Source: Chryseobacterium sp. StRB126 (GTDB taxonomy: Bacteria > Bacteroidota > Bacteroidia > Flavobacteriales > Weeksellaceae). Taken from it: a stretch of DNA of 64,000 bases. The DNA is taken from positions 744,001 through 808,000 of the forward strand of contig NZ_AP014624.1 in the NCBI RefSeq assembly GCF_000829375.1, written 5' to 3'. Each line of letters begins with the position of its first letter. Position 1 is the first letter of the stretch. Below the pieces are notes generated by a model. The model did not search any database. It saw only the letters and a program-made list of their open reading frames with translations, and was not told where the DNA came from. Both the position numbers and the translations under genes were made by a program. This document shows positions 1 through 64,000 of the stretch, one piece after another.

Positions 1-1
1 C

Positions 2-427
2 TTATGGAATTTTGTTGAAGCCCAGCAGCTTTCCAGCGAATTACAGCAACTGGGATTCAATGTTGATGCTTATTTGTCCGGAGCCAGTGTACAGTTTGCG
101 GGAAATGCAGACGCTATTCTGAAGCAGAAAGAATTACTGGATAGTTTAAAAGGAATTGTGGCAACCCCTATGGTGGGTGCTTCTGGAGCTATTTTCGGAG
201 TGGTAGCCGCTTTTGCAACATTATATCCCGATTCAAAAATCGGAATTATGTTTATTCCGGTTCCCATAAAAGTAAAATACCTTTTACCCATTGTTATTGT
301 GGTTTCTGTATATCTGGGAATTTCCGGAAATGGGGGTGGGATTGCTCACTTAGCTCATGTAGGAGGAGCTTTGGTAGGCTGGCTGTTGGCAAGAATTTGG
401 AAGAAGCATTTGTATAGATTCAATTAA
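2..427 (+). CDS. Rhomboid family intramembrane serine protease (C-terminal part)
   Basis: The reading frame is open to the left window edge, so the N-terminus is missing. The visible part has the two catalytic landmarks of rhomboid proteases: a GASGAIFG block (GxSG with the nucleophilic Ser) and, about 70 residues later in the last membrane segment, an AHLAHVGG block (HxxHxGG with the catalytic His). Hydrophobic segments lie between and after them, and the protein ends in a short basic cytoplasmic tail. Rhomboids cut transmembrane proteins within the membrane; the substrate cannot be told from sequence. The gene stops 9 bases before a GTG-started endonuclease/phosphatase-family gene, so the two are probably co-transcribed. 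Confidence 0.9.
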   Translation, partial: LWNFVEAQQLSSELQQLGFNVDAYLSGASVQFAGNADAILKQKELLDSLKGIVATPMVGASGAIFGVVAAFATLYPDSKIGIMFIPVPIKVKYLLPIVIVVSVYLGISGNGGGIAHLAHVGGALVGWLLARIWKKHLYRFN

Positions 428-436
428 TCATTTCCT

Positions 437-1438
437 GTGAAGATTTTCCGACTTATATTACTGATCCTGCATGTAGGAATTCTGTTCCTATTGCTGGGTT
501 CACTATTGAATGATTATATTCCACCTAAAATATTTCCGTGGTTTAATCTGCTTTCTTTAGGTTTTCCTATTCTTATGAGCCTATATATTGTTTTAACGGT
601 ATTTTGGGTATTCAGCTGGAAAAAAAGAGCTTTTGTATTCATGTTTGTGGGATTGGCGTTTATTAATCCTGTAAAACGATGGGTCAATTTCTCTTCAGAG
701 AAGAAAGAGGGTTCCAGCGCTATAAAGATTGTCTCTTTCAATATAAAAGCGGGGCTTATGGGCAAGGATGAGGTTTTAAACTATCTCAAAGCCCAAGATG
801 CAGATGTTATCCTTTTGCAGGAAGATGGCGGAATAGAATATCCAACCCTTAAAGGTTATAATAGAACCAAATCGAATGGGATTTTAACCATTCTGACGAA
901 ACATAATTTATCCAACGAAAAATTAATTTTTTCTGAAGATGAGAATATGAAATTACAGAGTGCACTGCAGGCGGATATTGAAATAAAAGGGAGGACCTAT
1001 AGATTTGTTGATGTCTATCTTTATCCGTTTCAGTTTGAAAAGAAGATGGTTAAGCTTGATGGAGACACTGAAGCCAATGAGCAAAAAGTAAAGGGTGTTG
1101 TAAAAAAATTAATTCCTACTTTCAAAATACACCAGGATCAGGTAAAGAAAATCCGTCAAGGGATGGAAAATTCACCATATCCTGTTATTGTAACTGGAGA
1201 TTTTAATTCTGTTCCCAATTCTTATGAATATTATTATTTATCTGAAGGCCTTGAAGATGCATTCATGACAGCAGGAAGAGGAAGTGCAACCAGCTTTCAT
1301 GACTATAAATTTCCGATCAGAATAGACTATATTTTTTATTCAAAATCTTTGAAGGCTATTTCCTATGTCGTTGACCGTTCTGTCAGTATTTCAGATCATT
1401 ATCCAGTTATTTCGGAGCTTTCGATTAGTGATAAATAA
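437..1438 (+). CDS. Endonuclease/exonuclease/phosphatase (EEP) family membrane protein, copy 1
   Basis: A 333-residue protein starting with GTG only 9 bases after the rhomboid stop. Residues 1-75 are hydrophobic and probably form two or three membrane helices. From about residue 95 an EEP (DNase I-like) fold follows with the metal-site motifs visible in order: SFNIKAG (Asn), ILLQE (Glu), TGDFNSVPNS (Asp and Asn), RIDYIF (Asp) and SDHYPV (His). The family cleaves phosphodiester or phosphomonoester bonds in nucleic acids, lipids or inositol phosphates; the substrate here is unknown. A paralogue with the same layout follows directly, so this looks like a tandem duplication. Confidence 0.85.
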   Translation: MKIFRLILLILHVGILFLLLGSLLNDYIPPKIFPWFNLLSLGFPILMSLYIVLTVFWVFSWKKRAFVFMFVGLAFINPVKRWVNFSSEKKEGSSAIKIVSFNIKAGLMGKDEVLNYLKAQDADVILLQEDGGIEYPTLKGYNRTKSNGILTILTKHNLSNEKLIFSEDENMKLQSALQADIEIKGRTYRFVDVYLYPFQFEKKMVKLDGDTEANEQKVKGVVKKLIPTFKIHQDQVKKIRQGMENSPYPVIVTGDFNSVPNSYEYYYLSEGLEDAFMTAGRGSATSFHDYKFPIRIDYIFYSKSLKAISYVVDRSVSISDHYPVISELSISDK

Positions 1439-1502
1439 TCATAAAAATAGTTAAAGTTTGGCTGCTTGGTAGGGTTTTTGCTTAAAAAAACGGGTACCAA
1501 GA

Positions 1503-2483
1503 ATGTTTTTCATGAAGTCGAATCAGATATTACTATTTATACATATCGCTATTGCTGTTTTACTGCTATGCACATTGGGAAATGCATGGGTTCCACCTAA
1601 TATTTTAGGAAACCTTAATTTACTTTCTCTTGGTTTCCCCTATCTGATATCTGCACACATTCTTCTTACCTTGGTATGGATTTTCAAAAGAAACAAAATT
1701 GCTATTGCCTTTGCACTGGGAACATTGCTTTTTTATAATCCAATAAGAAGGTGGGTTAATTTTTCACCCAAATCAGATAAAGTAAAAACAATAAGAGACA
1801 TCAAGGTTCTTACTTTTAATGTAAAATATGGTGATTACGGATGGGATAAGGTAAAAAACTATATCAAAGAGCAGGATCCTGATATCATTCTGGTACAGGA
1901 AAAAGATACCAACCGTGCTTTAAGACAGGATCTGGTAAAATATCCTTCTGTAATTCTAAAAACAAAACATAAAATTCTAAGACAGGCAGAAATCATAGAA
2001 GACAAATCAAGAGGAAATTCTTTCTATGCAGATGTAGACATTAATGGAAAGATCATCAGAATTGTAAATGTTTACTTGGAACCCTTCAGACTTCAGAAAA
2101 CAATGTTTACAAAACTGGATGCGATGGGAATTGGAAATGTTTCTGCCCTTCTTTCACATATGATTCCTACTTTTCAGGCTCATGAAGATCAGATTAAAAA
2201 AATCAGAAAAGCAATTGATTTTTCTCCCTATCCTGTTATTGTAGCCGGGGATTTTAATTCTGTTCCCAATTCCTATGAATATTATAGTTTGGGAAAAGAC
2301 CTGCAGGATGCATTTTTAACCGCAGGAAAGGGAAGTGCTTCCAGTTTTCATGATTATAAGATTCCTTTGAGAATTGATTATATTTTCAGCTCGAAATCAA
2401 TTATTCCATTAAGCTATAAAGTAGATCAGTCTGTGAAATTATCGGATCACTATCCTGTAATTGCAGAATTTCTGCTAAATTAG
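1503..2483 (+). CDS. EEP family membrane protein, copy 2
   Basis: A 326-residue paralogue of the preceding gene with the same design: two or three N-terminal membrane helices, then the EEP domain with TFNVKYG, ILVQEK, AGDFNSVPNSYEYY, RIDYIF and SDHYPV. The GDFNSVPNSYEYY stretch is almost identical in both copies. The ATG at 1503 is followed by a second in-frame ATG at 1512 that could equally be used. It ends 4 bases before a lipoprotein gene. Substrate unknown; EEP membership is well supported by the complete catalytic set. Confidence 0.85.
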   Translation: MFFMKSNQILLFIHIAIAVLLLCTLGNAWVPPNILGNLNLLSLGFPYLISAHILLTLVWIFKRNKIAIAFALGTLLFYNPIRRWVNFSPKSDKVKTIRDIKVLTFNVKYGDYGWDKVKNYIKEQDPDIILVQEKDTNRALRQDLVKYPSVILKTKHKILRQAEIIEDKSRGNSFYADVDINGKIIRIVNVYLEPFRLQKTMFTKLDAMGIGNVSALLSHMIPTFQAHEDQIKKIRKAIDFSPYPVIVAGDFNSVPNSYEYYSLGKDLQDAFLTAGKGSASSFHDYKIPLRIDYIFSSKSIIPLSYKVDQSVKLSDHYPVIAEFLLN

Positions 2484-2487
2484 TTCC

Positions 2488-2847
2488 ATGAAAAATTTAT
2501 TGTCTGCAATTTTCATTTTTGTGCTCCTTTTAGCGGCTTGTTCCAAGAAGGAATCTCCGGGATTTGGAGCAGAACAGGATATGAAAATTCATTATGATAC
2601 AATGGCTGTGGATTCTTTCTCTAATGGGGCTGTTACCGTAGATATTGCCCGAAAGATCAGAATGTCTTCACCACAGTACCTAGATTCTGTAAAACAAGCT
2701 AAAAAAGCTCTGGAAGAAGAACAGAAGCTTAACGCGGAGTTGGAGAAAGAAAATAAAAAGAAAGAAGAGGAAGAAAAGAAAAAAGCAGAGGCTGAAAAGA
2801 AGAAAACTTCTGAAACTCCATCTTCCCCTGTAACCAAAGCACAATAA
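2488..2847 (+). CDS. Small lipoprotein with charged coiled-coil tail
   Basis: A 119-residue protein with a type II signal peptide: basic start, hydrophobic core and lipobox LAAC with Cys18 as the probable lipidated residue. The body starts with a short mixed region, then from about residue 65 becomes a Lys/Glu-rich stretch that should form a coiled coil, ending in a Ser/Thr/Pro tail. No enzyme motif is seen. It starts 4 bases after the EEP gene and is probably co-expressed with it. I do not recognise a characterised family. Confidence 0.75.
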   Translation: MKNLLSAIFIFVLLLAACSKKESPGFGAEQDMKIHYDTMAVDSFSNGAVTVDIARKIRMSSPQYLDSVKQAKKALEEEQKLNAELEKENKKKEEEEKKKAEAEKKKTSETPSSPVTKAQ

Positions 2848-2878
2848 ACCCAAGAAACATTTTAAAAAAATATACAAT

Positions 2879-3325
2879 ATGAAAAAGCAAATTCTTGCAG
2901 CAATAGTGATTTCAGTATTCACGGTTGCTTGTACAAAATCCACAACAAAGACAGAACAGGTAGAGAATGCAGACGGAACTGTTACTACCACAACTACAAC
3001 GGTTTCTGAAACGTCTCCTCACATCGTTGACTCAGCAAAAGTGAATGAAGCTAAAGAAAAAGTTGATGCAAAACTAGATCAGGCTGGAAATAAGATAGAT
3101 AATGCCGCTCAAAATGCTAAAGATAAAATTGATGCTACGGCAGACAAGACAAAACAAGATCTTAATAAAGCAGGGCAGGATATTAAAAATGAGGCTAATA
3201 AAGTAGGAAAAGACATTAAAACCGGAGCTCAGGAAGCAGGAAAAGATGCAAAAGATGCTGCTAGAAAAGGTGCTGCGAAAGTAGAGGATGCCGCTAAAAA
3301 ATTAAAAGAAGATTTAAGTAAATAA
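2879..3325 (+). CDS. LEA-like helical lipoprotein
   Basis: A 148-residue lipoprotein with signal peptide and lipobox TVAC (Cys18). After a Thr-rich linker, residues 50-148 are an Ala/Lys/Asp-rich amphipathic helix with recurring units such as AGNKIDNAAQNAKDKID and AGQDIKNEANKVGKDIK. This roughly 11-residue, Ala/Lys/Asp pattern resembles late-embryogenesis-abundant (LEA) and YtxH-like stress proteins. The inferred role is an envelope-anchored protective or spacer protein; this is not proven. It follows the previous lipoprotein by 31 bases and is closed by a strong terminator. Confidence 0.7.
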   Translation: MKKQILAAIVISVFTVACTKSTTKTEQVENADGTVTTTTTTVSETSPHIVDSAKVNEAKEKVDAKLDQAGNKIDNAAQNAKDKIDATADKTKQDLNKAGQDIKNEANKVGKDIKTGAQEAGKDAKDAARKGAAKVEDAAKKLKEDLSK

Positions 3326-3329
3326 AAAC

Positions 3330-3366
3330 AAAACCCGCAGTTGAAATCAGCTGCGGGTTTTTTATT
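3330..3366 (+). terminator. Rho-independent terminator after the lipoprotein genes
   Basis: An 11-bp perfect stem (AAAACCCGCAG with CTGCGGGTTTT) closes a 10-base loop and runs into a T tract, just after the stop of the LEA-like lipoprotein gene. Confidence 0.85.
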
Positions 3367-3495
3367 GGGTTGAAAGTCAAAAGAGGGAAGCTGGCTACTT
3401 CCTCCTCAATAACATCTAGTCTCTGTATTTTAATCCTTTTTACTTAAAAATATAAGTTGTGTAAAGACTGTAAGAATCTTCCATCTTCCCTTCTG

Positions 3496-5010
3496 TTATT
3501 TATTAAGTTCCAGTAAAGGGTCAATGTATTCTCTATCATTACTCAGCCTTGGTACTTTATTCTGGCCGCCAAGTTTTCCCTTGGATTCGAGCCAATGATA
3601 AAACAGATTATCTTTGGCGATATGAACAATTGGTCTTCTAAGCGTTATATTATTGTATCTTTTCGCTTCATAATCCGAATTGATTTTCTTTAAATGCTGG
3701 TCAAAAGCATCAACAAAACTATCCAGATTATCAGGATACTGGCTGAATTCGAAGATCCATTCATGGGCTCCGCTTTCATTTTCTTTCATAAAGACCGGAG
3801 CGCCGGTAAAATCTGTAATCTGAGCACCGGTAAGCTCACAGGCTTTAGATAGGGCAGATTCTACATTAGTGATCATTAATTCTTCCCCGAAAGCATTGAT
3901 GTAGTGCTTCGTTCTTCCTGTTATTTTTATTCTGAAAGGGTTGGTAGAGGTAAATATTACCGTATCACCAATCAGGTATCTCCATAATCCGCCATTGGTC
4001 GTGATAACCATGGCATAATTTTTCCCGATTTCCACATCCTCAAGGCTTACCACTTTCGGGTTTGAAAAATGGAACTGATCCATCGGGATAAATTCGTAGA
4101 ATATGCCATAATCAAGCATCAGCAGCATTTCATCGCTGTTGGACCTGTCCTGTATTCCGAAGAAGCCTTCCGAAGCATTGTAAATTTCGTAGTAATTGAT
4201 GTTTTTTCCGATGATCTTGCGGTATTGCTCCCTGTAGGGCTTAAAACTGATTCCGCCGTGAAAAAACACCTCCAGATTAGGCCATAGCTCTGAAATGTTC
4301 TCTACATTGGTTTCGTTCAATACCTTTTGCAGGAGAACCATCATCCAGCTGGGTACTCCAAGGATGCTGCCTACATCTTCATTTTTCACTTCAGAAGTGA
4401 TCGCTTTAAGTTTACTCTCCCATTCACCCATCAAAGAAACCTTCTTACTCGGAGTAGTGGTAATTTCTACCCAAAACGGAAGGTTATCAATTAAAATAGC
4501 TGATAAGTCTCCAAATTTTGTATTAAAATCTGCATATAGCTCAGAACTTCCACCTAAACGTAAATTCTTATAATTAAACAGCTGGTTTTCCGGATGGTTA
4601 TTGGCATAAATGGAAACCATGTCCTTTCCTGCCTTCATATGGCAGTATTCGAGGCTTTCTGCTGAAATTGGGATGAACTTGCTTTTGGCATTGGTTGTTC
4701 CGGAGGATTTGGCAAAATGCTTAATCAGTCCCGGCCAGCTTACATCTTTTTGTCCCTGTCTCGCTTTTTCAATATAAGGCTCCATTTCTTCATAAGTAAC
4801 AATAGGAACTTTATTTTTAAAGTCCTGATAGCTTGAAATGGAGTTGAATCCATGCAGTTTACCATATTCCGTATCTTCCGCATGAAACAGTTGGGAAAAC
4901 AATATGCCCTTCTGAGTCTCAATGGGATGATCCATGAAATTCTGAATCTGGTCTATCCTTTGGCGGATGAACCAGTTGACTACAGTATTAAAAAGTGCCT
5001 TGGTTGCCAT
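3496..5010 (-). CDS. GH3 family acyl-adenylate-forming protein
   Basis: A 504-residue protein of the GH3 family (named for plant auxin-responsive GH3 proteins), a branch of the ANL adenylating enzymes. The ATP-binding P-loop SSGTT is visible at residues 102-106, preceded by a typical GH3 N-terminal helical region, and later motifs include YNASEGFFG (about 280) and GLWRYLIGDTV (about 345), matching the AMP-binding face. Plant members join amino acids to hormones; bacterial members are largely uncharacterised, so substrate is unknown. Full length for the family. It stands alone, behind the bacilliredoxin gene and its terminator. Confidence 0.85.
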   Translation of the reverse strand: MATKALFNTVVNWFIRQRIDQIQNFMDHPIETQKGILFSQLFHAEDTEYGKLHGFNSISSYQDFKNKVPIVTYEEMEPYIEKARQGQKDVSWPGLIKHFAKSSGTTNAKSKFIPISAESLEYCHMKAGKDMVSIYANNHPENQLFNYKNLRLGGSSELYADFNTKFGDLSAILIDNLPFWVEITTTPSKKVSLMGEWESKLKAITSEVKNEDVGSILGVPSWMMVLLQKVLNETNVENISELWPNLEVFFHGGISFKPYREQYRKIIGKNINYYEIYNASEGFFGIQDRSNSDEMLLMLDYGIFYEFIPMDQFHFSNPKVVSLEDVEIGKNYAMVITTNGGLWRYLIGDTVIFTSTNPFRIKITGRTKHYINAFGEELMITNVESALSKACELTGAQITDFTGAPVFMKENESGAHEWIFEFSQYPDNLDSFVDAFDQHLKKINSDYEAKRYNNITLRRPIVHIAKDNLFYHWLESKGKLGGQNKVPRLSNDREYIDPLLELNK

Positions 5011-5062
5011 TCCAACAAATATAATGATATTTGAATGTTTAGAGAATTTTTTGTGGGGTTAA

Positions 5063-5097
5063 ATAAAAAAACCGCTACAAAATTTGTAACGGTTTAG
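5063..5097 (-). terminator. Terminator after bacilliredoxin gene
   Basis: On the minus strand AAACCGTTACAAA pairs with TTTGTAGCGGTTT (one G-U pair) and runs into a T tract, 19 bases past the bacilliredoxin stop and before the GH3 gene. Confidence 0.75.
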
Positions 5098-5115
5098 TAT
5101 CTAGTTTATTGTTTC

Positions 5116-5526
5116 TTAGCAGTACTCATCATAAGCAGCCTGAAGATTTGCAGCGATTGCTCCTGCTGGATTTCCTTCAATGTGATGTCTTTCCAGCATA
5201 TGAACTAATTCCCCATCTTTGAAAAGTGCTACACAAGGAGAGCTTGGCGGGAATGGAGCAAGGTGTTTTCTTGCTTCTACTACAGCCTCAGTATCAAAAC
5301 CTGCAAATACAGTTGTTAAATGATCTGGCTTTTTGTCTCCAGTTAAAGAGTATACTACTCCCGGTCTTGCAGCACCTGCAGCACATCCGCATACAGAGTT
5401 GATGACCAATAATGTAGTTCCAGACTGCTTCAAAGCACCTTCTACCTGAGCAGGAGTTGTTAAATCCTGGAAACCTTTATCTGTAAGTTCAGCCTTCATA
5501 GGCATTACTAAATCTGTTGGATACAT
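5116..5526 (-). CDS. BrxA/BrxB-type bacilliredoxin
   Basis: A 136-residue thioredoxin-fold protein of the YphP/YqiW (BrxA/BrxB) family. The signature NSVCGCAAGAARP is present with the CGC active site at residues 46-48, and the N-terminal MYPTDLVMPMKAEL block is typical. In Firmicutes these proteins remove bacillithiol from oxidised protein cysteines; whether bacillithiol or another thiol is used here is not visible. Length is normal. It has its own promoter and terminator and is therefore probably monocistronic. Confidence 0.9.
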   Translation of the reverse strand: MYPTDLVMPMKAELTDKGFQDLTTPAQVEGALKQSGTTLLVINSVCGCAAGAARPGVVYSLTGDKKPDHLTTVFAGFDTEAVVEARKHLAPFPPSSPCVALFKDGELVHMLERHHIEGNPAGAIAANLQAAYDEYC

Positions 5527-5547
5527 ATATTTTGTTTTTTATCACTA

Positions 5548-5578
5548 CAAAGTTAAGCAATTCTTTACGTTTGTTCAA
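5548..5578 (-). promoter_or_regulatory. Bacteroidota-type promoter of bacilliredoxin
   Basis: On the minus strand a TAACTTTG element (plus 5548-5555, consensus TAnnTTTG) is preceded by TTG (plus 5576-5578) with 20 bases between, close to the known flavobacterial -33/-7 spacing. The ATG follows 21 bases after the -7 element. Confidence 0.6.
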
Positions 5579-5835
5579 TATATAATAACTATGAATGGAT
5601 TAGGCATATAAAATTAACCCAATATTAATATTATAACAATATTCAAAAAAATGTGAATTAAAATTAGGAATAATCAAATATAATTATTAAATTTGAAATG
5701 ATTCTGAAAAACAAACGACCATGAAAAAAACATTTAAGGCTTTCCCTCAAGCAATCAATCACTTAATACCATCCGAAATATGATCGTATCTAAACTCTTT
5801 TTTAAAGTTTTCTGAATCAATAGACTTTAATATCC
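5579..5835. other. Gene-poor intergenic stretch
   Basis: Very AT-rich. The only coding possibility I see is a 20-codon frame at 5721-5783 on the plus strand (starts MKKTFKAFPQ, ends IPSEI), preceded by a TAAATTTG promoter-like octamer at 5688-5695. It has no visible homology or strong support and is not called as a gene. Confidence 0.4.
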
Positions 5836-5876
5836 AAAAAAATGAAGCCCGAGACTCAAAAAGTCCCGGGCTTCTT
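5836..5876 (-). terminator. Terminator of the ftsZ-yqeY end of the cell-division cluster
   Basis: A 13-bp hairpin, GAAGCCCGGGACT with AGTCTCGGGCTTC on the minus strand (one G-U pair), is followed by CATTTTTTT. It lies about 100 bases after the yqeY stop and is the first strong minus-strand terminator seen after ftsZ. Confidence 0.8.
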
Positions 5877-5972
5877 AATCAAATCGATATGCAAAGGTTG
5901 TATATCCTTAGTTATAGAATGAGATACATGTTTTCGAGATTCGGAAAATCCGAACCCTGAACTGGTATCACA

Positions 5973-6419
5973 TTATGAAAGGAGCTTTTTAACCATCTCG
6001 GAAATGCTTTTTCCGTCTGATTTTCCGGCTAATGCTTTTGAAGCAACTCCCATTACCTTTCCTAAATCTTTCATAGATTCAGCTCCGGTTTCTGAAATTA
6101 TATTTTTAATTTCTGTTTCTAATTCTTCTGCAGAAAGCTGTTTTGGTAAAAACTTCTCAATAACTTTCATCTGAGCTTCTTCCACTTCTGCAAGATCTTG
6201 TCTTCCCTGGGCAGAAAACTGCTCAAAAGAATCTTTACGTTGCTTAATCATTCTCTGAAGAATAGCAATTTCCTGTTCTGCAGAAACTTCAGCACCTCTG
6301 GCTTCTGTTTGTAAAAGAAGAATTTGAGATTTTACAGCACGAAGAGAGTCTAAAGCAACTCTGTCTTTCTCTCTCATCGCAGTTTTTATAGCTTCGCTTA
6401 TAATATTTTCTAAACTCAT
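5973..6419 (-). CDS. GatB/YqeY domain protein
   Basis: A 148-residue helical protein of the GatB/YqeY family, with the usual start (LENIISEAIKTAMREKD), central ARGAEVSAEQEIAILQRMIKQR and C-terminal KDLGKVMGVASKALAGKSDG blocks. The domain is related to the tRNA-binding C-terminus of GatB; stand-alone YqeY has no settled function. Length is normal. It sits 116 bases downstream of ftsZ on the same strand and is followed by a terminator, so it is probably the last gene of the cell-division transcript or a short downstream unit. Confidence 0.9.
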   Translation of the reverse strand: MSLENIISEAIKTAMREKDRVALDSLRAVKSQILLLQTEARGAEVSAEQEIAILQRMIKQRKDSFEQFSAQGRQDLAEVEEAQMKVIEKFLPKQLSAEELETEIKNIISETGAESMKDLGKVMGVASKALAGKSDGKSISEMVKKLLS

Positions 6420-6426
6420 AATTATG

Positions 6427-6526
6427 ATTTGAAAATTTGAAAATGAAACAATTTGAAGATTATAAAAACACCGGATTTATGATTTCCTGTGGATTAATTT
6501 TCAAATTCTCAAATTATTTCATTTTC
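6427..6526. repeat. Intergenic inverted repeat between ftsZ and yqeY
   Basis: Left arm GAAAATGAAACAATTTGAA (from about 6439) faces a near-complement ending with TTTCATTTTC at about 6525. This palindromic, AT-rich junction sequence resembles the fillers at other junctions of the same cluster. Confidence 0.5.
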
Positions 6527-6535
6527 GAATTAAAT

Positions 6536-8437
6536 TTAGTCTACGTCTTTATTTAAAAATCTATTTTCTCTGATTTGCATAGAACCGTTGTTGTCAGACA
6601 TATATGTGTTGATATTCTGATCTGATGGGTTGGTTCCGTCAATAGAGATGTTTTTTCTCTTGAAAGCAGGAATAGATTCGAATTCACTCGTGCTGTCAAA
6701 GCTTTGATAACGGGAATTGAATTCTTTTAATTTATTTCTTCTTTCTATAATTCTGTCCTGATCGATCGTTTTGTTCACGAAAGTGAATTCTGATTCTTCA
6801 GTTTTTGGAGTTTCAATTTCTGTTTTAGTTTCAAAAGCAGGTCTTGTTTCAGTTTTTGGCTCTTCTTTTTGATAGAAGGTTTCGATTTTCTGAGCAGGTT
6901 CTGCTACTGCACTTACCGGAGCATTAAACTCTGCTTTAGGCTGTCCGTAATCTGTTTTAGGCTCATTTCTGATAGGCTCATTAACGAAGAAATTGAATTC
7001 AACCGGTTTCTCTTGTGAAGAATTGTTGTTGAAAACATTCCCAGACTGAAGTTCCTCTTTTTTATTGTCGAAATCAAATGAGAAAGACTGAATTTCTAAA
7101 TCATTTGGATCTTCCTCTTCTTCAATAGAAAGTAAGCTGTATTCTTCCTGCTCATCTTCATTTCTCCACCCTTGCTCAGGAGTGTTGATTGTATTTTCTT
7201 CTTTATCAAAGAATTTTATTTCTGTTCTGATCTCCTCTTCCTCAATAATCCTTTTTTTTTCGGTAGAAGTCACATTGAATGGTGTATCATGGTCCTCATC
7301 ATCCAATCTGAAAAGGCTTTTTCTGCCGAAATCATGAGTTACTTCAGGAGCAGACTCTCTTTCTTCTCTTGTTTTAAAAGGGGAAGATTTTTGGGACTCT
7401 AAATTATCATTAAGACTGATTCTGATCTTTTCGGTAGGACCAGAGAATTTCTTATTGTCATTAGAGAATCCTGTAGCAATAACAAGTACGCTTACTGCAT
7501 CTCCAAGTTCTTCATCGGCACCTACTCCAAAAATGATATCAGCAGTATTTCCGGCTTCTTTCTGGATGTGGTCCATAATGATACCGATTTCGTCCATGGT
7601 AACTTCTTCAGCACCACTTCTGATCAACAATAGTACATTTTTAGCACCAGTAATTTTGTTGTCATTCAATAGTGGAGAATCTAATGCTTTTCTTACGGCT
7701 TCTTCGGCTTTATTTTCACCTGAAGCTGTACCGGTAGACATTAGAGCTGTACCAGAGTTCTGAAGCACAGATTTAGCATCTCTAAAGTCAATGTTTACAT
7801 CAAAGTAACCCGTAATAACTTCTGCCATTCCTTTAGCAGCATTGGCTAAGACTTCATCCGCTTTAGAGAATCCTTGTTTGAATCCAAGGTTTCCGAATTG
7901 CTGTCTCAGTTTATCATTGTTGATTACAATTAATGAATCAACATTATTTTTTAATTTCTCAAGCCCGTTTTCAGCCTGTTCCAATCTTCTTTTTCCTTCG
8001 AAACTGAAAGGGACGGTAACAATACCTACGGTTAAGATTCCCATGTCTTTTGCCACTTTAGCAATGACAGGAGCGGCTCCGGTACCTGTACCACCACCCA
8101 TTCCGGCAGTGATGAACACCATTTTCGTGTTCTGACCCATAGCAGCCTTGATATCTTCAATACTTTCAATTGCTGATTTTTCTCCTACTTCAGGATCAGC
8201 ACCGGCTCCAAGACCTTCTGTAATAGAAGTTCCCAACTGAACCTTATTGGCAACGGGGTTATTATCCAGGGTCTGGGCGTCTGTATTACAGACCACGAAA
8301 TCAACTCCGTGGATCCCTTTCTCGTACATGTGCTTTAGAGCGTTGTTTCCTCCACCTCCTACACCGATTACTTTTATGATGGATGAATTTCCTTTTGGTA
8401 GGTCAAATGAAAATCCTTGTGTACCTATATTTTCCAT
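6536..8437 (-). CDS. ftsZ: Cell division protein FtsZ
   Basis: A 633-residue FtsZ, the tubulin-like GTPase that forms the division ring. The GTP-binding motifs are clear: VIGVGGGGNNA near residue 25 and the tubulin signature GGGTGTG at residues 114-120. The conserved globular part ends near residue 330. It is followed by an unusually long, acidic and low-complexity linker of about 290 residues, then a conserved-looking terminal peptide (RENRFLNKDVD) that probably binds FtsA or other anchors. Such long linkers are common in Flavobacteriia. It follows ftsA by 121 bases. Confidence 0.97.
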   Translation of the reverse strand: MENIGTQGFSFDLPKGNSSIIKVIGVGGGGNNALKHMYEKGIHGVDFVVCNTDAQTLDNNPVANKVQLGTSITEGLGAGADPEVGEKSAIESIEDIKAAMGQNTKMVFITAGMGGGTGTGAAPVIAKVAKDMGILTVGIVTVPFSFEGKRRLEQAENGLEKLKNNVDSLIVINNDKLRQQFGNLGFKQGFSKADEVLANAAKGMAEVITGYFDVNIDFRDAKSVLQNSGTALMSTGTASGENKAEEAVRKALDSPLLNDNKITGAKNVLLLIRSGAEEVTMDEIGIIMDHIQKEAGNTADIIFGVGADEELGDAVSVLVIATGFSNDNKKFSGPTEKIRISLNDNLESQKSSPFKTREERESAPEVTHDFGRKSLFRLDDEDHDTPFNVTSTEKKRIIEEEEIRTEIKFFDKEENTINTPEQGWRNEDEQEEYSLLSIEEEEDPNDLEIQSFSFDFDNKKEELQSGNVFNNNSSQEKPVEFNFFVNEPIRNEPKTDYGQPKAEFNAPVSAVAEPAQKIETFYQKEEPKTETRPAFETKTEIETPKTEESEFTFVNKTIDQDRIIERRNKLKEFNSRYQSFDSTSEFESIPAFKRKNISIDGTNPSDQNINTYMSDNNGSMQIRENRFLNKDVD

Positions 8438-8439
8438 AA

Positions 8440-8558
8440 CTATATTTTTAATAATTGATAACTGATAGATGATAATTGATGAATGATATTCGTTTTAAGT
8501 TAATAAATATTAAGCTATTTTCTGGTATCATTGATCATTAATCTTTTATCATTTATAT
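8440..8558. repeat. Palindromic repeat between ftsA and ftsZ
   Basis: The junction is built of ATTGATGAATGATA-like words and their complements (TATCATTGATCATTAA, TTTATCATTTAT). The same wording recurs between ftsL and rsmH (about 22125-22190), pointing to a dispersed repeat. Confidence 0.5.
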
Positions 8559-9944
8559 TTATTCTACTTCTTCAAAGAATTTTTTTACTTTTTCCATAAG
8601 CGACTGCCCGAAGGTCAGTTTAGCTTTTCTGTTTTCCTGTCTTTCATCAGCAATTTGCTGTTCCTGAACAGGAGCTGCAGTCTGCTGAATAGGTTGAACA
8701 GTTTCTGCCTGTACAGGAGCTGCTTCAGGCTTAGTTTGCTCTTTTACAGCTTCTTCTATATCGTCAATAGTCTGCCTTTTATCCCTGATCTTCAAACTCT
8801 CCATCAATAACCCAATAGACGTAGCAAATTCAGGGCCTTTCAGATACTGATTTTTATCGTTGGCAATATATTCATTTGCAAAACCGATTCTGCTGTCAAA
8901 ACCTGTGGTATAATTGGCCAGCTGTCTAAGGTGTTTAAGGTTTGACCCACCACCTGTAAGTACGATTCCTGCAATCAGCTTTTTCTTCTGTTCAAAGGCT
9001 CCGTAGGCTTTAAGCTCGGTATTAACCATTTCCAGAACTTCTTCTACTCTTGCATTGATGATCTGAGCAAGGGTTTTTAAAGAGATTTCCTTATCTGGTC
9101 GCCCATGAAGTCCCGGAATTGTTACAAAAGTACTGTCTTTTTCTAATTCTGGAACAGCCGAACCGAATTTTACTTTCAATTGTTCAGCATGTTTTTCAAT
9201 AATGGAGCATCCTTCTTTGATATCTTCCGTAATAATACCGCCTCCGTAAGGGATTACGCAGGTATGACGGATGATATTGTCTTTGAAGATGGCAATATCT
9301 GTAGTACCCCCTCCAATATCAACAATAGCTACTCCTGCTTCTTTCTCTTCTTTGGTAAGAACAGCTTCTGAAGAGGCTAATGGTTCTAAAGTAAGGGCTT
9401 CCATTTCTAATCCGGCTTCACGAACGCATCTTGCAATATTTCTGATGCTTCCCATTTGCCCTACTACAACGTGGAAGTTGGCTTCTAAACGTTTTCCGTG
9501 CATTCCGACAGGTTCCTGAATTTCGCCTTCGGAATCCACTTTATATTCTTGTGGAAGGACATGGATAATTTCTTCTCCAGGAAGCATAACCAGTTTCTTG
9601 ACCTGATCTTTTAACGCTTCAATATCATCATCTGTGATGAACTTATCCGGATGTTCACGCATAATATAATCGGAGTGCTGCAGAGAACGTATGTGTTTTC
9701 CTGCAATACCTACCGTAACTTTGCGGATAGGAACCCCGGCACTGGATTGTGCCTCGGATACTGCAGCCTTGATTGAATTAATAGTTTGTGAAATATTATT
9801 CACAATACCTTTATGAACACCAAGACTTTTAGCTTTTCCTACACCGAGAACTTCTATTTTCCCGTGTGCATTCCTTCTTCCGACAATCGCGACTATCTTT
9901 GTTGTCCCGATGTCCAGACCTACTGAATACTCTTGATTTTCCAT
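8559..9944 (-). CDS. ftsA: Cell division protein FtsA
   Basis: A 461-residue actin-like ATPase. It begins with the phosphate-1 motif (VGLDIGTTKIVAIVG), carries VDIGGGTTDIAIF around residue 210 (phosphate-2) and LTGGGSNLKHL around residue 330 (adenosine motif), and ends in a basic amphipathic helix (LMEKVKKFFEEVE) that should tether it to the membrane. FtsA anchors FtsZ filaments and recruits later divisome proteins. A Gln/Ala/Pro-rich linker precedes the amphipathic tail. It lies between ftsQ and ftsZ as in most dcw clusters. Confidence 0.96.
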   Translation of the reverse strand: MENQEYSVGLDIGTTKIVAIVGRRNAHGKIEVLGVGKAKSLGVHKGIVNNISQTINSIKAAVSEAQSSAGVPIRKVTVGIAGKHIRSLQHSDYIMREHPDKFITDDDIEALKDQVKKLVMLPGEEIIHVLPQEYKVDSEGEIQEPVGMHGKRLEANFHVVVGQMGSIRNIARCVREAGLEMEALTLEPLASSEAVLTKEEKEAGVAIVDIGGGTTDIAIFKDNIIRHTCVIPYGGGIITEDIKEGCSIIEKHAEQLKVKFGSAVPELEKDSTFVTIPGLHGRPDKEISLKTLAQIINARVEEVLEMVNTELKAYGAFEQKKKLIAGIVLTGGGSNLKHLRQLANYTTGFDSRIGFANEYIANDKNQYLKGPEFATSIGLLMESLKIRDKRQTIDDIEEAVKEQTKPEAAPVQAETVQPIQQTAAPVQEQQIADERQENRKAKLTFGQSLMEKVKKFFEEVE

Positions 9945-9976
9945 TTTATATCGATTTGATTTTTTTCTACTTTTTC

Positions 9977-10025
9977 CATGCAGAACTTAGTCCTGCTTTG
10001 TGTTAAATTGCCCTTTCGGGACTAT
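9977..10025. repeat. Dispersed intergenic repeat, copy 1 (ftsQ/ftsA junction)
   Basis: Reads AACTTAGTCCTG ... GTTAAATTGCCCTTTCGGGACT on the plus strand. The same order of words occurs at 14255-14300 and 19729-19772. Each copy has small hairpins (AGTCC pairing with GGACT, and a GTCCC-type stem). Confidence 0.6.
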
Positions 10026-10028
10026 TTT

Positions 10029-11006
10029 TTATTCTATTTTCACCTTGGGTTTCGGCTTTGGCTTGGACTGTGCCGGGGCCGTTGTTTTCTTCTCTGTTTT
10101 CTTTGTTTCTTTTGCCTGTGTTTTGGGTTTCGTACTCTCTTTCGGTTTTGCCGGAGTTGAGCTTGTTTTTTTCACTTCTGCAATCTTTGGTTTTGCATCC
10201 GCCTTTTTAGCAGCAGCTGTAAGTGCCGGAGCTTTTGCCATTTCTAATTTACCCGCTTTCAGGATACTGTCGTTTTCCTTGAAGTGTGGATTTAGAGTGG
10301 TTACAATCTGGTTCTGGTATTTTACAGAAACCATACTGTATTTTTGAGGATCCTGATAAACCAGGTATTTTTCTACAAAAGTTTTAAATCCTCTTACTTT
10401 AAAGTCAATATTCTCCAGATCTCCAAGTTCCACTCTGTAGTTTCCTTCACTGGTCAGGAGATTATAGCTGTCTTTACTTTTTGAAATTCCAATGAAGAAT
10501 TTCTTACTGAAGTCGTCTTTATCAATTTTTCCAACCAGTTCTGCCAGCTTTTCATATTCATCCGGCTGTACATTTCCTGTAACCAGCATACATGGATGGG
10601 AATAGGTTCTTGAAATAGGAAATTCAACTCCTTTTTCATCCACATAAAAGTCTTTTCCTTCTTTATTGAGCCTGAATACAGGAACTCTCTGTTTGATATC
10701 CAGATTCAGTTTCCCATTTAAGTTCAGATAGACATTGGCACTGTCTACAGCTGGGAGTGCGTTGATCTTTTTTTCTAATGCCGGAATGTTCAAATCTCCT
10801 ACTTTTCCTGATGGATTCTCCTTTTTTACAATCTCTCTGATGTCTTTTTCATCAACAAAGTAAACAGGAGTTTTTTCATTCATTTTTACAGAAATCTTAT
10901 TATCTGTAATCTTTTGGCCGCCGAATCTCTTCAAGGAGAAACTCAGCAACAATCCAAGGATGATTACCGTGATAACAATTTTTAATATTCTGTATTTATT
11001 TTTCAT
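10029..11006 (-). CDS. ftsQ: Cell division protein FtsQ
   Basis: A 325-residue bitopic protein: short basic cytoplasmic N-terminus, one membrane helix at about residues 9-25 (IVITVIILGLLLSF), a POTRA-like domain (residues 35-110) and a beta domain to about 225. FtsQ bridges early and late divisome proteins in the periplasm. Residues 245-325 form a Lys/Pro/Thr/Ala-rich low-complexity tail that is not part of the fold. Identified by architecture and its place between murC and ftsA rather than by a strong motif. An inserted GxxExxY gene separates it from murC. Confidence 0.9.
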   Translation of the reverse strand: MKNKYRILKIVITVIILGLLLSFSLKRFGGQKITDNKISVKMNEKTPVYFVDEKDIREIVKKENPSGKVGDLNIPALEKKINALPAVDSANVYLNLNGKLNLDIKQRVPVFRLNKEGKDFYVDEKGVEFPISRTYSHPCMLVTGNVQPDEYEKLAELVGKIDKDDFSKKFFIGISKSKDSYNLLTSEGNYRVELGDLENIDFKVRGFKTFVEKYLVYQDPQKYSMVSVKYQNQIVTTLNPHFKENDSILKAGKLEMAKAPALTAAAKKADAKPKIAEVKKTSSTPAKPKESTKPKTQAKETKKTEKKTTAPAQSKPKPKPKVKIE

Positions 11007-11016
11007 ATTTTTCTTT

Positions 11017-11675
11017 AAACACTATGTGCGCAAAGTATTTTTATTTCTTATTAGCAGAGATATTTTTACTCTCCTTTATAATTTATTCACAACTCGTTTT
11101 ACACCATTTTTAAATAACATTGAATGAAAATTTAAAATCATTCCGAGTTTCATATCTGTTATCCTCAAATAATTTAAAAGCTGAAAGAAATGATAATCAT
11201 TAATTTCCGGAACTGCTTTTATTTCAATTATTACTTTGTTTTCAATTAATAAATCTACTCTGAACGCTTTAGAGATATTTAATTCTTCATATTTAATATC
11301 AATGTTTTTTTGATATTCTACATTTAATCCTCTTTTTTCTAGTTCATAAACTAAACATTCTTCATATACATTTTCATAAAGTCCTATTCCAAGCGTACGA
11401 TGTATTTTCATTCCGGCATCGAAAACAATACCTGAAATTTTATTTTCTATCATACATTGTGTTTTTTATTTTTAACGCTAGGATCGCAGAGAATCCTTAT
11501 TCTTTTTCCGTTCGCGAGGGCGTTTCACTCATCGAAGGCTGTAATTTTTATAATTTTATTGTTAATATATCTTTTTTTACAGTAATCTTTGTTAACTCAT
11601 TTTCTTTGCTGAGTGAAACGCCTCTGCGCCCAAAAATATTTTACTTTTTAAACTTTCTTAGCGCACACAGCGTTT
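11017..11675. other. Inverted-repeat-flanked cassette carrying the GxxExxY gene
   Basis: The segment between murC and ftsQ is bounded by a 19-bp imperfect inverted repeat: AAACACTATGTGCGCAAAG at 11017-11035 and the complement of AAACGCTGTGTGCGCTAAG at 11657-11675 (16 of 19 match). A second, perfect 13-bp inverted repeat (GGCGTTTCACTCA, 11519-11531 and 11610-11622) lies upstream of the gene. The layout suggests a small mobile or once-mobile cassette; no transposase is present. Confidence 0.55.
11076..11453 (-). CDS. GxxExxY protein
   Basis: A 125-residue protein of the GxxExxY family. The name-giving motif is seen as GIGLYENVYEECL near residue 22, followed by the conserved LEKRGLNVEYQK, the FRVDLLIENKVIIEIKA block (like a PD-(D/E)XK nuclease core, with D and ExK) and HFFQLLNYLRITDMKLGMILNF. 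Relatives occur as intervening sequences in 23S rRNA genes and as stray small genes in Bacteroidota; function is not established. It interrupts the otherwise contiguous murC-ftsQ part of the cell-division cluster. Confidence 0.9.
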   Translation of the reverse strand: MIENKISGIVFDAGMKIHRTLGIGLYENVYEECLVYELEKRGLNVEYQKNIDIKYEELNISKAFRVDLLIENKVIIEIKAVPEINDYHFFQLLNYLRITDMKLGMILNFHSMLFKNGVKRVVNKL

Positions 11676-11678
11676 AGA

Positions 11679-13037
11679 TTAAATTTTTGCAATCCACTCA
11701 CAGATCGGGTCATATAGGGTGTCTATATTTCCGGCACCTACGGTGAGAAGGATATCAAAATCCTTTTGTTTTATTTTTTCAAAAGCATCGGATAAAGTGG
11801 ATACTTCTTTTTTATCTAATGTTACTTTTTCCAACAACCAACTTGAAGTAACTCCTTCAAAATTTTCCTGAAGTTCTCTTGCCGGGTAAATATCCAAAAG
11901 AATCAATTCGTCTGCTTTGCTCAGGCTTTCAGCAAATCCATCTGCAAAATCTCTTGTTCTGCTGAACAGGTGAGGCTGGAAGACCACCAATAATTTTTTA
12001 TCAGGATAAAATGTCTTGATAGAGCCCATTACCGCATTAATTTCTGTTGGGTGATGAGCGTAATCATCTATATAAATTTTACCATTTTCGTAAAAATGCT
12101 TGGTATATCTTCTTTTAATTCCTTTAAAATTGGCAATTGCCTTTTTCAGCGTATCAAAATCTGCGCCCAAATTGTGTAAAATTGCTAATGCTACTGTTGC
12201 ATTTTCTACATTATGAATTCCTGGGATTTCCCAAACAAAATCTTTTATGGTTTCGGTTGGAGTGTGGAAGTCAAAATAAATTTTATCATGATCCATTCTC
12301 AGGTTATCAGAATAGTAATCAGCTTTTTCATTTACAGCGTAGGTCTGATGTCCTCTTCCGATTTCAATGCCTTTTCTTACGAAGAGCTGTTGGTCTTCAG
12401 GAACTAAGGCTGCAAATTGTCTGAAGCCTTCTTCAATATGGCTTTTATCTCCATAAATATCCAAGTGGTCTGCGTCGGTTGAAGTTACAACTGCCCAGTC
12501 TGGAGAAAGGTTCAGGAAGCTTCTGTCGTATTCATCTGCTTCCACTACTGAATACTTAGAACCGTTATATAGAAAGTTTGATTTAAAGTTTTCAGAAATC
12601 CCACCTAAAAAGCATGAGAATGGAAGGTTTGCTTCTTTGCATAAATGAGAAACCAGGGTAGACGTTGTTGTTTTACCGTGGGTTCCTGCTACTGCGATAC
12701 AGTCTGTATTTTCCGTGATTAATCCTAAAACCTTTGCACGTTTCAGCACTTCAAACTGATTTTGATTAAAGTAATCTAAAATCCCAAGTGTTTTGATGGC
12801 AGGCGTGTAAATGATTAATGTATCTTCTTTTTGAAGAGAGGTAACCCTTTCATCAATAAGATCTTCGAAAACGATATCAATTCCTTCTTTCATCAGATTT
12901 TGAGTAAGCTTGGTGTTGGTTTTATCGTAACCCAATACTTTTTTTCCGGACGCATGGAAATAGCGTGCTAATGCACTCATTCCTATGCCTCCGATTCCAA
13001 CGAAGTAAAAGTTCTGATATGTTTCTAAATTCTTCAT
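11679..13037 (-). CDS. murC: UDP-N-acetylmuramate--L-alanine ligase MurC
   Basis: A 452-residue Mur ligase adding the first amino acid, L-Ala, to UDP-MurNAc in the cytoplasm. It opens with the MurC-type Rossmann motif (FVGIGGIGMSALARYF, about residues 12-27), has the ATP-binding loop AGTHGKTTT near residue 117, a central ENATVALAI block and IDDYAHHPTEI near residue 323. Length is normal. Order murG-murC-ftsQ is the standard dcw arrangement apart from the inserted cassette downstream. Confidence 0.96.
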   Translation of the reverse strand: MKNLETYQNFYFVGIGGIGMSALARYFHASGKKVLGYDKTNTKLTQNLMKEGIDIVFEDLIDERVTSLQKEDTLIIYTPAIKTLGILDYFNQNQFEVLKRAKVLGLITENTDCIAVAGTHGKTTTSTLVSHLCKEANLPFSCFLGGISENFKSNFLYNGSKYSVVEADEYDRSFLNLSPDWAVVTSTDADHLDIYGDKSHIEEGFRQFAALVPEDQQLFVRKGIEIGRGHQTYAVNEKADYYSDNLRMDHDKIYFDFHTPTETIKDFVWEIPGIHNVENATVALAILHNLGADFDTLKKAIANFKGIKRRYTKHFYENGKIYIDDYAHHPTEINAVMGSIKTFYPDKKLLVVFQPHLFSRTRDFADGFAESLSKADELILLDIYPARELQENFEGVTSSWLLEKVTLDKKEVSTLSDAFEKIKQKDFDILLTVGAGNIDTLYDPICEWIAKI

Positions 13038-13059
13038 TACTTATTAATAATTTTCATTT

Positions 13060-13130
13060 TGTCATTCCGAGGAACGAGGAATCTTGATAATAGAGATTCT
13101 TCACTTCACTATGTTTCGTTCAGAATGACA
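13060..13130. repeat. Palindromic intergenic repeat between murG and murC
   Basis: Outer arms TGTCATTC (13060-13067) and GAATGACA (13123-13130) enclose GAACGAGGAATC and GATTCTTCAC...TTTCGTTC, which also pair in part. This resembles the widespread TGTCATTC...GAATGACA hairpin repeats found between genes of many bacteria. Confidence 0.7.
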
Positions 13131-13142
13131 AATTTTACACAT

Positions 13143-14243
13143 TTATCTTATGATTTTAAATATCTCATCTACAATCTCTTTTGTAGCATCCGGCTTAGCA
13201 AAATATTTCAGATTGTCGGACATTTCTTTTCTCACACTTTCATTTTCGCAGATTTCTGATAATGTATTCCAGAATTTTTCCTGCATTTCAGAGTCTTTTA
13301 CCATTCTGGCTGCATTTTTTTCAACCAGATTCATGGCATTTTTGGTTTGATGGTCTTCCGCTGCAAAAGGGAATGGGACCAATAATACCGGTTTCTGTGC
13401 TACGGCCAACTCTGAAATGGCAATGGCTCCGGCTCTTGAAACGATGATATCTGCTGCAGAATAAGCAAGTTCCATGTCTTTGATAAATTCACGGATCTGA
13501 ATATTTCTGGTATCAATATCTTTTGTTTCTTCAATAATATCTTTATAATCAAGCTTTCCTGTCTGCCAGATCAGCTGATAATCTTTATCTACAATTTGGT
13601 TTAAATGTGATTTCCATGCATTGTTTAATGTTCTGGAGCCTAAAGATCCACCCACCGATAAAATGGTTAGTTTATCTTTATTTAACCCCATTTTTTGTTT
13701 TGCCTGAGCTGTTTCCTGCATTCCTGAAATAATAACAGAACGGATTGGGTTTCCCAGAAACTTGATCTTTTCTGCGGGAAAGCCTGCTACTTTCGGATAG
13801 GCTGTAAAGATGGCTTTTGCTGCTTTACTTAAAATCTTATTGGTGACTCCTGCGTGGGCATTCTGTTCCTGAATAAAAACCGGAACTCCCAATTTTGTAG
13901 CTTCATATAAAGCGGGGCCACTTGCAAAACCTCCTGTTCCTATCGCAATGTCTGGCTTAAAGTCTTTGATAATTGCTTTTGATCTGTTTAAACTTTTTAG
14001 AATCTTGAAAGGAAGTCCTAAGTTGGATAACAGGTTTCCTCTGTCAATTCCTGCGATATCAATTCCTTCAATTTTATAACCAGCTTGTGGAACTTTTTCC
14101 ATTTCCATTTTTCCGTTGGCTCCAATGAACAAAAATTCTGCATCTGGAAACCTTTTCTTGATTTCGTCAGCGATGGCAATGGCAGGGAAGATGTGTCCTC
14201 CTGTTCCTCCGCCTGATAGTAGTATTTTTAGTTTTTTGTTCAT
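13143..14243 (-). CDS. murG: UDP-GlcNAc:lipid I transferase MurG
   Basis: A 366-residue glycosyltransferase making lipid II from lipid I on the inner face of the membrane. The N-terminal glycine loop SGGGTGGHIFPAIAIA (residues 10-25), GTGGFASGPAL near 102, the second-domain loop SVGGSLGSRTLN near 195 and the sugar-nucleotide region SRAGAIAISELA near 276 followed by PFPFAAEDHQTKNA are all visible. Normal length, within the dcw cluster between ftsW and murC. Confidence 0.97.
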   Translation of the reverse strand: MNKKLKILLSGGGTGGHIFPAIAIADEIKKRFPDAEFLFIGANGKMEMEKVPQAGYKIEGIDIAGIDRGNLLSNLGLPFKILKSLNRSKAIIKDFKPDIAIGTGGFASGPALYEATKLGVPVFIQEQNAHAGVTNKILSKAAKAIFTAYPKVAGFPAEKIKFLGNPIRSVIISGMQETAQAKQKMGLNKDKLTILSVGGSLGSRTLNNAWKSHLNQIVDKDYQLIWQTGKLDYKDIIEETKDIDTRNIQIREFIKDMELAYSAADIIVSRAGAIAISELAVAQKPVLLVPFPFAAEDHQTKNAMNLVEKNAARMVKDSEMQEKFWNTLSEICENESVRKEMSDNLKYFAKPDATKEIVDEIFKIIR

Positions 14244-14251
14244 TTTAATTA

Positions 14252-14302
14252 ATAGGACTTCGTCCGATTTTTGTTAAATTTTCCTTTTGGGACTCTTTTG
14301 GT
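14252..14302. repeat. Dispersed intergenic repeat, copy 2 (ftsW/murG junction)
   Basis: Reads AATAGGACTTCGTCCGATTT then GTTAAATTTTCCTTTTGGGACTC, the clearest copy of the three-copy family. AGGACttcGTCC-type pairing gives a small hairpin. Confidence 0.6.
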
Positions 14303-15541
14303 TTATGCGATATCGTTTATTTCTGCTATGCTTTGTTTTTTGCCCATTCCTTCCTCATCGTAAATCTGAATTCTGGAGCTTATATTTAAGATAATTCCTA
14401 GCTGTAAATAGGTTACCAGCATGGAGGTTCCTCCGTAACTTATCAATGGTAACGGCTGCCCTGTTACCGGGATCAGATTAACGGCAACAGCAATATTTAC
14501 AGATAGCTGTATAAAAATCATTACCCCGAGACTGAGCACGAGCAATGATCCGAAGAAGGCCGGCATTTTACTGGCGATCATCACAATCCTTATCATCATA
14601 ATCAGATAGAGACTGATTAAAAATGCGGCTCCTATTACTCCGTATTCTTCAACGATTACTGCGAAGATAAAGTCGGAGGCAGATTGCGGGAGCATCTGTT
14701 TTAATGCGCTTTTTCCGGGTCCCATTCCGGTAATGCCACCGTGTACGATGGCAGCTTTGGCCTGCATTACCTGATAGTTCTTGGCTTTTACACTTTCATC
14801 ATCAATATCTGCTGATTTTGCTTTACTTGATGTAAATGTTTCAATACGGCTCATCCATGTATGAACACGGTTTCCTCCGATCATGTTTGTATTCAATGCA
14901 ATTAACAGAAAGAATACAATGGCCACAAATGATGCTGAAATAAAGCCTGCAATGTATTTCCAGTGAAGCTGTCCGATAATCAGAACAACCACTGAAACCA
15001 TAAGGATCATTAATGCTGTAGAACCGTTATCTTTTGCTACCAGTACAAAAACAAGTAGAATAGGACCGAAAATATACATGATATTCTCTATCGGAAGTCT
15101 TTCTCTTGTTATCTTCTTGGTTAAATATCTGCATAAATAGATAATCAACATCAGGAAGGCGAATGATGACGGCTGGAATGAGATAGGGGTTCCCGGAATT
15201 TTCAGCCATCGGGAAGCACTGGCTCCATCAATGGTCTGTCCGGTAAACATGGTAACAATCAATAGAACAATCATCAGCCCAAGCAGGATACTGCTGAGTT
15301 TACCGATGTATTCATATTTTATTGTTCCTACAAGTCTCATAATCGCTAATCCCAGGACTACAAAGAACATATGTTTGATAACGTGACCTGTAGTGGTTCC
15401 GTTATTAACAATATATTCCAGGTTTGAACTTGCAGAATAAACAGGGAAAATAGAGAAAATGGAGATCACGAGAATGACCATCCAAAGTACTTTATCGCCC
15501 TTTAGAAATTCAAATCTGGTTTCTGTATTCTGCTCGTCCAT
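14303..15541 (-). CDS. ftsW: Septal peptidoglycan polymerase FtsW
   Basis: A 412-residue SEDS-family membrane protein with about ten transmembrane segments. FtsW polymerises glycan strands from lipid II at the septum together with FtsI. Family landmarks include the loop GPGKSALKQMLPQSASDFIFAV and the C-terminal PVTGQPLPLISYGGTSML. The start at 15541 (MDEQNTET) is preferred over an upstream in-frame ATG at 15577, because the extra residues are not conserved-looking. It lies between murD and murG. Confidence 0.96.
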   Translation of the reverse strand: MDEQNTETRFEFLKGDKVLWMVILVISIFSIFPVYSASSNLEYIVNNGTTTGHVIKHMFFVVLGLAIMRLVGTIKYEYIGKLSSILLGLMIVLLIVTMFTGQTIDGASASRWLKIPGTPISFQPSSFAFLMLIIYLCRYLTKKITRERLPIENIMYIFGPILLVFVLVAKDNGSTALMILMVSVVVLIIGQLHWKYIAGFISASFVAIVFFLLIALNTNMIGGNRVHTWMSRIETFTSSKAKSADIDDESVKAKNYQVMQAKAAIVHGGITGMGPGKSALKQMLPQSASDFIFAVIVEEYGVIGAAFLISLYLIMMIRIVMIASKMPAFFGSLLVLSLGVMIFIQLSVNIAVAVNLIPVTGQPLPLISYGGTSMLVTYLQLGIILNISSRIQIYDEEGMGKKQSIAEINDIA

Positions 15542-15606
15542 ATGTTTTGTATTGATGTTTTTTGTAAAAAGTGTCATCCACTTTTTACAACTGACATTTT
15601 ACATTT

Positions 15607-16932
15607 TTACTTTAATACCTGCTCTTTAAACTGACGTCCTCTGTCTTCATAGCTTTTGAATAAATCAAAGCTTGCGCAACATGGAGAAAGTAGAACAGTG
15701 TCTCCTTTTTTAGCCAGTAATTTTGATATTTTCACGGCTTCTTCCATGCTTGAAGTGTCATAAATAAACTCCTTTTTATCTTTAAAGAAATCTATAATCT
15801 TCTTATTGTCAATACCAAGGCAAACAATTGCCTTTACTTTTCTTTTGACTAAATCCTCTATTTCGGTATAGTCATTTCCTTTATCTAATCCACCAACAAT
15901 CCAAACGGTTGGGGTTTTCATACTTTCCAAAGCATAGTAAGTGGCATTCACATTGGTTGCTTTACTGTCATTGATGTATTTTACTCCATCCGTTTCAGTT
16001 ACAAACTCCAGTCTGTGCTCTACAGCCTGGAATGTCATTAATGAATGTCTTATACTTTCATTATTGATCTTCAGTATTTTACCTGCTATAGAAGCAGCTA
16101 AGCTGTTGGCAACATTGTGATTCCCAAGTAGGGATAATTCTTCAACTTTCATGGAGAATTCATCCTTCATTTTTACCACAATCTGATCATCGTTTACAAA
16201 ACCTCCTTCAGGAAGCTGTTCCTTTGTGGAGAAAGGAATCATCTTCGCTTTTATTTCTAATTTTTCAAGCAGGTTTTTACTCATTTCGTCATCTTTATTG
16301 TAGATGAAGAAGTTGTCGTTTTCCTGATTTTCAGTGATTCTGAATTTTGCCAATGCATATTCTTCATAGTTGTAGTTGTACTGATCCAGGTGATCCTGAG
16401 ACAGATTCAACAATAAAGAGATATAAGGTCTGAAATTCTGGATATCATCTAACTGGAAAGAGCTTACTTCCAATACATAATATTCATGGTTTTCATCTGC
16501 AACCTGCTTTGCAAAGCTATATCCTATGTTTCCTCCCAACCCTACATTTAATCCGTCATTTTTCAGGATGTAGTAGATCAGGGAAGTGGTGGTTGTTTTT
16601 CCGTTACTTCCTGTAATGGCAATGATCTTTGCATCTGTAAACTCAGAAGCGAATTCAATTTCAGAGGAAAGTCTGATTCCTTTTTCATGAATTTTGTGGA
16701 TGATCTCTGCTTTTTTCGGTATTCCCGGACTTTTTACGATCCAATCGGCATTTAAAATCCTGTCTTCATCGTGGTTTCCTTCTTCAAATTCAATTCCATT
16801 TTCGGTAAGAAACTGCTTATAGTTATCTTTAATGGCTCCTTTATCTGAAAGAAATACTTCCAGACCTTTCTTTTTGGCCAAATAAGCAGCTCCACATCCG
16901 CTTTCTCCTCCTCCTAAAACAACTATTTTCAT
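15607..16932 (-). CDS. murD: UDP-MurNAc-L-Ala--D-Glu ligase MurD
   Basis: A 441-residue Mur ligase adding D-glutamate. It begins with a Rossmann-like loop (VVLGGGESGCGAAYLA), has the ATP loop ITGSNGKTTTTSL near residue 110, SSFQLDDI near 158, NDSKATNVNAT near 318 (typical for MurD) and CCASFDLFKSYEDRG near the C-terminus, the MurD-specific signature. Normal length; between mraY and ftsW. Confidence 0.97.
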   Translation of the reverse strand: MKIVVLGGGESGCGAAYLAKKKGLEVFLSDKGAIKDNYKQFLTENGIEFEEGNHDEDRILNADWIVKSPGIPKKAEIIHKIHEKGIRLSSEIEFASEFTDAKIIAITGSNGKTTTTSLIYYILKNDGLNVGLGGNIGYSFAKQVADENHEYYVLEVSSFQLDDIQNFRPYISLLLNLSQDHLDQYNYNYEEYALAKFRITENQENDNFFIYNKDDEMSKNLLEKLEIKAKMIPFSTKEQLPEGGFVNDDQIVVKMKDEFSMKVEELSLLGNHNVANSLAASIAGKILKINNESIRHSLMTFQAVEHRLEFVTETDGVKYINDSKATNVNATYYALESMKTPTVWIVGGLDKGNDYTEIEDLVKRKVKAIVCLGIDNKKIIDFFKDKKEFIYDTSSMEEAVKISKLLAKKGDTVLLSPCCASFDLFKSYEDRGRQFKEQVLK

Positions 16933-16996
16933 ATTATTTTGATTTAATGATTAAAAGATCTTCAGTGTTTAAATCTTTCAATTTTTAAATTAAGTT

Positions 16997-18238
16997 TTAT
17001 CTCATTTTTAAGGTGATCAGACAAACAATTGCCAGTATTACTCCAATGATAATCATTCTGTTTACGATTTTACTTTCGTGAAAACCTTCTTTCTGATAAT
17101 GGTGGTGTAGTGGTGACATTTTGAATAGTCTATTGTTTTGAGCATATTCCAGCCCATATTTTTTCTTTCTGTATTTGAAAACAACTACCTGAAGCATAAC
17201 GGATAGGTTTTCGATCAGGAAAATTCCACATAAAACAGGAATCAGTAATTCTTTTCTTAAAATAATCGCTAAAACGGCAATTACTCCTCCTAGCATCAAA
17301 CTTCCTGTATCGCCCATGAAAACCTGGGCAGGATAGGTATTGTACCAGAAGAATCCAATTACGGCTCCTACCATTGCGACGGCAAAAATGGTGGTTTCTC
17401 CCATATTCGGCAGGAACATGATATTGAGATAGTCTGCAAAGATGATGTTCCCTGAAAGGTAGGCGAAAAGGGCAAGGGTAAGCAGTATTATGGCACTGGT
17501 TCCTGCGGCGAGCCCGTCTATTCCATCAGTGATATTGGCTCCATTGGAAACGGCTGTTACGATGAAGATGACAATAGGGATAAAGACAATCCATGCCCAC
17601 TCATGGGCATCTTTTTCATTCATCCAAAACAGGATTCCGCTATAATCGAACTCATTATTCTTTGCGAATGGTACTGTAGAAACTGTGATTTTCTCTGTAG
17701 GCATGAAGTTTTGCTCTACGTTGTTTCTGTTCACTACTTTTGCATCGGCATATTTTCTTTTAACGGTGATATCCGGATGGAAATACATGGTGATTCCGAC
17801 AATTAAGCCTAAACCAACCTGCCCCACAATTTTGAATTTACCGCTTAGTCCGTCTTTATTTTTCTTTATTTTCTTTAAATAATCATCCAGAAATCCGATG
17901 GCCCCCATCCAAAACATTGAAACGAGCAGTAAGACAATATATACGTTTGTAATTCTTGTAAACAGCAATACGGGAATAATGGTAGCCAAAATAATGATAA
18001 GTCCTCCCATGGTAGGAGTTCCTTCTTTTTGTTTTTGGCCATCCAATCCTAGATCACGGACTAATTCACCCATTTGTTTTGTTCTCAGGTAGTTGATGAC
18101 TCTTTTTCCGTAGACAAGAGCAATAATTAATGAGAACAATACTGCCATTCCTGCACGGAAGGAGATGTATTTCAACATTCCTAATCCCGGAACGTGAATT
18201 CCATGGTCGGTTAGATATTCGTATAGATAGTATAGCAT
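16997..18238 (-). CDS. mraY: Phospho-N-acetylmuramoyl-pentapeptide transferase MraY
   Basis: A 413-residue polytopic enzyme that moves phospho-MurNAc-pentapeptide to undecaprenyl phosphate, giving lipid I. Family motifs: GTPTMGG near residue 74, GFLDDYLK near 116 (Asp-rich metal site), [16 protein letters not shown] near 235, [10 protein letters not shown] near 311 and the His-rich [12 protein letters not shown] near 377. The protein is longer than the E. coli enzyme owing to an insert near residues 155-215, which seems usual for Bacteroidota. Confidence 0.97.
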
Positions 18239-18257
18239 AGTTTCAATTTGTTAATAA

Positions 18258-19718
18258 TTACTTGCTCATTAATTTCCAAAGCTCATTAATTACTTCTTTG
18301 TCATCAAAATGATGTTTTACACCATTGATCTCCTGATAGTTTTCGTGGCCTTTTCCGGCTACGAGAATAATATCTTTAGGTTCTGCAAACTTTATGGCCA
18401 TCTTTATGGCTTCTTTTCTGTCCGGAATTGAAGTGTATTTGCTGAAGTTCTGAGGTTCAACACCTGCTTCTATTTCCTTGATAATTTGTCCGGGATCTTC
18501 TGTTCTTGGGTTGTCTGAAGTGATGATTGCCAATGTTGATTTTTTAGTGGCAATATTTCCCATTTCAGGTCTTTTGGAGTGATCTCTGTCTCCTCCACAA
18601 CCGAAAACGGTGATTAATCTTTCGTTTTTGGTTCTGATATCGTTAATGCTGTCCAAGATATTTTCTAAAGCATCCGGAGTGTGTGCATAGTCTACGATAA
18701 AGAAAATTCCACCATCGGATTTCATGGTTTCAAATCTTCCGGAAACTCTTTTTAAGTTACTGATGGCCTGAAGAATCTCATCCTGTTCAAACCCAAGTTC
18801 TTCCGCAATTCCGAAAACCAGCAATAGGTTGTACACATTGAATTTTCCTGTTAATGTGGTCCAAAATTCTTTTCCGTTGAAGTTCAGCAGCATTCCGTTG
18901 AAATCTACTTCCAATAGTTTTCCGTGATAGTCTGCCATTGTTTTCAAAGCGTAAGATTTCTTTGTCGCTTTTGTATTCTGAAGCATGACGTTACCATTTT
19001 TGTCATCTACATTGGTGATGGCAATGGCTGTATCTTCTAATTCATCAAAGAATCTTTTTTTCGTTTTTAAGTATTCTTCGAATGTTTTATGATAATCTAA
19101 ATGATCGTGGGTAAGATTGGTAAATCCTGCTACTTTGAAGTGTAACCCCTCGATTCTGTTTTGGGCAATTCCGTGAGAACTTACTTCCATGAAAGCAAAT
19201 TCGCACCCTTTCTCCACTGCTTCAGCTAAGATTTTATTGATGGTAATAACATCCGGAGTGGTATGAGTCGCGGGAATAATTTCTTCCCCAATTCTGATTT
19301 CAACGGTTGATAATAAAGCAGAATCATATCCTAAATTCTTGAAAACATCAAAAAGGAGGGTAGAAACAGAAGTTTTTCCGTTGGTTCCGGTAACACCTAT
19401 CAGTTTTAGTTTCTGAGAAGGATTTCCGTAGAAGTTAGATGAAAGATGACCTAAAGCTTTAGCAGAGTCTTTCACTTTGATATAAGTTACGTTTTCTGCC
19501 AGCGTTTCAGGGAATTCTTCACAAACAATTGCTGTTGCTCCTTTTTCAATAGAAGATGCAATGAATGAGTGTCCATCCACTACTGTTCCTCTTATAGCAA
19601 TGTAAAGAGCGTTTTCTGTAACCTTTCTGCTGTCGAAAACCAATTCTGATACCTCACGGTTGCTGTCTCCGTGGATTTCTATTACTGGAATTCTGTTTAC
19701 TAATTCTGTTATTATCAT
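18258..19718 (-). CDS. murE: UDP-MurNAc-tripeptide synthetase MurE
   Basis: A 486-residue Mur ligase adding the third stem-peptide residue. The ATP loop GVTGTNGKTSVS lies near residue 112, HTTPDV near 152, SSHGIAQNRIEGL near 180 and VDYAHTPDALEN near 342. The motif DNPRTEDP near 402 is the one linked to meso-diaminopimelate use (DNPR), so this organism probably makes DAP-type peptidoglycan. Normal length; between ftsI and mraY. Confidence 0.96.
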   Translation of the reverse strand: MIITELVNRIPVIEIHGDSNREVSELVFDSRKVTENALYIAIRGTVVDGHSFIASSIEKGATAIVCEEFPETLAENVTYIKVKDSAKALGHLSSNFYGNPSQKLKLIGVTGTNGKTSVSTLLFDVFKNLGYDSALLSTVEIRIGEEIIPATHTTPDVITINKILAEAVEKGCEFAFMEVSSHGIAQNRIEGLHFKVAGFTNLTHDHLDYHKTFEEYLKTKKRFFDELEDTAIAITNVDDKNGNVMLQNTKATKKSYALKTMADYHGKLLEVDFNGMLLNFNGKEFWTTLTGKFNVYNLLLVFGIAEELGFEQDEILQAISNLKRVSGRFETMKSDGGIFFIVDYAHTPDALENILDSINDIRTKNERLITVFGCGGDRDHSKRPEMGNIATKKSTLAIITSDNPRTEDPGQIIKEIEAGVEPQNFSKYTSIPDRKEAIKMAIKFAEPKDIILVAGKGHENYQEINGVKHHFDDKEVINELWKLMSK

Positions 19719-19728
19719 CTTTTATCAA

Positions 19729-19778
19729 TAGGACTTTATCCTATTTCGGCTTAAATCGTCCCTTTGGGACTCTGTTTT
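19729..19778. repeat. Dispersed intergenic repeat, copy 3 (ftsI/murE junction)
   Basis: Reads AATAGGACTTTATCCTATTT, then TTAAATCGTCCCTTTGGGACTC. The second part forms a GTCCC-ttt-GGGAC hairpin, the first an AGGA-TCCT one. Same word order as the copies near 10000 and 14280. Confidence 0.6.
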
Positions 19779-19780
19779 TT

Positions 19781-21772
19781 CTAATTCTGTAGAGATAAAT
19801 ATATTCTCTGGTTCTTACTGATTGTTGTGCCTTCTAAGGGGAACTGTTCTTTAATTCGTCCAACTCCTTTAAAATTGACACGATATCCTAAGTTTTCCAA
19901 TTGTGGGATGACATTTTTACCGATCAATCCTACTACATTAGGCATTTGCTTATCATTGACTGCTACTTTTACATTAGGCTCAACCATTTTGCTGAGGTTT
20001 ACCTTTTTGTCTACGAGCATTTCTTTTTCAATGTTTTGTGGTGTTTTCAGGAAGGTTTTTCCTGCTATTTCCTTAAACACTGGCGCTGCTACCGGACCTC
20101 CATAGAATCCAATTGATGTATTGGGTTCACTTACCATCACGTAGCATGTATATTTTGGTGCATCTGCCGGATAAAATCCTGCGAATGATGCACGATATTT
20201 CATTGGGCCGGGAAGCCAGTATTCAAATCTTGCAGTTCCTGTTTTTCCTGCCATTTTAAGATTAGGAGTGAAGATGCTTCGTCCTGTTCCTTTTTCTACG
20301 GCTTTGGTTAGTGCGCTGGTCATCATTTTGATGGCTTTCTCAGATGCCATTTTGCTGACCATTACTTCAGGTTTTGCACTGTACATTACCTTTCCGTCTT
20401 TCATGATTTTATCGATGAATAATGGCTTAAGCATTTTACCTCCGTTAGCTACTCCGTTGTAGAATGTTGCCAGCTGCAGCAGGTTAATGTTTGAAGAGTA
20501 TCCGTAAGAGATAGAGGCTAGGGTTGCTGCATTCCATCTTTTATTTTCTGGGGTTACGATCTTCGGTTTTGTGATTCCCGGAAGCTCGATATCCATTTTG
20601 TCGAATAATTTCCAACGTTTCAAATGGTCAAGGAAGATCTGTGGTTTTTCAGCATAGAATTTTGTGATGAGCTTTGCTGTTCCTACGTTACTGGATTTGG
20701 CTAAAACATCACTAATGTCATAAGTACCTCCACCGTGGCCATCAGAAATTCTTTGTTTTGCATAGGTCCAAACTCCGTTTCCTACGTTTACCGTTGAATT
20801 TTCATCAATGAATCCATCATCCATTGCCGCTAAAAGCGAAATGGTTTTGAATGTGGATCCCGGTTCGATATTGTCTTTTAACGCATAGTTGTAAGAATCT
20901 TCGTATTCTCCGGATTCAGTTCTTCTTAAGTTAACCAAAGCACGTACTTTTCCGGTTTCTACTTCCATCACAACTACAGTTCCGTGTTTGGCTTCGTAAT
21001 GGATTAGCTGCTTCTGTAATGCAGAGTGTGCAATATCCTGAATTCTAAGATCTAAAGTTGTATATACATCTTCTCCATCAATGGGTTCCTGAACTTTCCA
21101 GAAGTCGATAGGTTTCCATTGGGAAGAGTTGATTCTTTGTTCTAATCTTTTCCCGTCAGTACCTGTTAAATACTTTGAGAAAGCTCCTTCCAGTCCGGAT
21201 TTCAGTTCTCCGTTATCCATACCAATGGTTCCTGCACCAATTTCTGAGGTTGCAAGTTCTCTTTTGTAGTTTCTGTCTACAATAAATCCGCCTTTATTTT
21301 TACCTCTTTTGAAGATCGGAAACTGTCTGATTCTGTCGTATTGGTCAAAATCCAGTCCTTTTACCAGGGTGTAATATTGATTTTTCTTTTTCTTCTGCTC
21401 GTCGAATTTTTGTCTGAACTCTCCTCTGGATTTTCCGAACATTTTGCTCAGAGAATCCGTTAATGCTCCGATGTGATTGCTGTAGATCGTATCTTTCATC
21501 GTTTTGAAGTCAAGATAGATATCATAGCGCATCACAGTTGTGGCCAAAATAGATCCATCGGAAGCAAATAAATTACCACGGGCAGCCTTTAGAGTCGCTT
21601 CACGATAATTTTTATTAATGTAATCATCTTTAATTTCCTGAACATTGGTATTCTGAAGGACTACAATCCTTGCCAAGAACATTACAAACACGCACAAAGC
21701 TACCACTGCAAAGAGGTAGCCCCATCGTAACGTTTTTTTACGTTTGTTGTCGTATTCATTTTGCTTTTGCAT
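19781..21772 (-). CDS. ftsI: Septal transpeptidase FtsI (PBP3-like) with PASTA domain
   Basis: A 663-residue class B penicillin-binding protein: one N-terminal membrane anchor (residues 17-39), a dimerisation/pedestal domain, and a transpeptidase domain with the three catalytic motifs STFK (306-309), SSN (360-362) and KTGTA (510-514). A single PASTA domain closes the protein (about 605-663, MPNVVGLIGKNVIPQL). It cross-links septal peptidoglycan in partnership with FtsW. Its start overlaps the end of ftsL by 17 bases, suggesting coupled translation. Confidence 0.96.
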   Translation of the reverse strand: MQKQNEYDNKRKKTLRWGYLFAVVALCVFVMFLARIVVLQNTNVQEIKDDYINKNYREATLKAARGNLFASDGSILATTVMRYDIYLDFKTMKDTIYSNHIGALTDSLSKMFGKSRGEFRQKFDEQKKKKNQYYTLVKGLDFDQYDRIRQFPIFKRGKNKGGFIVDRNYKRELATSEIGAGTIGMDNGELKSGLEGAFSKYLTGTDGKRLEQRINSSQWKPIDFWKVQEPIDGEDVYTTLDLRIQDIAHSALQKQLIHYEAKHGTVVVMEVETGKVRALVNLRRTESGEYEDSYNYALKDNIEPGSTFKTISLLAAMDDGFIDENSTVNVGNGVWTYAKQRISDGHGGGTYDISDVLAKSSNVGTAKLITKFYAEKPQIFLDHLKRWKLFDKMDIELPGITKPKIVTPENKRWNAATLASISYGYSSNINLLQLATFYNGVANGGKMLKPLFIDKIMKDGKVMYSAKPEVMVSKMASEKAIKMMTSALTKAVEKGTGRSIFTPNLKMAGKTGTARFEYWLPGPMKYRASFAGFYPADAPKYTCYVMVSEPNTSIGFYGGPVAAPVFKEIAGKTFLKTPQNIEKEMLVDKKVNLSKMVEPNVKVAVNDKQMPNVVGLIGKNVIPQLENLGYRVNFKGVGRIKEQFPLEGTTISKNQRIYLSLQN

Positions 21773-22121
21773 CTGTACTGTCCAGTTTTATTAGCAATTT
21801 ATGAGGGTGGTTTTCGAGGGTCATCAAAGAGTCCCGCGCAACCTCTTTCCCCAGCTCTGATTCCATTTTTACCTTGATTAACTTACTCTGGGCGTAAGCG
21901 TTTCTTGATTTGTATTCTTCTGTTTCTTCTTTTAAAGCGTTTACAATTTTAATTTTCTTGTTGACGAGGTGATTACTGTAAATCATGGCCATCATCAAGA
22001 TAAACAACAAGAGAAAATACTTGTAATGTATTTTGATCTCATCACGATTCAGAAAGTTTCCTTTTATAATGTCTATAAAAGTGAGTCTTTTCTGGGGGCG
22101 ATTTGTTGTTCTTTTTGCCAA
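21756..22121 (-). CDS. ftsL: FtsL-like cell division protein
   Basis: A 121-residue bitopic protein with a basic N-terminus, one membrane helix at about residues 34-52 (YFLLLFILMMAMIYSNHLV) and a periplasmic coiled coil (residues 53-90). This is the FtsL layout, and the position between rsmH and ftsI is the standard one. FtsL partners with FtsB/DivIC and FtsQ to activate FtsWI. Sequence conservation of FtsL is low, so the call rests on topology and context. Confidence 0.85.
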   Translation of the reverse strand: MAKRTTNRPQKRLTFIDIIKGNFLNRDEIKIHYKYFLLLFILMMAMIYSNHLVNKKIKIVNALKEETEEYKSRNAYAQSKLIKVKMESELGKEVARDSLMTLENHPHKLLIKLDSTDAKAK

Positions 22122-22187
22122 AGCTTTGTTTATAATTGATGAATGATAAAAGATAATTGATATCGCCTATCACTTATGGTTTATCAT

Positions 22188-23081
22188 TTATATCTTTATT
22201 CCTGTTCTCATTTTAGCACTTCTGGCTCTTGAGTTTTCTTCAATCTCCTTGTCATCAGGAATGATTGCTTTACTCTTCACCAACTCGAATGCTTTTTTAT
22301 AATTTCCGTAGATATCTCTTTCCGGTTCTCCTTCGAACATTCCGTTTTTCAGGAATCTCTTCACCAAACGGTCTTCTAAAGAATGATAAGAGATTACTAC
22401 TAATCTTCCTTCCGGTTTTAAAACATTGTAGGCCTGAACCAGCATTTCTTTTAATACTTCAAGTTCCTGGTTTACTTCTATTCTTACTGCCTGAAAAAGT
22501 TGTGCATAGAATTTATTCACTTTATGAGGAGGAAGGTAGCTGAAAAGCTTTTTCAAATCCTCTGTAGTGTCTATACTTTTTGTTTTTCTATGGTGTACAA
22601 TATCTCTTGCCAGTTTTCTTGCTTCCCTTAATTCTCCATAGTGATAGAAAATATCAGCAAGTTCTTCTTCTCCATATTCGTTAATCACTCTTTTAGCATC
22701 AAGATTCTGCATCACATTCATTCTCATATCCAAAGGAGCATTGCTTCTTGTAGAGAAACCTCTGTCTGCTTCATCAAACTGATGAGATGAAACTCCAAGG
22801 TCAGCTAAAACACCATCCACCTGAGGAACTCCATACATTAATAGTGAGTTTTCCAGAAATCTGAAATTCTGATTTACCAATGTAAATCTGGGGTCATCAA
22901 TTGTATTTTTAAGCGCATCCAGATCCTGATCGAAGCTGAACAGTTTTCCTTTGTCAGAAAGTCTGCTCAAAATCTCTCTTGAGTGGCCACCTCCTCCAAA
23001 GGTGCAGTCCACATAGATTCCGTCAGGATTCGTCACCAAATCATCTACACTCTGCTTCAACAAAACGGGGTTATGATACAT
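22188..23081 (-). CDS. rsmH: 16S rRNA (cytosine-N4)-methyltransferase RsmH
   Basis: A 297-residue SAM-dependent methyltransferase (formerly MraW) modifying C1402 of 16S rRNA. Seen are the start MYHNPVLL, VDCTFGGGGHSREIL near residue 24 (SAM loop), DGVLADLGVSSHQFD near 88, GFSTRSNAPLDMRM near 108 and VISYHSLEDRLVKRF near 228. All match the family and length. It follows mraZ by 47 bases. Confidence 0.97.
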   Translation of the reverse strand: MYHNPVLLKQSVDDLVTNPDGIYVDCTFGGGGHSREILSRLSDKGKLFSFDQDLDALKNTIDDPRFTLVNQNFRFLENSLLMYGVPQVDGVLADLGVSSHQFDEADRGFSTRSNAPLDMRMNVMQNLDAKRVINEYGEEELADIFYHYGELREARKLARDIVHHRKTKSIDTTEDLKKLFSYLPPHKVNKFYAQLFQAVRIEVNQELEVLKEMLVQAYNVLKPEGRLVVISYHSLEDRLVKRFLKNGMFEGEPERDIYGNYKKAFELVKSKAIIPDDKEIEENSRARSAKMRTGIKI

Positions 23082-23128
23082 GCTTAATTGTGTTTTTTAT
23101 TAAATAAAATCTTTAATAACCTTTACAG

Positions 23129-23587
23129 TTATTCTTCGTCAAAAGAGCCCATTACATCCTCGGCGAGGCTGGCAAAATCAGTTTCATTGGTTGAAATAAC
23201 CTGTTCATAGGCTTCTTTATCCCAAATTTCGAAAAGTTCTCCTGCGCTGGTGATTACTACATCTTTCTGAAGATTTGAAAAAGTCATCAGGTCTTTAGAA
23301 ATTTGTAATCTCCCCGCATTGTCCAATTCTACTGTTTTTACTCCTGCCGTAAACATTCGTATGAAATCAGCATTCTTTTTTATGAATCTGTTCAGTTTAT
23401 TAATTTTGCCCATCAGTTTATCCCATGCATTCATTGGATAGACTTCCAGACAAGGTTGGAACACAGATCTTTTGACTACAAACGCCTTATCGTCGAAGTT
23501 TTCCATCTGTTTAATTAAAGATGAAGGAACTTTTAAGCGGCCTTTATCGTCAATTTTACACTCATATGTCCCAATGAAATTTTTCAT
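23129..23587 (-). CDS. mraZ: Transcriptional regulator MraZ
   Basis: A 152-residue AbrB-like regulator made of two MraZ repeats: FIGTYECKIDDKGRLKVP at the start and VKTVELDNAGRLQISKDL in the second half, each with the D-x-[KA]-GR-L signature. MraZ forms ring-shaped oligomers and represses the dcw cluster by binding TGGGN direct repeats; three such boxes lie immediately upstream. The ATG at 23587 is chosen over one at 23626, because the latter would place the operator boxes inside the gene and add non-family residues. Confidence 0.95.
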   Translation of the reverse strand: MKNFIGTYECKIDDKGRLKVPSSLIKQMENFDDKAFVVKRSVFQPCLEVYPMNAWDKLMGKINKLNRFIKKNADFIRMFTAGVKTVELDNAGRLQISKDLMTFSNLQKDVVITSAGELFEIWDKEAYEQVISTNETDFASLAEDVMGSFDEE

Positions 23588-23593
23588 TTGGGA

Positions 23594-23601
23594 CAAATTT
23601 A
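23594..23601 (-). promoter_or_regulatory. Promoter -7 element of mraZ
   Basis: TAAATTTG on the minus strand matches the TAnnTTTG consensus. It ends only about 6 bases before the mraZ ATG, so the transcript would start at or next to the start codon. This would be a leaderless or nearly leaderless message. Confidence 0.4.
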
Positions 23602-23610
23602 TATAATAAT

Positions 23611-23635
23611 TTCCAAAATTTCCCACTTTTTCCCA
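23611..23635 (-). promoter_or_regulatory. MraZ operator: three direct repeats
   Basis: On the minus strand, in order, TGGGA (23635-23631), 5 bases, TGGGA (23625-23621), 5 bases, TGGAA (23615-23611). Pentamers spaced by five bases are the described MraZ binding pattern. They lie about 24-48 bases before the mraZ start, where binding would repress the cluster promoter. Confidence 0.8.
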
Positions 23636-23829
23636 CTTTTTGACTCAATGTTAATAAGTTTTATTAAAGATTGAGTTCTAAGAATGTAATTAATTGATAT
23701 GTAGAAGGTTGTTAAAACTGTTATTTAAGCCATAGTAAAGCGATTTTGAAAAAAAAAGTTAAAAAGGGGAATATTGTATTATTTTTATCTTAAATTAGGA
23801 TAATCAAAATATTTTTGAGGTTTAATTTG

Positions 23830-23837
23830 TATTTTTG
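23830..23837 (+). promoter_or_regulatory. Promoter -7 element of the hydrolase gene
   Basis: TATTTTTG fits TAnnTTTG. It lies 22 bases before the ATG at 23860 and supports that start over an upstream in-frame codon at 23815. Confidence 0.45.
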
Positions 23838-23859
23838 CAGGGCTTTATTAAGGCATTAT

Positions 23860-24621
23860 ATGATATTTAGTACAAAAAAAGAAAAGAAATATTCCTATGT
23901 AGAGGCTGGGGAAGGACATCCATTAGTGCTGTTGCACGGGTTAATGGGTGGTTTGAGTAATTTCGATAAAATGGTAGATTTTTTTTCGGATAGAGGGTTC
24001 AAAGTATATGTTCCTCAGTTACCCATCTATGATTTACCGGTACTCAATACGAATCTTACCACTATTGCAAAATATATCATCAAGTTTATAGAAAGTCATA
24101 TTTCTGGACCTGTTTCCATTGTTGGAAATTCAATGGGAGGGCATGTAGGGCTTATTTTGACCCTAGCAAGACCTGATCTGGTAAAGAATCTGGTTTTAAC
24201 CGGCAGTTCAGGCTTATACGAAAGAACTTTCGGAGATAGTTTTCCAAGAAAGAATGACAGATCTTATATCAGAAAGAAAACGGAAGAGGTTTTTTATGAC
24301 CCTAAGGTGGCTACTGAAGATCTTGTAGATGAAGTTTTTGCGGTGGTGAATGACAGAATGAAAGGAATAAAAACGGTAATGCTGGCAAGAAGTGCCATCA
24401 AACATAATATGCTGAATGATCTTCCAAAGATCGTGACGCCCACATGCCTGATTTGGGGTAAACAGGATAATGTAACCCCACCGGAAGTGGCAGAGGATAT
24501 GCATAAGTTTATTCCTAACTCGGATTTATTCTGGATAGATCATTGTGGGCACGCTGCCATGATGGAAAAGCCGGATGAATTCAATGAAATCCTGTACAAC
24601 TGGATAAAAGATAAAGTTTAA
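23860..24621 (+). CDS. Alpha/beta-fold hydrolase
   Basis: A 253-residue alpha/beta hydrolase. Visible are the oxyanion-hole region LLHGLMGGLSN (about residue 26), the nucleophile elbow GNSMGGH (about 92-98, Ser nucleophile), an acid-bearing WGKQDNVTP near 202 and HCGHAAMMEKP near 231 with the catalytic His. Substrate cannot be deduced. It is divergent from mraZ, has its own promoter element and ends at a terminator before engB. Confidence 0.88.
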   Translation: MIFSTKKEKKYSYVEAGEGHPLVLLHGLMGGLSNFDKMVDFFSDRGFKVYVPQLPIYDLPVLNTNLTTIAKYIIKFIESHISGPVSIVGNSMGGHVGLILTLARPDLVKNLVLTGSSGLYERTFGDSFPRKNDRSYIRKKTEEVFYDPKVATEDLVDEVFAVVNDRMKGIKTVMLARSAIKHNMLNDLPKIVTPTCLIWGKQDNVTPPEVAEDMHKFIPNSDLFWIDHCGHAAMMEKPDEFNEILYNWIKDKV

Positions 24622-24635
24622 AAACATAATAAATG

Positions 24636-24668
24636 ACCATTAAGAGCTTTTCTTAATGGTTTATTTTT
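24636..24668 (+). terminator. Terminator after the hydrolase gene
   Basis: ACCATTAAGA pairs perfectly with TCTTAATGGT around a 5-base loop, followed by TTATTTTT; 15 bases after the hydrolase stop. Confidence 0.7.
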
Positions 24669-24685
24669 CTAAAATATATTTCAAA

Positions 24686-25309
24686 ATGGTTATTAAGACA
24701 GCAGAGTTTGTAAAAAGTAGTGGAAAATGGCAGGAATGTCCTGAACCGAATATTCCTGAGTATGCTTTTATCGGAAGATCTAATGTAGGAAAATCGTCAT
24801 TGATCAATGCTATGATGAATCATAAAGATTTGGCTAAAACTTCGGGAACTCCAGGAAAAACTCAGCTGATCAATCATTTTTTGGTGAATGAAAACTGGTA
24901 CCTTACCGATTTACCAGGATATGGGTATGCAAAGGTTTCAAAAGTTCAGCGAAAGGATTTTGAAAAACTGATCACCAATTATATTCTGAACAGAAGAAAT
25001 CTGGTGAACCTTTTTGTTTTGGTAGATTCAAGACATACTCCACAGAAAATTGACCTGGAATTTATCCAATGGTGTGGGGAAAGCGGAATCCCATTCTCAA
25101 TTGTCTTTACAAAAGCAGATAAGCTAAAACCGAACGTTGTTATCAAAAACGTTGAGGATTATAAGGCGGAGCTTCATAAAACCTGGGAAGATCTTCCAGA
25201 ATTGTATGTTACTTCAGCAGAAAAGAAGGAAGGTGGAGATCTGATTTTAGACTTTATAGAAAAGACGAATGACTTTTTAATTCAAAATAGTGTAAGCTTC
25301 GATGAGTAA
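24686..25309 (+). CDS. engB: Ribosome biogenesis GTPase EngB (YihA/YsxC)
   Basis: A 207-residue small GTPase involved in large-subunit assembly. G1 motif GRSNVGKSSLINA is near residue 30, G2 (T of SGTPGKTQ) near 55, G3 DLPGYGYAK near 76, G4 FTKADKLK near 140 and G5 TSAEKK near 174. The ATG at 24686 is preferred; an upstream in-frame codon at 24656 would overlap the terminator of the preceding gene. The stop overlaps the next gene's start by 8 bases. Confidence 0.95.
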   Translation: MVIKTAEFVKSSGKWQECPEPNIPEYAFIGRSNVGKSSLINAMMNHKDLAKTSGTPGKTQLINHFLVNENWYLTDLPGYGYAKVSKVQRKDFEKLITNYILNRRNLVNLFVLVDSRHTPQKIDLEFIQWCGESGIPFSIVFTKADKLKPNVVIKNVEDYKAELHKTWEDLPELYVTSAEKKEGGDLILDFIEKTNDFLIQNSVSFDE

Positions 25310-25751
25310 TATTGTCTGGAAAATCAAAACGTTTGATGAATTTACGGTTCCTGAACTGTATGCTGTTTTGAAAGCTCGTGTTGATGTTTTTATCATCGAA
25401 CAGAATTGTCCGTATCCTGACCTTGATAATTATGATCAGAAAGCGGTTCATATCTGGGCAGAAGAAAATGGAGAAATATTGGCCTACTGCCGTATTTTCG
25501 ACAAAGGGATAAAATATGATGAAACTTCCATTGGAAGAGTTCTTACAACGGAGCATGGAAGAGGCAAGAACTTAGGAAAACTATTGATAAAGTATGCTAT
25601 TGATACTATAGAAAATCGTTTTCATACTTCCGAAATCAGAATTTCAGCACAGGATTATCTGTTGAGATTCTATGGTGATTTCGGTTTTGAGGATACCGGA
25701 AAGAAATATCTGGAAGATGATATTTCGCATACGGAAATGATTAGAAAATAA
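25302..25751 (+). CDS. GNAT family N-acetyltransferase (ElaA-like)
   Basis: A 149-residue GNAT protein. It has the ElaA-type N-terminus (FDEFTVPELYAVLKARVDVFIIEQNCPY), the acetyl-CoA loop region IGRVLTTEHGRGKNLGKLL near residues 72-90 and a C-terminal FYGDFGFEDTGKKYLEDDISHTEM. The acetylated substrate is unknown. It overlaps engB by 8 bases and is probably translated from the same message. It is the last gene before the accessory region. Confidence 0.9.
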   Translation: MSNIVWKIKTFDEFTVPELYAVLKARVDVFIIEQNCPYPDLDNYDQKAVHIWAEENGEILAYCRIFDKGIKYDETSIGRVLTTEHGRGKNLGKLLIKYAIDTIENRFHTSEIRISAQDYLLRFYGDFGFEDTGKKYLEDDISHTEMIRK

Positions 25752-25755
25752 AATG

Positions 25756-25786
25756 AAAGGTATCTCGGATGGGATACCTTTTTTGT
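25756..25786 (+). terminator. Terminator between the acetyltransferase gene and the peptide array
   Basis: AAAGGTATC pairs with GATACCTTT, followed by a T tract on the plus strand. It separates convergent transcription: engB/acetyltransferase from the left and the peptide array from the right. Confidence 0.75.
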
Positions 25787-25803
25787 TACAAGTTAATTTA
25801 TGG

Positions 25804-25962
25804 TTAACTGAAAGGAGGAGGAGTTTGGCCTGTATTACCTGTTGTGCTCCCTCCGTTTCCATGACCATTTCCTTCTTTTTGATATATGTTACTTTGTAAA
25901 AAAGTAGATGTTGAATTGTTTGTATATACAAATCCTATTAATATTAATAAGAACTGAATCAT
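25804..25962 (-). CDS. Small hydrophobic-leader peptide, array member 7 (divergent)
   Basis: Last gene of the seven-gene array; 52 residues. It starts MIQFLLILIGFVY like the others, then diverges: the middle is Ser/Thr/Asn rich and the acidic DTGG block is replaced by a glycine-rich GNGHGNGGST. It ends TGNTGQTPPPFS without the usual lysines. Starts 18 bases after member 6. Family unknown; reality is supported by the shared N-terminus and regular spacing. Confidence 0.65.
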   Translation of the reverse strand: MIQFLLILIGFVYTNNSTSTFLQSNIYQKEGNGHGNGGSTTGNTGQTPPPFS

Positions 25963-25980
25963 AGGTATTTGTTTTATCTG

Positions 25981-26136
25981 TTATTTTTTAGGAGGTATTG
26001 GATGTGTTTCTCCTCCAGTATCAAAATTTTCATCAAGATCTGTACTACTTTGTACAGCTATTTGATTATTGTTGGTTGTGTTTAAGTTGTTATTTGGATG
26101 TGCGAATCCTAGTAACATCAATAAAAAATAGAGCAT
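25981..26136 (-). CDS. Small hydrophobic-leader peptide, array member 6
   Basis: 51 residues: MLYFLLMLLGFAHPNNN, a Thr/Asn-rich middle, then FDTGGETHPIPPKK. The start is set at 26136, because that ATG lines up with the starts of all siblings; a longer in-frame extension overlaps member 5 and is not conserved. 25-base gap to member 5. Its DNA is nearly identical to member 5 over much of its length, indicating recent duplication. Confidence 0.75.
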   Translation of the reverse strand: MLYFLLMLLGFAHPNNNLNTTNNNQIAVQSSTDLDENFDTGGETHPIPPKK

Positions 26137-26161
26137 ATAATAGTAAGTGGGTATTAGTAAT

Positions 26162-26320
26162 TTATTTTCTTGGAGGAATAATTTGTCCTGTTTCTCCTCC
26201 AGTATCAAAATTTTCATCAAGATCTGTACTACTTTGTACAGTTATTTGATTATTGTTGATTGTATTTAAGTTGTTATTTGGATGTGCGAATCCTAGTAAT
26301 ATCAATAAAAAATGTATCAT
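26162..26320 (-). CDS. Small hydrophobic-leader peptide, array member 5
   Basis: 52 residues: MIHFLLILLGFAHPNNN leader, Asn/Thr/Gln-rich middle, then FDTGGETGQIIPPRK. The hydrophobic stretch of about 11 residues has no preceding Lys/Arg, unlike a usual signal peptide. 17 bases separate it from member 4. Function unknown. Confidence 0.75.
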   Translation of the reverse strand: MIHFLLILLGFAHPNNNLNTINNNQITVQSSTDLDENFDTGGETGQIIPPRK

Positions 26321-26337
26321 AAAGGTTATTTTAGTTG

Positions 26338-26493
26338 TTATTTTTTAGGTGGAGTCTGCGTTGTTTCACCACCAGTATCAAGTCCCTCTCCAAGTCCTGT
26401 ACTACTTGGTATGGTTACTTGGTTATTGTTGATTGTATTTAAGTTATTATTTGGATGTGCGAATCCTAGTAATATCAATAAGAATTGTATCAT
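26338..26493 (-). CDS. Small hydrophobic-leader peptide, array member 4
   Basis: 51 residues: MIQFLLILLGFAHPNNN, middle with NNNQVTIPSS, then GLDTGGETTQTPPKK. Shares the leader and middle with members 5 and 6 (AHPNNNLNT). 20-base gap from member 3. Function unknown. Confidence 0.75.
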   Translation of the reverse strand: MIQFLLILLGFAHPNNNLNTINNNQVTIPSSTGLGEGLDTGGETTQTPPKK

Positions 26494-26513
26494 AAGTAGA
26501 GTATTAATTAATG

Positions 26514-26681
26514 TTATTTTTTAGGAGGTAGTACGTGGCCTGTATCGCCTCCGGTGTCTAATCCTTCACCGGAAGTAGTATTATTGTATATTGTTACTGA
26601 AGTTTGGCTGTTGCTATTTGTATTCTGGATGTTGTCATTTGGAAAGGACAGTCCTAGCAACATTAATATAAGCTGTATCAT
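26514..26681 (-). CDS. Small hydrophobic-leader peptide, array member 3
   Basis: 55 residues: MIQLILMLLGLSFPNDN, an Asn/Ser/Thr-rich middle, then GLDTGGDTGHVLPPKK. More diverged in DNA than members 4-6, yet it keeps the leader, the DTGG core and the PPKK end, which argues for selection on the protein. 12-base gap from member 2. Confidence 0.72.
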   Translation of the reverse strand: MIQLILMLLGLSFPNDNIQNTNSNSQTSVTIYNNTTSGEGLDTGGDTGHVLPPKK

Positions 26682-26693
26682 AATTGTTATGGT

Positions 26694-26843
26694 TTATTTT
26701 TTCGGGAGAACTTGAATTGTATCTCCGCCAGTGTCTGGATTTATTCCAATGGTTGTACTCTGTACAGTTGTAGATTTTGAATGAATCTGAATATCTTGAT
26801 TTGGAGACAAAAAGCCAATCAAGATCAATAAAAAATGAAGCAT
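26694..26843 (-). CDS. Small hydrophobic-leader peptide, array member 2
   Basis: 49 residues, the shortest: MLHFLLILIGFLSPNQD, middle rich in Ser/Thr, then PDTGGDTIQVLPKK. One of the tail prolines is lost. 25-base gap from member 1. Function unknown. Confidence 0.7.
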   Translation of the reverse strand: MLHFLLILIGFLSPNQDIQIHSKSTTVQSTTIGINPDTGGDTIQVLPKK

Positions 26844-26868
26844 TTGGTATAAATTTTATGATGTTGAA

Positions 26869-27027
26869 TTATTTTTTCGGAGGCAGAGGGGTTGTTTCTC
26901 CACCTGTATCAATACCCTCTCCAAGTTCTGCACTTTGCGACGCTGTAATATCTTGAGAGGTATAAGTAGTATTTAGATTGTTATGAGGAAATAAGAACCC
27001 CAAGAGTGTTAATAAAGTCTGAATCAT
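26869..27027 (-). CDS. Small hydrophobic-leader peptide, array member 1 (first transcribed)
   Basis: 52 residues: MIQTLLTLLGFLFPHNN, Thr/Ser middle, then GIDTGGETTPLPPKK. It is the promoter-proximal gene of the array. Upstream, within 30 bases, lies only the terminator of the neighbouring secreted-protein gene and a near-consensus TATTTTCG (plus 27048-27055) that could be its -7 element. Confidence 0.72.
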   Translation of the reverse strand: MIQTLLTLLGFLFPHNNLNTTYTSQDITASQSAELGEGIDTGGETTPLPPKK

Positions 27028-27057
27028 ATTATTAGAATTTTAATTCCCGAAAATAAT

Positions 27058-27089
27058 AAAAAAGCGAAGAGAATCTTCGCTTTTTTATG
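27058..27089 (-). terminator. Terminator after the basic secreted protein gene
   Basis: GCGAAGA pairs with TCTTCGC around a 3-base loop, flanked by A and T tracts so it can act on both strands. It ends the 27122-27439 gene on the minus strand. Confidence 0.75.
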
Positions 27090-27121
27090 ATGATATATTG
27101 AGTGTTTTTAGTTTTTTTTGA

Positions 27122-27439
27122 TTAATTGCAGCTAGAACAATAAGATCGATCCACATATTGTTTACTGTTGCCAGAATAATAATAACATCCACCTCTTGAG
27201 CCCACATACAATTGATTTCCGTTGTAAGAGCAGCCCTGGCTTCTGGAAGTAGAGGAATAAGATCTTGGAGAAGAATAGCTTGATCTTGTTGATTTGCTTT
27301 TTCTGTTGGTTTTAGTCTTTCCTTTTCTTGGCTTTTTAAATAATTCTTTGGCAGAAGCAGTGCTGACAGGGGATGCGGAAATGTTTGCAGGTAATAAAAG
27401 TCCAAGTCCTAAAAGACCTGTGAAAAGTAGTTTTTTCAT
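27122..27439 (-). CDS. Secreted basic Ser/Tyr-rich protein, PBCV-basic-adaptor-like
   Basis: A 105-residue protein with an N-terminal Sec signal peptide (MKKLLFTGLLGLGLLLPAN, probably cut after NISAS), a highly basic Lys/Arg/Ser linker with SSYSSPRSYSST-like repeats, and a compact C-terminal unit: LYVGSRGGCYYYSGNSKQYV followed by DRSYC. That unit resembles the PBCV-specific basic adaptor domain (Y-x-G-x-RGG-x-YY...K-x-YV), known from large algal viruses and scattered bacteria, function unknown. Cys residues could form disulfides after export. The domain assignment is from memory and moderate in confidence. Confidence 0.65.
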   Translation of the reverse strand: MKKLLFTGLLGLGLLLPANISASPVSTASAKELFKKPRKGKTKTNRKSKSTRSSYSSPRSYSSTSRSQGCSYNGNQLYVGSRGGCYYYSGNSKQYVDRSYCSSCN

Positions 27440-27514
27440 AGTATTTGTTTTTTAGTTATATAGAATAGTTTTCATGGTTATTCAATAGTTGTGTAAACTA
27501 TTTGAGGAAGATAA

Positions 27515-28582
27515 TTAATAATGTTCCAACGTTTTATGAAGCTCTTCTCTGAAGTTATATATTTCATCAAGACTGCTCAGTAAAGTTTTTTCACCAGAGT
27601 CTTTACCCTTATGGAATGTTTCAATATATTTATTGGCAGTGTTAAAATGCAGTCTGCAAAGTGGTTTTCTGTTATTATCATCCAACAAAATTCCAAAATA
27701 AGATAAAGTGTCTCTATAGGCTATACGGGTTGAAGGAATTTTTTCTCTCATTATAGCTTTTACAATTTGAAAACCTTCAAGTTCTTCTTCCGTGGTTACA
27801 ATTTTAGAATCATTATTCTCATCAATAGATTGGGGTGTTTTTACTTCATCATCCTGTTTTTCAATTTGCTCATTAATGCTTAATGCAGATTTAAGTCTAA
27901 AGCTAATAGACTCATTGATGGAGGTCGTCAATGCCTTTTTAGTATACTCTTTAAAAGAAACTAATCTGCTTGCAGTAATAGGCTTATCAAAGAATCTGTT
28001 TACCAGAAGTTTAACAATCTCATCAGAAGGAGTTTCTATTTCCTTTTCAAATTCCTTTCTTATAGCTTTAATATATTTCAGTGCTTCCGCAGAATCCAAA
28101 ATACTTTCAAGATTATAGTCTTTCTTGGTAAAGCTTTCCAGTATTTTAATGGAGCTGTCTTTTAAATCTTCAATATTAATGGTGAAGAATGGTTTTTCAT
28201 CCATAATATTGGGTTTTTCCAAATCCGTATAAAAGTTGTAGACAATACCATTGGTTAACACACCGAATCTCGTTTTCGAAACATGGTAATATCTGTGAAG
28301 TTGTGAATTGTGAGCGTCTACACTTTCCTTCCAATGTTTACATTCGATAATAAAGATGGGTTCGTCATTATTTTTGATAACGTAATCTACTTTTTCCCCT
28401 TTTTTCGTTCCAATATCACAAACATGTTCCGGAATTACTTCGGTAGGGTTAAAGATATCATACCCCAGAATTTGTATGAAAGGCATCACAAAGGCATTTT
28501 TTGTTGCTTCTTCAGTAGAAATCTGATCCTTCAGACCGATGACTTTCTGATGTAACTGGTCCAATTTAATTTTAAGATCCAT
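27515..28582 (-). CDS. Restriction-endonuclease-like protein (HsdR N-terminal type, PD-(D/E)XK)
   Basis: A 355-residue protein from the ATG at 28582. Residues 15-130 resemble the N-terminal nuclease domain of type I restriction subunit R: MPFIQILGYDIFNPTEVIPE, then EKVDYVIKN (Asp) and IFIIECKHW (the E-x-K of the PD-(D/E)XK core), then LHRYYHVSKTRFGVLTNG. No helicase follows; the C-terminal half is helical and of unknown role. There is no methylase or specificity gene nearby, so it is not a complete restriction system. The upstream in-frame ATG at 28609 overlaps the preceding gene and is less likely. Confidence 0.75.
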   Translation of the reverse strand: MDLKIKLDQLHQKVIGLKDQISTEEATKNAFVMPFIQILGYDIFNPTEVIPEHVCDIGTKKGEKVDYVIKNNDEPIFIIECKHWKESVDAHNSQLHRYYHVSKTRFGVLTNGIVYNFYTDLEKPNIMDEKPFFTINIEDLKDSSIKILESFTKKDYNLESILDSAEALKYIKAIRKEFEKEIETPSDEIVKLLVNRFFDKPITASRLVSFKEYTKKALTTSINESISFRLKSALSINEQIEKQDDEVKTPQSIDENNDSKIVTTEEELEGFQIVKAIMREKIPSTRIAYRDTLSYFGILLDDNNRKPLCRLHFNTANKYIETFHKGKDSGEKTLLSSLDEIYNFREELHKTLEHY

Positions 28583-28586
28583 AGTT

Positions 28587-28925
28587 TTAATTTTTAAGCG
28601 TTTCATCAATGATTTCGGCAGTTGGGGCGTTCTGTTTTACGGATTCAATTCCGTTTTCCATTCCGGATTTTGAACTGTATAATTGACTTTTACCAATAAT
28701 TTCTCCATTTCTGGCTTTTAAAACAAAATACTCTTTTTCATTCACTGCAATTCTTCTGTCATATCTTGTATCATCCTGAGAGTTGGTTTTAACAGATTCA
28801 ATTCCTTTTTGACAAGATACTTTCTGAACATATCCTTCACTGGTTAAAATAATTTCTCCATTTTTGGCTTTCAGATTGAATTGATATTCTTTATTGACTC
28901 TTTGAGTGATTATAAATTTTCCCAT
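28587..28925 (-). CDS. YegP family protein (DUF1508, two repeats)
   Basis: A 112-residue protein made of two DUF1508 repeats. The first reads FNLKAKNGEIILTSEGY, the second FVLKARNGEIIGKSQLY with GMENGIESVKQNAP. E. coli YegP has the same tandem layout; function is unknown. It overlaps the YidD-like gene upstream by 35 bases and stops 4 bases before the nuclease-like gene, so the whole set is probably one operon. Confidence 0.88.
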   Translation of the reverse strand: MGKFIITQRVNKEYQFNLKAKNGEIILTSEGYVQKVSCQKGIESVKTNSQDDTRYDRRIAVNEKEYFVLKARNGEIIGKSQLYSSKSGMENGIESVKQNAPTAEIIDETLKN

Positions 28926-29211
28926 GATTATTATTTATAATTAATCTTTCTGAAATCTCTGTTTCATTAAGAATTTGTTGATTAGGTAGAATAACTTGAA
29001 TTTTTCCTGAAGGATTTTCCAAAATATAGGCACCGGATCTACAGTTTTTAAAACGGTACTTGAAAGCTTTTAATCCGGAAATAAATCCTTCATTTATGGT
29101 TTTTTCATATACGTGCTTGGAACAGCTGGTTTTGAAAATACACTTCCTTCTTTTTGCCGGAGGAATTACCAGCCAATACATTTTAATAAGAAGAATTAAT
29201 AGATTTTTCAT
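28891..29211 (-). CDS. YidD-like membrane insertion efficiency factor
   Basis: A 106-residue protein. The first 60 residues fit YidD: hydrophobic/amphipathic start (LLILLIKMYWLVIPPAKRRKC), CIFKTSCSKHVYE (the conserved C-x-(x)-P/T-x-CS block) and a basic KYRFKNCRSGAY. In other bacteria YidD aids YidC-dependent insertion and lies near rpmH/rnpA; here it stands in an accessory operon, so it may be a second copy. The C-terminal 40 residues are longer than usual and overlap the next gene. Confidence 0.65.
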   Translation of the reverse strand: MKNLLILLIKMYWLVIPPAKRRKCIFKTSCSKHVYEKTINEGFISGLKAFKYRFKNCRSGAYILENPSGKIQVILPNQQILNETEISERLIINNNHGKIYNHSKSQ

Positions 29212-29446
29212 TTTCTCCTTTACTAAAAACCACCATTTGGTAAGAAGTCATATAGCCTGGTTTGTGTCCAAGGCCAAAACAGCCTTCTACAGGTTGTATA
29301 TAGGTGGATACACTTTCCAGTCTTATATATTCCCAGCCATCATTGGTATGAACTTTTATTAAATTGTCTAGTTGTTCTGCAATATTTTTTGCGCTCATAT
29401 TTTGTTGATTGGCAGTTGCAACAAATGGTATTACTTTGTATTCCAT
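29183..29446 (-). CDS. DUF4177 domain protein
   Basis: An 87-residue protein starting at 29446 (MEYKVIPFVA); the upstream in-frame ATG at 29512 lies before the promoter element and is rejected. The pattern EYKVIPF...AEQLDNLIKVHTNDGWEYIRLESV is that of DUF4177, a small soluble domain of unknown function. First gene of a four-gene minus-strand operon with the YidD-like, YegP-like and nuclease-like genes; its end overlaps the next gene by 29 bases. Confidence 0.78.
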   Translation of the reverse strand: MEYKVIPFVATANQQNMSAKNIAEQLDNLIKVHTNDGWEYIRLESVSTYIQPVEGCFGLGHKPGYMTSYQMVVFSKGENEKSINSSY

Positions 29447-29469
29447 AATTGTTTTTTTTTTTAACACTT

Positions 29470-29477
29470 CAAAAATA
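29470..29477 (-). promoter_or_regulatory. Promoter -7 element of the DUF4177 operon
   Basis: TATTTTTG on the minus strand matches TAnnTTTG and lies 23 bases before the ATG at 29446. Confidence 0.45.
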
Positions 29478-29557
29478 TGAGCATTAAGTTTCGGTGCATT
29501 ACGGAAAACCATAAATAGGATTACTTAACCTGAGTTCGGGATAAGACATTTCTGTTT

Positions 29558-29653
<96 letters not shown>

Positions 29654-29725
29654 CCAGGAGTGGGAAGTGGGTTGAGTTTAAAAAACCACTTGCAACCCAG
29701 TAATGTATTATTTGAATTAGTCAAG

Positions 29726-30903
29726 ACTTAATCTGACAGTTATAATCAAATTAAATAACTTTAAAACAGATTAAGTATTATGACAACACAACAAAAAATC
29801 ATCAAAAACAAGTTAGGTGTACTTGAATTAGCACAACATTTAGGAAATGTATCCAAAGCTTGTAAAGTAATGGGCTATTCCCGAGACAGTTTTTATCGAT
29901 TCAAAGAACTGTATGAGCAAGGAGGTGAATTAGCATTACAGGAAATCTCCAGAAGAAAGCCAGTATTAAAGAATCGTGTAGATGAAGTTATTGAAAAGGC
30001 TGTTGTTGATATAGCCATTGAAAACCCTGCTTTGGGGCAGCTTAGAGTGAGTAATGAACTTAAAAAGAAAGGGTTGATCGTATCCCCAGGCGGGGTCAGA
30101 GGTATTTGGTTAAGACACGATCTACATACGTTTAAACTAAGATTAAAAGCCTTGGAAGCCAAATCCGCTCAAGATGGTATAGTCCTTACTGAATCTCAAC
30201 TTTCAGCACTAGAAAGAGCCAAGGAGGAGAAAAAAGCTCATGGAGAAATTGAAACTCATCATCCTGGATATTTAGGAGCTCAAGACACTTATTATGTAGG
30301 CAATATCAAAGGAGTTGGACATATTTATCAGCAAACTTTTATTGACACGTATTCTAAAGTAGTATTTGCAAAGCTATATGACCGTAAAAATGCTCTTATT
30401 GCTGCTGACATGCTTAATGATCAGGTAGTTCCGTTCTTTGAGCAACAGGAACTTCGTTTACTCAGAATTTTAACAGACAGAGGAACGGAATACTGTGGAA
30501 TAAGAGAACAGCATGAATACCAGCTTTATTTAGCCATTGAAGATATTGATCACACGAAGACCAAGGCTAAAAGCCCTCAGACCAACGGCATTTGTGAACG
30601 TTTTCACAGGACAATACAGGAAGAGTTTTATGCCATAGCTTTCAGAAAGAAAATTTACAGAAGTATTGAAGAGCTGCAATTAGACTTAAACAGCTGGCTG
30701 TCGTATTACAATAATGAAAGAACGCATACAGGAAAACATTGTTACGGTAAAACACCGATGCAGACGTTTTTGGATAGTAAACCTATTGCAAAAGAGAAAT
30801 TATTGGAAACTCTTGCAGAGGAACAAAAAATCCTTACTTTTGGAAGTAAGGATAATATTGGATAACTGACAATTATTTTTAAACCCTAACTGTCAGATCA
30901 AGT
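29726..30903 (+). mobile_element. IS481-type insertion sequence
   Basis: A single transposase gene is bracketed by a 17-bp inverted repeat, ACTTAATCTGACAGTTA at 29726-29742 and TAACTGTCAGATCAAGT at 30887-30903 (16 of 17 match). The true ends may lie further out: TGTA at 29704 and TACA ending at 30916 fit the 5'-TG...CA-3' rule. No clear target duplication is seen. It appears intact. Confidence 0.8.
29780..30865 (+). CDS. IS481 family transposase
   Basis: A 361-residue DDE transposase. Residues 10-110 hold helix-turn-helix domains (KACKVMGYSRDSFYRF and a second HTH ending VSPGGVRGIWLRHDL); residues 155-345 form an RNase H-like integrase core. Catalytic residues: D169 (GAQDTYYVG), D233 (LTDRGTEYCG) and E273 (TNGICERFHRT). 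Full length with no stop or frameshift, so the element may still be active. It lies on the strand opposite to the flanking genes. Confidence 0.93.
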   Translation: MTTQQKIIKNKLGVLELAQHLGNVSKACKVMGYSRDSFYRFKELYEQGGELALQEISRRKPVLKNRVDEVIEKAVVDIAIENPALGQLRVSNELKKKGLIVSPGGVRGIWLRHDLHTFKLRLKALEAKSAQDGIVLTESQLSALERAKEEKKAHGEIETHHPGYLGAQDTYYVGNIKGVGHIYQQTFIDTYSKVVFAKLYDRKNALIAADMLNDQVVPFFEQQELRLLRILTDRGTEYCGIREQHEYQLYLAIEDIDHTKTKAKSPQTNGICERFHRTIQEEFYAIAFRKKIYRSIEELQLDLNSWLSYYNNERTHTGKHCYGKTPMQTFLDSKPIAKEKLLETLAEEQKILTFGSKDNIG

Positions 30904-30916
30904 TGTGGCTATTACA

Positions 30917-31054
30917 TATTATTCCTTAAAGACAGCTTCATCAAATTTTACGGCAACGTCAGAAATTATAGTTGCGATAGTAACTTCCAGCCTCACTCTT
31001 CCGGCTTCCAGCCTATTATCCTTAATTTTATTATTTCGAACTCGGGTTATTTAA
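30917..31054. repeat. Repeat-like intergenic remnant
   Basis: No gene is called. On the minus strand a short frame without a start reads ISDVAVKFDEAVFKE and stops near 30923; before it come CTGGAAG words (plus strand CTTCCAGCC, twice). This looks like a dispersed Chryseobacterium-type repeat next to the insertion element rather than a functional gene. Confidence 0.35.
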
Positions 31055-31085
31055 TAAAAAAACCTTCCAGAAATGCTGAAAGGTT
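31055..31085 (-). terminator. Terminator after the response-regulator gene
   Basis: On the minus strand AACCTTTCAG pairs with CTGGAAGGTT (one non-standard pair) around a 5-base loop and is followed by seven T; 25 bases after the regulator stop. Confidence 0.75.
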
Positions 31086-31109
31086 ACTCGTATTTTGTTG
31101 AGATGTAAG

Positions 31110-31773
31110 TCATATAATGCCCATGTCCTTACAGATGACAATCAATTCAATATTATTTTTGGCGCCGAGTTCAAAGCGGAGATCATTTAATCTTTTTTCG
31201 ATAGCACTTCTACTATCCGGACTTATTTTATTTTCTTTAAAATGTTGTTCGATCTCACTTTGTTTCCACCCTTTAGAAAGTAGCTCAATAAGGGTCTCAT
31301 CATATTCTGTAAACTCAAAAGATGTGTTTCGGATAGAATTTAAAATCTCTTGTGGAAGAACGGTTTCACCGGAAAAGACTTTCTTGATGGTGTTTTTTAA
31401 ATCTTTACCATCATTTCTTCCTTTACTTACAAAACCATTAATGTTCTGTACTTTAAAAAGATCATCAATTATTTTAGGTTTCTTTTCTATAGAAAAAGCA
31501 ATAATTTTTAAATTCGGCTGGATTTTTTTTGACTTCTTCGATTAATTTTTGACCTGAATTTATTTTTTGCTCTATATGATCTTTATCGAAAGATAAGTCA
31601 GTAATTAATAGGTCATAAGAAATATTGTTGGTAGCTGCGGCTTTTATTTTTTGTAATGCTTCATCACAATAATTTACAAAATCATAATTCTGAATTTGTA
31701 ATTCTGTAAGGGTATTTACGACACCAAGGTTTCGGACTTCGTGATCTTCGGCTATGAGAACTTTTTTAAACAT
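31110..31773 (-). pseudogene. LuxR/NarL-like response regulator with a frameshift in an A8 tract
   Basis: The 5' part encodes a receiver domain: acidic pocket VLIAEDH (D10) and phospho-acceptor D59 (LLITDLSF). After EEVKK the frame breaks at a run of eight A on the minus strand (plus 31523-31530). With seven A the reading continues as IQPNLKIIAFSIEKKPK to residue 220, including a FVSKG segment and a C-terminal helix-turn-helix (LIELLSKGWKQSEIEQHF) and stop at 31110. As written the protein stops at residue 99, without DNA-binding domain. It overlaps the sensor kinase gene by 8 bases. Causes: real mutation, slippage-restored expression or a sequencing error. Confidence 0.85.
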
Positions 31774-33415
31774 ATTTTGCTTGTATTGGAACGGTTATTC
31801 GAATAATTAATCCACCTGAAGGATTTTTCTCAAAAGTAATATCTCCTCCAATGTTTTCAATACGGAAAACCGTATTATGTATTCCTACTCCTTTTTGTTG
31901 GTCTACATTATTAATCCCTACACCATTGTCTGTATATCTTATTTTTAAACGGTCATTGTTTTTTTCAAATCGTACTGAGGCAAGTTTTGCCTGGCTGTGC
32001 TTTTTCATATTTACAAGAATCTCTCTCAAAATATAATAAAGCTCAAGTTGTGTATTATAGGAAATATTTTCCCAGATGTTTTCTTTATATCCTACCAATA
32101 AAACCTTTTGTTGGTCTGAAGAATAAGATGTGATCATATTGATAAAGCGTAACGCAAAATCTTTCTCTGCGATATCCTCATGAGAGATATCTCTTGATTC
32201 TTCATACATTTTCTCAATATCATTAAGAATTCTGGTTTTGTCCATTTCTGGATTATTCTGAACATCAATCATCATATGATAAAGCCCATTTGCAACAACA
32301 TCATGAACTTTTTTAGACATTTTGAGCTGCGTATTTTTTACTTCGATTTCTTTTTCTTGCTGAAGTCTTTTTTTTCTTCTCCTATACCAGAACACACCTC
32401 CGATTAATGATAATGATAAGGTAGCAATACCAATATTTCGTCTTAAAAGATCAATTTCTTTCTTGGTATTTTCCATTTTTAATTTTTCAACATCAAACCT
32501 AATAATTGCAAACTGATTTTTTGCTTGATTTCTGGCAGTTTGCAGACTGTCATTAATGTATTTCAACTTTTGAAAGTTTTTCAGATAATTTATAGGTTCT
32601 AAAGTGATAATTCTTTCTAAGGCTAATATTTGATCATCAGGACTATTATCTTCTTCCGCAACAGCCAGCATTTTTTTTGCAAATAATAATGAGGTATCAG
32701 GATCTTTATCCAAATAATAGCTTGATAAAGTTTCATAACTTGAATTTTGTCCTTTTTTATCATTATTTATCCTACGTATTTCTAATGCTTTCAGTAACTC
32801 CGGTATGGGATTGTAATCTTTATTTCCGATATATTTGGCTTTTGCAAGGTTATTTAATGCCCTTGCATAGGTAGGAGCATCCTTTGTTTTAATGGCTTTA
32901 TTTAAATAGTTTTGTGCGCTTCTGTATTGTCCTAATGTTATTAAAACATCCCCAATATTATTATAATAAATATATTTACTAATGGTATCTTTTTGATTTA
33001 TATGCTTGAGGGCTTGGAGGTAATAATTAAAGGCATTTTCGTAGTTTTTTAAATAATTAGATGCTATAGCCATATTATTATAGTTTGCTGCCATTATTTT
33101 TTTTGACAGGCTATCACTATGCTCCAATTTAATAGCTTTATTAGATTCTAATGATGCTTCAATTCCTCCGAAGAAGTCTCCCTTTTCTGTTTGAATAATT
33201 GCCATATTGGCTAAAGAGCGGGCTGCTCCTATGGAATCATGAATTGTTAAATAATCATTTTTGGCTAAATTGAAATAGTAAAAAGCAGAATCTGAAGATT
33301 TTGAATCTCTGTAAATCGTGGCTTTTTTAAAGTTAATATTAATACCTTCATTTACATTATTTTTTTTGCAGGAAACAATAATTAATACCAATAATAAATA
33401 TATTGATTTTTTCAT
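31766..33415 (-). CDS. Lipoprotein-type TPR sensor histidine kinase
   Basis: A 549-residue sensor. Signal peptide with lipobox IVSC (Cys16); residues 30-290 hold about six tetratricopeptide-like repeats (for example ANYNNMAIASNYLKNYENAF); a membrane helix at about 327-345; then a phosphorylation helix with H371 in KKVHDVV and an HATPase domain with N-box VNMKKHSQA, DNGVGI and GVGIHNT. The TPR part should be outside the cytoplasm and may bind a peptide or protein. Partner of the overlapping response-regulator gene. A small peptide gene lies 65 bases upstream on the same strand. Confidence 0.9.
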   Translation of the reverse strand: MKKSIYLLLVLIIVSCKKNNVNEGININFKKATIYRDSKSSDSAFYYFNLAKNDYLTIHDSIGAARSLANMAIIQTEKGDFFGGIEASLESNKAIKLEHSDSLSKKIMAANYNNMAIASNYLKNYENAFNYYLQALKHINQKDTISKYIYYNNIGDVLITLGQYRSAQNYLNKAIKTKDAPTYARALNNLAKAKYIGNKDYNPIPELLKALEIRRINNDKKGQNSSYETLSSYYLDKDPDTSLLFAKKMLAVAEEDNSPDDQILALERIITLEPINYLKNFQKLKYINDSLQTARNQAKNQFAIIRFDVEKLKMENTKKEIDLLRRNIGIATLSLSLIGGVFWYRRRKKRLQQEKEIEVKNTQLKMSKKVHDVVANGLYHMMIDVQNNPEMDKTRILNDIEKMYEESRDISHEDIAEKDFALRFINMITSYSSDQQKVLLVGYKENIWENISYNTQLELYYILREILVNMKKHSQAKLASVRFEKNNDRLKIRYTDNGVGINNVDQQKGVGIHNTVFRIENIGGDITFEKNPSGGLIIRITVPIQAKYV

Positions 33416-33436
33416 TTTTTAGTTTTGTGCAAAATA

Positions 33437-33470
33437 TAAAAAAGAACAGATTTATACAATCTGTTCTTCT
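33437..33470 (-). terminator. Terminator or attenuator between the peptide gene and the kinase gene
   Basis: GAACAGAT pairs with ATCTGTTC, followed on the minus strand by TTTTTTATATTTT. It lies after the peptide stop (33481) and before the kinase start (33415), so kinase expression may depend on read-through or a separate promoter. Confidence 0.7.
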
Positions 33471-33480
33471 ATTATCTTAT

Positions 33481-33651
33481 TTATGGAGGGGTTTGCCCCG
33501 TATTTCCTCCAACGGGTCCGCCGTCGTCCATGCCTTGTTCAGATTCTGAATAAGTTACTACTATATCAGGTGTTTGATTATTATCAGTTGTTGTATGTGC
33601 GTTATTATTTGGGAATGCTAAACCTAATAGCATTAAAATAAACTGTATCAT
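33481..33651 (-). CDS. Small hydrophobic-leader peptide next to the sensor kinase
   Basis: 56 residues: MIQFILMLLGLAFPNNN, a Thr/Asn-rich middle, an acidic SESEQGMDDGGPVGGN block and the end TGQTPP. Same family as the arrays at 25.8-27 kb and 34.9-35.7 kb; closest to the two members with DDGGPVGG. It lies directly upstream of the TPR sensor kinase, separated by a hairpin. Function unknown. Confidence 0.75.
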   Translation of the reverse strand: MIQFILMLLGLAFPNNNAHTTTDNNQTPDIVVTYSESEQGMDDGGPVGGNTGQTPP

Positions 33652-33734
33652 TTTTTCAAAAAATTTATTGTTAAAGCATTCGTGTTCTTCCCCGCGAAAC
33701 AGATCGCAGATAGTATTACACGGTTAAAAAAATT

Positions 33735-33820
33735 GAAGCGCTTCTAAATTTTTTGGGAAGTGAACCTTCAAAAACGGAGGAGAAACATCTGCTTCCCAAC
33801 CCGGAGTTTTCCTCCGTTTT
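33735..33820. other. Structured intergenic segment
   Basis: Contains a perfect 10-base palindrome GAAGCGCTTC (33735-33744) and an 11-bp perfect stem AAAACGGAGGA (33771-33781) with TCCTCCGTTTT (33810-33820) around a 28-base loop. It lies in the 383-base divergent region between the kinase-linked peptide gene and the plus-strand gene at 34035. It could be an RNA structure or regulator site. Confidence 0.4.
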
Positions 33821-33931
33821 ATCTGGTGATTTTGAAATCAGTTTTGTAAATTTGTTTTTGTAATGTTTTGTTTTCCACTGATTTTCTGAAGCAAAGATGC
33901 GACAAGACGTGACGCAGGTGTTAGTCACGTT

Positions 33932-33959
33932 TTGGACATTGATGGACACGAATTGGACA
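33932..33959 (+). promoter_or_regulatory. Three direct repeats [TA]TGGACA, possible operator
   Basis: TTGGACA (33932), ATGGACA (33942) and TTGGACA (33953) are spaced 10 and 11 bases, one helical turn each. They lie 75-105 bases before the gene at 34035, where an activator would bind. A nearby ACGTGAC/GTCACGT hairpin sits at 33907-33930. Confidence 0.45.
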
Positions 33960-34034
33960 ATGGGGGCTTTATGGGAATCCGTAATGTGGTATGATTGAAA
34001 ATCGCCTATTTTGTAAAGACCGAAAAAACTATAT

Positions 34035-34847
34035 ATGTCCAAGAAAAAACTACTAATCCATGAGGTGTTCAGAAAAGCACGAGAAGACTTTCCTGCTGAA
34101 AGTACAAAGAGTGGTTGGGCCTCCGAATTGTCTGATCATTTTGAGAAGAACATGAACTTTATGATTAATGAGAAGACATTTACTAGATATTATGATACTT
34201 GTATACGTGATAACAAAGACGTCAACATAAAGGATGTCCTGATTCTTAACAAGCTTAGCCAATATGTGGGCTATAAAGACTTTTTTGATTTTTCCAGTAT
34301 GTTTATTAAAAAGGATGAAGAAGTCAATAAAACTACAGTTAGAATAAAGGTAGATGACCATGAAGAGTCTTTATCTGATAAAATCTCTAACATTTTTATC
34401 AATATAACAAATGAACAGCATTTTAAAGTGCCTGAGTTTGTAAAGCAAAATGGATTGGGGTTCGCCGGAGTTTTTTTGGTGATCAGTGTTTTAATTGGGA
34501 GTCATTATTCATCAAGAAGTAAAAAAAATACTCCTTTAAGTTTTTTCGGAGGAGTTTCTGATGAGAGAAGTTGTATGTTTTGGGATGATAGTGAGTATAA
34601 GTTAAGTGATTGTAATGATAAAAATCCTCAGCGCAGCCTGATTCCAAAAGATACGATTCAGCTTAAGTATTTTAAACGGATTACAAGAAAAGATACGCTT
34701 ACTTTAGAAAATGCCGTTGGGACAACCTGGTATTCAAAATTTAACGGAAATGTTGAATTTTTTACCATGGATGGCGTAGATCCGGATACCGGGCGGGAAT
34801 TGAGAGTTTCTACAGCTTATATTATTGAGAAGTATGCAGGGTATTAG
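34035..34847 (+). CDS. Uncharacterised bitopic membrane protein
   Basis: A 270-residue protein. Residues 1-100 look like a cytoplasmic domain (helical, FRKARED...TFTRYYDTCI), followed by charged residues, one membrane helix at about 147-163 (GFAGVFLVISVLIG) and an extracytoplasmic domain of about 105 residues with two Cys (CMFWDD, LSDCND). The layout resembles a signalling or anti-sigma-like protein, but I recognise no family. It stands between the kinase system and the second peptide array and has possible operator repeats upstream. Confidence 0.75.
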   Translation: MSKKKLLIHEVFRKAREDFPAESTKSGWASELSDHFEKNMNFMINEKTFTRYYDTCIRDNKDVNIKDVLILNKLSQYVGYKDFFDFSSMFIKKDEEVNKTTVRIKVDDHEESLSDKISNIFINITNEQHFKVPEFVKQNGLGFAGVFLVISVLIGSHYSSRSKKNTPLSFFGGVSDERSCMFWDDSEYKLSDCNDKNPQRSLIPKDTIQLKYFKRITRKDTLTLENAVGTTWYSKFNGNVEFFTMDGVDPDTGRELRVSTAYIIEKYAGY

Positions 34848-34852
34848 GAAAT

Positions 34853-34887
34853 AAAAAAGGCAGAATATAAAATATTCCGCCTTTATC
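34853..34887 (-). terminator. Terminator after the second peptide array
   Basis: AAAGGCGGAATAT pairs with ATATTCTGCCTTT on the minus strand (one G-U), followed by six T. Placed 11 bases after the last peptide stop. Confidence 0.78.
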
Positions 34888-34897
34888 AATAGAAATG

Positions 34898-35065
34898 TTA
34901 TTTTTTGGGTGGTAATTGCCCATTGTCTCCACTTGTATCTTCAGTTGATTCATCTGAATTAGAAACAGAGCTTTGTATTATTATTTCTGAATTATTAGAT
35001 GCTACTGTATTGATAGTGTTGTTTTGGAATGTTAAGCCCAATAGCATTAAAATAAATTGAATCAT
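34898..35065 (-). CDS. Small hydrophobic-leader peptide, second array member 4
   Basis: 55 residues: MIQFILMLLGLTFQNNT, then Ser/Asn-rich, an acidic DESTEDTSGDN block and GQLPPKK. The 44-base leader in front resembles the leader of the member before it (GTCTGG and ATTTTATTTTGAAAA words on the plus strand), so the duplication unit included upstream sequence. Confidence 0.75.
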   Translation of the reverse strand: MIQFILMLLGLTFQNNTINTVASNNSEIIIQSSVSNSDESTEDTSGDNGQLPPKK

Positions 35066-35109
35066 TTTTTGTCTGGATAAAATTTTATTTTGAAAATATA
35101 CTGTTAATA

Positions 35110-35286
35110 CTACTTTCTCGGAGGGGGTGTTTGTCCCGTTTCTCCTCCTACAGGTCCGCCATCATCATAACTAGGTGGTATTGCTGAGTAAACAGCTATA
35201 TAGGAATTTTGCTGATTACCGGCAGATGTTTTAGTATTGTCATTTGAAGGTACTAAACCTAATAAGATTAAAATAAATTGAATCAT
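35110..35286 (-). CDS. Small hydrophobic-leader peptide, second array member 3
   Basis: 58 residues, the longest: MIQFILILLGLVPSNDN, a middle with two Tyr-containing stretches, then YDDGGPVGGETGQTPPPRK. Belongs to the DDGGPVGG subgroup with the kinase-linked peptide. An 88-base gap precedes it. Confidence 0.75.
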   Translation of the reverse strand: MIQFILILLGLVPSNDNTKTSAGNQQNSYIAVYSAIPPSYDDGGPVGGETGQTPPPRK

Positions 35287-35374
35287 TTTGTCTGGTTAAA
35301 ATTTTTATTTTGAAAAATATGCTGCTCATTTATCAGGTAATAAATAACTCAAGTTTTCTTGGTTAAAAATATTA

Positions 35375-35548
35375 CTATCTTGGAGGAGGTAATTGTCCAG
35401 AGTTTCCACCAACAGGTCCGCCGTCGTCTGTACTTTGTTCAGATCCTGAATAAGTTGTTATTGTATAGATTGTTTGATTGTTATCTGTTCTATTGGTATT
35501 ATCATTTGAAAATGTTAAGCCGAACAGCATTAAAATAAATTGAATCAT
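35375..35548 (-). CDS. Small hydrophobic-leader peptide, second array member 2
   Basis: 57 residues: MIQFILMLFGLTFSNDN, middle TNRTDNNQTIYTITTYS, then DDGGPVGGNSGQLPPPR. DNA is close to that of the kinase-linked peptide gene (GTCCGCCGTCGTC word in both). Starts 3 bases after member 1. Confidence 0.75.
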   Translation of the reverse strand: MIQFILMLFGLTFSNDNTNRTDNNQTIYTITTYSGSEQSTDDGGPVGGNSGQLPPPR

Positions 35549-35551
35549 TTG

Positions 35552-35719
35552 TTATTTTTTAGGTGGAAGTATTTGTCCTGTTTCTCCACTCGTATCCTCA
35601 ACAAGTTCATTAGAGTTCACAAATGAATTTTGAGTTACTATTGCTACATTAGAGGTAGTTGCATTGGTAGCTTTGTTAGGGAATATCAATCCGAGAAGGA
35701 TTAAAATAAATTGAATCAT
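35552..35719 (-). CDS. Small hydrophobic-leader peptide, second array member 1
   Basis: 55 residues: MIQFILILLGLIFPNKA, a Thr/Asn/Val-rich middle, then EDTSGETGQILPPKK. It starts 29 bases after the msrA stop on the same strand with no terminator between, so this array may be read from the msrA promoter. Confidence 0.75.
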   Translation of the reverse strand: MIQFILILLGLIFPNKATNATTSNVAIVTQNSFVNSNELVEDTSGETGQILPPKK

Positions 35720-35748
35720 GTTTTATGGTTAGATTTGTTTTATATACT

Positions 35749-36303
35749 TTATTCTGCATTCAGCATCCCAAGTTCTCCAAAATATTTTTTAAACTTCTGA
35801 ATCTTAGGACCTACTACTGCACTACAGTAAGGTTGTGTAGGGTTTTCATTGTAATAACCTTGGTGATATTGTTCTGCTGGGCAGAATTTTTCAAATGGAG
35901 CCAGTTCTGTCACGTAGGTGCCAGCCCATCTTCCTGATTCCTGAGAAACTTTAATGGCTTCTTCAGCTTTTGCTTTTTCTGCAGCATCTTTATAATAAAT
36001 AACAGAACGATACTGTGTTCCGATATCATTTCCCTGTCTGTTAAGCTGAGTAGGATCGTGTAAGAAGAAGAAAACATCCATTAATTGCTCGTAGGAAATG
36101 ATGGATGGATTGTAAGTGATCTGTACTACTTCTGCATGGCCTGTTTCACCGGTACATACTTCCTGATAAGTGGGGTTATCCTTGTGACCGCCAGAATATC
36201 CTGAAATGGCAGCATCAACGCCTTTTAATAGGTTGAAACAGCTTTCTACACACCAGAAACATCCGCCACCGAATACGATGGTTTCTAAATTATTGTTATC
36301 CAT
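35749..36303 (-). CDS. msrA: Peptide methionine sulfoxide reductase MsrA
   Basis: A 184-residue enzyme reducing methionine-S-sulfoxide in proteins. The active-site motif GGGCFWCVE lies at residues 12-20, with catalytic Cys15; GYSGGHKDNPTYQEVCTGETGHAEVV and the C-terminal YHQGYYNENPTQPYCSAVVGPKI complete the family pattern. The recycling Cys is probably the one in QPYCSAV. Normal length. Four peptide genes follow in the same direction. Confidence 0.96.
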   Translation of the reverse strand: MDNNNLETIVFGGGCFWCVESCFNLLKGVDAAISGYSGGHKDNPTYQEVCTGETGHAEVVQITYNPSIISYEQLMDVFFFLHDPTQLNRQGNDIGTQYRSVIYYKDAAEKAKAEEAIKVSQESGRWAGTYVTELAPFEKFCPAEQYHQGYYNENPTQPYCSAVVGPKIQKFKKYFGELGMLNAE

Positions 36304-36520
36304 TTTTTGGTAATTATATTATTTTATGATATTTTCCTTGGCTACGAAGGCTGTGGAAAATGCTAATCAAAAGTAAGAAAAACTTCATGGATTTTGATAC
36401 GCATACCATGAATTGTTTTCATAGATTATACGAATGATACAAAGAGAATCACAGGCTGATAAATAATATTTTTTCGGCTACGAATGCCTAATAAATTCAT
36501 TCGTGAATTTGTGGCAAACA
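36304..36520. repeat. Repeat-like intergenic region upstream of msrA
   Basis: Two copies of GGCTACGAA[GT]GC (near 36339 and 36478), an ATTCATTCGTGAATTTGTGGC word and several short palindromes. A CAAAAGTA octamer at 36368-36375 reads TACTTTTG on the minus strand and could be the msrA -7 element. No gene seen. Confidence 0.4.
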
Positions 36521-36551
36521 AAAAAGCGATCCCACAATGAGATCGCTTTAA
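36521..36551 (-). terminator. Terminator after the ROK kinase gene
   Basis: AAAGCGATC pairs with GATCGCTTT around a 9-base loop, followed by T on the minus strand; 19 bases after the kinase stop. Confidence 0.8.
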
Positions 36552-36569
36552 ATATTATAAGTGTACCAG

Positions 36570-37538
36570 TTATTTTTCCCAAACCAAAGCACTTGCGCCA
36601 AGAATAGCAGCATCGGCCTCGTCCAGTTCACTGAATACCAATTGTACCTTATTTCTGAAGATTGGAAGTAAATTCCTTTCCATATGAAGTTTAGTAGGCT
36701 TTAAGATAAAATCTCCGGCCTTGATCACTCCTCCAAACAAAAGAATAGCTTGCGGTGAAGAAAACATCACGAAATTGGCCAATGCCTCACCCAGCTTTTG
36801 TCCTGTGTATCTGAAAACTTCAATCGCAATAGGATCTCCTTTTATCGCACATTCATATACTGTTTTAGAATTGATTTCGTCTTCAGGATATTGGTTCAGC
36901 ATAGATTCAGGAAATTCGGCTCTCATTTTCTTAGCCGTAATGGTGATTCCTGTTGCAGAAGCATAAGCCTCAAGGCTTCCTTCAGATCCCGTGCTCCAGT
37001 GCTTTCTTCCGCCTGGTTTTACAATAGTGTGCCCTAATTCTCCGGCAAAACCATCATGTCCGTAGATGAGGCTTCCATTGGCAATAATTCCGCTTCCTAC
37101 TCCTGTTCCCAGGGTAATCATGATAAAATCCTTCATTCCACGTGCTGCCCCGAAAAGCATTTCTCCCAATGCTGCTGCATTAGCATCATTGGTTATTTTA
37201 CATGGTAAATTGAACTTTGCGGTCATCAGCTCGGCAAAAGGAATTACACCTTTCCATGGTAGGTTGGGTGCTAGTTCTATTGTTCCTTTATAATAGTTTG
37301 CGTTGGGAGCGCCTACACCAATTCCGTCGAAGTGCTTTTCTGTACCATGTTTTTCCATTAAAGGATATACATGTTCATATAAAGCGTTGATAAAATCTTC
37401 TACTTTATCATAGGCATCGGTTTTAAGGCTTCCTTTATCCAGAACTTCTCCACGGTGGTTTACAATTCCGAATTTGGTATTGGTTCCGCCGATGTCAACT
37501 CCAAGGGCAACCTGTTTTGATAAATCTATTAATGACAT
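36570..37538 (-). CDS. ROK family sugar kinase (probable glucokinase), zinc cysteines lost
   Basis: A 322-residue ROK kinase. Phosphate-1 motif DIGGTNTKFG at residues 15-24, catalytic D118 in ITNDANAAALGE, TLGTGVGSG near 142-150 and ELGH at 167-170. In most ROK proteins a GRxCxCGxxGCLE zinc motif follows; here the segment is GRKHWSTGSEGSLE (177-190), so all three cysteines are replaced (W181, T183, S188) while H170 remains. The probable role is ATP-dependent phosphorylation of glucose or a related hexose. It has its own terminator. Confidence 0.85.
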   Translation of the reverse strand: MSLIDLSKQVALGVDIGGTNTKFGIVNHRGEVLDKGSLKTDAYDKVEDFINALYEHVYPLMEKHGTEKHFDGIGVGAPNANYYKGTIELAPNLPWKGVIPFAELMTAKFNLPCKITNDANAAALGEMLFGAARGMKDFIMITLGTGVGSGIIANGSLIYGHDGFAGELGHTIVKPGGRKHWSTGSEGSLEAYASATGITITAKKMRAEFPESMLNQYPEDEINSKTVYECAIKGDPIAIEVFRYTGQKLGEALANFVMFSSPQAILLFGGVIKAGDFILKPTKLHMERNLLPIFRNKVQLVFSELDEADAAILGASALVWEK

Positions 37539-37617
37539 TTCTATTATTAAATTCTAGGTGCTAAAATTATAAAAAAGATTGTATTAATAGCTTATTAACC
37601 TCATATTATTTAAAAGA

Positions 37618-38829
37618 TTAAACTGTTTTTAACGGTTTTTTCTTTCTTCGTCCCCACCAGATCATAAATCCTGTTACCGGAAGAGAAGCGCAGATAAGAC
37701 TTACAATAAAAGCAATAATCTTTGTAGGAAGGCCTAGAATAGCTCCCACGTGGATATCATAATTCGCACTTACCACTTTTTCTCCAAAGTTTTTATCTTT
37801 TGGATCATGGGTGTGGAGCAAATCTCCTGAATTTTCATCAAAAATAAGGCTGCTGCTTTTGTGATAGGAGTAAGTAAGATGTTTTACATATACCTCAAAA
37901 TTAGGATGCTCATGGTCATCCATATGTTCATGGCCAAGATCTATAGCAAAACCATAAGACTCGGGATATTTTTCTTTAACGGTATTGATGATCTTATCCA
38001 GGGTGGTTTCGGTTCTCATTTCTATGGGAGCTTTTGTTTTAATATGTGAGAAATCAGGATATACGGTTTCTCCTCCGGAAAAGATTACATAAATCATCGC
38101 CTGAACTACAAAGAATGCATAAAACAAACCTGTTATCGAGAAGATAAGGGCAAAGATTGAAGCATAGAATCCTAATACATTGTGAAGGTCATAGTTCTTT
38201 CTTTTCCAACTCTTGATACTCTTCCATTTGAATGAGAAACGCTGTTTTCTTGCCGCCTTATTCTTAGGCCACCATAAAACAATTCCGGTAATCAGCATGA
38301 TGATAAAAATAATCACCGGAATTCCTACCACATAAGTTCCCCAATCCTGCTTCAGAAGGTAGCTCCAATGGATCATTTTTACAATATTGAAGAATCCGTT
38401 CTTTTCATCATACACTCTCAGAACCTTTCCTGTATAAGGGTTTACATAGGCCTGCTTATAGATGGGAAACTCATCAAAATAATTCCATGCATTCGTATTA
38501 TGCTCATACCAGAAGAACATATAGGACATTTTCTTATCCATCGGAATATTAACCCAGTGGATTGGATATTTTTCTTTTACCTGTTCTGCAACAGCCTTCT
38601 CCATCACGCGGATAGGAAGAACCTGTTTCTGCTCAATATTTTGCTCATGATGGTAGATTACATCCTTTCGGGTATAATTTTCCACTTCATCCTTAAAAAC
38701 ATATAGTGCCCCGGTAATAGAGATAATAAAGATTAAAAAGCCAATTCCCAGCCCAAACCATAGGTGAAGCTTTGCTGACCACTTTTTAAAGAATCCCGGC
38801 TTTTTTTTGTGATGATGATTTTTCTTCAT
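37618..38829 (-). CDS. PepSY-domain membrane protein, copy 1
   Basis: A 403-residue protein with four membrane helices in the PepSY-associated layout: helix near residues 25-45 (FGLGIGFLIFIISITGALYVF), an external PepSY region, helices near 165-190, 215-245 and a last one near 370-395 with SLPVTGFMIWWGRRKKK. Members of this group are found with TonB receptors and are thought to reduce or handle iron chelates at the inner membrane. His-rich basic N-terminus. Last gene of the iron locus. Confidence 0.85.
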   Translation of the reverse strand: MKKNHHHKKKPGFFKKWSAKLHLWFGLGIGFLIFIISITGALYVFKDEVENYTRKDVIYHHEQNIEQKQVLPIRVMEKAVAEQVKEKYPIHWVNIPMDKKMSYMFFWYEHNTNAWNYFDEFPIYKQAYVNPYTGKVLRVYDEKNGFFNIVKMIHWSYLLKQDWGTYVVGIPVIIFIIMLITGIVLWWPKNKAARKQRFSFKWKSIKSWKRKNYDLHNVLGFYASIFALIFSITGLFYAFFVVQAMIYVIFSGGETVYPDFSHIKTKAPIEMRTETTLDKIINTVKEKYPESYGFAIDLGHEHMDDHEHPNFEVYVKHLTYSYHKSSSLIFDENSGDLLHTHDPKDKNFGEKVVSANYDIHVGAILGLPTKIIAFIVSLICASLPVTGFMIWWGRRKKKPLKTV

Positions 38830-38853
38830 ATCGTAATGGTAACTTAGTTTTTA

Positions 38854-40965
38854 TTAAAATTTGTATTCAAGAATAAGGGTTCCTCTTGTTCCCGGAGCAT
38901 TAACAAATTCACTGTCTCTTGCTGACCACCATGCGATAGATGGCTGATATAGTTTGTTGAATAAGTTTTCAACTCCTATTGACAGTTTCCAGTTTGTATT
39001 GATCTCACTTCCTAGTTTTAGATTAAAAACTGTGTAATCAGGAACAAACCCCTCTCCATAGGTATATTGCTTATTAGCTCCAGGCTGAAATCTGTCTTGC
39101 TGAAAAGAGTGAAGCATGTCCACGCCAAGGAAAAATTCCGGAACAGGCTTTATCTGAACATAGGCAAGAACTTTAGGAGCAGAGATTCTGCTGTTATTGA
39201 TTTTAGCGGAGTAATTTTCGTTATCATCCGGAGAAGAGATTCCTTCCATCCAGCTATAACTTCCTCCAAACTGAAGCCATTTAACAGGAGTAAAATGTAA
39301 AAACCCTTCTACACCATAGATAATTTCAGGTGCTCTTTTGATGGTTAAAGCTCTGTCTGCACTCTGAACAAAGGTAGCCCCTAGTTTTGAAGTACTTACA
39401 TAAGAGGTTAATTCATAGTTCATCCAACTGGAAACCTGTCCTGTAGCTCCTAATTCGTAATTGTTTACGATGATGGGCTTTGTTTCAAGGTTTTTAATGG
39501 TTTCAGAGGTTGAGGTTCTTAGGATTCTTCCCAGTTCGTTGATAGAGTAGGCCTGTGAAAAGCTTCCAAAAAGATTGATAAATGGCTCAATATTGTAACG
39601 TAGTCCAATATTTCCTACGAGTGCATTATAGCTTAATTTTCCTCCTGCTACCGGAATACTTGGGGTAAATGTCCCATTGTTTTTAATAACAGAAAGCGTA
39701 TTGAAATCATCTACATTTACTTTGATATTTTCATATCGAAGGCCTCCTTTGATGGTTAACTTTTTGAACAGATCAATTTTGGCCAATAAGAAAGGGGCAA
39801 TATTGGTCATATTCATATTGGGTGTCCAGAAACGGCCATCTTCCAGTTTCTGTACTGTTTCATCATTCAGGATATCAGCTCCATAGATAACTTCTGCCTG
39901 AGAGTTTTGAGTATTCCAAAGCTGGGTATCTAAATTGAATCTTGCCCCTGCTTTTTTGGAAAGAACATTAGACTGTCCACCATTGAAAAATGTATCACTA
40001 TATCCGTAAACTGTTTTAAAATCCTGATAATAAAGATTCACATTTAATGCAGTTCCGGCGAACAGATTTTTATTATCATAGCTTAGTCTGATATTGTGGT
40101 TTCTTGGTGTTCCTTGTGGTGTGGTTTCTAAACCTTTTCCCTGCCCTTCACCAATAGTAGGTCTAGTGCCATATATGCCAGTATTTAATCCAAGATTAAG
40201 ATCTGACCTTGAAGAATATCCGATGTAAGAAGCTTCAATCCTTTGATTTTCATTAATGTCATAGCCTAACTTTAACATTCCGTTGTAGTTATCCATTTTT
40301 GCAGTACTGTAGGTAGGGCTTAAATAGACTTTATGGGCATCTTTCATATATCCTGTTCTTTCGTAGGCTAAGGAAAGGGTATAATCAAACTTATTGATCT
40401 TTCCGGATAAAAGCTGGCTGGCTCTTATACCAAGAGTTCCCCCTGACCGCTGTCCTGTGAAACCAATCTGTGAAATCCCGGAAATATTTTTATTGGCTTT
40501 ATTTCTTTTCGTAATATAATTGATAATTCCTCCGTCTGCACCATTTCCATAAATAGAAGAAGCTCCTTTTATGACTTCAACTCTTTCAATAGCTGATGGA
40601 TCAATTACCCTTAGATCTCTTGCTCCGTTTCGTAGGGGAGTAGATTGAGGAATCCCATCTATTAAAACAAGCACCTGACGTCCCCTCAAGGTTTGCCCTG
40701 TATTGGAAGTTTGTCCGGAATTGGTTCCTAAGCTCGGTACCGTGTATTGTAATATGCTTGTAATGTCTGAATTGACAGTCAATTGAGACTGAATCTGCTT
40801 TTCCCCCACAATAGTTATAGAACTTGGTACCTCCTTAATATTTTCTTTTTTTCTGGAAGCGGTCATAACAACCTCCTCAACTTTTTGAGTGTTTAAAGAA
40901 TCATTCTTCTGGGCAAAAACAATTACTGTTCCCAGATATGCGGTTGATAAAAGCGCTTTTCTCAT
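38854..40965 (-). CDS. TonB-dependent receptor (iron chelate type)
   Basis: A 703-residue outer-membrane receptor from the ATG at 40965. Signal peptide (MRKALLSTAYLGTVIVFAQ), a TonB-box-like stretch EEVVMTASR, plug domain with LRGRQVLVLIDGIPQ and VEVIKGASSIYGNGADGGIINYITKR, then a 22-strand type barrel ending in the aromatic terminal strand (LILEYKF). The start is chosen because it overlaps the stop of the upstream PepSY gene as TAATG, typical for coupled translation; a longer version from 41037 would precede the signal peptide. The ligand is unknown, probably a ferric siderophore. Confidence 0.92.
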   Translation of the reverse strand: MRKALLSTAYLGTVIVFAQKNDSLNTQKVEEVVMTASRKKENIKEVPSSITIVGEKQIQSQLTVNSDITSILQYTVPSLGTNSGQTSNTGQTLRGRQVLVLIDGIPQSTPLRNGARDLRVIDPSAIERVEVIKGASSIYGNGADGGIINYITKRNKANKNISGISQIGFTGQRSGGTLGIRASQLLSGKINKFDYTLSLAYERTGYMKDAHKVYLSPTYSTAKMDNYNGMLKLGYDINENQRIEASYIGYSSRSDLNLGLNTGIYGTRPTIGEGQGKGLETTPQGTPRNHNIRLSYDNKNLFAGTALNVNLYYQDFKTVYGYSDTFFNGGQSNVLSKKAGARFNLDTQLWNTQNSQAEVIYGADILNDETVQKLEDGRFWTPNMNMTNIAPFLLAKIDLFKKLTIKGGLRYENIKVNVDDFNTLSVIKNNGTFTPSIPVAGGKLSYNALVGNIGLRYNIEPFINLFGSFSQAYSINELGRILRTSTSETIKNLETKPIIVNNYELGATGQVSSWMNYELTSYVSTSKLGATFVQSADRALTIKRAPEIIYGVEGFLHFTPVKWLQFGGSYSWMEGISSPDDNENYSAKINNSRISAPKVLAYVQIKPVPEFFLGVDMLHSFQQDRFQPGANKQYTYGEGFVPDYTVFNLKLGSEINTNWKLSIGVENLFNKLYQPSIAWWSARDSEFVNAPGTRGTLILEYKF

Positions 40966-42167
40966 TATATTTTCTTTCCTTGTTTCTTTCTTTTTCCCCA
41001 CCAGATCAGAAATCCGGTAACGGGAAGTGAGGTACATATAAGACCGGCAATAAACCAGATGATTTTTCCAAACAATCCAAAATAGGATCCTGTATGGATA
41101 TCATAATTGGCATTGGCATATTTCTCGGCATTGCTCAGTTGTTGATGAGGTTTGTTGGTTAGCAGTTTTCCGGAATATTTATCAAATGTCAGCATGCTTC
41201 TTTCACTGAATCTTCCTTCCTGTCCATAGATCGTGAAGGGAAGGTTTTTAAGCTCTTTCCCTTTCTTGTTTTTTCCATTGAGTGAAATCCTGTAGCTGGA
41301 GGCACCGGCATACAGTTTTTCAGTTTGTAAAGCAGTCATATCGAAGATATCAGACCTCTTTGCCATCAATGAATCTGGAGATTTGATCTGTTTTTCTTTG
41401 GCAAGATCAGGGGAGCCAGATAACGTGTAATTGAATACATTTTTAACGTAAGGATAAGCAAAATAGATCCCCGTTATGCTCATTAACAGTGCAATGAAAG
41501 AGGCATAAAACCCCAATACGTTATGAAGGTCATAGTTTTTACGCTTCCATGTTTTTACATTCTCCCAGTTGAACCAGAAACGGCCTTTTCTTGCATTCTT
41601 ATTTTTTGGCCACCATAAGATAATTCCTGTAATCAGCATGAAGATGAAAAGAACAGTGGGAATACCTACCACATATTTTCCCCAGTCTGAGTTCAAAAGC
41701 AACCCCCAGTGGATATACTTTAAAATATTGAAGAAATCGTATTTTTCGTTATAAACGGCCAGAATTTCTCCTGTGTATTGGTTTACATAAATCTGTTTGT
41801 TGATAAGAACTTCCTGAAAGTAATTCCAGCCCTTTTTATTCTTTTCGTAATATAAAAAACGGTAAGATTTTCCTTTGTTTAGAGATATTTCAACAGAGGT
41901 GATTGGGTATTTTTCATTAAGCTCCAAACTTACTTTTTCCCGAAGAATGTTAATAGGCAATGGTTTTTGGGCTGAGGTTTCATGTTTTACATAAATAACG
42001 TCCTTACGGAGTATATTCTGTACTTCATCCTTAAAAACATATAAAGTCCCTGTAAGAGAGACTATGAATACAATGATACCAACAGACAAACCAAACCACA
42101 AATGCAGTTTGGCAGACCATTTCTTTGTTGAAGAAATTTTCTTTTTATGGTGATGCTTTCTTTTCAT
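40965..42167 (-). CDS. PepSY-domain membrane protein, copy 2
   Basis: A 400-residue paralogue of the other PepSY protein in this locus, with the same four-helix design (GLSVGIIVFIVSLTGTLYVF, IPTVLFIFMLITGIILWWP, FYASFIALLMSITGIYFAY, SLPVTGFLIWWGKRKK) and a His/Lys-rich start. Its stop codon overlaps the start of the downstream receptor gene by one base. A hairpin lies in the 39-base gap upstream. Confidence 0.85.
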   Translation of the reverse strand: MKRKHHHKKKISSTKKWSAKLHLWFGLSVGIIVFIVSLTGTLYVFKDEVQNILRKDVIYVKHETSAQKPLPINILREKVSLELNEKYPITSVEISLNKGKSYRFLYYEKNKKGWNYFQEVLINKQIYVNQYTGEILAVYNEKYDFFNILKYIHWGLLLNSDWGKYVVGIPTVLFIFMLITGIILWWPKNKNARKGRFWFNWENVKTWKRKNYDLHNVLGFYASFIALLMSITGIYFAYPYVKNVFNYTLSGSPDLAKEKQIKSPDSLMAKRSDIFDMTALQTEKLYAGASSYRISLNGKNKKGKELKNLPFTIYGQEGRFSERSMLTFDKYSGKLLTNKPHQQLSNAEKYANANYDIHTGSYFGLFGKIIWFIAGLICTSLPVTGFLIWWGKRKKQGKKI

Positions 42168-42170
42168 AGC

Positions 42171-42200
42171 AAAAAGTTAACCCCCGAGAGGGTTAACCTT
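42171..42200 (-). terminator. Hairpin between receptor and PepSY genes (attenuator-like)
   Basis: GTTAACCC pairs with GGGTTAAC and is followed by CTTTTT on the minus strand, directly before the PepSY ATG. It may terminate part of the transcripts coming from the 42207-44396 receptor gene. Confidence 0.6.
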
Positions 42201-42206
42201 TATTTT

Positions 42207-44396
42207 TTAAAATTTATAAGTGAAGCTTCCTAATACGTTCGCAAGAGCCTGTGCATTGGCTGTTGTATATCCGCTCCAGTATTTTTCGTTTGTGAAATTG
42301 TCTACTTTTACCCCAATTCTGAATTTTTTTGTATCATAAAAGGCATTAGCATTCAGCACCAGATATTTTGGAAGAATAAACGTTCCCATTGTTGTTGAGT
42401 TAACAATCTTGTTATCGCTGGCATAATTTCCTCCCACGCCAAATCCAAGGCCTTTTAATTTTCCGTCAAGGAACTGATAGCTCGCGTTGAAATTAACCAA
42501 CCACGGAGAAGAGGCTGTAGCAGGCCTTCTTCCGATTACAGTTTCATCCGCTTCCGTATATTTCATATCATTATAGCTTACACCGGCAATTACAGAGAAT
42601 CCTTTGATCAGATAAGCATTTGCTTCCAATTCAATCCCTTGACTCGTTAGTGAGCCTGCCTGTCTTTGAATTGCTCTCCCTTGATCAGTATATCCGACAT
42701 TCAGAAGTGTATTTTTTACTTTGATATTGTAATAGCTTAATGTTGTACTGATTCTTCCTTTGATGAGACTGGCTTTGAATCCACCTTCAAACTGATTAGC
42801 TCGTTCAGGATCAGAAAGGGTTACATTAGAATTGGCGTCGGAAACATAATATCCATTGCTTGTGAAACTATTTTGATAATTTCCAAATACAGATACTTTA
42901 TCCTGAACAATCTGATAAACAATTCCCAGTTTCGGAGACCATGCTCCCTGGGTATATGCTGCCGTTACATTTTGTCCCGTTTGACCTCCTTTAAAGTCTA
43001 CACTTTCGTATCGCAAAGAGGTAAGGATATTAAGTCCTGCTACAGGAGTGATTACATTGGAAATATATCCACTGTAAACATCTTTTTTTCCTGTACTGAT
43101 ATATGTGTTATTTTTTTCAAAATCAGACTCGTTTCTCAGATGATCATACATTGCTCCCACTGTCTGGCCATTCATATTAGAATAGTCTGTACCCGTAAAA
43201 GGCACCCAGTCAAAATTGGTAAACATAAAGTATTGGTTGTCATTCAATCTCAAATAATCAAAACCTGCTACTGTTCTGTTTCTTATACTTCCGATATTGA
43301 AATCAAAATTAAAATTCTGCTGAAGCTGGAAATAAGTTCTTTTGCTGTCTTTGGTTGACTGGTCGGCTCTTGCTATTCCAACTTCAGAACTATTTGTAGG
43401 ATTGGGGGCAAAATAAAAATATGGGCTAAATCCATCTGAGTAAGAATAAGCAGTACTTATATTAGTGGAGGATTTAATATGCTCATTGATCTTATAGTTA
43501 ACCTGCCCAAAGAAATTTCTTGCCTTACCCACAGTTTTAAGACCTTCCCCGATATAAGACTGTTTATAGTTATAACCAAGTTTCTCCATTTTGTCCATGT
43601 TGTCTGCACCAAGTTGTGAGCTAGGATAATAAAAGAAAAATGCAGTTTCAGGATATGAATTGGTTTCAAACATTTCCAGTTCCGCATTAATCTCTAAATT
43701 ATCTGTAGGACGGTAAGTGATGGAAGGTGTAAATGCATAGAATGAATTCTTTGCATGGGTTCTCTGGAAAGTGCCCTGGTTTGTATAAGCCGTATTTAAT
43801 CTGAATAATAACTTCTTATCATCGGTCAGCGGTGCATTTACATCCGCCTGCACCCTGTAGTAGTTGTAACTTCCTCCTGCCAGAGATATTGCTCCTCCGA
43901 ATGTTTCATAAGGCTTTTTTGTAATTCTGTTGACAACTCCGCCATAAGAGGTTACATTACTTCCAAATAACGTTGCAGAAGGCCCTTTTAAAACTTCAAT
44001 TCTTTCAACATTAATAGCATCCATGGAAGTGGTAATAGGAGCTACCATACCGTTTCTGATAGAGTTTCCTGCTACAAAACCTCTCAGGTTAAGATAAATT
44101 CCTCCGTCTCCGGATCTGTTGGTTGCGCTCCACATTTTTTGTGCACCTGCCACATTCCTGAAGGCATCATCTATGGTGAATAGCAGTTGGTTTTCTAAAA
44201 CTCCTTTGTCAATAGAAGAGTACACCTGTGGATCCTCTATGGCCTTAAGGGGCATTTTGTTGGAATAATCACTGTCTTTCTTGACATATGTATTGATAAC
44301 TACTTCATCTATGTTTTTTGTGGTTAATGAATCTTTTTTTTGGGCAGAAACCATCAATGTCCCCAGTGCAGAAGCACAGATCAGTACATTTTTCAT
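42207..44396 (-). CDS. TonB-dependent siderophore receptor
   Basis: A 729-residue outer-membrane receptor. Signal peptide MKNVLICASALGTLMVSAQ, a plug with NLRGFVAGNSIRNGMVAP, INVERIEVLKGPSATLFGSNVTSYGGVVNRITKKP, and a barrel ending NVLGSFTYKF. This plug wording is that of the ferrichrome/ferric-siderophore receptor group. First gene of the iron locus, followed by PepSY, a second receptor and a second PepSY. Regulation by iron is expected for the family; I could not identify a clear Fur box. Confidence 0.92.
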   Translation of the reverse strand: MKNVLICASALGTLMVSAQKKDSLTTKNIDEVVINTYVKKDSDYSNKMPLKAIEDPQVYSSIDKGVLENQLLFTIDDAFRNVAGAQKMWSATNRSGDGGIYLNLRGFVAGNSIRNGMVAPITTSMDAINVERIEVLKGPSATLFGSNVTSYGGVVNRITKKPYETFGGAISLAGGSYNYYRVQADVNAPLTDDKKLLFRLNTAYTNQGTFQRTHAKNSFYAFTPSITYRPTDNLEINAELEMFETNSYPETAFFFYYPSSQLGADNMDKMEKLGYNYKQSYIGEGLKTVGKARNFFGQVNYKINEHIKSSTNISTAYSYSDGFSPYFYFAPNPTNSSEVGIARADQSTKDSKRTYFQLQQNFNFDFNIGSIRNRTVAGFDYLRLNDNQYFMFTNFDWVPFTGTDYSNMNGQTVGAMYDHLRNESDFEKNNTYISTGKKDVYSGYISNVITPVAGLNILTSLRYESVDFKGGQTGQNVTAAYTQGAWSPKLGIVYQIVQDKVSVFGNYQNSFTSNGYYVSDANSNVTLSDPERANQFEGGFKASLIKGRISTTLSYYNIKVKNTLLNVGYTDQGRAIQRQAGSLTSQGIELEANAYLIKGFSVIAGVSYNDMKYTEADETVIGRRPATASSPWLVNFNASYQFLDGKLKGLGFGVGGNYASDNKIVNSTTMGTFILPKYLVLNANAFYDTKKFRIGVKVDNFTNEKYWSGYTTANAQALANVLGSFTYKF

Positions 44397-44413
44397 GAAA
44401 ACAAAATTTTATG

Positions 44414-44421
44414 CAAATATA
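44414..44421 (-). promoter_or_regulatory. Promoter -7 element of the siderophore receptor gene
   Basis: TATATTTG on the minus strand fits TAnnTTTG, 17 bases before the ATG. Confidence 0.45.
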
Positions 44422-44490
44422 TTGTTTTTAACTATTCTAAATAAACAATAATATTGATATTTGTCATAAAATTATTATACAATCCACAAC

Positions 44491-44525
44491 AAAAAACCGC
44501 TCCGGGCAATGCCAGAGCGGTTTCT
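44491..44525 (-). terminator. Terminator after secA
   Basis: AAACCGCTC pairs with GAGCGGTTT, with an inner GGC/GCC pairing; T run on the minus strand. 23 bases after the secA stop. Confidence 0.85.
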
Positions 44526-44547
44526 TAATAATATCATTAATTATTTC

Positions 44548-47622
<3,075 letters not shown>

Positions 47623-47640
47623 AAATTTTTTGCTTTATGC

Positions 47641-47747
47641 TTAATGCAAGATGCTTTAAGCGTTTTAATGACACGCTTATCGTGTAAGTTAATATATAAA
47701 AAAGGGCAAAAAAGCTCTAAGCTCGCAGCCTAAAGCTTATCGCTTTA
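47641..47747. repeat. Repeat-like junction between the DUF2795 gene and secA
   Basis: Contains GCTTTATGCTTAATGC, GATGCTTTAAGCG, GACACG/CGTGT and TAAAGCTTATCGCTTTA words that can form several small hairpins; similar in style to other junction repeats in the window. Confidence 0.4.
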
Positions 47748-47969
47748 TTAATATTCGTCCTCGTTCCAAAGGAAGTCTTCGTCTGTTGGATAATCGCTCC
47801 AAACCTCCTCAATAGACTCATAAATTTCCCCTTCATCTTCAATTGCCTGAAGGTTTTCAACTACTTCCATAGGTGCACCAGTTCTGATTGCGTAGTCAAT
47901 AAGCTCTGCTTTTGTCATTGGCCAAGGTGCGTCACTTAGATATGAAGCTAATTCTAATGTCCAGTACAT
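47748..47969 (-). CDS. DUF2795 domain protein
   Basis: A 73-residue acidic protein starting MYWTLELASYLSDAPWPMTKAELIDYAIRTGAP, the typical opening of DUF2795 with its helical domain, followed by an acidic tail rich in Glu, Asp and Tyr. Function unknown. It precedes secA on the same strand, 125 bases away, and has its own promoter element. Confidence 0.85.
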   Translation of the reverse strand: MYWTLELASYLSDAPWPMTKAELIDYAIRTGAPMEVVENLQAIEDEGEIYESIEEVWSDYPTDEDFLWNEDEY

Positions 47970-47986
47970 AATTTTCTAATTTTTTG

Positions 47987-47994
47987 CAAAAGTA
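47987..47994 (-). promoter_or_regulatory. Promoter -7 element of the DUF2795 gene
   Basis: TACTTTTG on the minus strand fits TAnnTTTG, 17 bases before the ATG. Confidence 0.45.
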
Positions 47995-48105
47995 TAAAAA
48001 TAGGTTGTATAATAAACTTTTTTATACTTGATTTTCAATTCTTTTTATAATTTTTTCTTGTAAATCACTGTCACCAACTGCATGGCAGCCATGTCAGTTA
48101 TTTTA

Positions 48106-49137
48106 CTATTGTCGTTTTCTCAAAAACCATTCCACAAATTTTTTTATGCCATTTTGGAAGTCTGTGTCAGGTTTATATCCTATTAAAGCCATTGCTTTTG
48201 TGATATCGGCATTGGTTTTTGTGACATCTCCGGGCTGCATTGGCAGAATTTTTTTGTGGGCTGTCACTTTCAGGGCATTTTCTATAGTGGCTACCATCTC
48301 TGTTAGGCCCACAACCTGATTTTCTCCTAAGTTAAGGATTTCATATACGTTGGAGTGGTTTTCCAAATACAGAACAGATTTGGTAATCCCGTCAATAATG
48401 TCATCAATATAAGTATAATCTCTTGCAGTAGTTCCGTCACCATAGAAAGGGATTTCCATACCTTCTGAAATAAGCTTTGTAAACTTATGGATGGCAAGAT
48501 CCGGCCGCTGTCTTGGTCCATATACGGTGAAGAACCTTAACTGAATCATATCAATGTGATAAAGATTATGATAAACATGGCCCAAAATTTCTCCGCACTT
48601 TTTCGTTGCTGCATAGGGAGAAATAGGATTGTCTACATTATCAGTTTCTGCAAAAGGGACTTTTTCGTTGTTTCCATAAACACTTGATGAAGATGCACAA
48701 ATGAATTTTTTGATATTGAAATCTTTACACAATTCCCAAAGATTCATGGTGCCGCGAACATTCACTTCTTCATATTCCAAAGGTCTTTCAATAGAGGGGC
48801 GAACACCGGCTAATGCTGCCAAATGAATCACCATATCAATAGAATGGTTTTTGAAAATGTCTTCAAGTCCTTTTTTATCTCTGATATCCTGATAGTAGAG
48901 TGAATATTTATCAGATGCAGAGAGAGAAACCAGACGTTGAATATCAGTCTCTTTATCAGAGAAATCAAAATCCGAAATTTTACCAATAGACTCTAAAGTA
49001 TTTTTAATTTTTGTCTGATAGCTATAGAAATCATCAAAATTGTCAATGTTTATGACAGAATGTCCATTTCTTAATAATTGTTCAACTAAATGGGAACCTA
49101 TGAACCCGCTACCGCCTGTTACAAGATAAATCATCAA
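48106..49137 (-). CDS. NAD-dependent epimerase/dehydratase (UDP-glucuronate 4-epimerase-like)
   Basis: A 343-residue extended short-chain dehydrogenase. NAD-binding loop TGGSGFIGSHL at residues 7-17, IDNFDDFYSYQTK near 32-44, the catalytic SSSSVYG...PYAATKK region (Ser, Tyr and Lys of the SYK triad) near 148-180 and FTVYGPRQRPDLAIHKF near 205. This combination matches UDP-glucuronate or related nucleotide-sugar epimerases; the exact sugar is uncertain. It is monocistronic here, away from any glycosyltransferase cluster. Confidence 0.88.
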   Translation of the reverse strand: MMIYLVTGGSGFIGSHLVEQLLRNGHSVINIDNFDDFYSYQTKIKNTLESIGKISDFDFSDKETDIQRLVSLSASDKYSLYYQDIRDKKGLEDIFKNHSIDMVIHLAALAGVRPSIERPLEYEEVNVRGTMNLWELCKDFNIKKFICASSSSVYGNNEKVPFAETDNVDNPISPYAATKKCGEILGHVYHNLYHIDMIQLRFFTVYGPRQRPDLAIHKFTKLISEGMEIPFYGDGTTARDYTYIDDIIDGITKSVLYLENHSNVYEILNLGENQVVGLTEMVATIENALKVTAHKKILPMQPGDVTKTNADITKAMALIGYKPDTDFQNGIKKFVEWFLRKRQ

Positions 49138-49224
49138 TGTTTTTTTATGAATACAAAAATATAAATTTTACTTTTTGAAAAATATAATCATTAAATTTAC
49201 GTAAAAAAGTAATATAAATATAAT

Positions 49225-50022
49225 ATGCAGTTTCAAGGGCAAATTTTAAAAATGATAAGCTATGATGCTAAACCCATCCAATATTATCTGAATCTTTCAG
49301 GAGATCTGATTCATATCAATGAGTTGCTGGGAAAAGAATTAAGCATTAAGCATATAGGGTTTCAATGCGTAAACTGTGGTGAAAATAAGCCTATTTATAG
49401 GATGGGTTTCTGTAAAAGCTGTTTTTTTGAAAGCCCGTATGCAAGTGAGACCATTATCCGTCCGGAGCTTTCAACAGCACATTTAGGAGTTGCAGAACGT
49501 GATCTGGAAGTAGAAAAAGAAATTCAGCTTCAGCCTCACACCGTATATCTGGCATATACAGGAGATGTAAAAGTTGGGGTGACCAGAAATACTCAGATTC
49601 CTACAAGATGGATCGATCAGGGAGCTACTTTTGCTTTGCCTATTGCAAGAACTGAAAACCGTTATGAAGCGGGAATGATAGAAGTTGCCCTAAAAGAACA
49701 TTTAGCAGATAAAACCAACTGGAGAAAAATGCTTCAGGATGACTTTGAAGGAGAAGTAGATCTTGCAGACTTCAGACAAAAGATCAAAGAATATTTTCCA
49801 AAGGAATTCCAGACGTTCTACAGTGAAGGAGAAGAACTTTGGGCATTTGATTATCCATTTGAAAAACCAGAGAAAGTAACTTCATTTACATTAGATAAGA
49901 AACCGGAATTTACCGGAAAACTAACTGGAATAAAAGGACAGTATCTTGGATTTGAAGGCGGAAACTTTATCAATGTAAGAGGACATGAAGGCTATGTGAT
50001 AGAGCTAGGTATTGAAAATTAA
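49225..50022 (+). CDS. DUF2797 protein
   Basis: A 265-residue protein of the DUF2797 family. It has a zinc-finger-like group of four cysteines (CVNCGENKPIYRMGFCKSC, residues 48-66) and the conserved block YLAYTGDVKVGVTRNTQIPTRWIDQGAT followed by ENRYEAGMIEVALKEHL, which recalls GIY-YIG nuclease wording (Y-x-A...K-V-G-V-T-R...R...E). Enzymatic activity is not established. The stop lies 1 base before the next ATG, so the WG-repeat gene is coupled to it. Confidence 0.82.
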   Translation: MQFQGQILKMISYDAKPIQYYLNLSGDLIHINELLGKELSIKHIGFQCVNCGENKPIYRMGFCKSCFFESPYASETIIRPELSTAHLGVAERDLEVEKEIQLQPHTVYLAYTGDVKVGVTRNTQIPTRWIDQGATFALPIARTENRYEAGMIEVALKEHLADKTNWRKMLQDDFEGEVDLADFRQKIKEYFPKEFQTFYSEGEELWAFDYPFEKPEKVTSFTLDKKPEFTGKLTGIKGQYLGFEGGNFINVRGHEGYVIELGIEN

Positions 50023-50023
50023 T

Positions 50024-51796
50024 ATGTATAAACTTTTATATCTCTTAGTAGTTGTATTATGTCTGAGTTGTAATCATTCCATTTCCAAAAAGGATATTTC
50101 TTTCTTGGAACATGATACCGAAACAGGTTGGATTCGGATAAAAAATAAAGAGGGAAAATGGGGGTTCATCAATAGCGATAGTATTGTGCAAATTCCTGTT
50201 CAATATGATTTTCTCAACCCATTTGAAAATGGATTGGCTTATGCGGAAAAAGGGAAAGAAAAATTTTTTATAACGACCCGAAATTTAAAGTTAGCAGCAA
50301 ATTATGATGAAGTGAGGATTTTTTCATTTGGTCGTGCTGCAGTCAGAATAAAAAATAAATGGGGTTTTATCAACGAAGATGGAAAAATAGTGATTCCTCT
50401 ATTGTATGATGATGTTGACTATTTTACACAGACTGGTCTTTGTGAAGTCAAAAAGAATCATAAATCCGGATTTATTAATATGAAAGGGGAAGTTGTAGTC
50501 CCGATTATTTATAACAATGTAAGATCTGAGCAAATGGATAACCTTGTCATTGCTGAGAAAGATAAAAAATGGGCGTTCTTTGATAGAAAAGGAAAACAGC
50601 TTTCAGATTTTATTTTTGACGATGTTTACAGATCATGGAACGAAGATTTTTCAAAGGATGTCTTTAAAAGAGGAGAAACAACCTTTTTTAAAAATGGGGC
50701 TGCATTAGTGCGGAATGGTAAAGAATATTGTTTTATCAATGAAAAATTGGAACCTGCATTTTCCAACAATAAATATGATTCCGCTTCTGTATTTGATACT
50801 TATAAAAATGCCATTATTAAAAGAAATGGGAAATATGGAATTATAAAGCCGGACGGATCTGCCAAAGTTCCTATAGAATATGATTGGATAGGATATTTTG
50901 ATACAAATCATAATTCTTCGGAGTATTATAATGCAAAAAAAGGAAAGATATTTCATATTTATAATAAAGACCTGAAAAAGATAGGAGAATCATATGAACA
51001 GGTTTCTAATGACTTTTCAGTTTCTACACCAAATCTTATATTTAAAAATTTGAAAGGACAATATGGAATGGTGCATTGGGGTGGAAATATTGTGATTCCT
51101 TTTGAATACGAAGATCTTCAAAAACAGAAGAGTGGTTTTATTTATGGAAGAAAAAATGGGAAAACTGGTTTATTGGATGAAAATGGAAAAGTAAAAATTC
51201 CTTTTCAGTATAAAGACTTATATGAGCTTGATGATGATACTCAATTATTTATTGGAGATCATAAAGTTATAGACATAGAGAATAAACCTATATTATTTGG
51301 ATATGATACTCTTGTACCGATTCATTATAACCATCAAAAGTTCATTGCATCTAAAAATAAAAAGTTCGGAGTTGTTGATATTAAGAATAAAGTATTGCTG
51401 CCGTTAGAATATGATGAAATATCAAATTGGGTAGAATATGGACCCGAAAAAAGGCATTTTGTCGTAAAAAAAGGTAAGCATGGTTTAATAGAATATGAGA
51501 CATTTAAGACTATAATTTTGCCGGTTTATGATCAGTTTATTCAGAGGGGAGGTGTTATTTTTGCTTGCAGAAATGGTAAATCAGGTATTTTAGATACTAA
51601 TAATAAAGAATTATGTCCTTTTATTTTTGATGAAATCAAACCAGCCGTTTCTTTTGGATATGGATATAGTGAAAAGGCTAACAGTATTTATGCTAGAAAA
51701 GAAGGAAAATTTTACGAAATAAGCTTAGCAGGAAAAGTTATAAAAGAAATTTCAAAGAAAGCTTATAAAGAGAATACTGAATATCAAAATGTGTAA
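50024..51796 (+). CDS. WG-repeat lipoprotein
   Basis: A 590-residue lipoprotein (lipobox LSC with Cys16). The rest is made of about ten WG repeats of roughly 45-55 residues, each with a [KR]-[WY]-G-[FLI]-[IV] start and a later PI-x-YD unit, for example KWGFINEDGKIVIPLLYDDV and KYGIIKPDGSAKVPIEYDW. These form beta-rich, probably propeller-like or solenoid structures. The role is unknown; it is likely surface- or periplasm-facing. The start at 50024 directly follows the DUF2797 stop; the gene ends 2 bases before the AsmA-like gene. Confidence 0.88.
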   Translation: MYKLLYLLVVVLCLSCNHSISKKDISFLEHDTETGWIRIKNKEGKWGFINSDSIVQIPVQYDFLNPFENGLAYAEKGKEKFFITTRNLKLAANYDEVRIFSFGRAAVRIKNKWGFINEDGKIVIPLLYDDVDYFTQTGLCEVKKNHKSGFINMKGEVVVPIIYNNVRSEQMDNLVIAEKDKKWAFFDRKGKQLSDFIFDDVYRSWNEDFSKDVFKRGETTFFKNGAALVRNGKEYCFINEKLEPAFSNNKYDSASVFDTYKNAIIKRNGKYGIIKPDGSAKVPIEYDWIGYFDTNHNSSEYYNAKKGKIFHIYNKDLKKIGESYEQVSNDFSVSTPNLIFKNLKGQYGMVHWGGNIVIPFEYEDLQKQKSGFIYGRKNGKTGLLDENGKVKIPFQYKDLYELDDDTQLFIGDHKVIDIENKPILFGYDTLVPIHYNHQKFIASKNKKFGVVDIKNKVLLPLEYDEISNWVEYGPEKRHFVVKKGKHGLIEYETFKTIILPVYDQFIQRGGVIFACRNGKSGILDTNNKELCPFIFDEIKPAVSFGYGYSEKANSIYARKEGKFYEISLAGKVIKEISKKAYKENTEYQNV

Positions 51797-51798
51797 GT

Positions 51799-54456
51799 AT
51801 GAAAAAATGGGTTAAAAGACTATTAATCAGTTTCGGAATCCTGGCAGGACTTCTTCTTGCAGCGAATTTCGGGTTGAATTTTTGGCTTAAAACCCAGCTT
51901 CCGGAATACATCAGAAATAATACGGCTTATAAAGTTTCGTATAAAAGTCTGGATGTGGATCTTAGCACCGGAAACATTCTGGCAACAGGAATTTCTGTGA
52001 ACAGTAAAGATCCGCAAAATATCAATGTTATTGGGATTCAGGGAACTGTTGATACATTAAAGGTCAGTCGTTTTGGGATTTACGATGCTATTTTCAATAA
52101 AATAATAAGTTCATCTGATTTATTGCTGGCAAAACCGAATCTAAATATCATCCTGGCAAAACCAGCAGACCAAAAACCAGGAAAAAAAAGAAATCCCATC
52201 TCATTTGAAAATATCAGGATCAATGATGGCAAGATTACTGTTTTCAAACCTACCAAGCAGAAGCTTTTATCGGTACAACAGCTGGATCTGTTGGTAGAAA
52301 ACCTGCAGATGACGGAAGAATCTGTAGAAGATAAGCTGCCCATTGTTTTTGACAGGTACAGTATTAAAGGGGAAAACTTCTTTTTCAGACCGGCAGATGT
52401 ATATGCTGTTACTATTAGTTCCATCAATACAACGGATGGGCAGATGGCTGTTGAGAATTTTAAACTGATTCCGCTCTTGTCTTTTGCTCAGTTTAAAAGG
52501 TTTTATCCTCAAAAAACTCAGCTTTTTGAATTTACCATTCCCAAAATGGAATTTAAGGATGTTGTTTTAAATAAAAATAAAGTTTCTCTTTCTGATGCAG
52601 ATTTTCAAACCCCGGTTTTTACGGTCTACAATACCGGTGTGAAAAATGCTCAAAAAGAAAAGAAGAAACCGGACTTTGAAGTTAATTTGGAGAACATAAA
52701 GCTTAAAAATGCTGTAACTCAAATTAACAAGGCTGACGGAAGCAGGCTCTTATCTGTAGGAAACCTGAATTTAAATATCAATCAGTTTATATTTAATAAA
52801 GAAACTGCTGAACAGGTGATTCCGGTTAGATATAAAGATTTTATATTCTCTGGAAAAGATATCGTGTATGCTGATCATCAGAATATTGCAATTAAAAGTA
52901 TTGCTTTAAAACCTACTAATGGAGAAATCCGAGATCTTTCATTCACTCCGGGTTCTCAAGCCAGCGGAAAAACGACAATGGATTTAAAATCCAGCCATAT
53001 TGCATTTAATATCAATAAGCTGGAATTCATTAATAAAAAGCTGAATCTTGATGTTAAAGACATTCTGATTGAAAATGCAAACGGAATGATAAAGGCAGGA
53101 GAGAATAAGCAAAAGAAAAATACCAATTCCGGAATTTTACAGTCTGTCATTGTAAGAAAAGTCTCTTTGAAGAACTCGAACCTTATTTATGATAAAGGAA
53201 AAGAACCATTGGCTTTTCATGACTTGAATGCTACTGTAAACGGTGTTGAAATAAGTCCTAAAACAAATAACCAAGGGCTTTCCTTTACCATAAAAGACTA
53301 TTTTCTCACTACCCGTAATTTTGCTTATAAAACTCAGTTTTATAATATTAGTCTTGGGCTTTTAAAGCTGAATAAAAATAAAATCCAGATCAATAATTTT
53401 GTAATGAAGCCTCTCGTTTCGAGAAATCAGTTTATCAAAATGATACCTGTGGAGAGAGACCTGTATGATTTGAAGGCTGGTCAGGTAATTGCTGAAGGCG
53501 ATTGGGATTTGTTTTCAGATCATCAGTTCATTAATGCTTCACATGTAGAGATTCAATCTGCAGATGCTAATATTTTCAGGAGTAAAATTCCAAAGGACGA
53601 TCCGAAGATTAAGCCTTTATATTCCAAATTACTTCGTTCTATTAAAATTCCTATGAATATCAATACTCTGGATCTGAAGAATTCTGTTTTGGTATACGAG
53701 GAAGATACTCCCGAAAGTATGGGCCCGGGTAAACTCACATTCAGTAACTTTAATATGAATGTCAAAAACCTTAACTCTGCGAAAGCAAAAGGAAAGCCTA
53801 CCAAAGTGGATATTAATATTAACTGTTCATTCATGAATTTATCACCACTTTCTGTGAATTGGAGTTTTGATGTTGCAGATCAACATGATGTCTTTATGAT
53901 TTCAGGAAAGACCTCCAATCTTCCCGCAAATGGAATCAACCCATTTATCAGGCCTTATCTGCACGTAACAGCTACTGCGGGAATCATTCAGGAAATGCTG
54001 TTTAATTTTAAAGGAAACCCTGCCGGATTGCACGGAACATTTAATTTAAAGCATAAAGATTTAAAGATTGCGGTATTAAATAAAGAGAACCATGAAAAGA
54101 AAGGCTTTTTAACGGCGGTGGCTAATGTTTTCTTAAAATCGAACTCTGGGAACTATCCGGAATCGGTGACGGTAGAAAATGTGGAACGTGATCCTACGAA
54201 ATCCTTCTTTAACCTTTTTTGGAAGGGAATTCAACAGGGGCTGAAGAAAACTCTTATTGGAAAAAATGTTGAAAAAACTGAACAGAAAGTTAAAAACGCA
54301 GTTTCATCAGTGAAAGAAATGAAACAGTCTGTAAAAGACATTAAAGAGGAAATCAAACAGAAAAAGCATACTTCTCGACCCCAGGAAGAAAAAAAAGAGA
54401 AGAAAGGTTTCTTAAATGGTATTTTTAAAAAGAAAGATAATACTGAAGAGAAATAA
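51799..54456 (+). CDS. AsmA-like (DUF748-type) envelope protein
   Basis: An 885-residue protein with one N-terminal membrane helix (LLISFGILAGLLLAANFGLNFWL) and a long beta-rich region of repeated strands (ISFENIRINDGKITVF, LKLNKNKIQINNFVM), as in AsmA/TamB-like or DUF748 proteins thought to bridge inner and outer membranes or move lipids. Residues 815-885 form a Lys/Glu-rich coiled coil. Starts 2 bases after the WG-repeat gene; the two are surely co-transcribed. Family assignment is from general pattern only. Confidence 0.75.
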   Translation: MKKWVKRLLISFGILAGLLLAANFGLNFWLKTQLPEYIRNNTAYKVSYKSLDVDLSTGNILATGISVNSKDPQNINVIGIQGTVDTLKVSRFGIYDAIFNKIISSSDLLLAKPNLNIILAKPADQKPGKKRNPISFENIRINDGKITVFKPTKQKLLSVQQLDLLVENLQMTEESVEDKLPIVFDRYSIKGENFFFRPADVYAVTISSINTTDGQMAVENFKLIPLLSFAQFKRFYPQKTQLFEFTIPKMEFKDVVLNKNKVSLSDADFQTPVFTVYNTGVKNAQKEKKKPDFEVNLENIKLKNAVTQINKADGSRLLSVGNLNLNINQFIFNKETAEQVIPVRYKDFIFSGKDIVYADHQNIAIKSIALKPTNGEIRDLSFTPGSQASGKTTMDLKSSHIAFNINKLEFINKKLNLDVKDILIENANGMIKAGENKQKKNTNSGILQSVIVRKVSLKNSNLIYDKGKEPLAFHDLNATVNGVEISPKTNNQGLSFTIKDYFLTTRNFAYKTQFYNISLGLLKLNKNKIQINNFVMKPLVSRNQFIKMIPVERDLYDLKAGQVIAEGDWDLFSDHQFINASHVEIQSADANIFRSKIPKDDPKIKPLYSKLLRSIKIPMNINTLDLKNSVLVYEEDTPESMGPGKLTFSNFNMNVKNLNSAKAKGKPTKVDININCSFMNLSPLSVNWSFDVADQHDVFMISGKTSNLPANGINPFIRPYLHVTATAGIIQEMLFNFKGNPAGLHGTFNLKHKDLKIAVLNKENHEKKGFLTAVANVFLKSNSGNYPESVTVENVERDPTKSFFNLFWKGIQQGLKKTLIGKNVEKTEQKVKNAVSSVKEMKQSVKDIKEEIKQKKHTSRPQEEKKEKKGFLNGIFKKKDNTEEK

Positions 54457-54553
54457 TTTTTTAAACCATTAAAGTGTAATGATAAACATATCTTTACAGT
54501 TGGTACGAAATCAAATTTATTTTAATTTAAAAGAGTCTTAATGGTTTAAAAAA
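54457..54553. repeat. Long inverted repeat between convergent genes
   Basis: A perfect 16-bp inverted repeat, TTTTTTAAACCATTAA at 54457-54472 and its complement at 54538-54553, encloses 65 bases. It lies between convergent genes and may end both transcripts. Confidence 0.7.
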
Positions 54554-54573
54554 TTAATATTGCCTTTCAATAC

Positions 54574-54924
54574 TTAAAAATTGAATTCGTCACTTTCGTG
54601 AACTGGGATATCTCTCAGAAATTTATCAAATTTATCTCCGGAATAATTGCTGTCGGCTCCATAAGAATCGATAATCATTCCGCGGTTTCCGGCATCATCC
54701 TTTACCACATATAATACGGCATTGTCATCCGGGTTACTGTCCCCTTCAAAACGGTATGTTTTTAAAATAGTCAGGTCAGAAGGAGTATAAAGTTTTTCAG
54801 AATTCTCAAATTTCATCTCACAGTTTTCATTCATTCTGAATTCTCTCTTTATCCCTCTCTCAGAGAGTTTGTTCATGACCTGGCTTAAAGTGGTCATTTG
54901 ATCGATGTTTTCTGGATTTTCCAT
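54574..54924 (-). CDS. Small conserved acidic protein
   Basis: A 116-residue protein with no signal peptide: LSQVMNKLSERGIKREF, then MNENCEMKFENSEKLYTPSDLTILKTYRFEGDSNPDD and VLYVVKDDAGNRGMIIDSYGADS. The RFEGxSNPDD...VLY...G...DSYG pattern recalls a common Bacteroidota family that databases sometimes label, without good reason, phosphoribosylpyrophosphate synthetase; it is much too short for that enzyme. Function unknown. Confidence 0.75.
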   Translation of the reverse strand: MENPENIDQMTTLSQVMNKLSERGIKREFRMNENCEMKFENSEKLYTPSDLTILKTYRFEGDSNPDDNAVLYVVKDDAGNRGMIIDSYGADSNYSGDKFDKFLRDIPVHESDEFNF

Positions 54925-55098
54925 AATAATATTTTTGTTGATAAGTACAATAATTAAACCATTGCTTTTCTAAAGATAAGAAAAATAATGGATTATAATT
55001 TTCTTAAAAATAGAGTTTAATGTTAACAAAATTTATAATTCGGAAAAAGAAAATAGGTACACTTTTTGCAATACTCATCACAATAAATCAAAGAAAAT

Positions 55099-55293
55099 AT
55101 GAAAAAAGAAGTTGGAGTTTTACTGGCAGGGGGAGTTGGTCTTTTGGCAGTATTAAGTTTAATAAGTATCAAGAAAATTTTGACTAAAAAAGATAAAAAA
55201 TATAGTGATAATTATTCAGATTATCACAGACACTTTGATGAAAAGAACCACGACGATGAAACACACGGAGTGGAATTTTACGCGCTGAAGTAG
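55099..55293 (+). CDS. Small single-pass membrane protein
   Basis: A 64-residue protein: MKKEVGVLLAGGVGLLAVLSLISIKKIL gives one membrane helix, followed by a hydrophilic His/Asp/Tyr-rich tail (DYHRHFDEKNHDDETH). It has its own terminator. No family recognised; the clear start, topology and terminator support it as real. Confidence 0.65.
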   Translation: MKKEVGVLLAGGVGLLAVLSLISIKKILTKKDKKYSDNYSDYHRHFDEKNHDDETHGVEFYALK

Positions 55294-55318
55294 TAAAAAA
55301 ATATATTAAATTATGTTT

Positions 55319-55352
55319 AAATCCAACGCTTTTGAAAGTGTTGGATTTTTTT
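55319..55352 (+). terminator. Terminator after the small membrane protein gene
   Basis: AAATCCAACGCT pairs with AGTGTTGGATTT (one G-U) and ends in a run of T. Confidence 0.8.
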
Positions 55353-55415
55353 GTGGAAAACTTAAATGTTAAAGTTCATTATTTTATAAAAAATCCATTC
55401 TAATTTTACATCAGA

Positions 55416-56462
55416 ATGTCAAACGAAAATTTCATAAAAGGTCAGGGAGCTCAGCGAAACGTTATCAACCGTTTTGACAGGTATACTTATGAACCTGAAC
55501 CTGAAGATTTCGAAACCGTTAAAACCTCTTTTACCGAAGTCTTTCCCAAAACGATAGTTAATCAGGTGAAAAGCGAAGATCTTCCGATGGAATATTCTAT
55601 GAATCCTTACCAGGGGTGTGAGCATGGTTGCTCTTATTGCTTTGCCAGACCTACCCATGAATATTGGGGCTATAGTGCCGGAATTGATTTTGAAAGAAAG
55701 ATCATGGTGAAGAAAAATGCTCCTGAACTGCTGGAAAAGTTTTTTCAGAAAAGAGGCTATAAAGCTGCGCCTATTTTGCTTTCAGGAAACACAGATTGTT
55801 ATCAGCCGGCTGAAAGGCAATTTGAAATAACCAGAAAACTCCTGCAGGTTTGTCTTGATTACAGACATCCTGTCAATATTCTGACAAAAAACGCAATGGT
55901 ACTAAGGGATTTGGATATTCTAAAACCCATGGCTGAGCAAAATCTTGTTTCAGTTTCTTTAAGTATTCCTACGATCAATGAGGAGCTAAGACGAAAAATG
56001 GAACCAAGGACGAGTTCAGCTTCCAATAAATTAAAAGCAATTGAAATTCTTTCTGAAAATAAAATTCCTGTTCATGTAATGGTAGCTCCTATTATCCCAG
56101 GGCTGAATAGTGATGAACCTTTGAATATTTTAAAATCTATTTCTGATGCCGGAGCGCTTGGGTTTGGATACACTCTGGTTAGATTGAATGATACCGTAGA
56201 ACCTGTTTTTGTCAATTGGATTGAAACTCATTTTCCGGATAGGGCACAGAAAGTGTTGAATCTTATCCGTTCTATGCGTGGAGGAAAGCTTGGTGATAAA
56301 AGATATTTTGAGAGACAGAGAGGGGAGGGAAACATTGCTGAAATGATTCATACGACCTTTAAAATAGGTCGAAAAAAGTTTTTTGACGGCAAGGAATTTC
56401 CAAAACTGTCAACAGCTAATTTTACTGGAACAAAAGATCAGCAGTTGAGACTGTTTGATTAA
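55416..56462 (+). CDS. PA0069-type radical SAM protein
   Basis: A 348-residue radical SAM protein. The iron-sulfur Cys triad C68, C72, C75 sits in NPYQGCEHGCSYCFARP, and ILLSGNTDCYQPAE near 115 and VMVAPIIPGLNSD near 218 follow. This wording matches the PA0069 / spore-photoproduct-lyase-like subgroup (Rv2578c-type); the reaction is unknown. It ends with QLRLFD. Single gene with its own terminator. Confidence 0.88.
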   Translation: MSNENFIKGQGAQRNVINRFDRYTYEPEPEDFETVKTSFTEVFPKTIVNQVKSEDLPMEYSMNPYQGCEHGCSYCFARPTHEYWGYSAGIDFERKIMVKKNAPELLEKFFQKRGYKAAPILLSGNTDCYQPAERQFEITRKLLQVCLDYRHPVNILTKNAMVLRDLDILKPMAEQNLVSVSLSIPTINEELRRKMEPRTSSASNKLKAIEILSENKIPVHVMVAPIIPGLNSDEPLNILKSISDAGALGFGYTLVRLNDTVEPVFVNWIETHFPDRAQKVLNLIRSMRGGKLGDKRYFERQRGEGNIAEMIHTTFKIGRKKFFDGKEFPKLSTANFTGTKDQQLRLFD

Positions 56463-56470
56463 ATTATATT

Positions 56471-56498
56471 AAAAAACGCCTCGAAGAGACGTTTTTTT
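56471..56498 (+). terminator. Terminator after the radical SAM gene
   Basis: AAACG(C)CTC pairs with GAG(A)CGTTT and is followed by a T run; it is also placed to end the minus-strand peptide gene to its right. Confidence 0.72.
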
Positions 56499-56501
56499 GT
56501 T

Positions 56502-56672
56502 TTAGTAAATAATAGGCTGTTCACCATCAGGGCAGATGAATTCCATTCTGCATAGTGCTTTATACTGTATCCCATCACTACACACTTAGAAACAGTCTCC
56601 AGGAAAAGGATAGCTTATTCCTCCTGAAATGGTTTTCAATTTGTCTTTACTTAATTTCTTTAAATTTTTCAT
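56502..56672 (-). pseudogene. Double-glycine-leader peptide gene with in-frame stop
   Basis: From ATG at 56672 the frame reads MKNLKKLSKDKLKTISGG (a bacteriocin-type leader ending in GG), then ISYPFPGDCF and a TAA at 56586-56588, giving only 28 residues. The frame stays open beyond the stop: VCSDGIQYKALCRMEF then ICPDGEQPIIY to 56502. Aligned with the intact neighbour, C-F-stop-V-C matches C-M-Y-Y-C, so the stop stands where the neighbour has Tyr (TAT or TAC to TAA is one change). Either a recent pseudogene, or a short 10-residue core peptide is the real product. Confidence 0.75.
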
Positions 56673-56771
56673 ATAATTTGATTTTGGTTTAAATAAAGAT
56701 ATGAAAATATTCTTAAGTGTTTGTTTATGAGATTTTTATTTTGTTTCAGATACTGGGTGCTGAAAAATAAA

Positions 56772-56795
56772 ATACCGTTTCAGAAGAAACGGTAT
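56772..56795 (-). terminator. Terminator after the intact double-glycine peptide gene
   Basis: ATACCGTTT pairs with AAACGGTAT around a 6-base loop, followed by T-rich sequence on the minus strand; about 22 bases after the stop. Confidence 0.75.
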
Positions 56796-56816
56796 AATTG
56801 CCTTTTCATAATAGAT

Positions 56817-56981
56817 TTACATTATTTCTCCTCCTGTAACAGGGCATTGGAAATCATCACTGCAAGCTGCACAAATGACTGTGCCATTACAATAGTACAT
56901 GCAGTATTCAATAATGGGAAGTTTAGCTCCTCCAGCAATACCTTTCAATTGGTCTTTTCTTAGTTTTTTTAAATTTTTCAT
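56817..56981 (-). CDS. Double-glycine-leader, Cys-rich small peptide
   Basis: 54 residues: leader MKNLKKLRKDQLKGIAGG followed by a 36-residue core with five cysteines (EYCMYYCNGTVIC, AACSDDFQC). The leader fits the GG-type signal cut by C39-peptidase ABC exporters. Chryseobacterium genomes often hold such bacteriocin-like peptides. No exporter or modification enzyme lies in the window, so the exporter must be elsewhere. Its own terminator follows. Activity is unproven. Confidence 0.8.
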   Translation of the reverse strand: MKNLKKLRKDQLKGIAGGAKLPIIEYCMYYCNGTVICAACSDDFQCPVTGGEIM

Positions 56982-57047
56982 ATGGTTTTAATTAAAAATT
57001 TGATAGTAATGTAAATTTATGTAAAAAATTTTTAATTAATGATATAA

Positions 57048-57079
57048 AAATCGGCTGTCTCATTTGAGACAGCCGATTT
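57048..57079 (-). terminator. Terminator after the dioxygenase gene
   Basis: A perfect 14-bp stem AAATCGGCTGTCTC / GAGACAGCCGATTT with a 4-base loop, followed by T on the minus strand. Confidence 0.88.
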
Positions 57080-57097
57080 CATATCGTTATATTGATA

Positions 57098-58048
57098 TTA
57101 TTTCTTAATCAAGCCTAGTTCTATCAATCTTTCATGTAAGAATTCTCCTGCTGTAGTGTCTTCGTATAACTTTGGATTGTTTTCGTCTACACAGTTGTCA
57201 AGAGCGTTTAATGACATGGCACTCACTGGGTGCATAAAGAAAGGAATTGAAAATCTTGAAGTGCTCCATAATTCTCTTGGCGGGTTTACCACTCTGTGAA
57301 TTGTAGATTTCAATTTGTTGTTGGTATGTCTTGATAGCATATCACCAACGTTAATCATCAATTCATCCGGTTCTGCGATCGCATCAATCCATTCTCCGTT
57401 ATGGTTCTGAACCTGAAGACCTTTCCCCTGTGCTCCCATTAAAAGAGTAATAAGGTTAATATCTCCGTGAGCTGCTGCTCTTACCGCATCATCCGGTTCT
57501 TCAGTGATTGGTGGGTAGTGAATAGGTCTTAAGATTGAGTTTCCTTCTGCGATTTTATCGTCAAAATAGAATTCATCTAAACCAAGGTGTAAAGCTAATG
57601 CTCTTAAAACATACTGTCCCGTTTTTTCAAGCATCTGGAAGGCTTCTTTACCTACTTCGTTGAATTTTGGAAGTTCATCAACGATGACATTGTCTGGATA
57701 CTCAGCTTTGTATTTTGAATCATCAGCTAGATACTGCCCAAAGTGCCAAAATTCTTTTAAGTCTCCTTTTTTGAAACCTTTTGCAGTTTCTTTACCGAAT
57801 CCTACATACCCTCTCTGCCCTCCAATTCCTGGAATCTCATACTTCTGTTTCGTTTCCACTGGTTGGTCAAAAAAGTTTTTTACCTCTCCATATAAATCTT
57901 CTACAAGGTTGTCATCAAGAAAGTGGCCTTTTAAGGCTACAAAACCAATTTCTTCATAAGCTTTTCCGATTTCATTTACAAATTTCTGTTTGCGTTCCGG
58001 GTTGTCCGAAAGGAAATCACGCAGGTCTACACTAGGTATTTTATCCAT
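57098..58048 (-). CDS. Isopenicillin N synthase-type 2-oxoglutarate/Fe(II) dioxygenase
   Basis: A 316-residue oxidase of the isopenicillin-N-synthase fold. N-terminal DIOX region (IPSVDLRDFLS...AYEEIGFVALKGH), then the iron ligands H194 and D196 (AAHGDINLITLL) and H251 (STIHRVVNP), and R265 in SRFSIPFF for the 2-oxoglutarate carboxylate. The substrate is unknown; no beta-lactam genes are near. It is divergent from menD and flanked by its own promoter and terminator. Confidence 0.9.
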   Translation of the reverse strand: MDKIPSVDLRDFLSDNPERKQKFVNEIGKAYEEIGFVALKGHFLDDNLVEDLYGEVKNFFDQPVETKQKYEIPGIGGQRGYVGFGKETAKGFKKGDLKEFWHFGQYLADDSKYKAEYPDNVIVDELPKFNEVGKEAFQMLEKTGQYVLRALALHLGLDEFYFDDKIAEGNSILRPIHYPPITEEPDDAVRAAAHGDINLITLLMGAQGKGLQVQNHNGEWIDAIAEPDELMINVGDMLSRHTNNKLKSTIHRVVNPPRELWSTSRFSIPFFMHPVSAMSLNALDNCVDENNPKLYEDTTAGEFLHERLIELGLIKK

Positions 58049-58068
58049 TTTTAGAAATTTACGAATAG

Positions 58069-58076
58069 CAAAATTA
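58069..58076 (-). promoter_or_regulatory. Promoter -7 element of the dioxygenase gene
   Basis: TAATTTTG on the minus strand fits TAnnTTTG, 20 bases before the ATG. Confidence 0.48.
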
Positions 58077-58120
58077 CATTTTTTTTAAATTAAATGATTT
58101 TAAAATCATTATTTATAAGT

Positions 58121-58128
58121 TAAATTTG
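58121..58128 (+). promoter_or_regulatory. Promoter -7 element of menD
   Basis: TAAATTTG ends 4 bases before the menD ATG (58133), so transcription would begin at or within the start codon, implying a leaderless message if the element is real. Confidence 0.42.
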
Positions 58129-58132
58129 CTGT

Positions 58133-59809
58133 ATGAAAAAATATTCTTCTAAGAGAAGTATCCAAATACTTGCACATCTTCTTCAGCAGTACGGAATTGC
58201 AGATGTTGTCATTTCACCAGGATCAAGGAATGCTCCTTTAGCGATTCATTTTTCAGAAATAGACAGCTTCAATTGTTACAGTATAGTAGATGAAAGAAGT
58301 GCTGCCTTCGTGGCAATGGGAATGGCTAAGAGTGAGAAAAAACCAACAGCAATTACCTGTACCAGCGGATCTGCGGTGGTTAATTACTATCCTGCCATTA
58401 CAGAAGCTTTTTATCAGAATATTCCGCTTTTGGTTTTAACAGCTGACAGACCTACGGATTTTGTTGATATTTTTGATGGGCAGACGATCAGACAAAAGGA
58501 TGTTTTTCATCAGCATTCTTACGGGGACTTCCAATTGCTGGAAGACAGTAAAGAGAATGCAGAAGATGTTAATTTCGATATTATTAAAAAGGCTATCGAG
58601 CTTTGTTTTGAAAAGCAGGGGCCGGTACATATCAATATTCCTTTGGAAGAGCCATTATATGAATTGGTATCAGAACTTCCAACCTTCCCGACGGTTGAAA
58701 AAACAATTAAGCATAAAGACTATGAGATCCCCTCCAATCTGATTGCAGAATGGCATACTTCTCAAAGAATTATGTTATTGGTAGGGACAAGAGATTATAG
58801 CCCGGAATTGGAAAATCAGTTAACACAATTGGTTAAAAACCATTCTGTTGTTGTATTGAGTGAAGCGAATTCCAATTTGTATCATGAGAAATTTTTCAGA
58901 CATATAGACCGTTATATTTTCAACTTTACAGAAGAAGATTTTAAAACCTATGCTCCGGATCTGTTGATTACCGTAGGGCAGAATGTGGTGTCTAAAAAAG
59001 TAAAGCAGTTCCTGAGAAGTGCGAGACCAAAACAGCACTGGCATTTGGATGAAGTTTGGCAGCCGGATACTTATTTCTCTTTGACAGAAAAAATAGAAGT
59101 AAAACCGGAAGTATTCTTTTCTAAATTGTTGAAATTTATTAATCTGGAACCAAGACCTTATTTCAATCTTTGGGATGTTCTGAGAGATAAAAAAGATGCG
59201 AAGCACCAACAGTTTTTAAATGCCGTTGAATTCTCAGATTTTTATTTTTTCAATAAAGCCTCACAAACGGTTCCTGAAAATTATAATATTCATTTTGCAA
59301 ACTCTTCAGCCATAAGATATGCACAGCTGTTTGATTTTGGTAAAAGAAAAATATATTGCAACAGAGGAACCAGTGGTATTGATGGCTCAACTTCTACAGC
59401 AATGGGCTTTGCGATTAAGAATGTAAATCCTACCTTATTGATTACCGGTGATTTAAGCTTCTTCTATGATATCAATGGCCTTTGGAACCAATATATCCCT
59501 CCTTTTGTAAGAATTATCATCTTCAACAACGGAGAAGGAAACATCTTTAAAATCATTCCTGGACCAGGAAATGCCAATCCGAATACACTGGATGAGTTCA
59601 TTGCAACCAAACACCGTAAAAATGCTGAGCATCTGGCAAAACACTTTGGATTCTCTTACATCAAAGTGGAAGATGATCTTACATTAGATCGAGTAATGGA
59701 GAATTTCTTCAAGCCTGATGCACAACCAAAAATTCTGGAGGTGAATACTTACGGGAAGAACAGTGCTGATGTTCAGAAGGCTTACTTTAATTTCATGAAA
59801 GAGAACTAA
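58133..59809 (+). CDS. menD: SEPHCHC synthase MenD (menaquinone biosynthesis)
   Basis: A 558-residue thiamine-diphosphate enzyme joining isochorismate and 2-oxoglutarate in the menaquinone route. VISPGSRNAPLAIHF (residues 22-36), the Glu of VDERSAAFVAMGMAKSEKKP near 52, CTSGSAVVNYYPAITEA near 78 and LTADRPTDFVDIFDGQTIRQ are diagnostic; the ThDP motif is seen as NRGTSGIDGSTSTAMGF and GDLSFFYDINGLW near 405-445. Normal length. Its end overlaps the end of the convergent pabC-like gene by 4 bases. Confidence 0.96.
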   Translation: MKKYSSKRSIQILAHLLQQYGIADVVISPGSRNAPLAIHFSEIDSFNCYSIVDERSAAFVAMGMAKSEKKPTAITCTSGSAVVNYYPAITEAFYQNIPLLVLTADRPTDFVDIFDGQTIRQKDVFHQHSYGDFQLLEDSKENAEDVNFDIIKKAIELCFEKQGPVHINIPLEEPLYELVSELPTFPTVEKTIKHKDYEIPSNLIAEWHTSQRIMLLVGTRDYSPELENQLTQLVKNHSVVVLSEANSNLYHEKFFRHIDRYIFNFTEEDFKTYAPDLLITVGQNVVSKKVKQFLRSARPKQHWHLDEVWQPDTYFSLTEKIEVKPEVFFSKLLKFINLEPRPYFNLWDVLRDKKDAKHQQFLNAVEFSDFYFFNKASQTVPENYNIHFANSSAIRYAQLFDFGKRKIYCNRGTSGIDGSTSTAMGFAIKNVNPTLLITGDLSFFYDINGLWNQYIPPFVRIIIFNNGEGNIFKIIPGPGNANPNTLDEFIATKHRKNAEHLAKHFGFSYIKVEDDLTLDRVMENFFKPDAQPKILEVNTYGKNSADVQKAYFNFMKEN

Positions 59810-60432
59810 AGATCTAGATATTCTTCATTTCCCGGCAGATTTTTGATTCTGTCAATAGGATAGATAAACATATCATCAAAATCGTTTAAAGCGTTGATGA
59901 GTTGAAAGTGGCTGAATTGCTTTATATTTTGTAAGGTAATTTCAGCCTCTTTTATTTTTTTCTGTTTTAAAAGATGCTGTCTTTGAACTCCATTCAGAAG
60001 AAAAGAATTTGGGGTAAACCAATCCTTGCCTTTTAAAAATAAAAGATTGGAGAAAGAGGTATCGGTGATGTGATTATTCTTGACAATGATGATTTCCTCA
60101 GCCTTAGACTTCATTTTCATCTTATCCAGTTCCCTACGGTCTTCAAATTTGAACGAGTAATCGAAGCTGTTATTTTCCACCAGTTGGAAATCCTGAATTT
60201 CAGGAATAGCATAAGGAATCATTTGAGTCCGAACCTTTTTATCCAGATCATAAGAAATTCTCAGCTTGAAAAGTCCATCTTCATCATGCTGCAGGTTTTT
60301 GTAGATTTTGGCCAGGTCAATAGATCCCTCTTTTCCAAAGTGGGAAAATGTTTGATTAACACGTTTTTGATGGAGGTCTAATAAAAAAACTTCCTGATCT
60401 TCTACCTTAATGCTTTCAATGAATTGGGACAT
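59806..60432 (-). CDS. Aminotransferase class IV (probable 4-amino-4-deoxychorismate lyase)
   Basis: A 208-residue class IV PLP protein of the PabC type. Seen are the opening ESIKVEDQEVFLLDLHQKRV, KFEDR near residue 95 (probable PLP Lys region), the block ITDTSFSNLLF near 122 and FLLNGVQRQHLL near 143. Short for the class but usual for this Bacteroidota group. It overlaps the upstream pabB-like gene by 17 bases, which supports a role in making 4-aminobenzoate for folate. Confidence 0.82.
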   Translation of the reverse strand: MSQFIESIKVEDQEVFLLDLHQKRVNQTFSHFGKEGSIDLAKIYKNLQHDEDGLFKLRISYDLDKKVRTQMIPYAIPEIQDFQLVENNSFDYSFKFEDRRELDKMKMKSKAEEIIIVKNNHITDTSFSNLLFLKGKDWFTPNSFLLNGVQRQHLLKQKKIKEAEITLQNIKQFSHFQLINALNDFDDMFIYPIDRIKNLPGNEEYLDL

Positions 60433-61393
60433 AGATTTTATTTTTCATTTCCTGATATTCGTCTTCTAATTTACTCATATGCGTTATACCGCCTCCGCTT
60501 TTGAAATAGAGTTTATCATCCTCTTTTTCAATAAAACGTATCATTACACAGCTGTCGACATTTTTACCGTCGAACCAGCCACAAACACCTGTGTAGTATC
60601 CTCTGTTATAACCTTCTGCTTCCTGAATTATTTCTAAGGTTTTAGGTTTTGGAGCTCCCAAAATAGAACCTGCAGGAAGAAGCTTCTGCATAATACTTCC
60701 TACTTTCCCATCAAATTCAGGCTTTACTATTCCTGAAATTTCTGAACTCATGGCATATAAATCTTTCTGCCGGGTTTTGAGGAAGTCGATATGTTGAAAC
60801 TGATCTACACGTACATCATCTGCAACCATACTCAGGTCATTGCGGAGTAAATCTACTACCGTATAATGCTCGGCTTTTTCCTTGGGGTCATTCTTCAGGA
60901 TTTCTGCTGCATTTTCTATGGAGGCATCAATAGTACCTTTCATAGGGTAGGTTAAAATTTTTCCGTCAATAATCTTCACAAAAGTTTCAGGAGAAAAAAA
61001 TACAAAAAAATCTTTATAAAAAACCTTGTATTTAGCTTCAGAGTGATAAAAAATTTCTTTAAGGCTTAAATTGGTCTCAATTTCGGTTCTCCGGGTATAG
61101 TTTACCAGATAAGAATTCCCGAGACGAATATTTTTTTGAACTTTATCAAACCCTATTTTAAAGCTTTCCAGGGTTTCCGGAAAGGAGTTCCATTCTATTT
61201 TTTTATCAAGATTATATTCTTCTTTTGAGTTTGAAAATGCCTCAAAATCAATTAGTAAGCCTGATTTTTCAGTCTCGTTTTCCCGATAGATTTCGACATT
61301 CTCTGAGAGGAAATCGATAACAAAGAAATAGGGAACCTTCTGAAGAGAGAGTTCGTCCATTTCTATAAATTTTTGATGATTCACTGAAAACAT
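60416..61393 (-). CDS. pabB: Chorismate-binding aminodeoxychorismate synthase component I
   Basis: A 325-residue chorismate-utilising enzyme of the PabB/TrpE group, without the long N-terminal domain. Conserved parts: LTYPMKGTIDA (residues about 153-163), VDLLRNDLSMVA near 187, LLPAGSILGAPKPKTLEII near 246, and YYTGVCGWFDG with CVMIRFIE and GGGITHMS near the end. It should make aminodeoxychorismate with a separate glutaminase subunit; TrpE-like use is less likely given the adjacent lyase. A promoter-like TATTTTTG (plus 61398-61405) sits so close that the in-frame ATG at 61360 may be the true start. Confidence 0.88.
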   Translation of the reverse strand: MFSVNHQKFIEMDELSLQKVPYFFVIDFLSENVEIYRENETEKSGLLIDFEAFSNSKEEYNLDKKIEWNSFPETLESFKIGFDKVQKNIRLGNSYLVNYTRRTEIETNLSLKEIFYHSEAKYKVFYKDFFVFFSPETFVKIIDGKILTYPMKGTIDASIENAAEILKNDPKEKAEHYTVVDLLRNDLSMVADDVRVDQFQHIDFLKTRQKDLYAMSSEISGIVKPEFDGKVGSIMQKLLPAGSILGAPKPKTLEIIQEAEGYNRGYYTGVCGWFDGKNVDSCVMIRFIEKEDDKLYFKSGGGITHMSKLEDEYQEMKNKIYVPIH

Positions 61394-61417
61394 TCGGCAA
61401 AAATAATTATTGATGTT

Positions 61418-61425
61418 TACTTTTG
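61418..61425 (+). promoter_or_regulatory. Promoter -7 element of the membrane protein gene at 61438
   Basis: TACTTTTG fits TAnnTTTG, 12 bases before the ATG at 61438. It rules out an upstream TTG start. Confidence 0.4.
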
Positions 61426-61437
61426 CATAAAATTTTT

Positions 61438-62163
61438 ATGATGCAGAGTAAATATCCTCAGAAACCAGGAATTGATTTTATATTGAAGCAGGCTTTTTTC
61501 TACTGGAATAAAACACTGGTTTTTCAGTTGATGTTTTCAATGATTTTTTTTGGAATCTTTCTTACTTCCCTGTTCTTCTTCGGGAACTGGTATGGAATAT
61601 GGGAGCAAAATCAAGTATTGACAGAAGCTTTAAAAGAAGGAACAAAGGCGTATATGGAGAAAATCGCGGAATTAAGTGCTACAGAAGGCTACCAGATGTT
61701 TACACTTGCGATTTGGGCCACCACAGCATTTCTGTATCCTCTGAACCTTGGAATGTTCCAGATTTTCAGAAAACTTGACCTTAATGAAAAAATTGAACTT
61801 GGAGATTTATTTGTAGGCTATAACGGAATAAACTTTTTTAAATATCTGGGATATTATCTTTTCTGGTTCATGATCTACAGACTAACGGTTCCTACAATCC
61901 TTCTGGCAATTATCTGGGTAGCGGTAACGGTATTTGTTGCACCACTCATGTTTTTTACCAATAAAAGGATATTTGAAGCTATTTCTTTGAATTTTAAAGC
62001 CCTAAGAATGTATTTTGTAGAAATCATGGTATGTGTATTCGTTGCTGTTTTATTTAAATATTTGGGTTTCAGTTTGTTTTTAATTGGTGGGCTTTTCACG
62101 TTTCCTTTCTGGAATGCTATGATTTATTCATTGTATAAAACAATATTTTCGGAAAAAAGCTAA
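61438..62163 (+). CDS. Polytopic membrane protein of unknown function, copy 1
   Basis: A 241-residue protein with about five or six membrane helices (for example LVFQLMFSMIFFGIFLTSLFFF, LTVPTILLAIIWVAVTVFVAPLMFF). It shares layout with the next gene: an LGDLFVGYNG-like motif here and SDLFIGYRQ there, and a helix followed by isolated SLNFKALR / SKSFNMAKENY. Both resemble the DUF975/DUF4013-like integral membrane group. Function unknown. Start at 61438 (or 61441). Confidence 0.72.
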   Translation: MMQSKYPQKPGIDFILKQAFFYWNKTLVFQLMFSMIFFGIFLTSLFFFGNWYGIWEQNQVLTEALKEGTKAYMEKIAELSATEGYQMFTLAIWATTAFLYPLNLGMFQIFRKLDLNEKIELGDLFVGYNGINFFKYLGYYLFWFMIYRLTVPTILLAIIWVAVTVFVAPLMFFTNKRIFEAISLNFKALRMYFVEIMVCVFVAVLFKYLGFSLFLIGGLFTFPFWNAMIYSLYKTIFSEKS

Positions 62164-62203
62164 AATTCAACCAGGTTTAATATGTTTTTTTATCAAAAAA
62201 AGT

Positions 62204-62211
62204 TAAATTTG
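62204..62211 (+). promoter_or_regulatory. Promoter -7 element of the gene at 62237
   Basis: TAAATTTG fits TAnnTTTG, 25 bases before the ATG. Confidence 0.48.
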
Positions 62212-62236
62212 GTAAAATCATTAAAATATTTAAACT

Positions 62237-62974
62237 ATGTCTGAATTTAACGAATTTGATCAGCAAGGTTCTGTTCCCAATAAGGAAACAGGATCAATCA
62301 TCTCGCATGCCTTTGAAATGTATAAAGGTGTTTTTGGGTACGCCATTGTGGCCATGATAATTTATATTGTTGGAGGGTTTATTATCCAAAGTGTTACCGG
62401 CTTCAATTCTGCTGCCATCATGGAAGAAATGCAAACTTCAGGTGATTATGGGAACTTTAGATACTGGGAAACTCCTGGATTTTCAATGTATATGACATTC
62501 TCCAGTCTTTTTTTACTGTTACTAACACCTCTTTACGTAGGTTTGATTTACATGGTGAATAAATTTAATACTAAAAATCCAATTGAGTTTTCTGACCTTT
62601 TTATTGGATATCGTCAGAATTTTGTTAATATACTGATATACAGTTTTCTTTCAGGGATTATTTCTTCTGTTGCATTGACGCTTTGCTTCATTCCATTCTT
62701 TTTCATTTATCCTTTTCTTTTATTAGGATATCCAATTTTATTGTTTGAAAATTCATCAGCTATTGATGCTTTAAGCAAATCATTCAATATGGCCAAAGAG
62801 AATTACGGAACATTTTTAGGTGTAAGTTTTCTGGGGCTTTTAATCTCAATGGCAGGGGTCATTCTATGTGGAATCGGGCTTATTTTAACCGCTCCGTTCA
62901 TTATGATCGTAATGTATTCTGCCTATTGTGCCTTTGTTGGAAAGCCAAGACAGATCATGTATACCAAACAATAA
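62237..62974 (+). CDS. Polytopic membrane protein of unknown function, copy 2
   Basis: A 245-residue protein with five or six membrane helices after a hydrophilic N-terminus (MSEFNEFDQQGSVPNKETG). The central motif PIEFSDLFIGYRQNFVNIL and the LSKSFNMAKENYGTFLGVSFLGL segment match the preceding protein's layout, so the pair are distant paralogues. No catalytic motif. It precedes an AI-2E family transporter by 16 bases and is probably co-transcribed with it. Confidence 0.74.
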   Translation: MSEFNEFDQQGSVPNKETGSIISHAFEMYKGVFGYAIVAMIIYIVGGFIIQSVTGFNSAAIMEEMQTSGDYGNFRYWETPGFSMYMTFSSLFLLLLTPLYVGLIYMVNKFNTKNPIEFSDLFIGYRQNFVNILIYSFLSGIISSVALTLCFIPFFFIYPFLLLGYPILLFENSSAIDALSKSFNMAKENYGTFLGVSFLGLLISMAGVILCGIGLILTAPFIMIVMYSAYCAFVGKPRQIMYTKQ

Positions 62975-62990
62975 GATAAAATAATACTTG

Positions 62991-64000
62991 ATGAATAAAG
63001 ACAATCAAATAAGCAGTGTTGCCATAAAGCAGATTTCTTTGCTCATCATTATTTTGGTGATGGCGGGTTTGATCTGCTTTAATCTTGCATTGTTTATTCC
63101 ATCAGTTTTAGGAGCTATTACCATTTATGTAGTCTGTAGAAAGTATAACTTCTATCTTCAGGAAGAAAAGAAGTGGAAATCTTCTCTTGCCGCTTTTGTA
63201 TTAATGCTGGCGAGTCTTATCATTCTGATCCTGCCTATTTATTTTATCGCTGATTTAATTATTGCTAAATTAGCGAATGCGCAGGCTTATATGGACAAGT
63301 TCAATGTATTTTTAGATAAAATACATTCTTATGTCGAATCAAAAACAGGTTTTGATATTCTAAGCCAAGAAAATATGAATAAGCTGAAGAATTTTGTAGG
63401 GAAATCCTCAACTTCAGCGTTAAGTGGAACATTCAATACCCTTACGGTAGTGATGTCCATGTATTTTATTCTCTATTTTATGTTGGATAAACCAAGGCTG
63501 TTTGAGAGGTGTCTTACCAATTCGGCACCTTTAAAGCGATCAAACGTTTCCTTGTTAGGCGAAAAGCTGAGAAAGCTGATTATGGCGAATGCGATAGGGA
63601 TTCCTGTAGTTGCTATTGGCCAGGGTATTGTGTCTCTTATCGGATATTTGATATTCGGAGCTCCCGGAGCAGTTCTACTTTTTGCTTTAACGGCCATAGC
63701 TTCTGTTATTCCGGTTGTGGGAACTGCTATTGTTTATGTTCCTGTTTGTATCTTTATGATTGCGGAAGGAAATACTGTGCAAGGAATTGGCCTTGCCATT
63801 TACTGTGTAGTGGTGGTGGGACTTACAGATAATCTGCTTCGTTTTACCCTTTTAAAGAAACTTGAAAATATCCATCCTCTGAATACTGTTTTTGGAATTA
63901 TCATGGGAATGAACCTGTTTGGCTTTATGGGGCTTATTTTTGGTCCTATTCTGATCTCATTAACCATTCTTTTGATACAGGTATACAGCAATGAGTTTAC
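62991..64000 (+). CDS. AI-2E family transporter (PerM-like), C-terminus beyond window
   Basis: Starts at ATG 62991 (MNKDNQISSVAIKQISLLII) and is still open at the window end after 336 codons. Pairs of membrane helices near residues 15-45 and 62-85, a periplasmic/amphipathic middle, then helices with GIPVVAIGQGIVSLIGYLIFG, ALTAIASVIPVVGTAIVYVPV, GLTDNLLRFTLLKK and GIIMGMNLFGFMGLIFGPI, the conserved C-terminal part of the AI-2E exporter/PerM family. Substrate unknown for most members. Confidence 0.9.
   Translation, partial: MNKDNQISSVAIKQISLLIIILVMAGLICFNLALFIPSVLGAITIYVVCRKYNFYLQEEKKWKSSLAAFVLMLASLIILILPIYFIADLIIAKLANAQAYMDKFNVFLDKIHSYVESKTGFDILSQENMNKLKNFVGKSSTSALSGTFNTLTVVMSMYFILYFMLDKPRLFERCLTNSAPLKRSNVSLLGEKLRKLIMANAIGIPVVAIGQGIVSLIGYLIFGAPGAVLLFALTAIASVIPVVGTAIVYVPVCIFMIAEGNTVQGIGLAIYCVVVVGLTDNLLRFTLLKKLENIHPLNTVFGIIMGMNLFGFMGLIFGPILISLTILLIQVYSNEF

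Follow-up and report, generated by a model that had tools for sequence, protein, structure and literature searches.

A candidate peptide-pheromone locus with a TPR sensor kinase and a structured RNA in Chryseobacterium sp. StRB126 and other Bacteroidota

A small peptide gene beside a TPR sensor kinase

The window analysed here, a 64,000-nucleotide stretch of the Chryseobacterium sp. StRB126 genome, contains twelve small peptide genes, one of which lies next to a sensor histidine kinase (HK) with a TPR domain and a response regulator (RR) (Table 1). We consider it likely that this locus encodes an autoregulated two-component system for an exported peptide pheromone, in which a periplasmic TPR kinase is the sensor and the signal occurs as pherotypes. 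What the sequences themselves contain is a peptide family, a conserved locus, an RNA structure, co-variation of the peptide tail with the TPR domain, tails that are shared between loci in different codons, and multi-copy precursors. From these features we infer transcript limits, export, cleavage, binding, activation, feedback and cell-to-cell function along the following lines. A regulated promoter would give a discrete transcript, in which a structured RNA leader (~235 nt) is followed by the short ORF of the peptide and then by a terminator. The hydrophobic leader of the peptide would export the precursor, whose C-terminal 13–18 residues would be the active signal, and this tail would bind the TPR domain that the neighbouring lipoprotein-like HK exposes to the periplasm, leading to activation of the RR, which would feed back on the promoter. 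Protein X, encoded divergently and membrane-bound, probably acts on the same promoter as a second regulator. Tail type and TPR type would switch jointly, as pherotypes.

Table 1. Positions in the window of the cognate locus and of the two arrays
Feature	Position	Strand	Remarks
Array 1, seven extra peptide ORFs	25804..27027	-	ORFs 26869-27027, 26694-26843, 26514-26681, 26338-26493, 26162-26320, 25981-26136, 25804-25962
RR, N-terminal part	31474..31773	-	Frame interrupted; similarity carries on in another frame to ~31113
TPR sensor HK	31766..33415	-	Lipobox-like N-terminus, TPR helices 27-272, long helix through predicted membrane region, HATPase_c
Intrinsic-terminator-like hairpin and T run	33437..33469	-	Between peptide and HK
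Cognate (HK-adjacent) pheromone-like peptide	33481..33651	-	56 aa; tail DDGGPVGGNTGQTPP; same position in 41/41 genus loci
X-peptide intergenic region	33652..34034	-	11-bp-phased [TG]TCC repeats, promoter, RNA, further hairpin P5 (by eye) before ATG
Structured RNA core	33723..33895	-	P1, P2, pseudoknot strand pair P3 GGGAAG/CTTCCC, P4 GAAGCGCTTC at 33735-33744
-7-like TTTG element	33895-33892	-	Start of RNA core
Protein X, divergent	34035..34847	+	HTH-like helical domain 3-89, low-confidence predicted TM helix 135-155, C-terminal domain 178-268; in 41/41 genus loci
Array 2, four extra peptide ORFs	34898..35719	-	ORFs 34898-35065, 35110-35286, 35375-35548, 35552-35719; the first ORF lies 32 nt downstream of msrA

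The peptides form a family under selection at the protein level

The twelve minus-strand ORFs of 49–58 aa described in the initial annotation are all present, and a profile search of the StRB126 genome recovered the same twelve (E ≤ 1.4e-18), the next two matches having E values of 0.16 and 0.97. The copy beside the HK is the ancestral member and both arrays are additional copies. The initial annotation had not foreseen this division, nor had it noticed the neighbouring RNA, kinase, regulator or protein X. Its description of a hydrophobic M-[IL]-x start devoid of basic residues extends well beyond the window, as K and R are absent from residues 2–9 in 155 of 156 distinct HK-adjacent relatives. 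The leader is a short, uncharged hydrophobic stretch with no obvious cleavage site, and the GG motif sits in the tail. The proposed GQxxPP[PK][KR] ending is found in some members, while several others finish TTPLPPKK, IQVLPKK or HPIPPKK.

Selection on the protein, which had been suggested from the differences between copies, is borne out by a median dN/dS of 0.49 among 72 HK-adjacent peptides (896 usable of 2556 pairs) and of 0.43 among paralogue copies (44 usable pairs), i.e. not near 1. By peptide part, pooled pN/pS is 0.40 for the leader, 0.63 for the tail and 0.80 for the middle, so that the tail is under weaker selection than the leader. Chance or repetitive ORFs were considered and are ruled out by frame conservation, dN/dS and distribution. 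Pfam gave no match at E ≤ 0.01 for the 2 of the 12 peptides scanned, and NCBIfam gave no family match for any of the 12 (best E 0.13). The expectation that annotation misses these genes holds in part: a profile search of proteins gave 441 matches at E ≤ 0.1, and some relatives among the best 120, which we examined, are NCBI hypothetical proteins.

Gene order at the locus is conserved

We found the order X, ~380-bp gap, peptide, HK, RR in all 41 genus loci first examined and, with few exceptions, in another 32 loci of the family, of which 29 come from seven other genera. X, HK and RR are the only genes constant at the locus (41/41 genus loci), and thus no processing peptidase or exporter is linked to it. 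By a scripted criterion, a terminator-like hairpin follows the peptide in 66 of 72 loci. A lipobox-like Cys after a hydrophobic stretch is present in 68 of 72 HK frames, with the TPR preceding the predicted membrane helix, and the TPR domain of the HK is predicted to lie outside the inner membrane. The best Foldseek matches to the TPR part of the HK are LGN–peptide complexes. A search for TPR-HK paralogues in the StRB126 genome returned weak partial matches only. RR orthologues are 220–221 aa long; in StRB126 the RR frame is interrupted, which counts against our reading.

Peptide tails co-vary with the TPR domain of the adjacent kinase

For 68 of the 72 peptides, tail distances correlate with TPR distances at r 0.557, with those of the kinase domain at 0.306 and with those of X at 0.11 and 0.287. 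The partial correlation of tail and TPR given the kinase is 0.533 (0/500 permutations), the permutations correcting for relatedness only as far as the kinase regression does. A replicate on 63 loci whose peptides are not in the first set, although some may be closely related to it, gave a tail–TPR partial correlation of 0.482 (0/1000); part of its 16-locus group was assigned by G+C. Over all orders in the replicate, the tail–leader value (0.52) is as high as that for tail and TPR (0.502). The tail also co-varies weakly with the C-terminal domain of X (partial 0.188, 0/500). Among kinase-near pairs, TPR distance is 0.33 where at least 12 tail residues are shared (n=8) and 0.62–0.63 in the rest (n=75). 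Adjacency of peptide, HK and RR, and a tail that follows the sensor domain over the kinase domain, are two marks of two-component peptide quorum sensing, and both are present at these loci. The initial annotation had proposed secreted or membrane-associated peptides serving as signals, toxins or surface peptides; the fixed linkage to the TPR-HK and RR, together with tail–TPR co-variation, favours signals, and nothing that we found points to toxins or surface peptides.

Arrays and repeat precursors carry multiple tails

Eight of the 11 array tails in StRB126 are exact matches, over 13–18 residues, to cognate tails of other loci, with 3–10 codons differing; a long foreign match is missing for the remaining 3/11. 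The arrays would thereby carry the tails of other pherotypes, which might let the strain mimic or jam the signals of its neighbours. Among the 23, an array ORF of L046, at 6393, has no tail and was scored as a miss. With their polymorphic tails and expanded arrays, the peptides resemble polymorphic weapon and immunity sets, and one could read the peptides as bacteriocin-like or kin-discrimination factors with the HK and RR as an immunity or sensing module. We hold this to be very improbable, given that the tail co-varies with a histidine kinase's sensor domain and that X, HK and RR are the sole constant genes of the locus.

Two relatives from one genus, L307 and L309, have precursors in which a lipoprotein signal is followed by 66-bp tail-like tandem repeats (4.8 and 3.9 copies). 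Lipoprotein-type signals occur in three relatives, and it is these signals, rather than the window's own peptides, that suggest export. The lack of a basic n-region in 155/156 cognate leaders counts against a clear export route.

The repeats and arrays also bear on a different reading, in which no signal leaves the cell: the peptide would remain fixed in the inner membrane, its periplasmic tail serving that cell's own HK as a private subunit or inhibitor, much as small membrane regulators of kinases do. The character of the leader, short and hydrophobic with no evident site of cleavage, would suit such a subunit, as would a tail that co-varies with the TPR domain and the finding that 50 of the 54 genus genomes with the peptide have a single copy. 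The tandem tail-like repeats that follow a lipoprotein signal speak against it, however, and foreign-tail arrays and identical tails between loci with divergent kinases are hard to explain in this way; we regard it as unlikely. Tail–TPR co-variation taken by itself could reflect a cell-autonomous contact between peptide and HK.

A structured RNA lies upstream of the cognate peptide

The region between X and the peptide measures 340–400 bp in 67 of 71 cases. Judged from its sequence, the RNA would begin at the TTTG promoter and stop ~80 nt upstream of the peptide start codon. We counted 83 double-change cells against 22.4 in shuffled alignments (0/500) in a first set, and 54 against 17.8 (0/500) in a second, separate set. 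The helices were derived from the same alignments, which gives them an advantage over slid versions. RNAalifold on a MAFFT alignment returned the invariant P3 stem only, with no covariation, and hand-named helices were counted instead. In simple tallies of the P4 flanks, 52–104 of 119 flank cells are paired. RNA alignment A4 includes 71 of 73 loci; alignment A8 includes 22 of the 26 stretches with G+C > 0.45 (L245, L252, L280 and L289 were dropped), 6 of these 22 having been assigned to the group by G+C.

Rfam gave no match at gathering across the whole window and nine in a permissive scan, all below gathering, and a known RNA family was dropped as a candidate. We also rejected P4 as an intrinsic terminator ending the RNA: T runs follow the palindrome in many Weeksellaceae and are absent in Chitinophaga and Pedobacter, and we therefore take P4 to belong to a leader or dual RNA. 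An RNA search (R1) finds the element once in the StRB126 genome, and the array copies of the peptide are without it. Among 76 peptide-positive family genomes, an R1 match is missing in five, four of which show the element in A4; G204/L137 does not.

An RNA that covaries in three orders at a near-fixed distance from the ATG, with a terminator-like hairpin behind the ORF, might itself be the main product, as an sRNA or riboregulator to which the ORF is a minor or translational-control element. Purifying selection on the peptide, tail–TPR co-variation at the level of protein and array copies that lack the RNA make this improbable, and we continue to favour the peptide as signal.

Comparison with known peptide signalling systems

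In ComCDE and AgrBDCA, as here, the peptide gene adjoins HK and RR, and the signal varies by type together with the sensor domain but not with the kinase domain; the structured RNA at the Chryseobacterium locus also recalls RNAIII of agr. Those systems are Gram-positive, whereas the host here belongs to the Gram-negative Bacteroidota; their sensor is polytopic, whereas here a TPR domain follows a lipobox-like N-terminus, and the membrane HTH-like protein X belongs to the locus. No AgrB-like processing protein is constant in the 41 loci, and Cys is absent from the window peptides, unlike in agr with its cyclised Cys/Ser peptide; nor does the locus have a constant transporter gene, or the leader the charged double-glycine type, of ComCDE/Blp, where a peptidase-ABC exporter does the cleaving. 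RNPP receptors (Rap, PlcR, PrgX, Rgg) are cytoplasmic and bind re-imported peptides. A TPR-type domain is the likely peptide reader in both cases, but here it is fused to a kinase and predicted outside the inner membrane rather than in the cytoplasm. Like fungal alpha-factor-like precursors, those of L307 and L309 hold tandem signal repeats in one secreted precursor, although here such repeats occur in two genomes of one genus and other precursors are single-tailed. MgrB and SafA likewise pair a short hydrophobic peptide with a sensor kinase; they are single conserved regulators, whereas here polymorphic tails are matched to the sensor domain.

To our knowledge, the ligands of TPR sensor kinases are largely unknown, and this locus offers a ligand–receptor pair open to direct testing, with natural pherotype variants. 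It also provides a structured RNA without an Rfam counterpart, and a strain bearing the signal types of other strains. If our reading is correct, it would be a previously unrecognised way for Bacteroidota to communicate, and peptide quorum sensing in this phylum would become addressable by synthetic peptides. Our literature search found no report of this locus or of such a Bacteroidota peptide pheromone system, including in the retrieved portions of PMC2864571, PMC11004935, PMC9950754 and PMC8895600.

Distribution across Bacteroidota

RNA, peptide, HK and RR co-occur in Chitinophaga, Niabella, Pedobacter and Mucilaginibacter as well, in three orders of Bacteroidota in all. Among at least 119 stretches picked by RNA pattern alone, HK was found in 89/89 and RR in 72/72 where the stretch reaches, and X in 102/108. 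A small ORF is present in 112 of the 119 stretches listed, 110 of them with a tail-like end; of the seven without, six lie where the stretch ends and the seventh contains a run of N. L280, counted among the 112, seems to fit the pattern by chance, and L166 matches the RNA weakly and has no ORF. The strict RNA pattern occurs in 50 of 395 order genomes (4/108 genera); among 256 class genomes three have it, all from Chryseobacterium itself, and the system looks patchy outside Weeksellaceae.

More tentatively, it is possible that Bacteroidota have a peptide language of their own, built on a dual-function RNA–peptide gene. TPR histidine kinases would read the tail of the peptide, and its many pherotypes would be interchangeable. 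StRB126 and some other strains would keep chromosomal libraries of foreign signals and speak several dialects, receptor-only strains would listen without speaking, and peptide reception may be a general role of TPR histidine kinases in Bacteroidota. HK-only genomes do exist. Several exceptions also weigh against the pheromone reading: in five genomes that bear the HK, the stretch read shows no intact recognisable peptide, with none at all in L303, L304, L305 and L310 and a remnant in L306. In L308 the HK itself is broken, and L137 has peptide and HK in the absence of both X and the RNA.

Peptide family and locus organization

Sequence comparison suggests that the locus encodes a peptide two-component signalling system with new parts, namely a family of peptides, a family of RNAs and a TPR kinase as receptor; we found no description of such a system in the literature searched. 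The twelve small open reading frames (ORFs) claimed by the initial annotation are indeed present, and profile searches show that they form a family. A twelve-peptide profile recovered the same twelve from the 5.5-Mb genome, with two further matches at E 0.16 and 0.97. Neither of two peptides scanned against Pfam matched a model, and against NCBIfam the lowest E value for any of the twelve was 0.13. Among 5.8 billion proteins the profile matched 441 at E <= 0.1, and within the best 120 of these the organism-named ones were Chryseobacterium hypothetical proteins. Peptides were matched in 54/59 genomes of the genus, exactly one in 50 of the 54 and several only in G000, G005, G007 and G052, and in 76/197 genomes and 8/33 genera of the wider family. 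The leader (hydrophobic N-terminus) is without basic residues in 155/156 cognate, i.e. kinase-adjacent, peptides.

Comparison of 40 fetched genus loci and the window showed a shared organization: in 41/41 a peptide lies between a divergent, putative membrane HTH-like protein (X) and a TPR sensor histidine kinase (HK), followed by a response regulator (RR). The HK-adjacent copy is the ancestral one, and additional copies occupy the msrA-X interval or are located farther downstream. Another 32 family loci, of which seven other genera contributed 29 and the same genus three, have this layout with five exceptions: L137 is without X, L131 has a split X and L133 a short HK, the peptide-HK junction of L149 contains a run of N, and the L151 stretch stops inside HK.

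Features of the locus in the window
Feature	Position	Strand	Remark
Array 1	25804-27027		seven extra peptide ORFs
Ser-rich protein	27122-27439	-	signal-peptide-like start
361-aa ORF	29780-30865	+	just downstream of RR
RR, two frames	31773-31483 and 31523-31113	-	similarity to 220-aa orthologue
TPR histidine kinase	31766-33415
Cognate peptide	33481-33651	-
Palindrome GAAGCGCTTC	33735-33744		in 70/71 rows of A4 (alignment of 71 X-peptide gaps)
X	34035-34847
Array 2	34898-35719		four extra peptide ORFs

The RR of the window is interrupted, which may be real or an assembly or sequencing error at an A run. The neighbouring 361-aa ORF is one we take to be integrase-core transposase-like, and ORF clustering placed no member of its family in the other 40 fetched genus loci. 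Two tandem RRs (220 and 221 aa) follow HK in 11/41 genus loci (L045, L053, L054, L061, L066, L067, L072, L075, L076, L077 and L082).

A structured RNA precedes the peptide

The X-peptide gap measures 340-400 bp in 67/71 loci and holds near-invariant blocks. Its RNA elements are the helices P1 and P2, a pseudoknot in which GGGAAG/CTTCCC pairing crosses P2 (pairs formed in 99.5% of cells), and the palindrome GAAGCGCTTC, which may serve as a dimerisation loop of the RNA or as an operator; a further hairpin, P5, is visible ahead of the peptide ATG. Covariation showed the structure: the named helices held 83 double-change cells in 71 sequences, compared with 22.4 +- 5.4 when shuffled and 16-47 when slid, and 54 in a separate 22 G+C-rich sequences (16 titled as Chitinophagales or Sphingobacteriales members), compared with 17.8 +- 3.6 and 9-17, the helices having an advantage over slid versions as they were derived from the same alignments. 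Rfam gave no match at gathering. A covariance model found a single copy in the own genome and matches in 84/197 family genomes and 9/33 genera; in 12/13 RNA-positive, peptide-negative genomes a small ORF lies 75-86 nt downstream of the RNA.

Directly ahead of P1 stands TTTG, preceded in Weeksellaceae by 11-bp-phased [TG]TCC repeats. The Bacteroidota -7 consensus is TAnnTTTG, and this TTTG appears to be of that type. A hairpin and T run follow the peptide stop in 66/72 loci by a simple criterion. Together, TTTG and this hairpin make a discrete RNA bearing the peptide ORF likely, with HK-RR separate; these transcript limits we infer from sequence. In other orders (Chitinophagales/Sphingobacteriales), tandem GGAAT repeats spaced ~9-12 bp replace [TG]TCC upstream of the promoter; examples, located ahead of TATCTTTG, are those of L174, L233 and their relatives.

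A strict RNA pattern applied to named genomes, with GAAGCGCTTC held fixed for other orders, matched at least 119 stretches. Among the matches listed (80 titled of the at least 119) were Chryseobacterium, Epilithonimonas, Elizabethkingia, Empedobacter and Algoriella, and also Chitinophaga, Niabella, Sediminibacterium, Flavihumibacter, Pedobacter and Mucilaginibacter, so that Flavobacteriales (Chryseobacterium), Chitinophagales (Chitinophaga) and Sphingobacteriales (Mucilaginibacter) are represented. Where the 119 listed stretches extend that far, HK (89/89) and RR (72/72) are present, and X is found in 102/108. A small ORF occurs in 112, with a tail-like C-terminal end in 110 (DDTGGETGTIPPRK in several Chitinophaga peptides); the other seven comprise six misses at a stretch end and one run of N. 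As the strict pattern matched only 50/395 order genomes and 3/256 class genomes, the system looks patchy outside Weeksellaceae.

Peptide tails co-vary with the TPR domain

Across 68 loci, distances between tails (the C-terminal parts) correlated with those of the TPR at 0.557, the kinase domain at 0.306, the leader at 0.245 and the X domains at 0.11 and 0.287; leader-TPR correlation was just 0.177. Given the kinase, the tail-TPR partial was 0.533 (0/500 permutations of loci, which here and below do not wholly remove relatedness), and that of tail and X C-terminal domain 0.188 (0/500). Along HK, tail correlation was highest at residues 140-179 (0.55) and 0.24-0.30 from residue 300. With the ROK gene as species marker (28 loci), tail-ROK was -0.05 and tail-TPR 0.67. 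A replicate of 63 loci with other peptides gave tail-TPR 0.502, tail-kinase 0.329, tail-leader 0.52 and a tail-TPR partial of 0.482 (0/1000); its 47 Weeksellaceae-like loci gave 0.522, 0.122 and, for leader-TPR, 0.069, and the remaining 16 a partial of 0.406 (2/1000).

Near-identical kinases can carry differing tails and TPRs, as in L053/L072 (kinase distance 0.02) and L045/L067 (0.06). Among kinase-near pairs, TPR distance was 0.33 where at least 12 tail residues were shared (8 pairs) and 0.62-0.63 in the other 75; among kinase-far pairs it was 0.38 (28 pairs) and 0.48-0.64, respectively.

We propose that the peptide precursor would be exported and cleaved to a 13-18-residue signal bound by the TPR domain of HK, that RR would feed back on the repeat-bearing promoter with X as a possible co-regulator, and that this signalling may have a social role. 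ComCDE and agr are peptide systems with pherotypes, and the locus is proposed to work like them, with pherotypes of matched tail and TPR. It differs from agr, however, in lacking the defining AgrB, from ComCDE in lacking a charged double-glycine leader with its peptidase exporter, and from RNPP in that its TPR is predicted outside the inner membrane.

Multi-copy precursors, receptor-only loci and foreign tails

HK was searched in 30 genomes, 26 without a peptide or RNA match in the family scans and four without a peptide match in the genus scan, and was found at E <= 1e-40 in eight. Two of these, relatives in one genus, showed a multi-copy precursor next to the same HK and RR. Its signal is of lipoprotein type, and a 66-bp tandem repeat (4.8 copies, 93% matches, and 3.9 copies, 74%) codes for modules that resemble tails (NTSGELIQLPRR..., QAQVGGEQGHI...); a lipoprotein-type signal is likewise present in a third relative, L165. 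Three of the eight are receptor-only (L303 in G011, L304 in G096, L305 in G068), with HK placed after msrA and neither X nor RNA nor peptide separating the two; one has only a tail remnant, one a broken HK and one no recognisable peptide.

Comparison of tails showed that 8/11 extra window peptides have 13-18 consecutive tail residues in common with another locus's cognate peptide, and match their own cognate over only 2-9. These shared tails differ at 3-10 codon positions, and the peptides are only partly alike outside them (14/34 to 26/40 identical), a pattern that resembles selection on the tail more than recent copying. In the four array genomes together, 13/23 extra peptides have a foreign-tail match. 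Array 1 starts directly after a hairpin 3' of the small Ser-rich protein, which is found near the locus in 17/41 genus loci.
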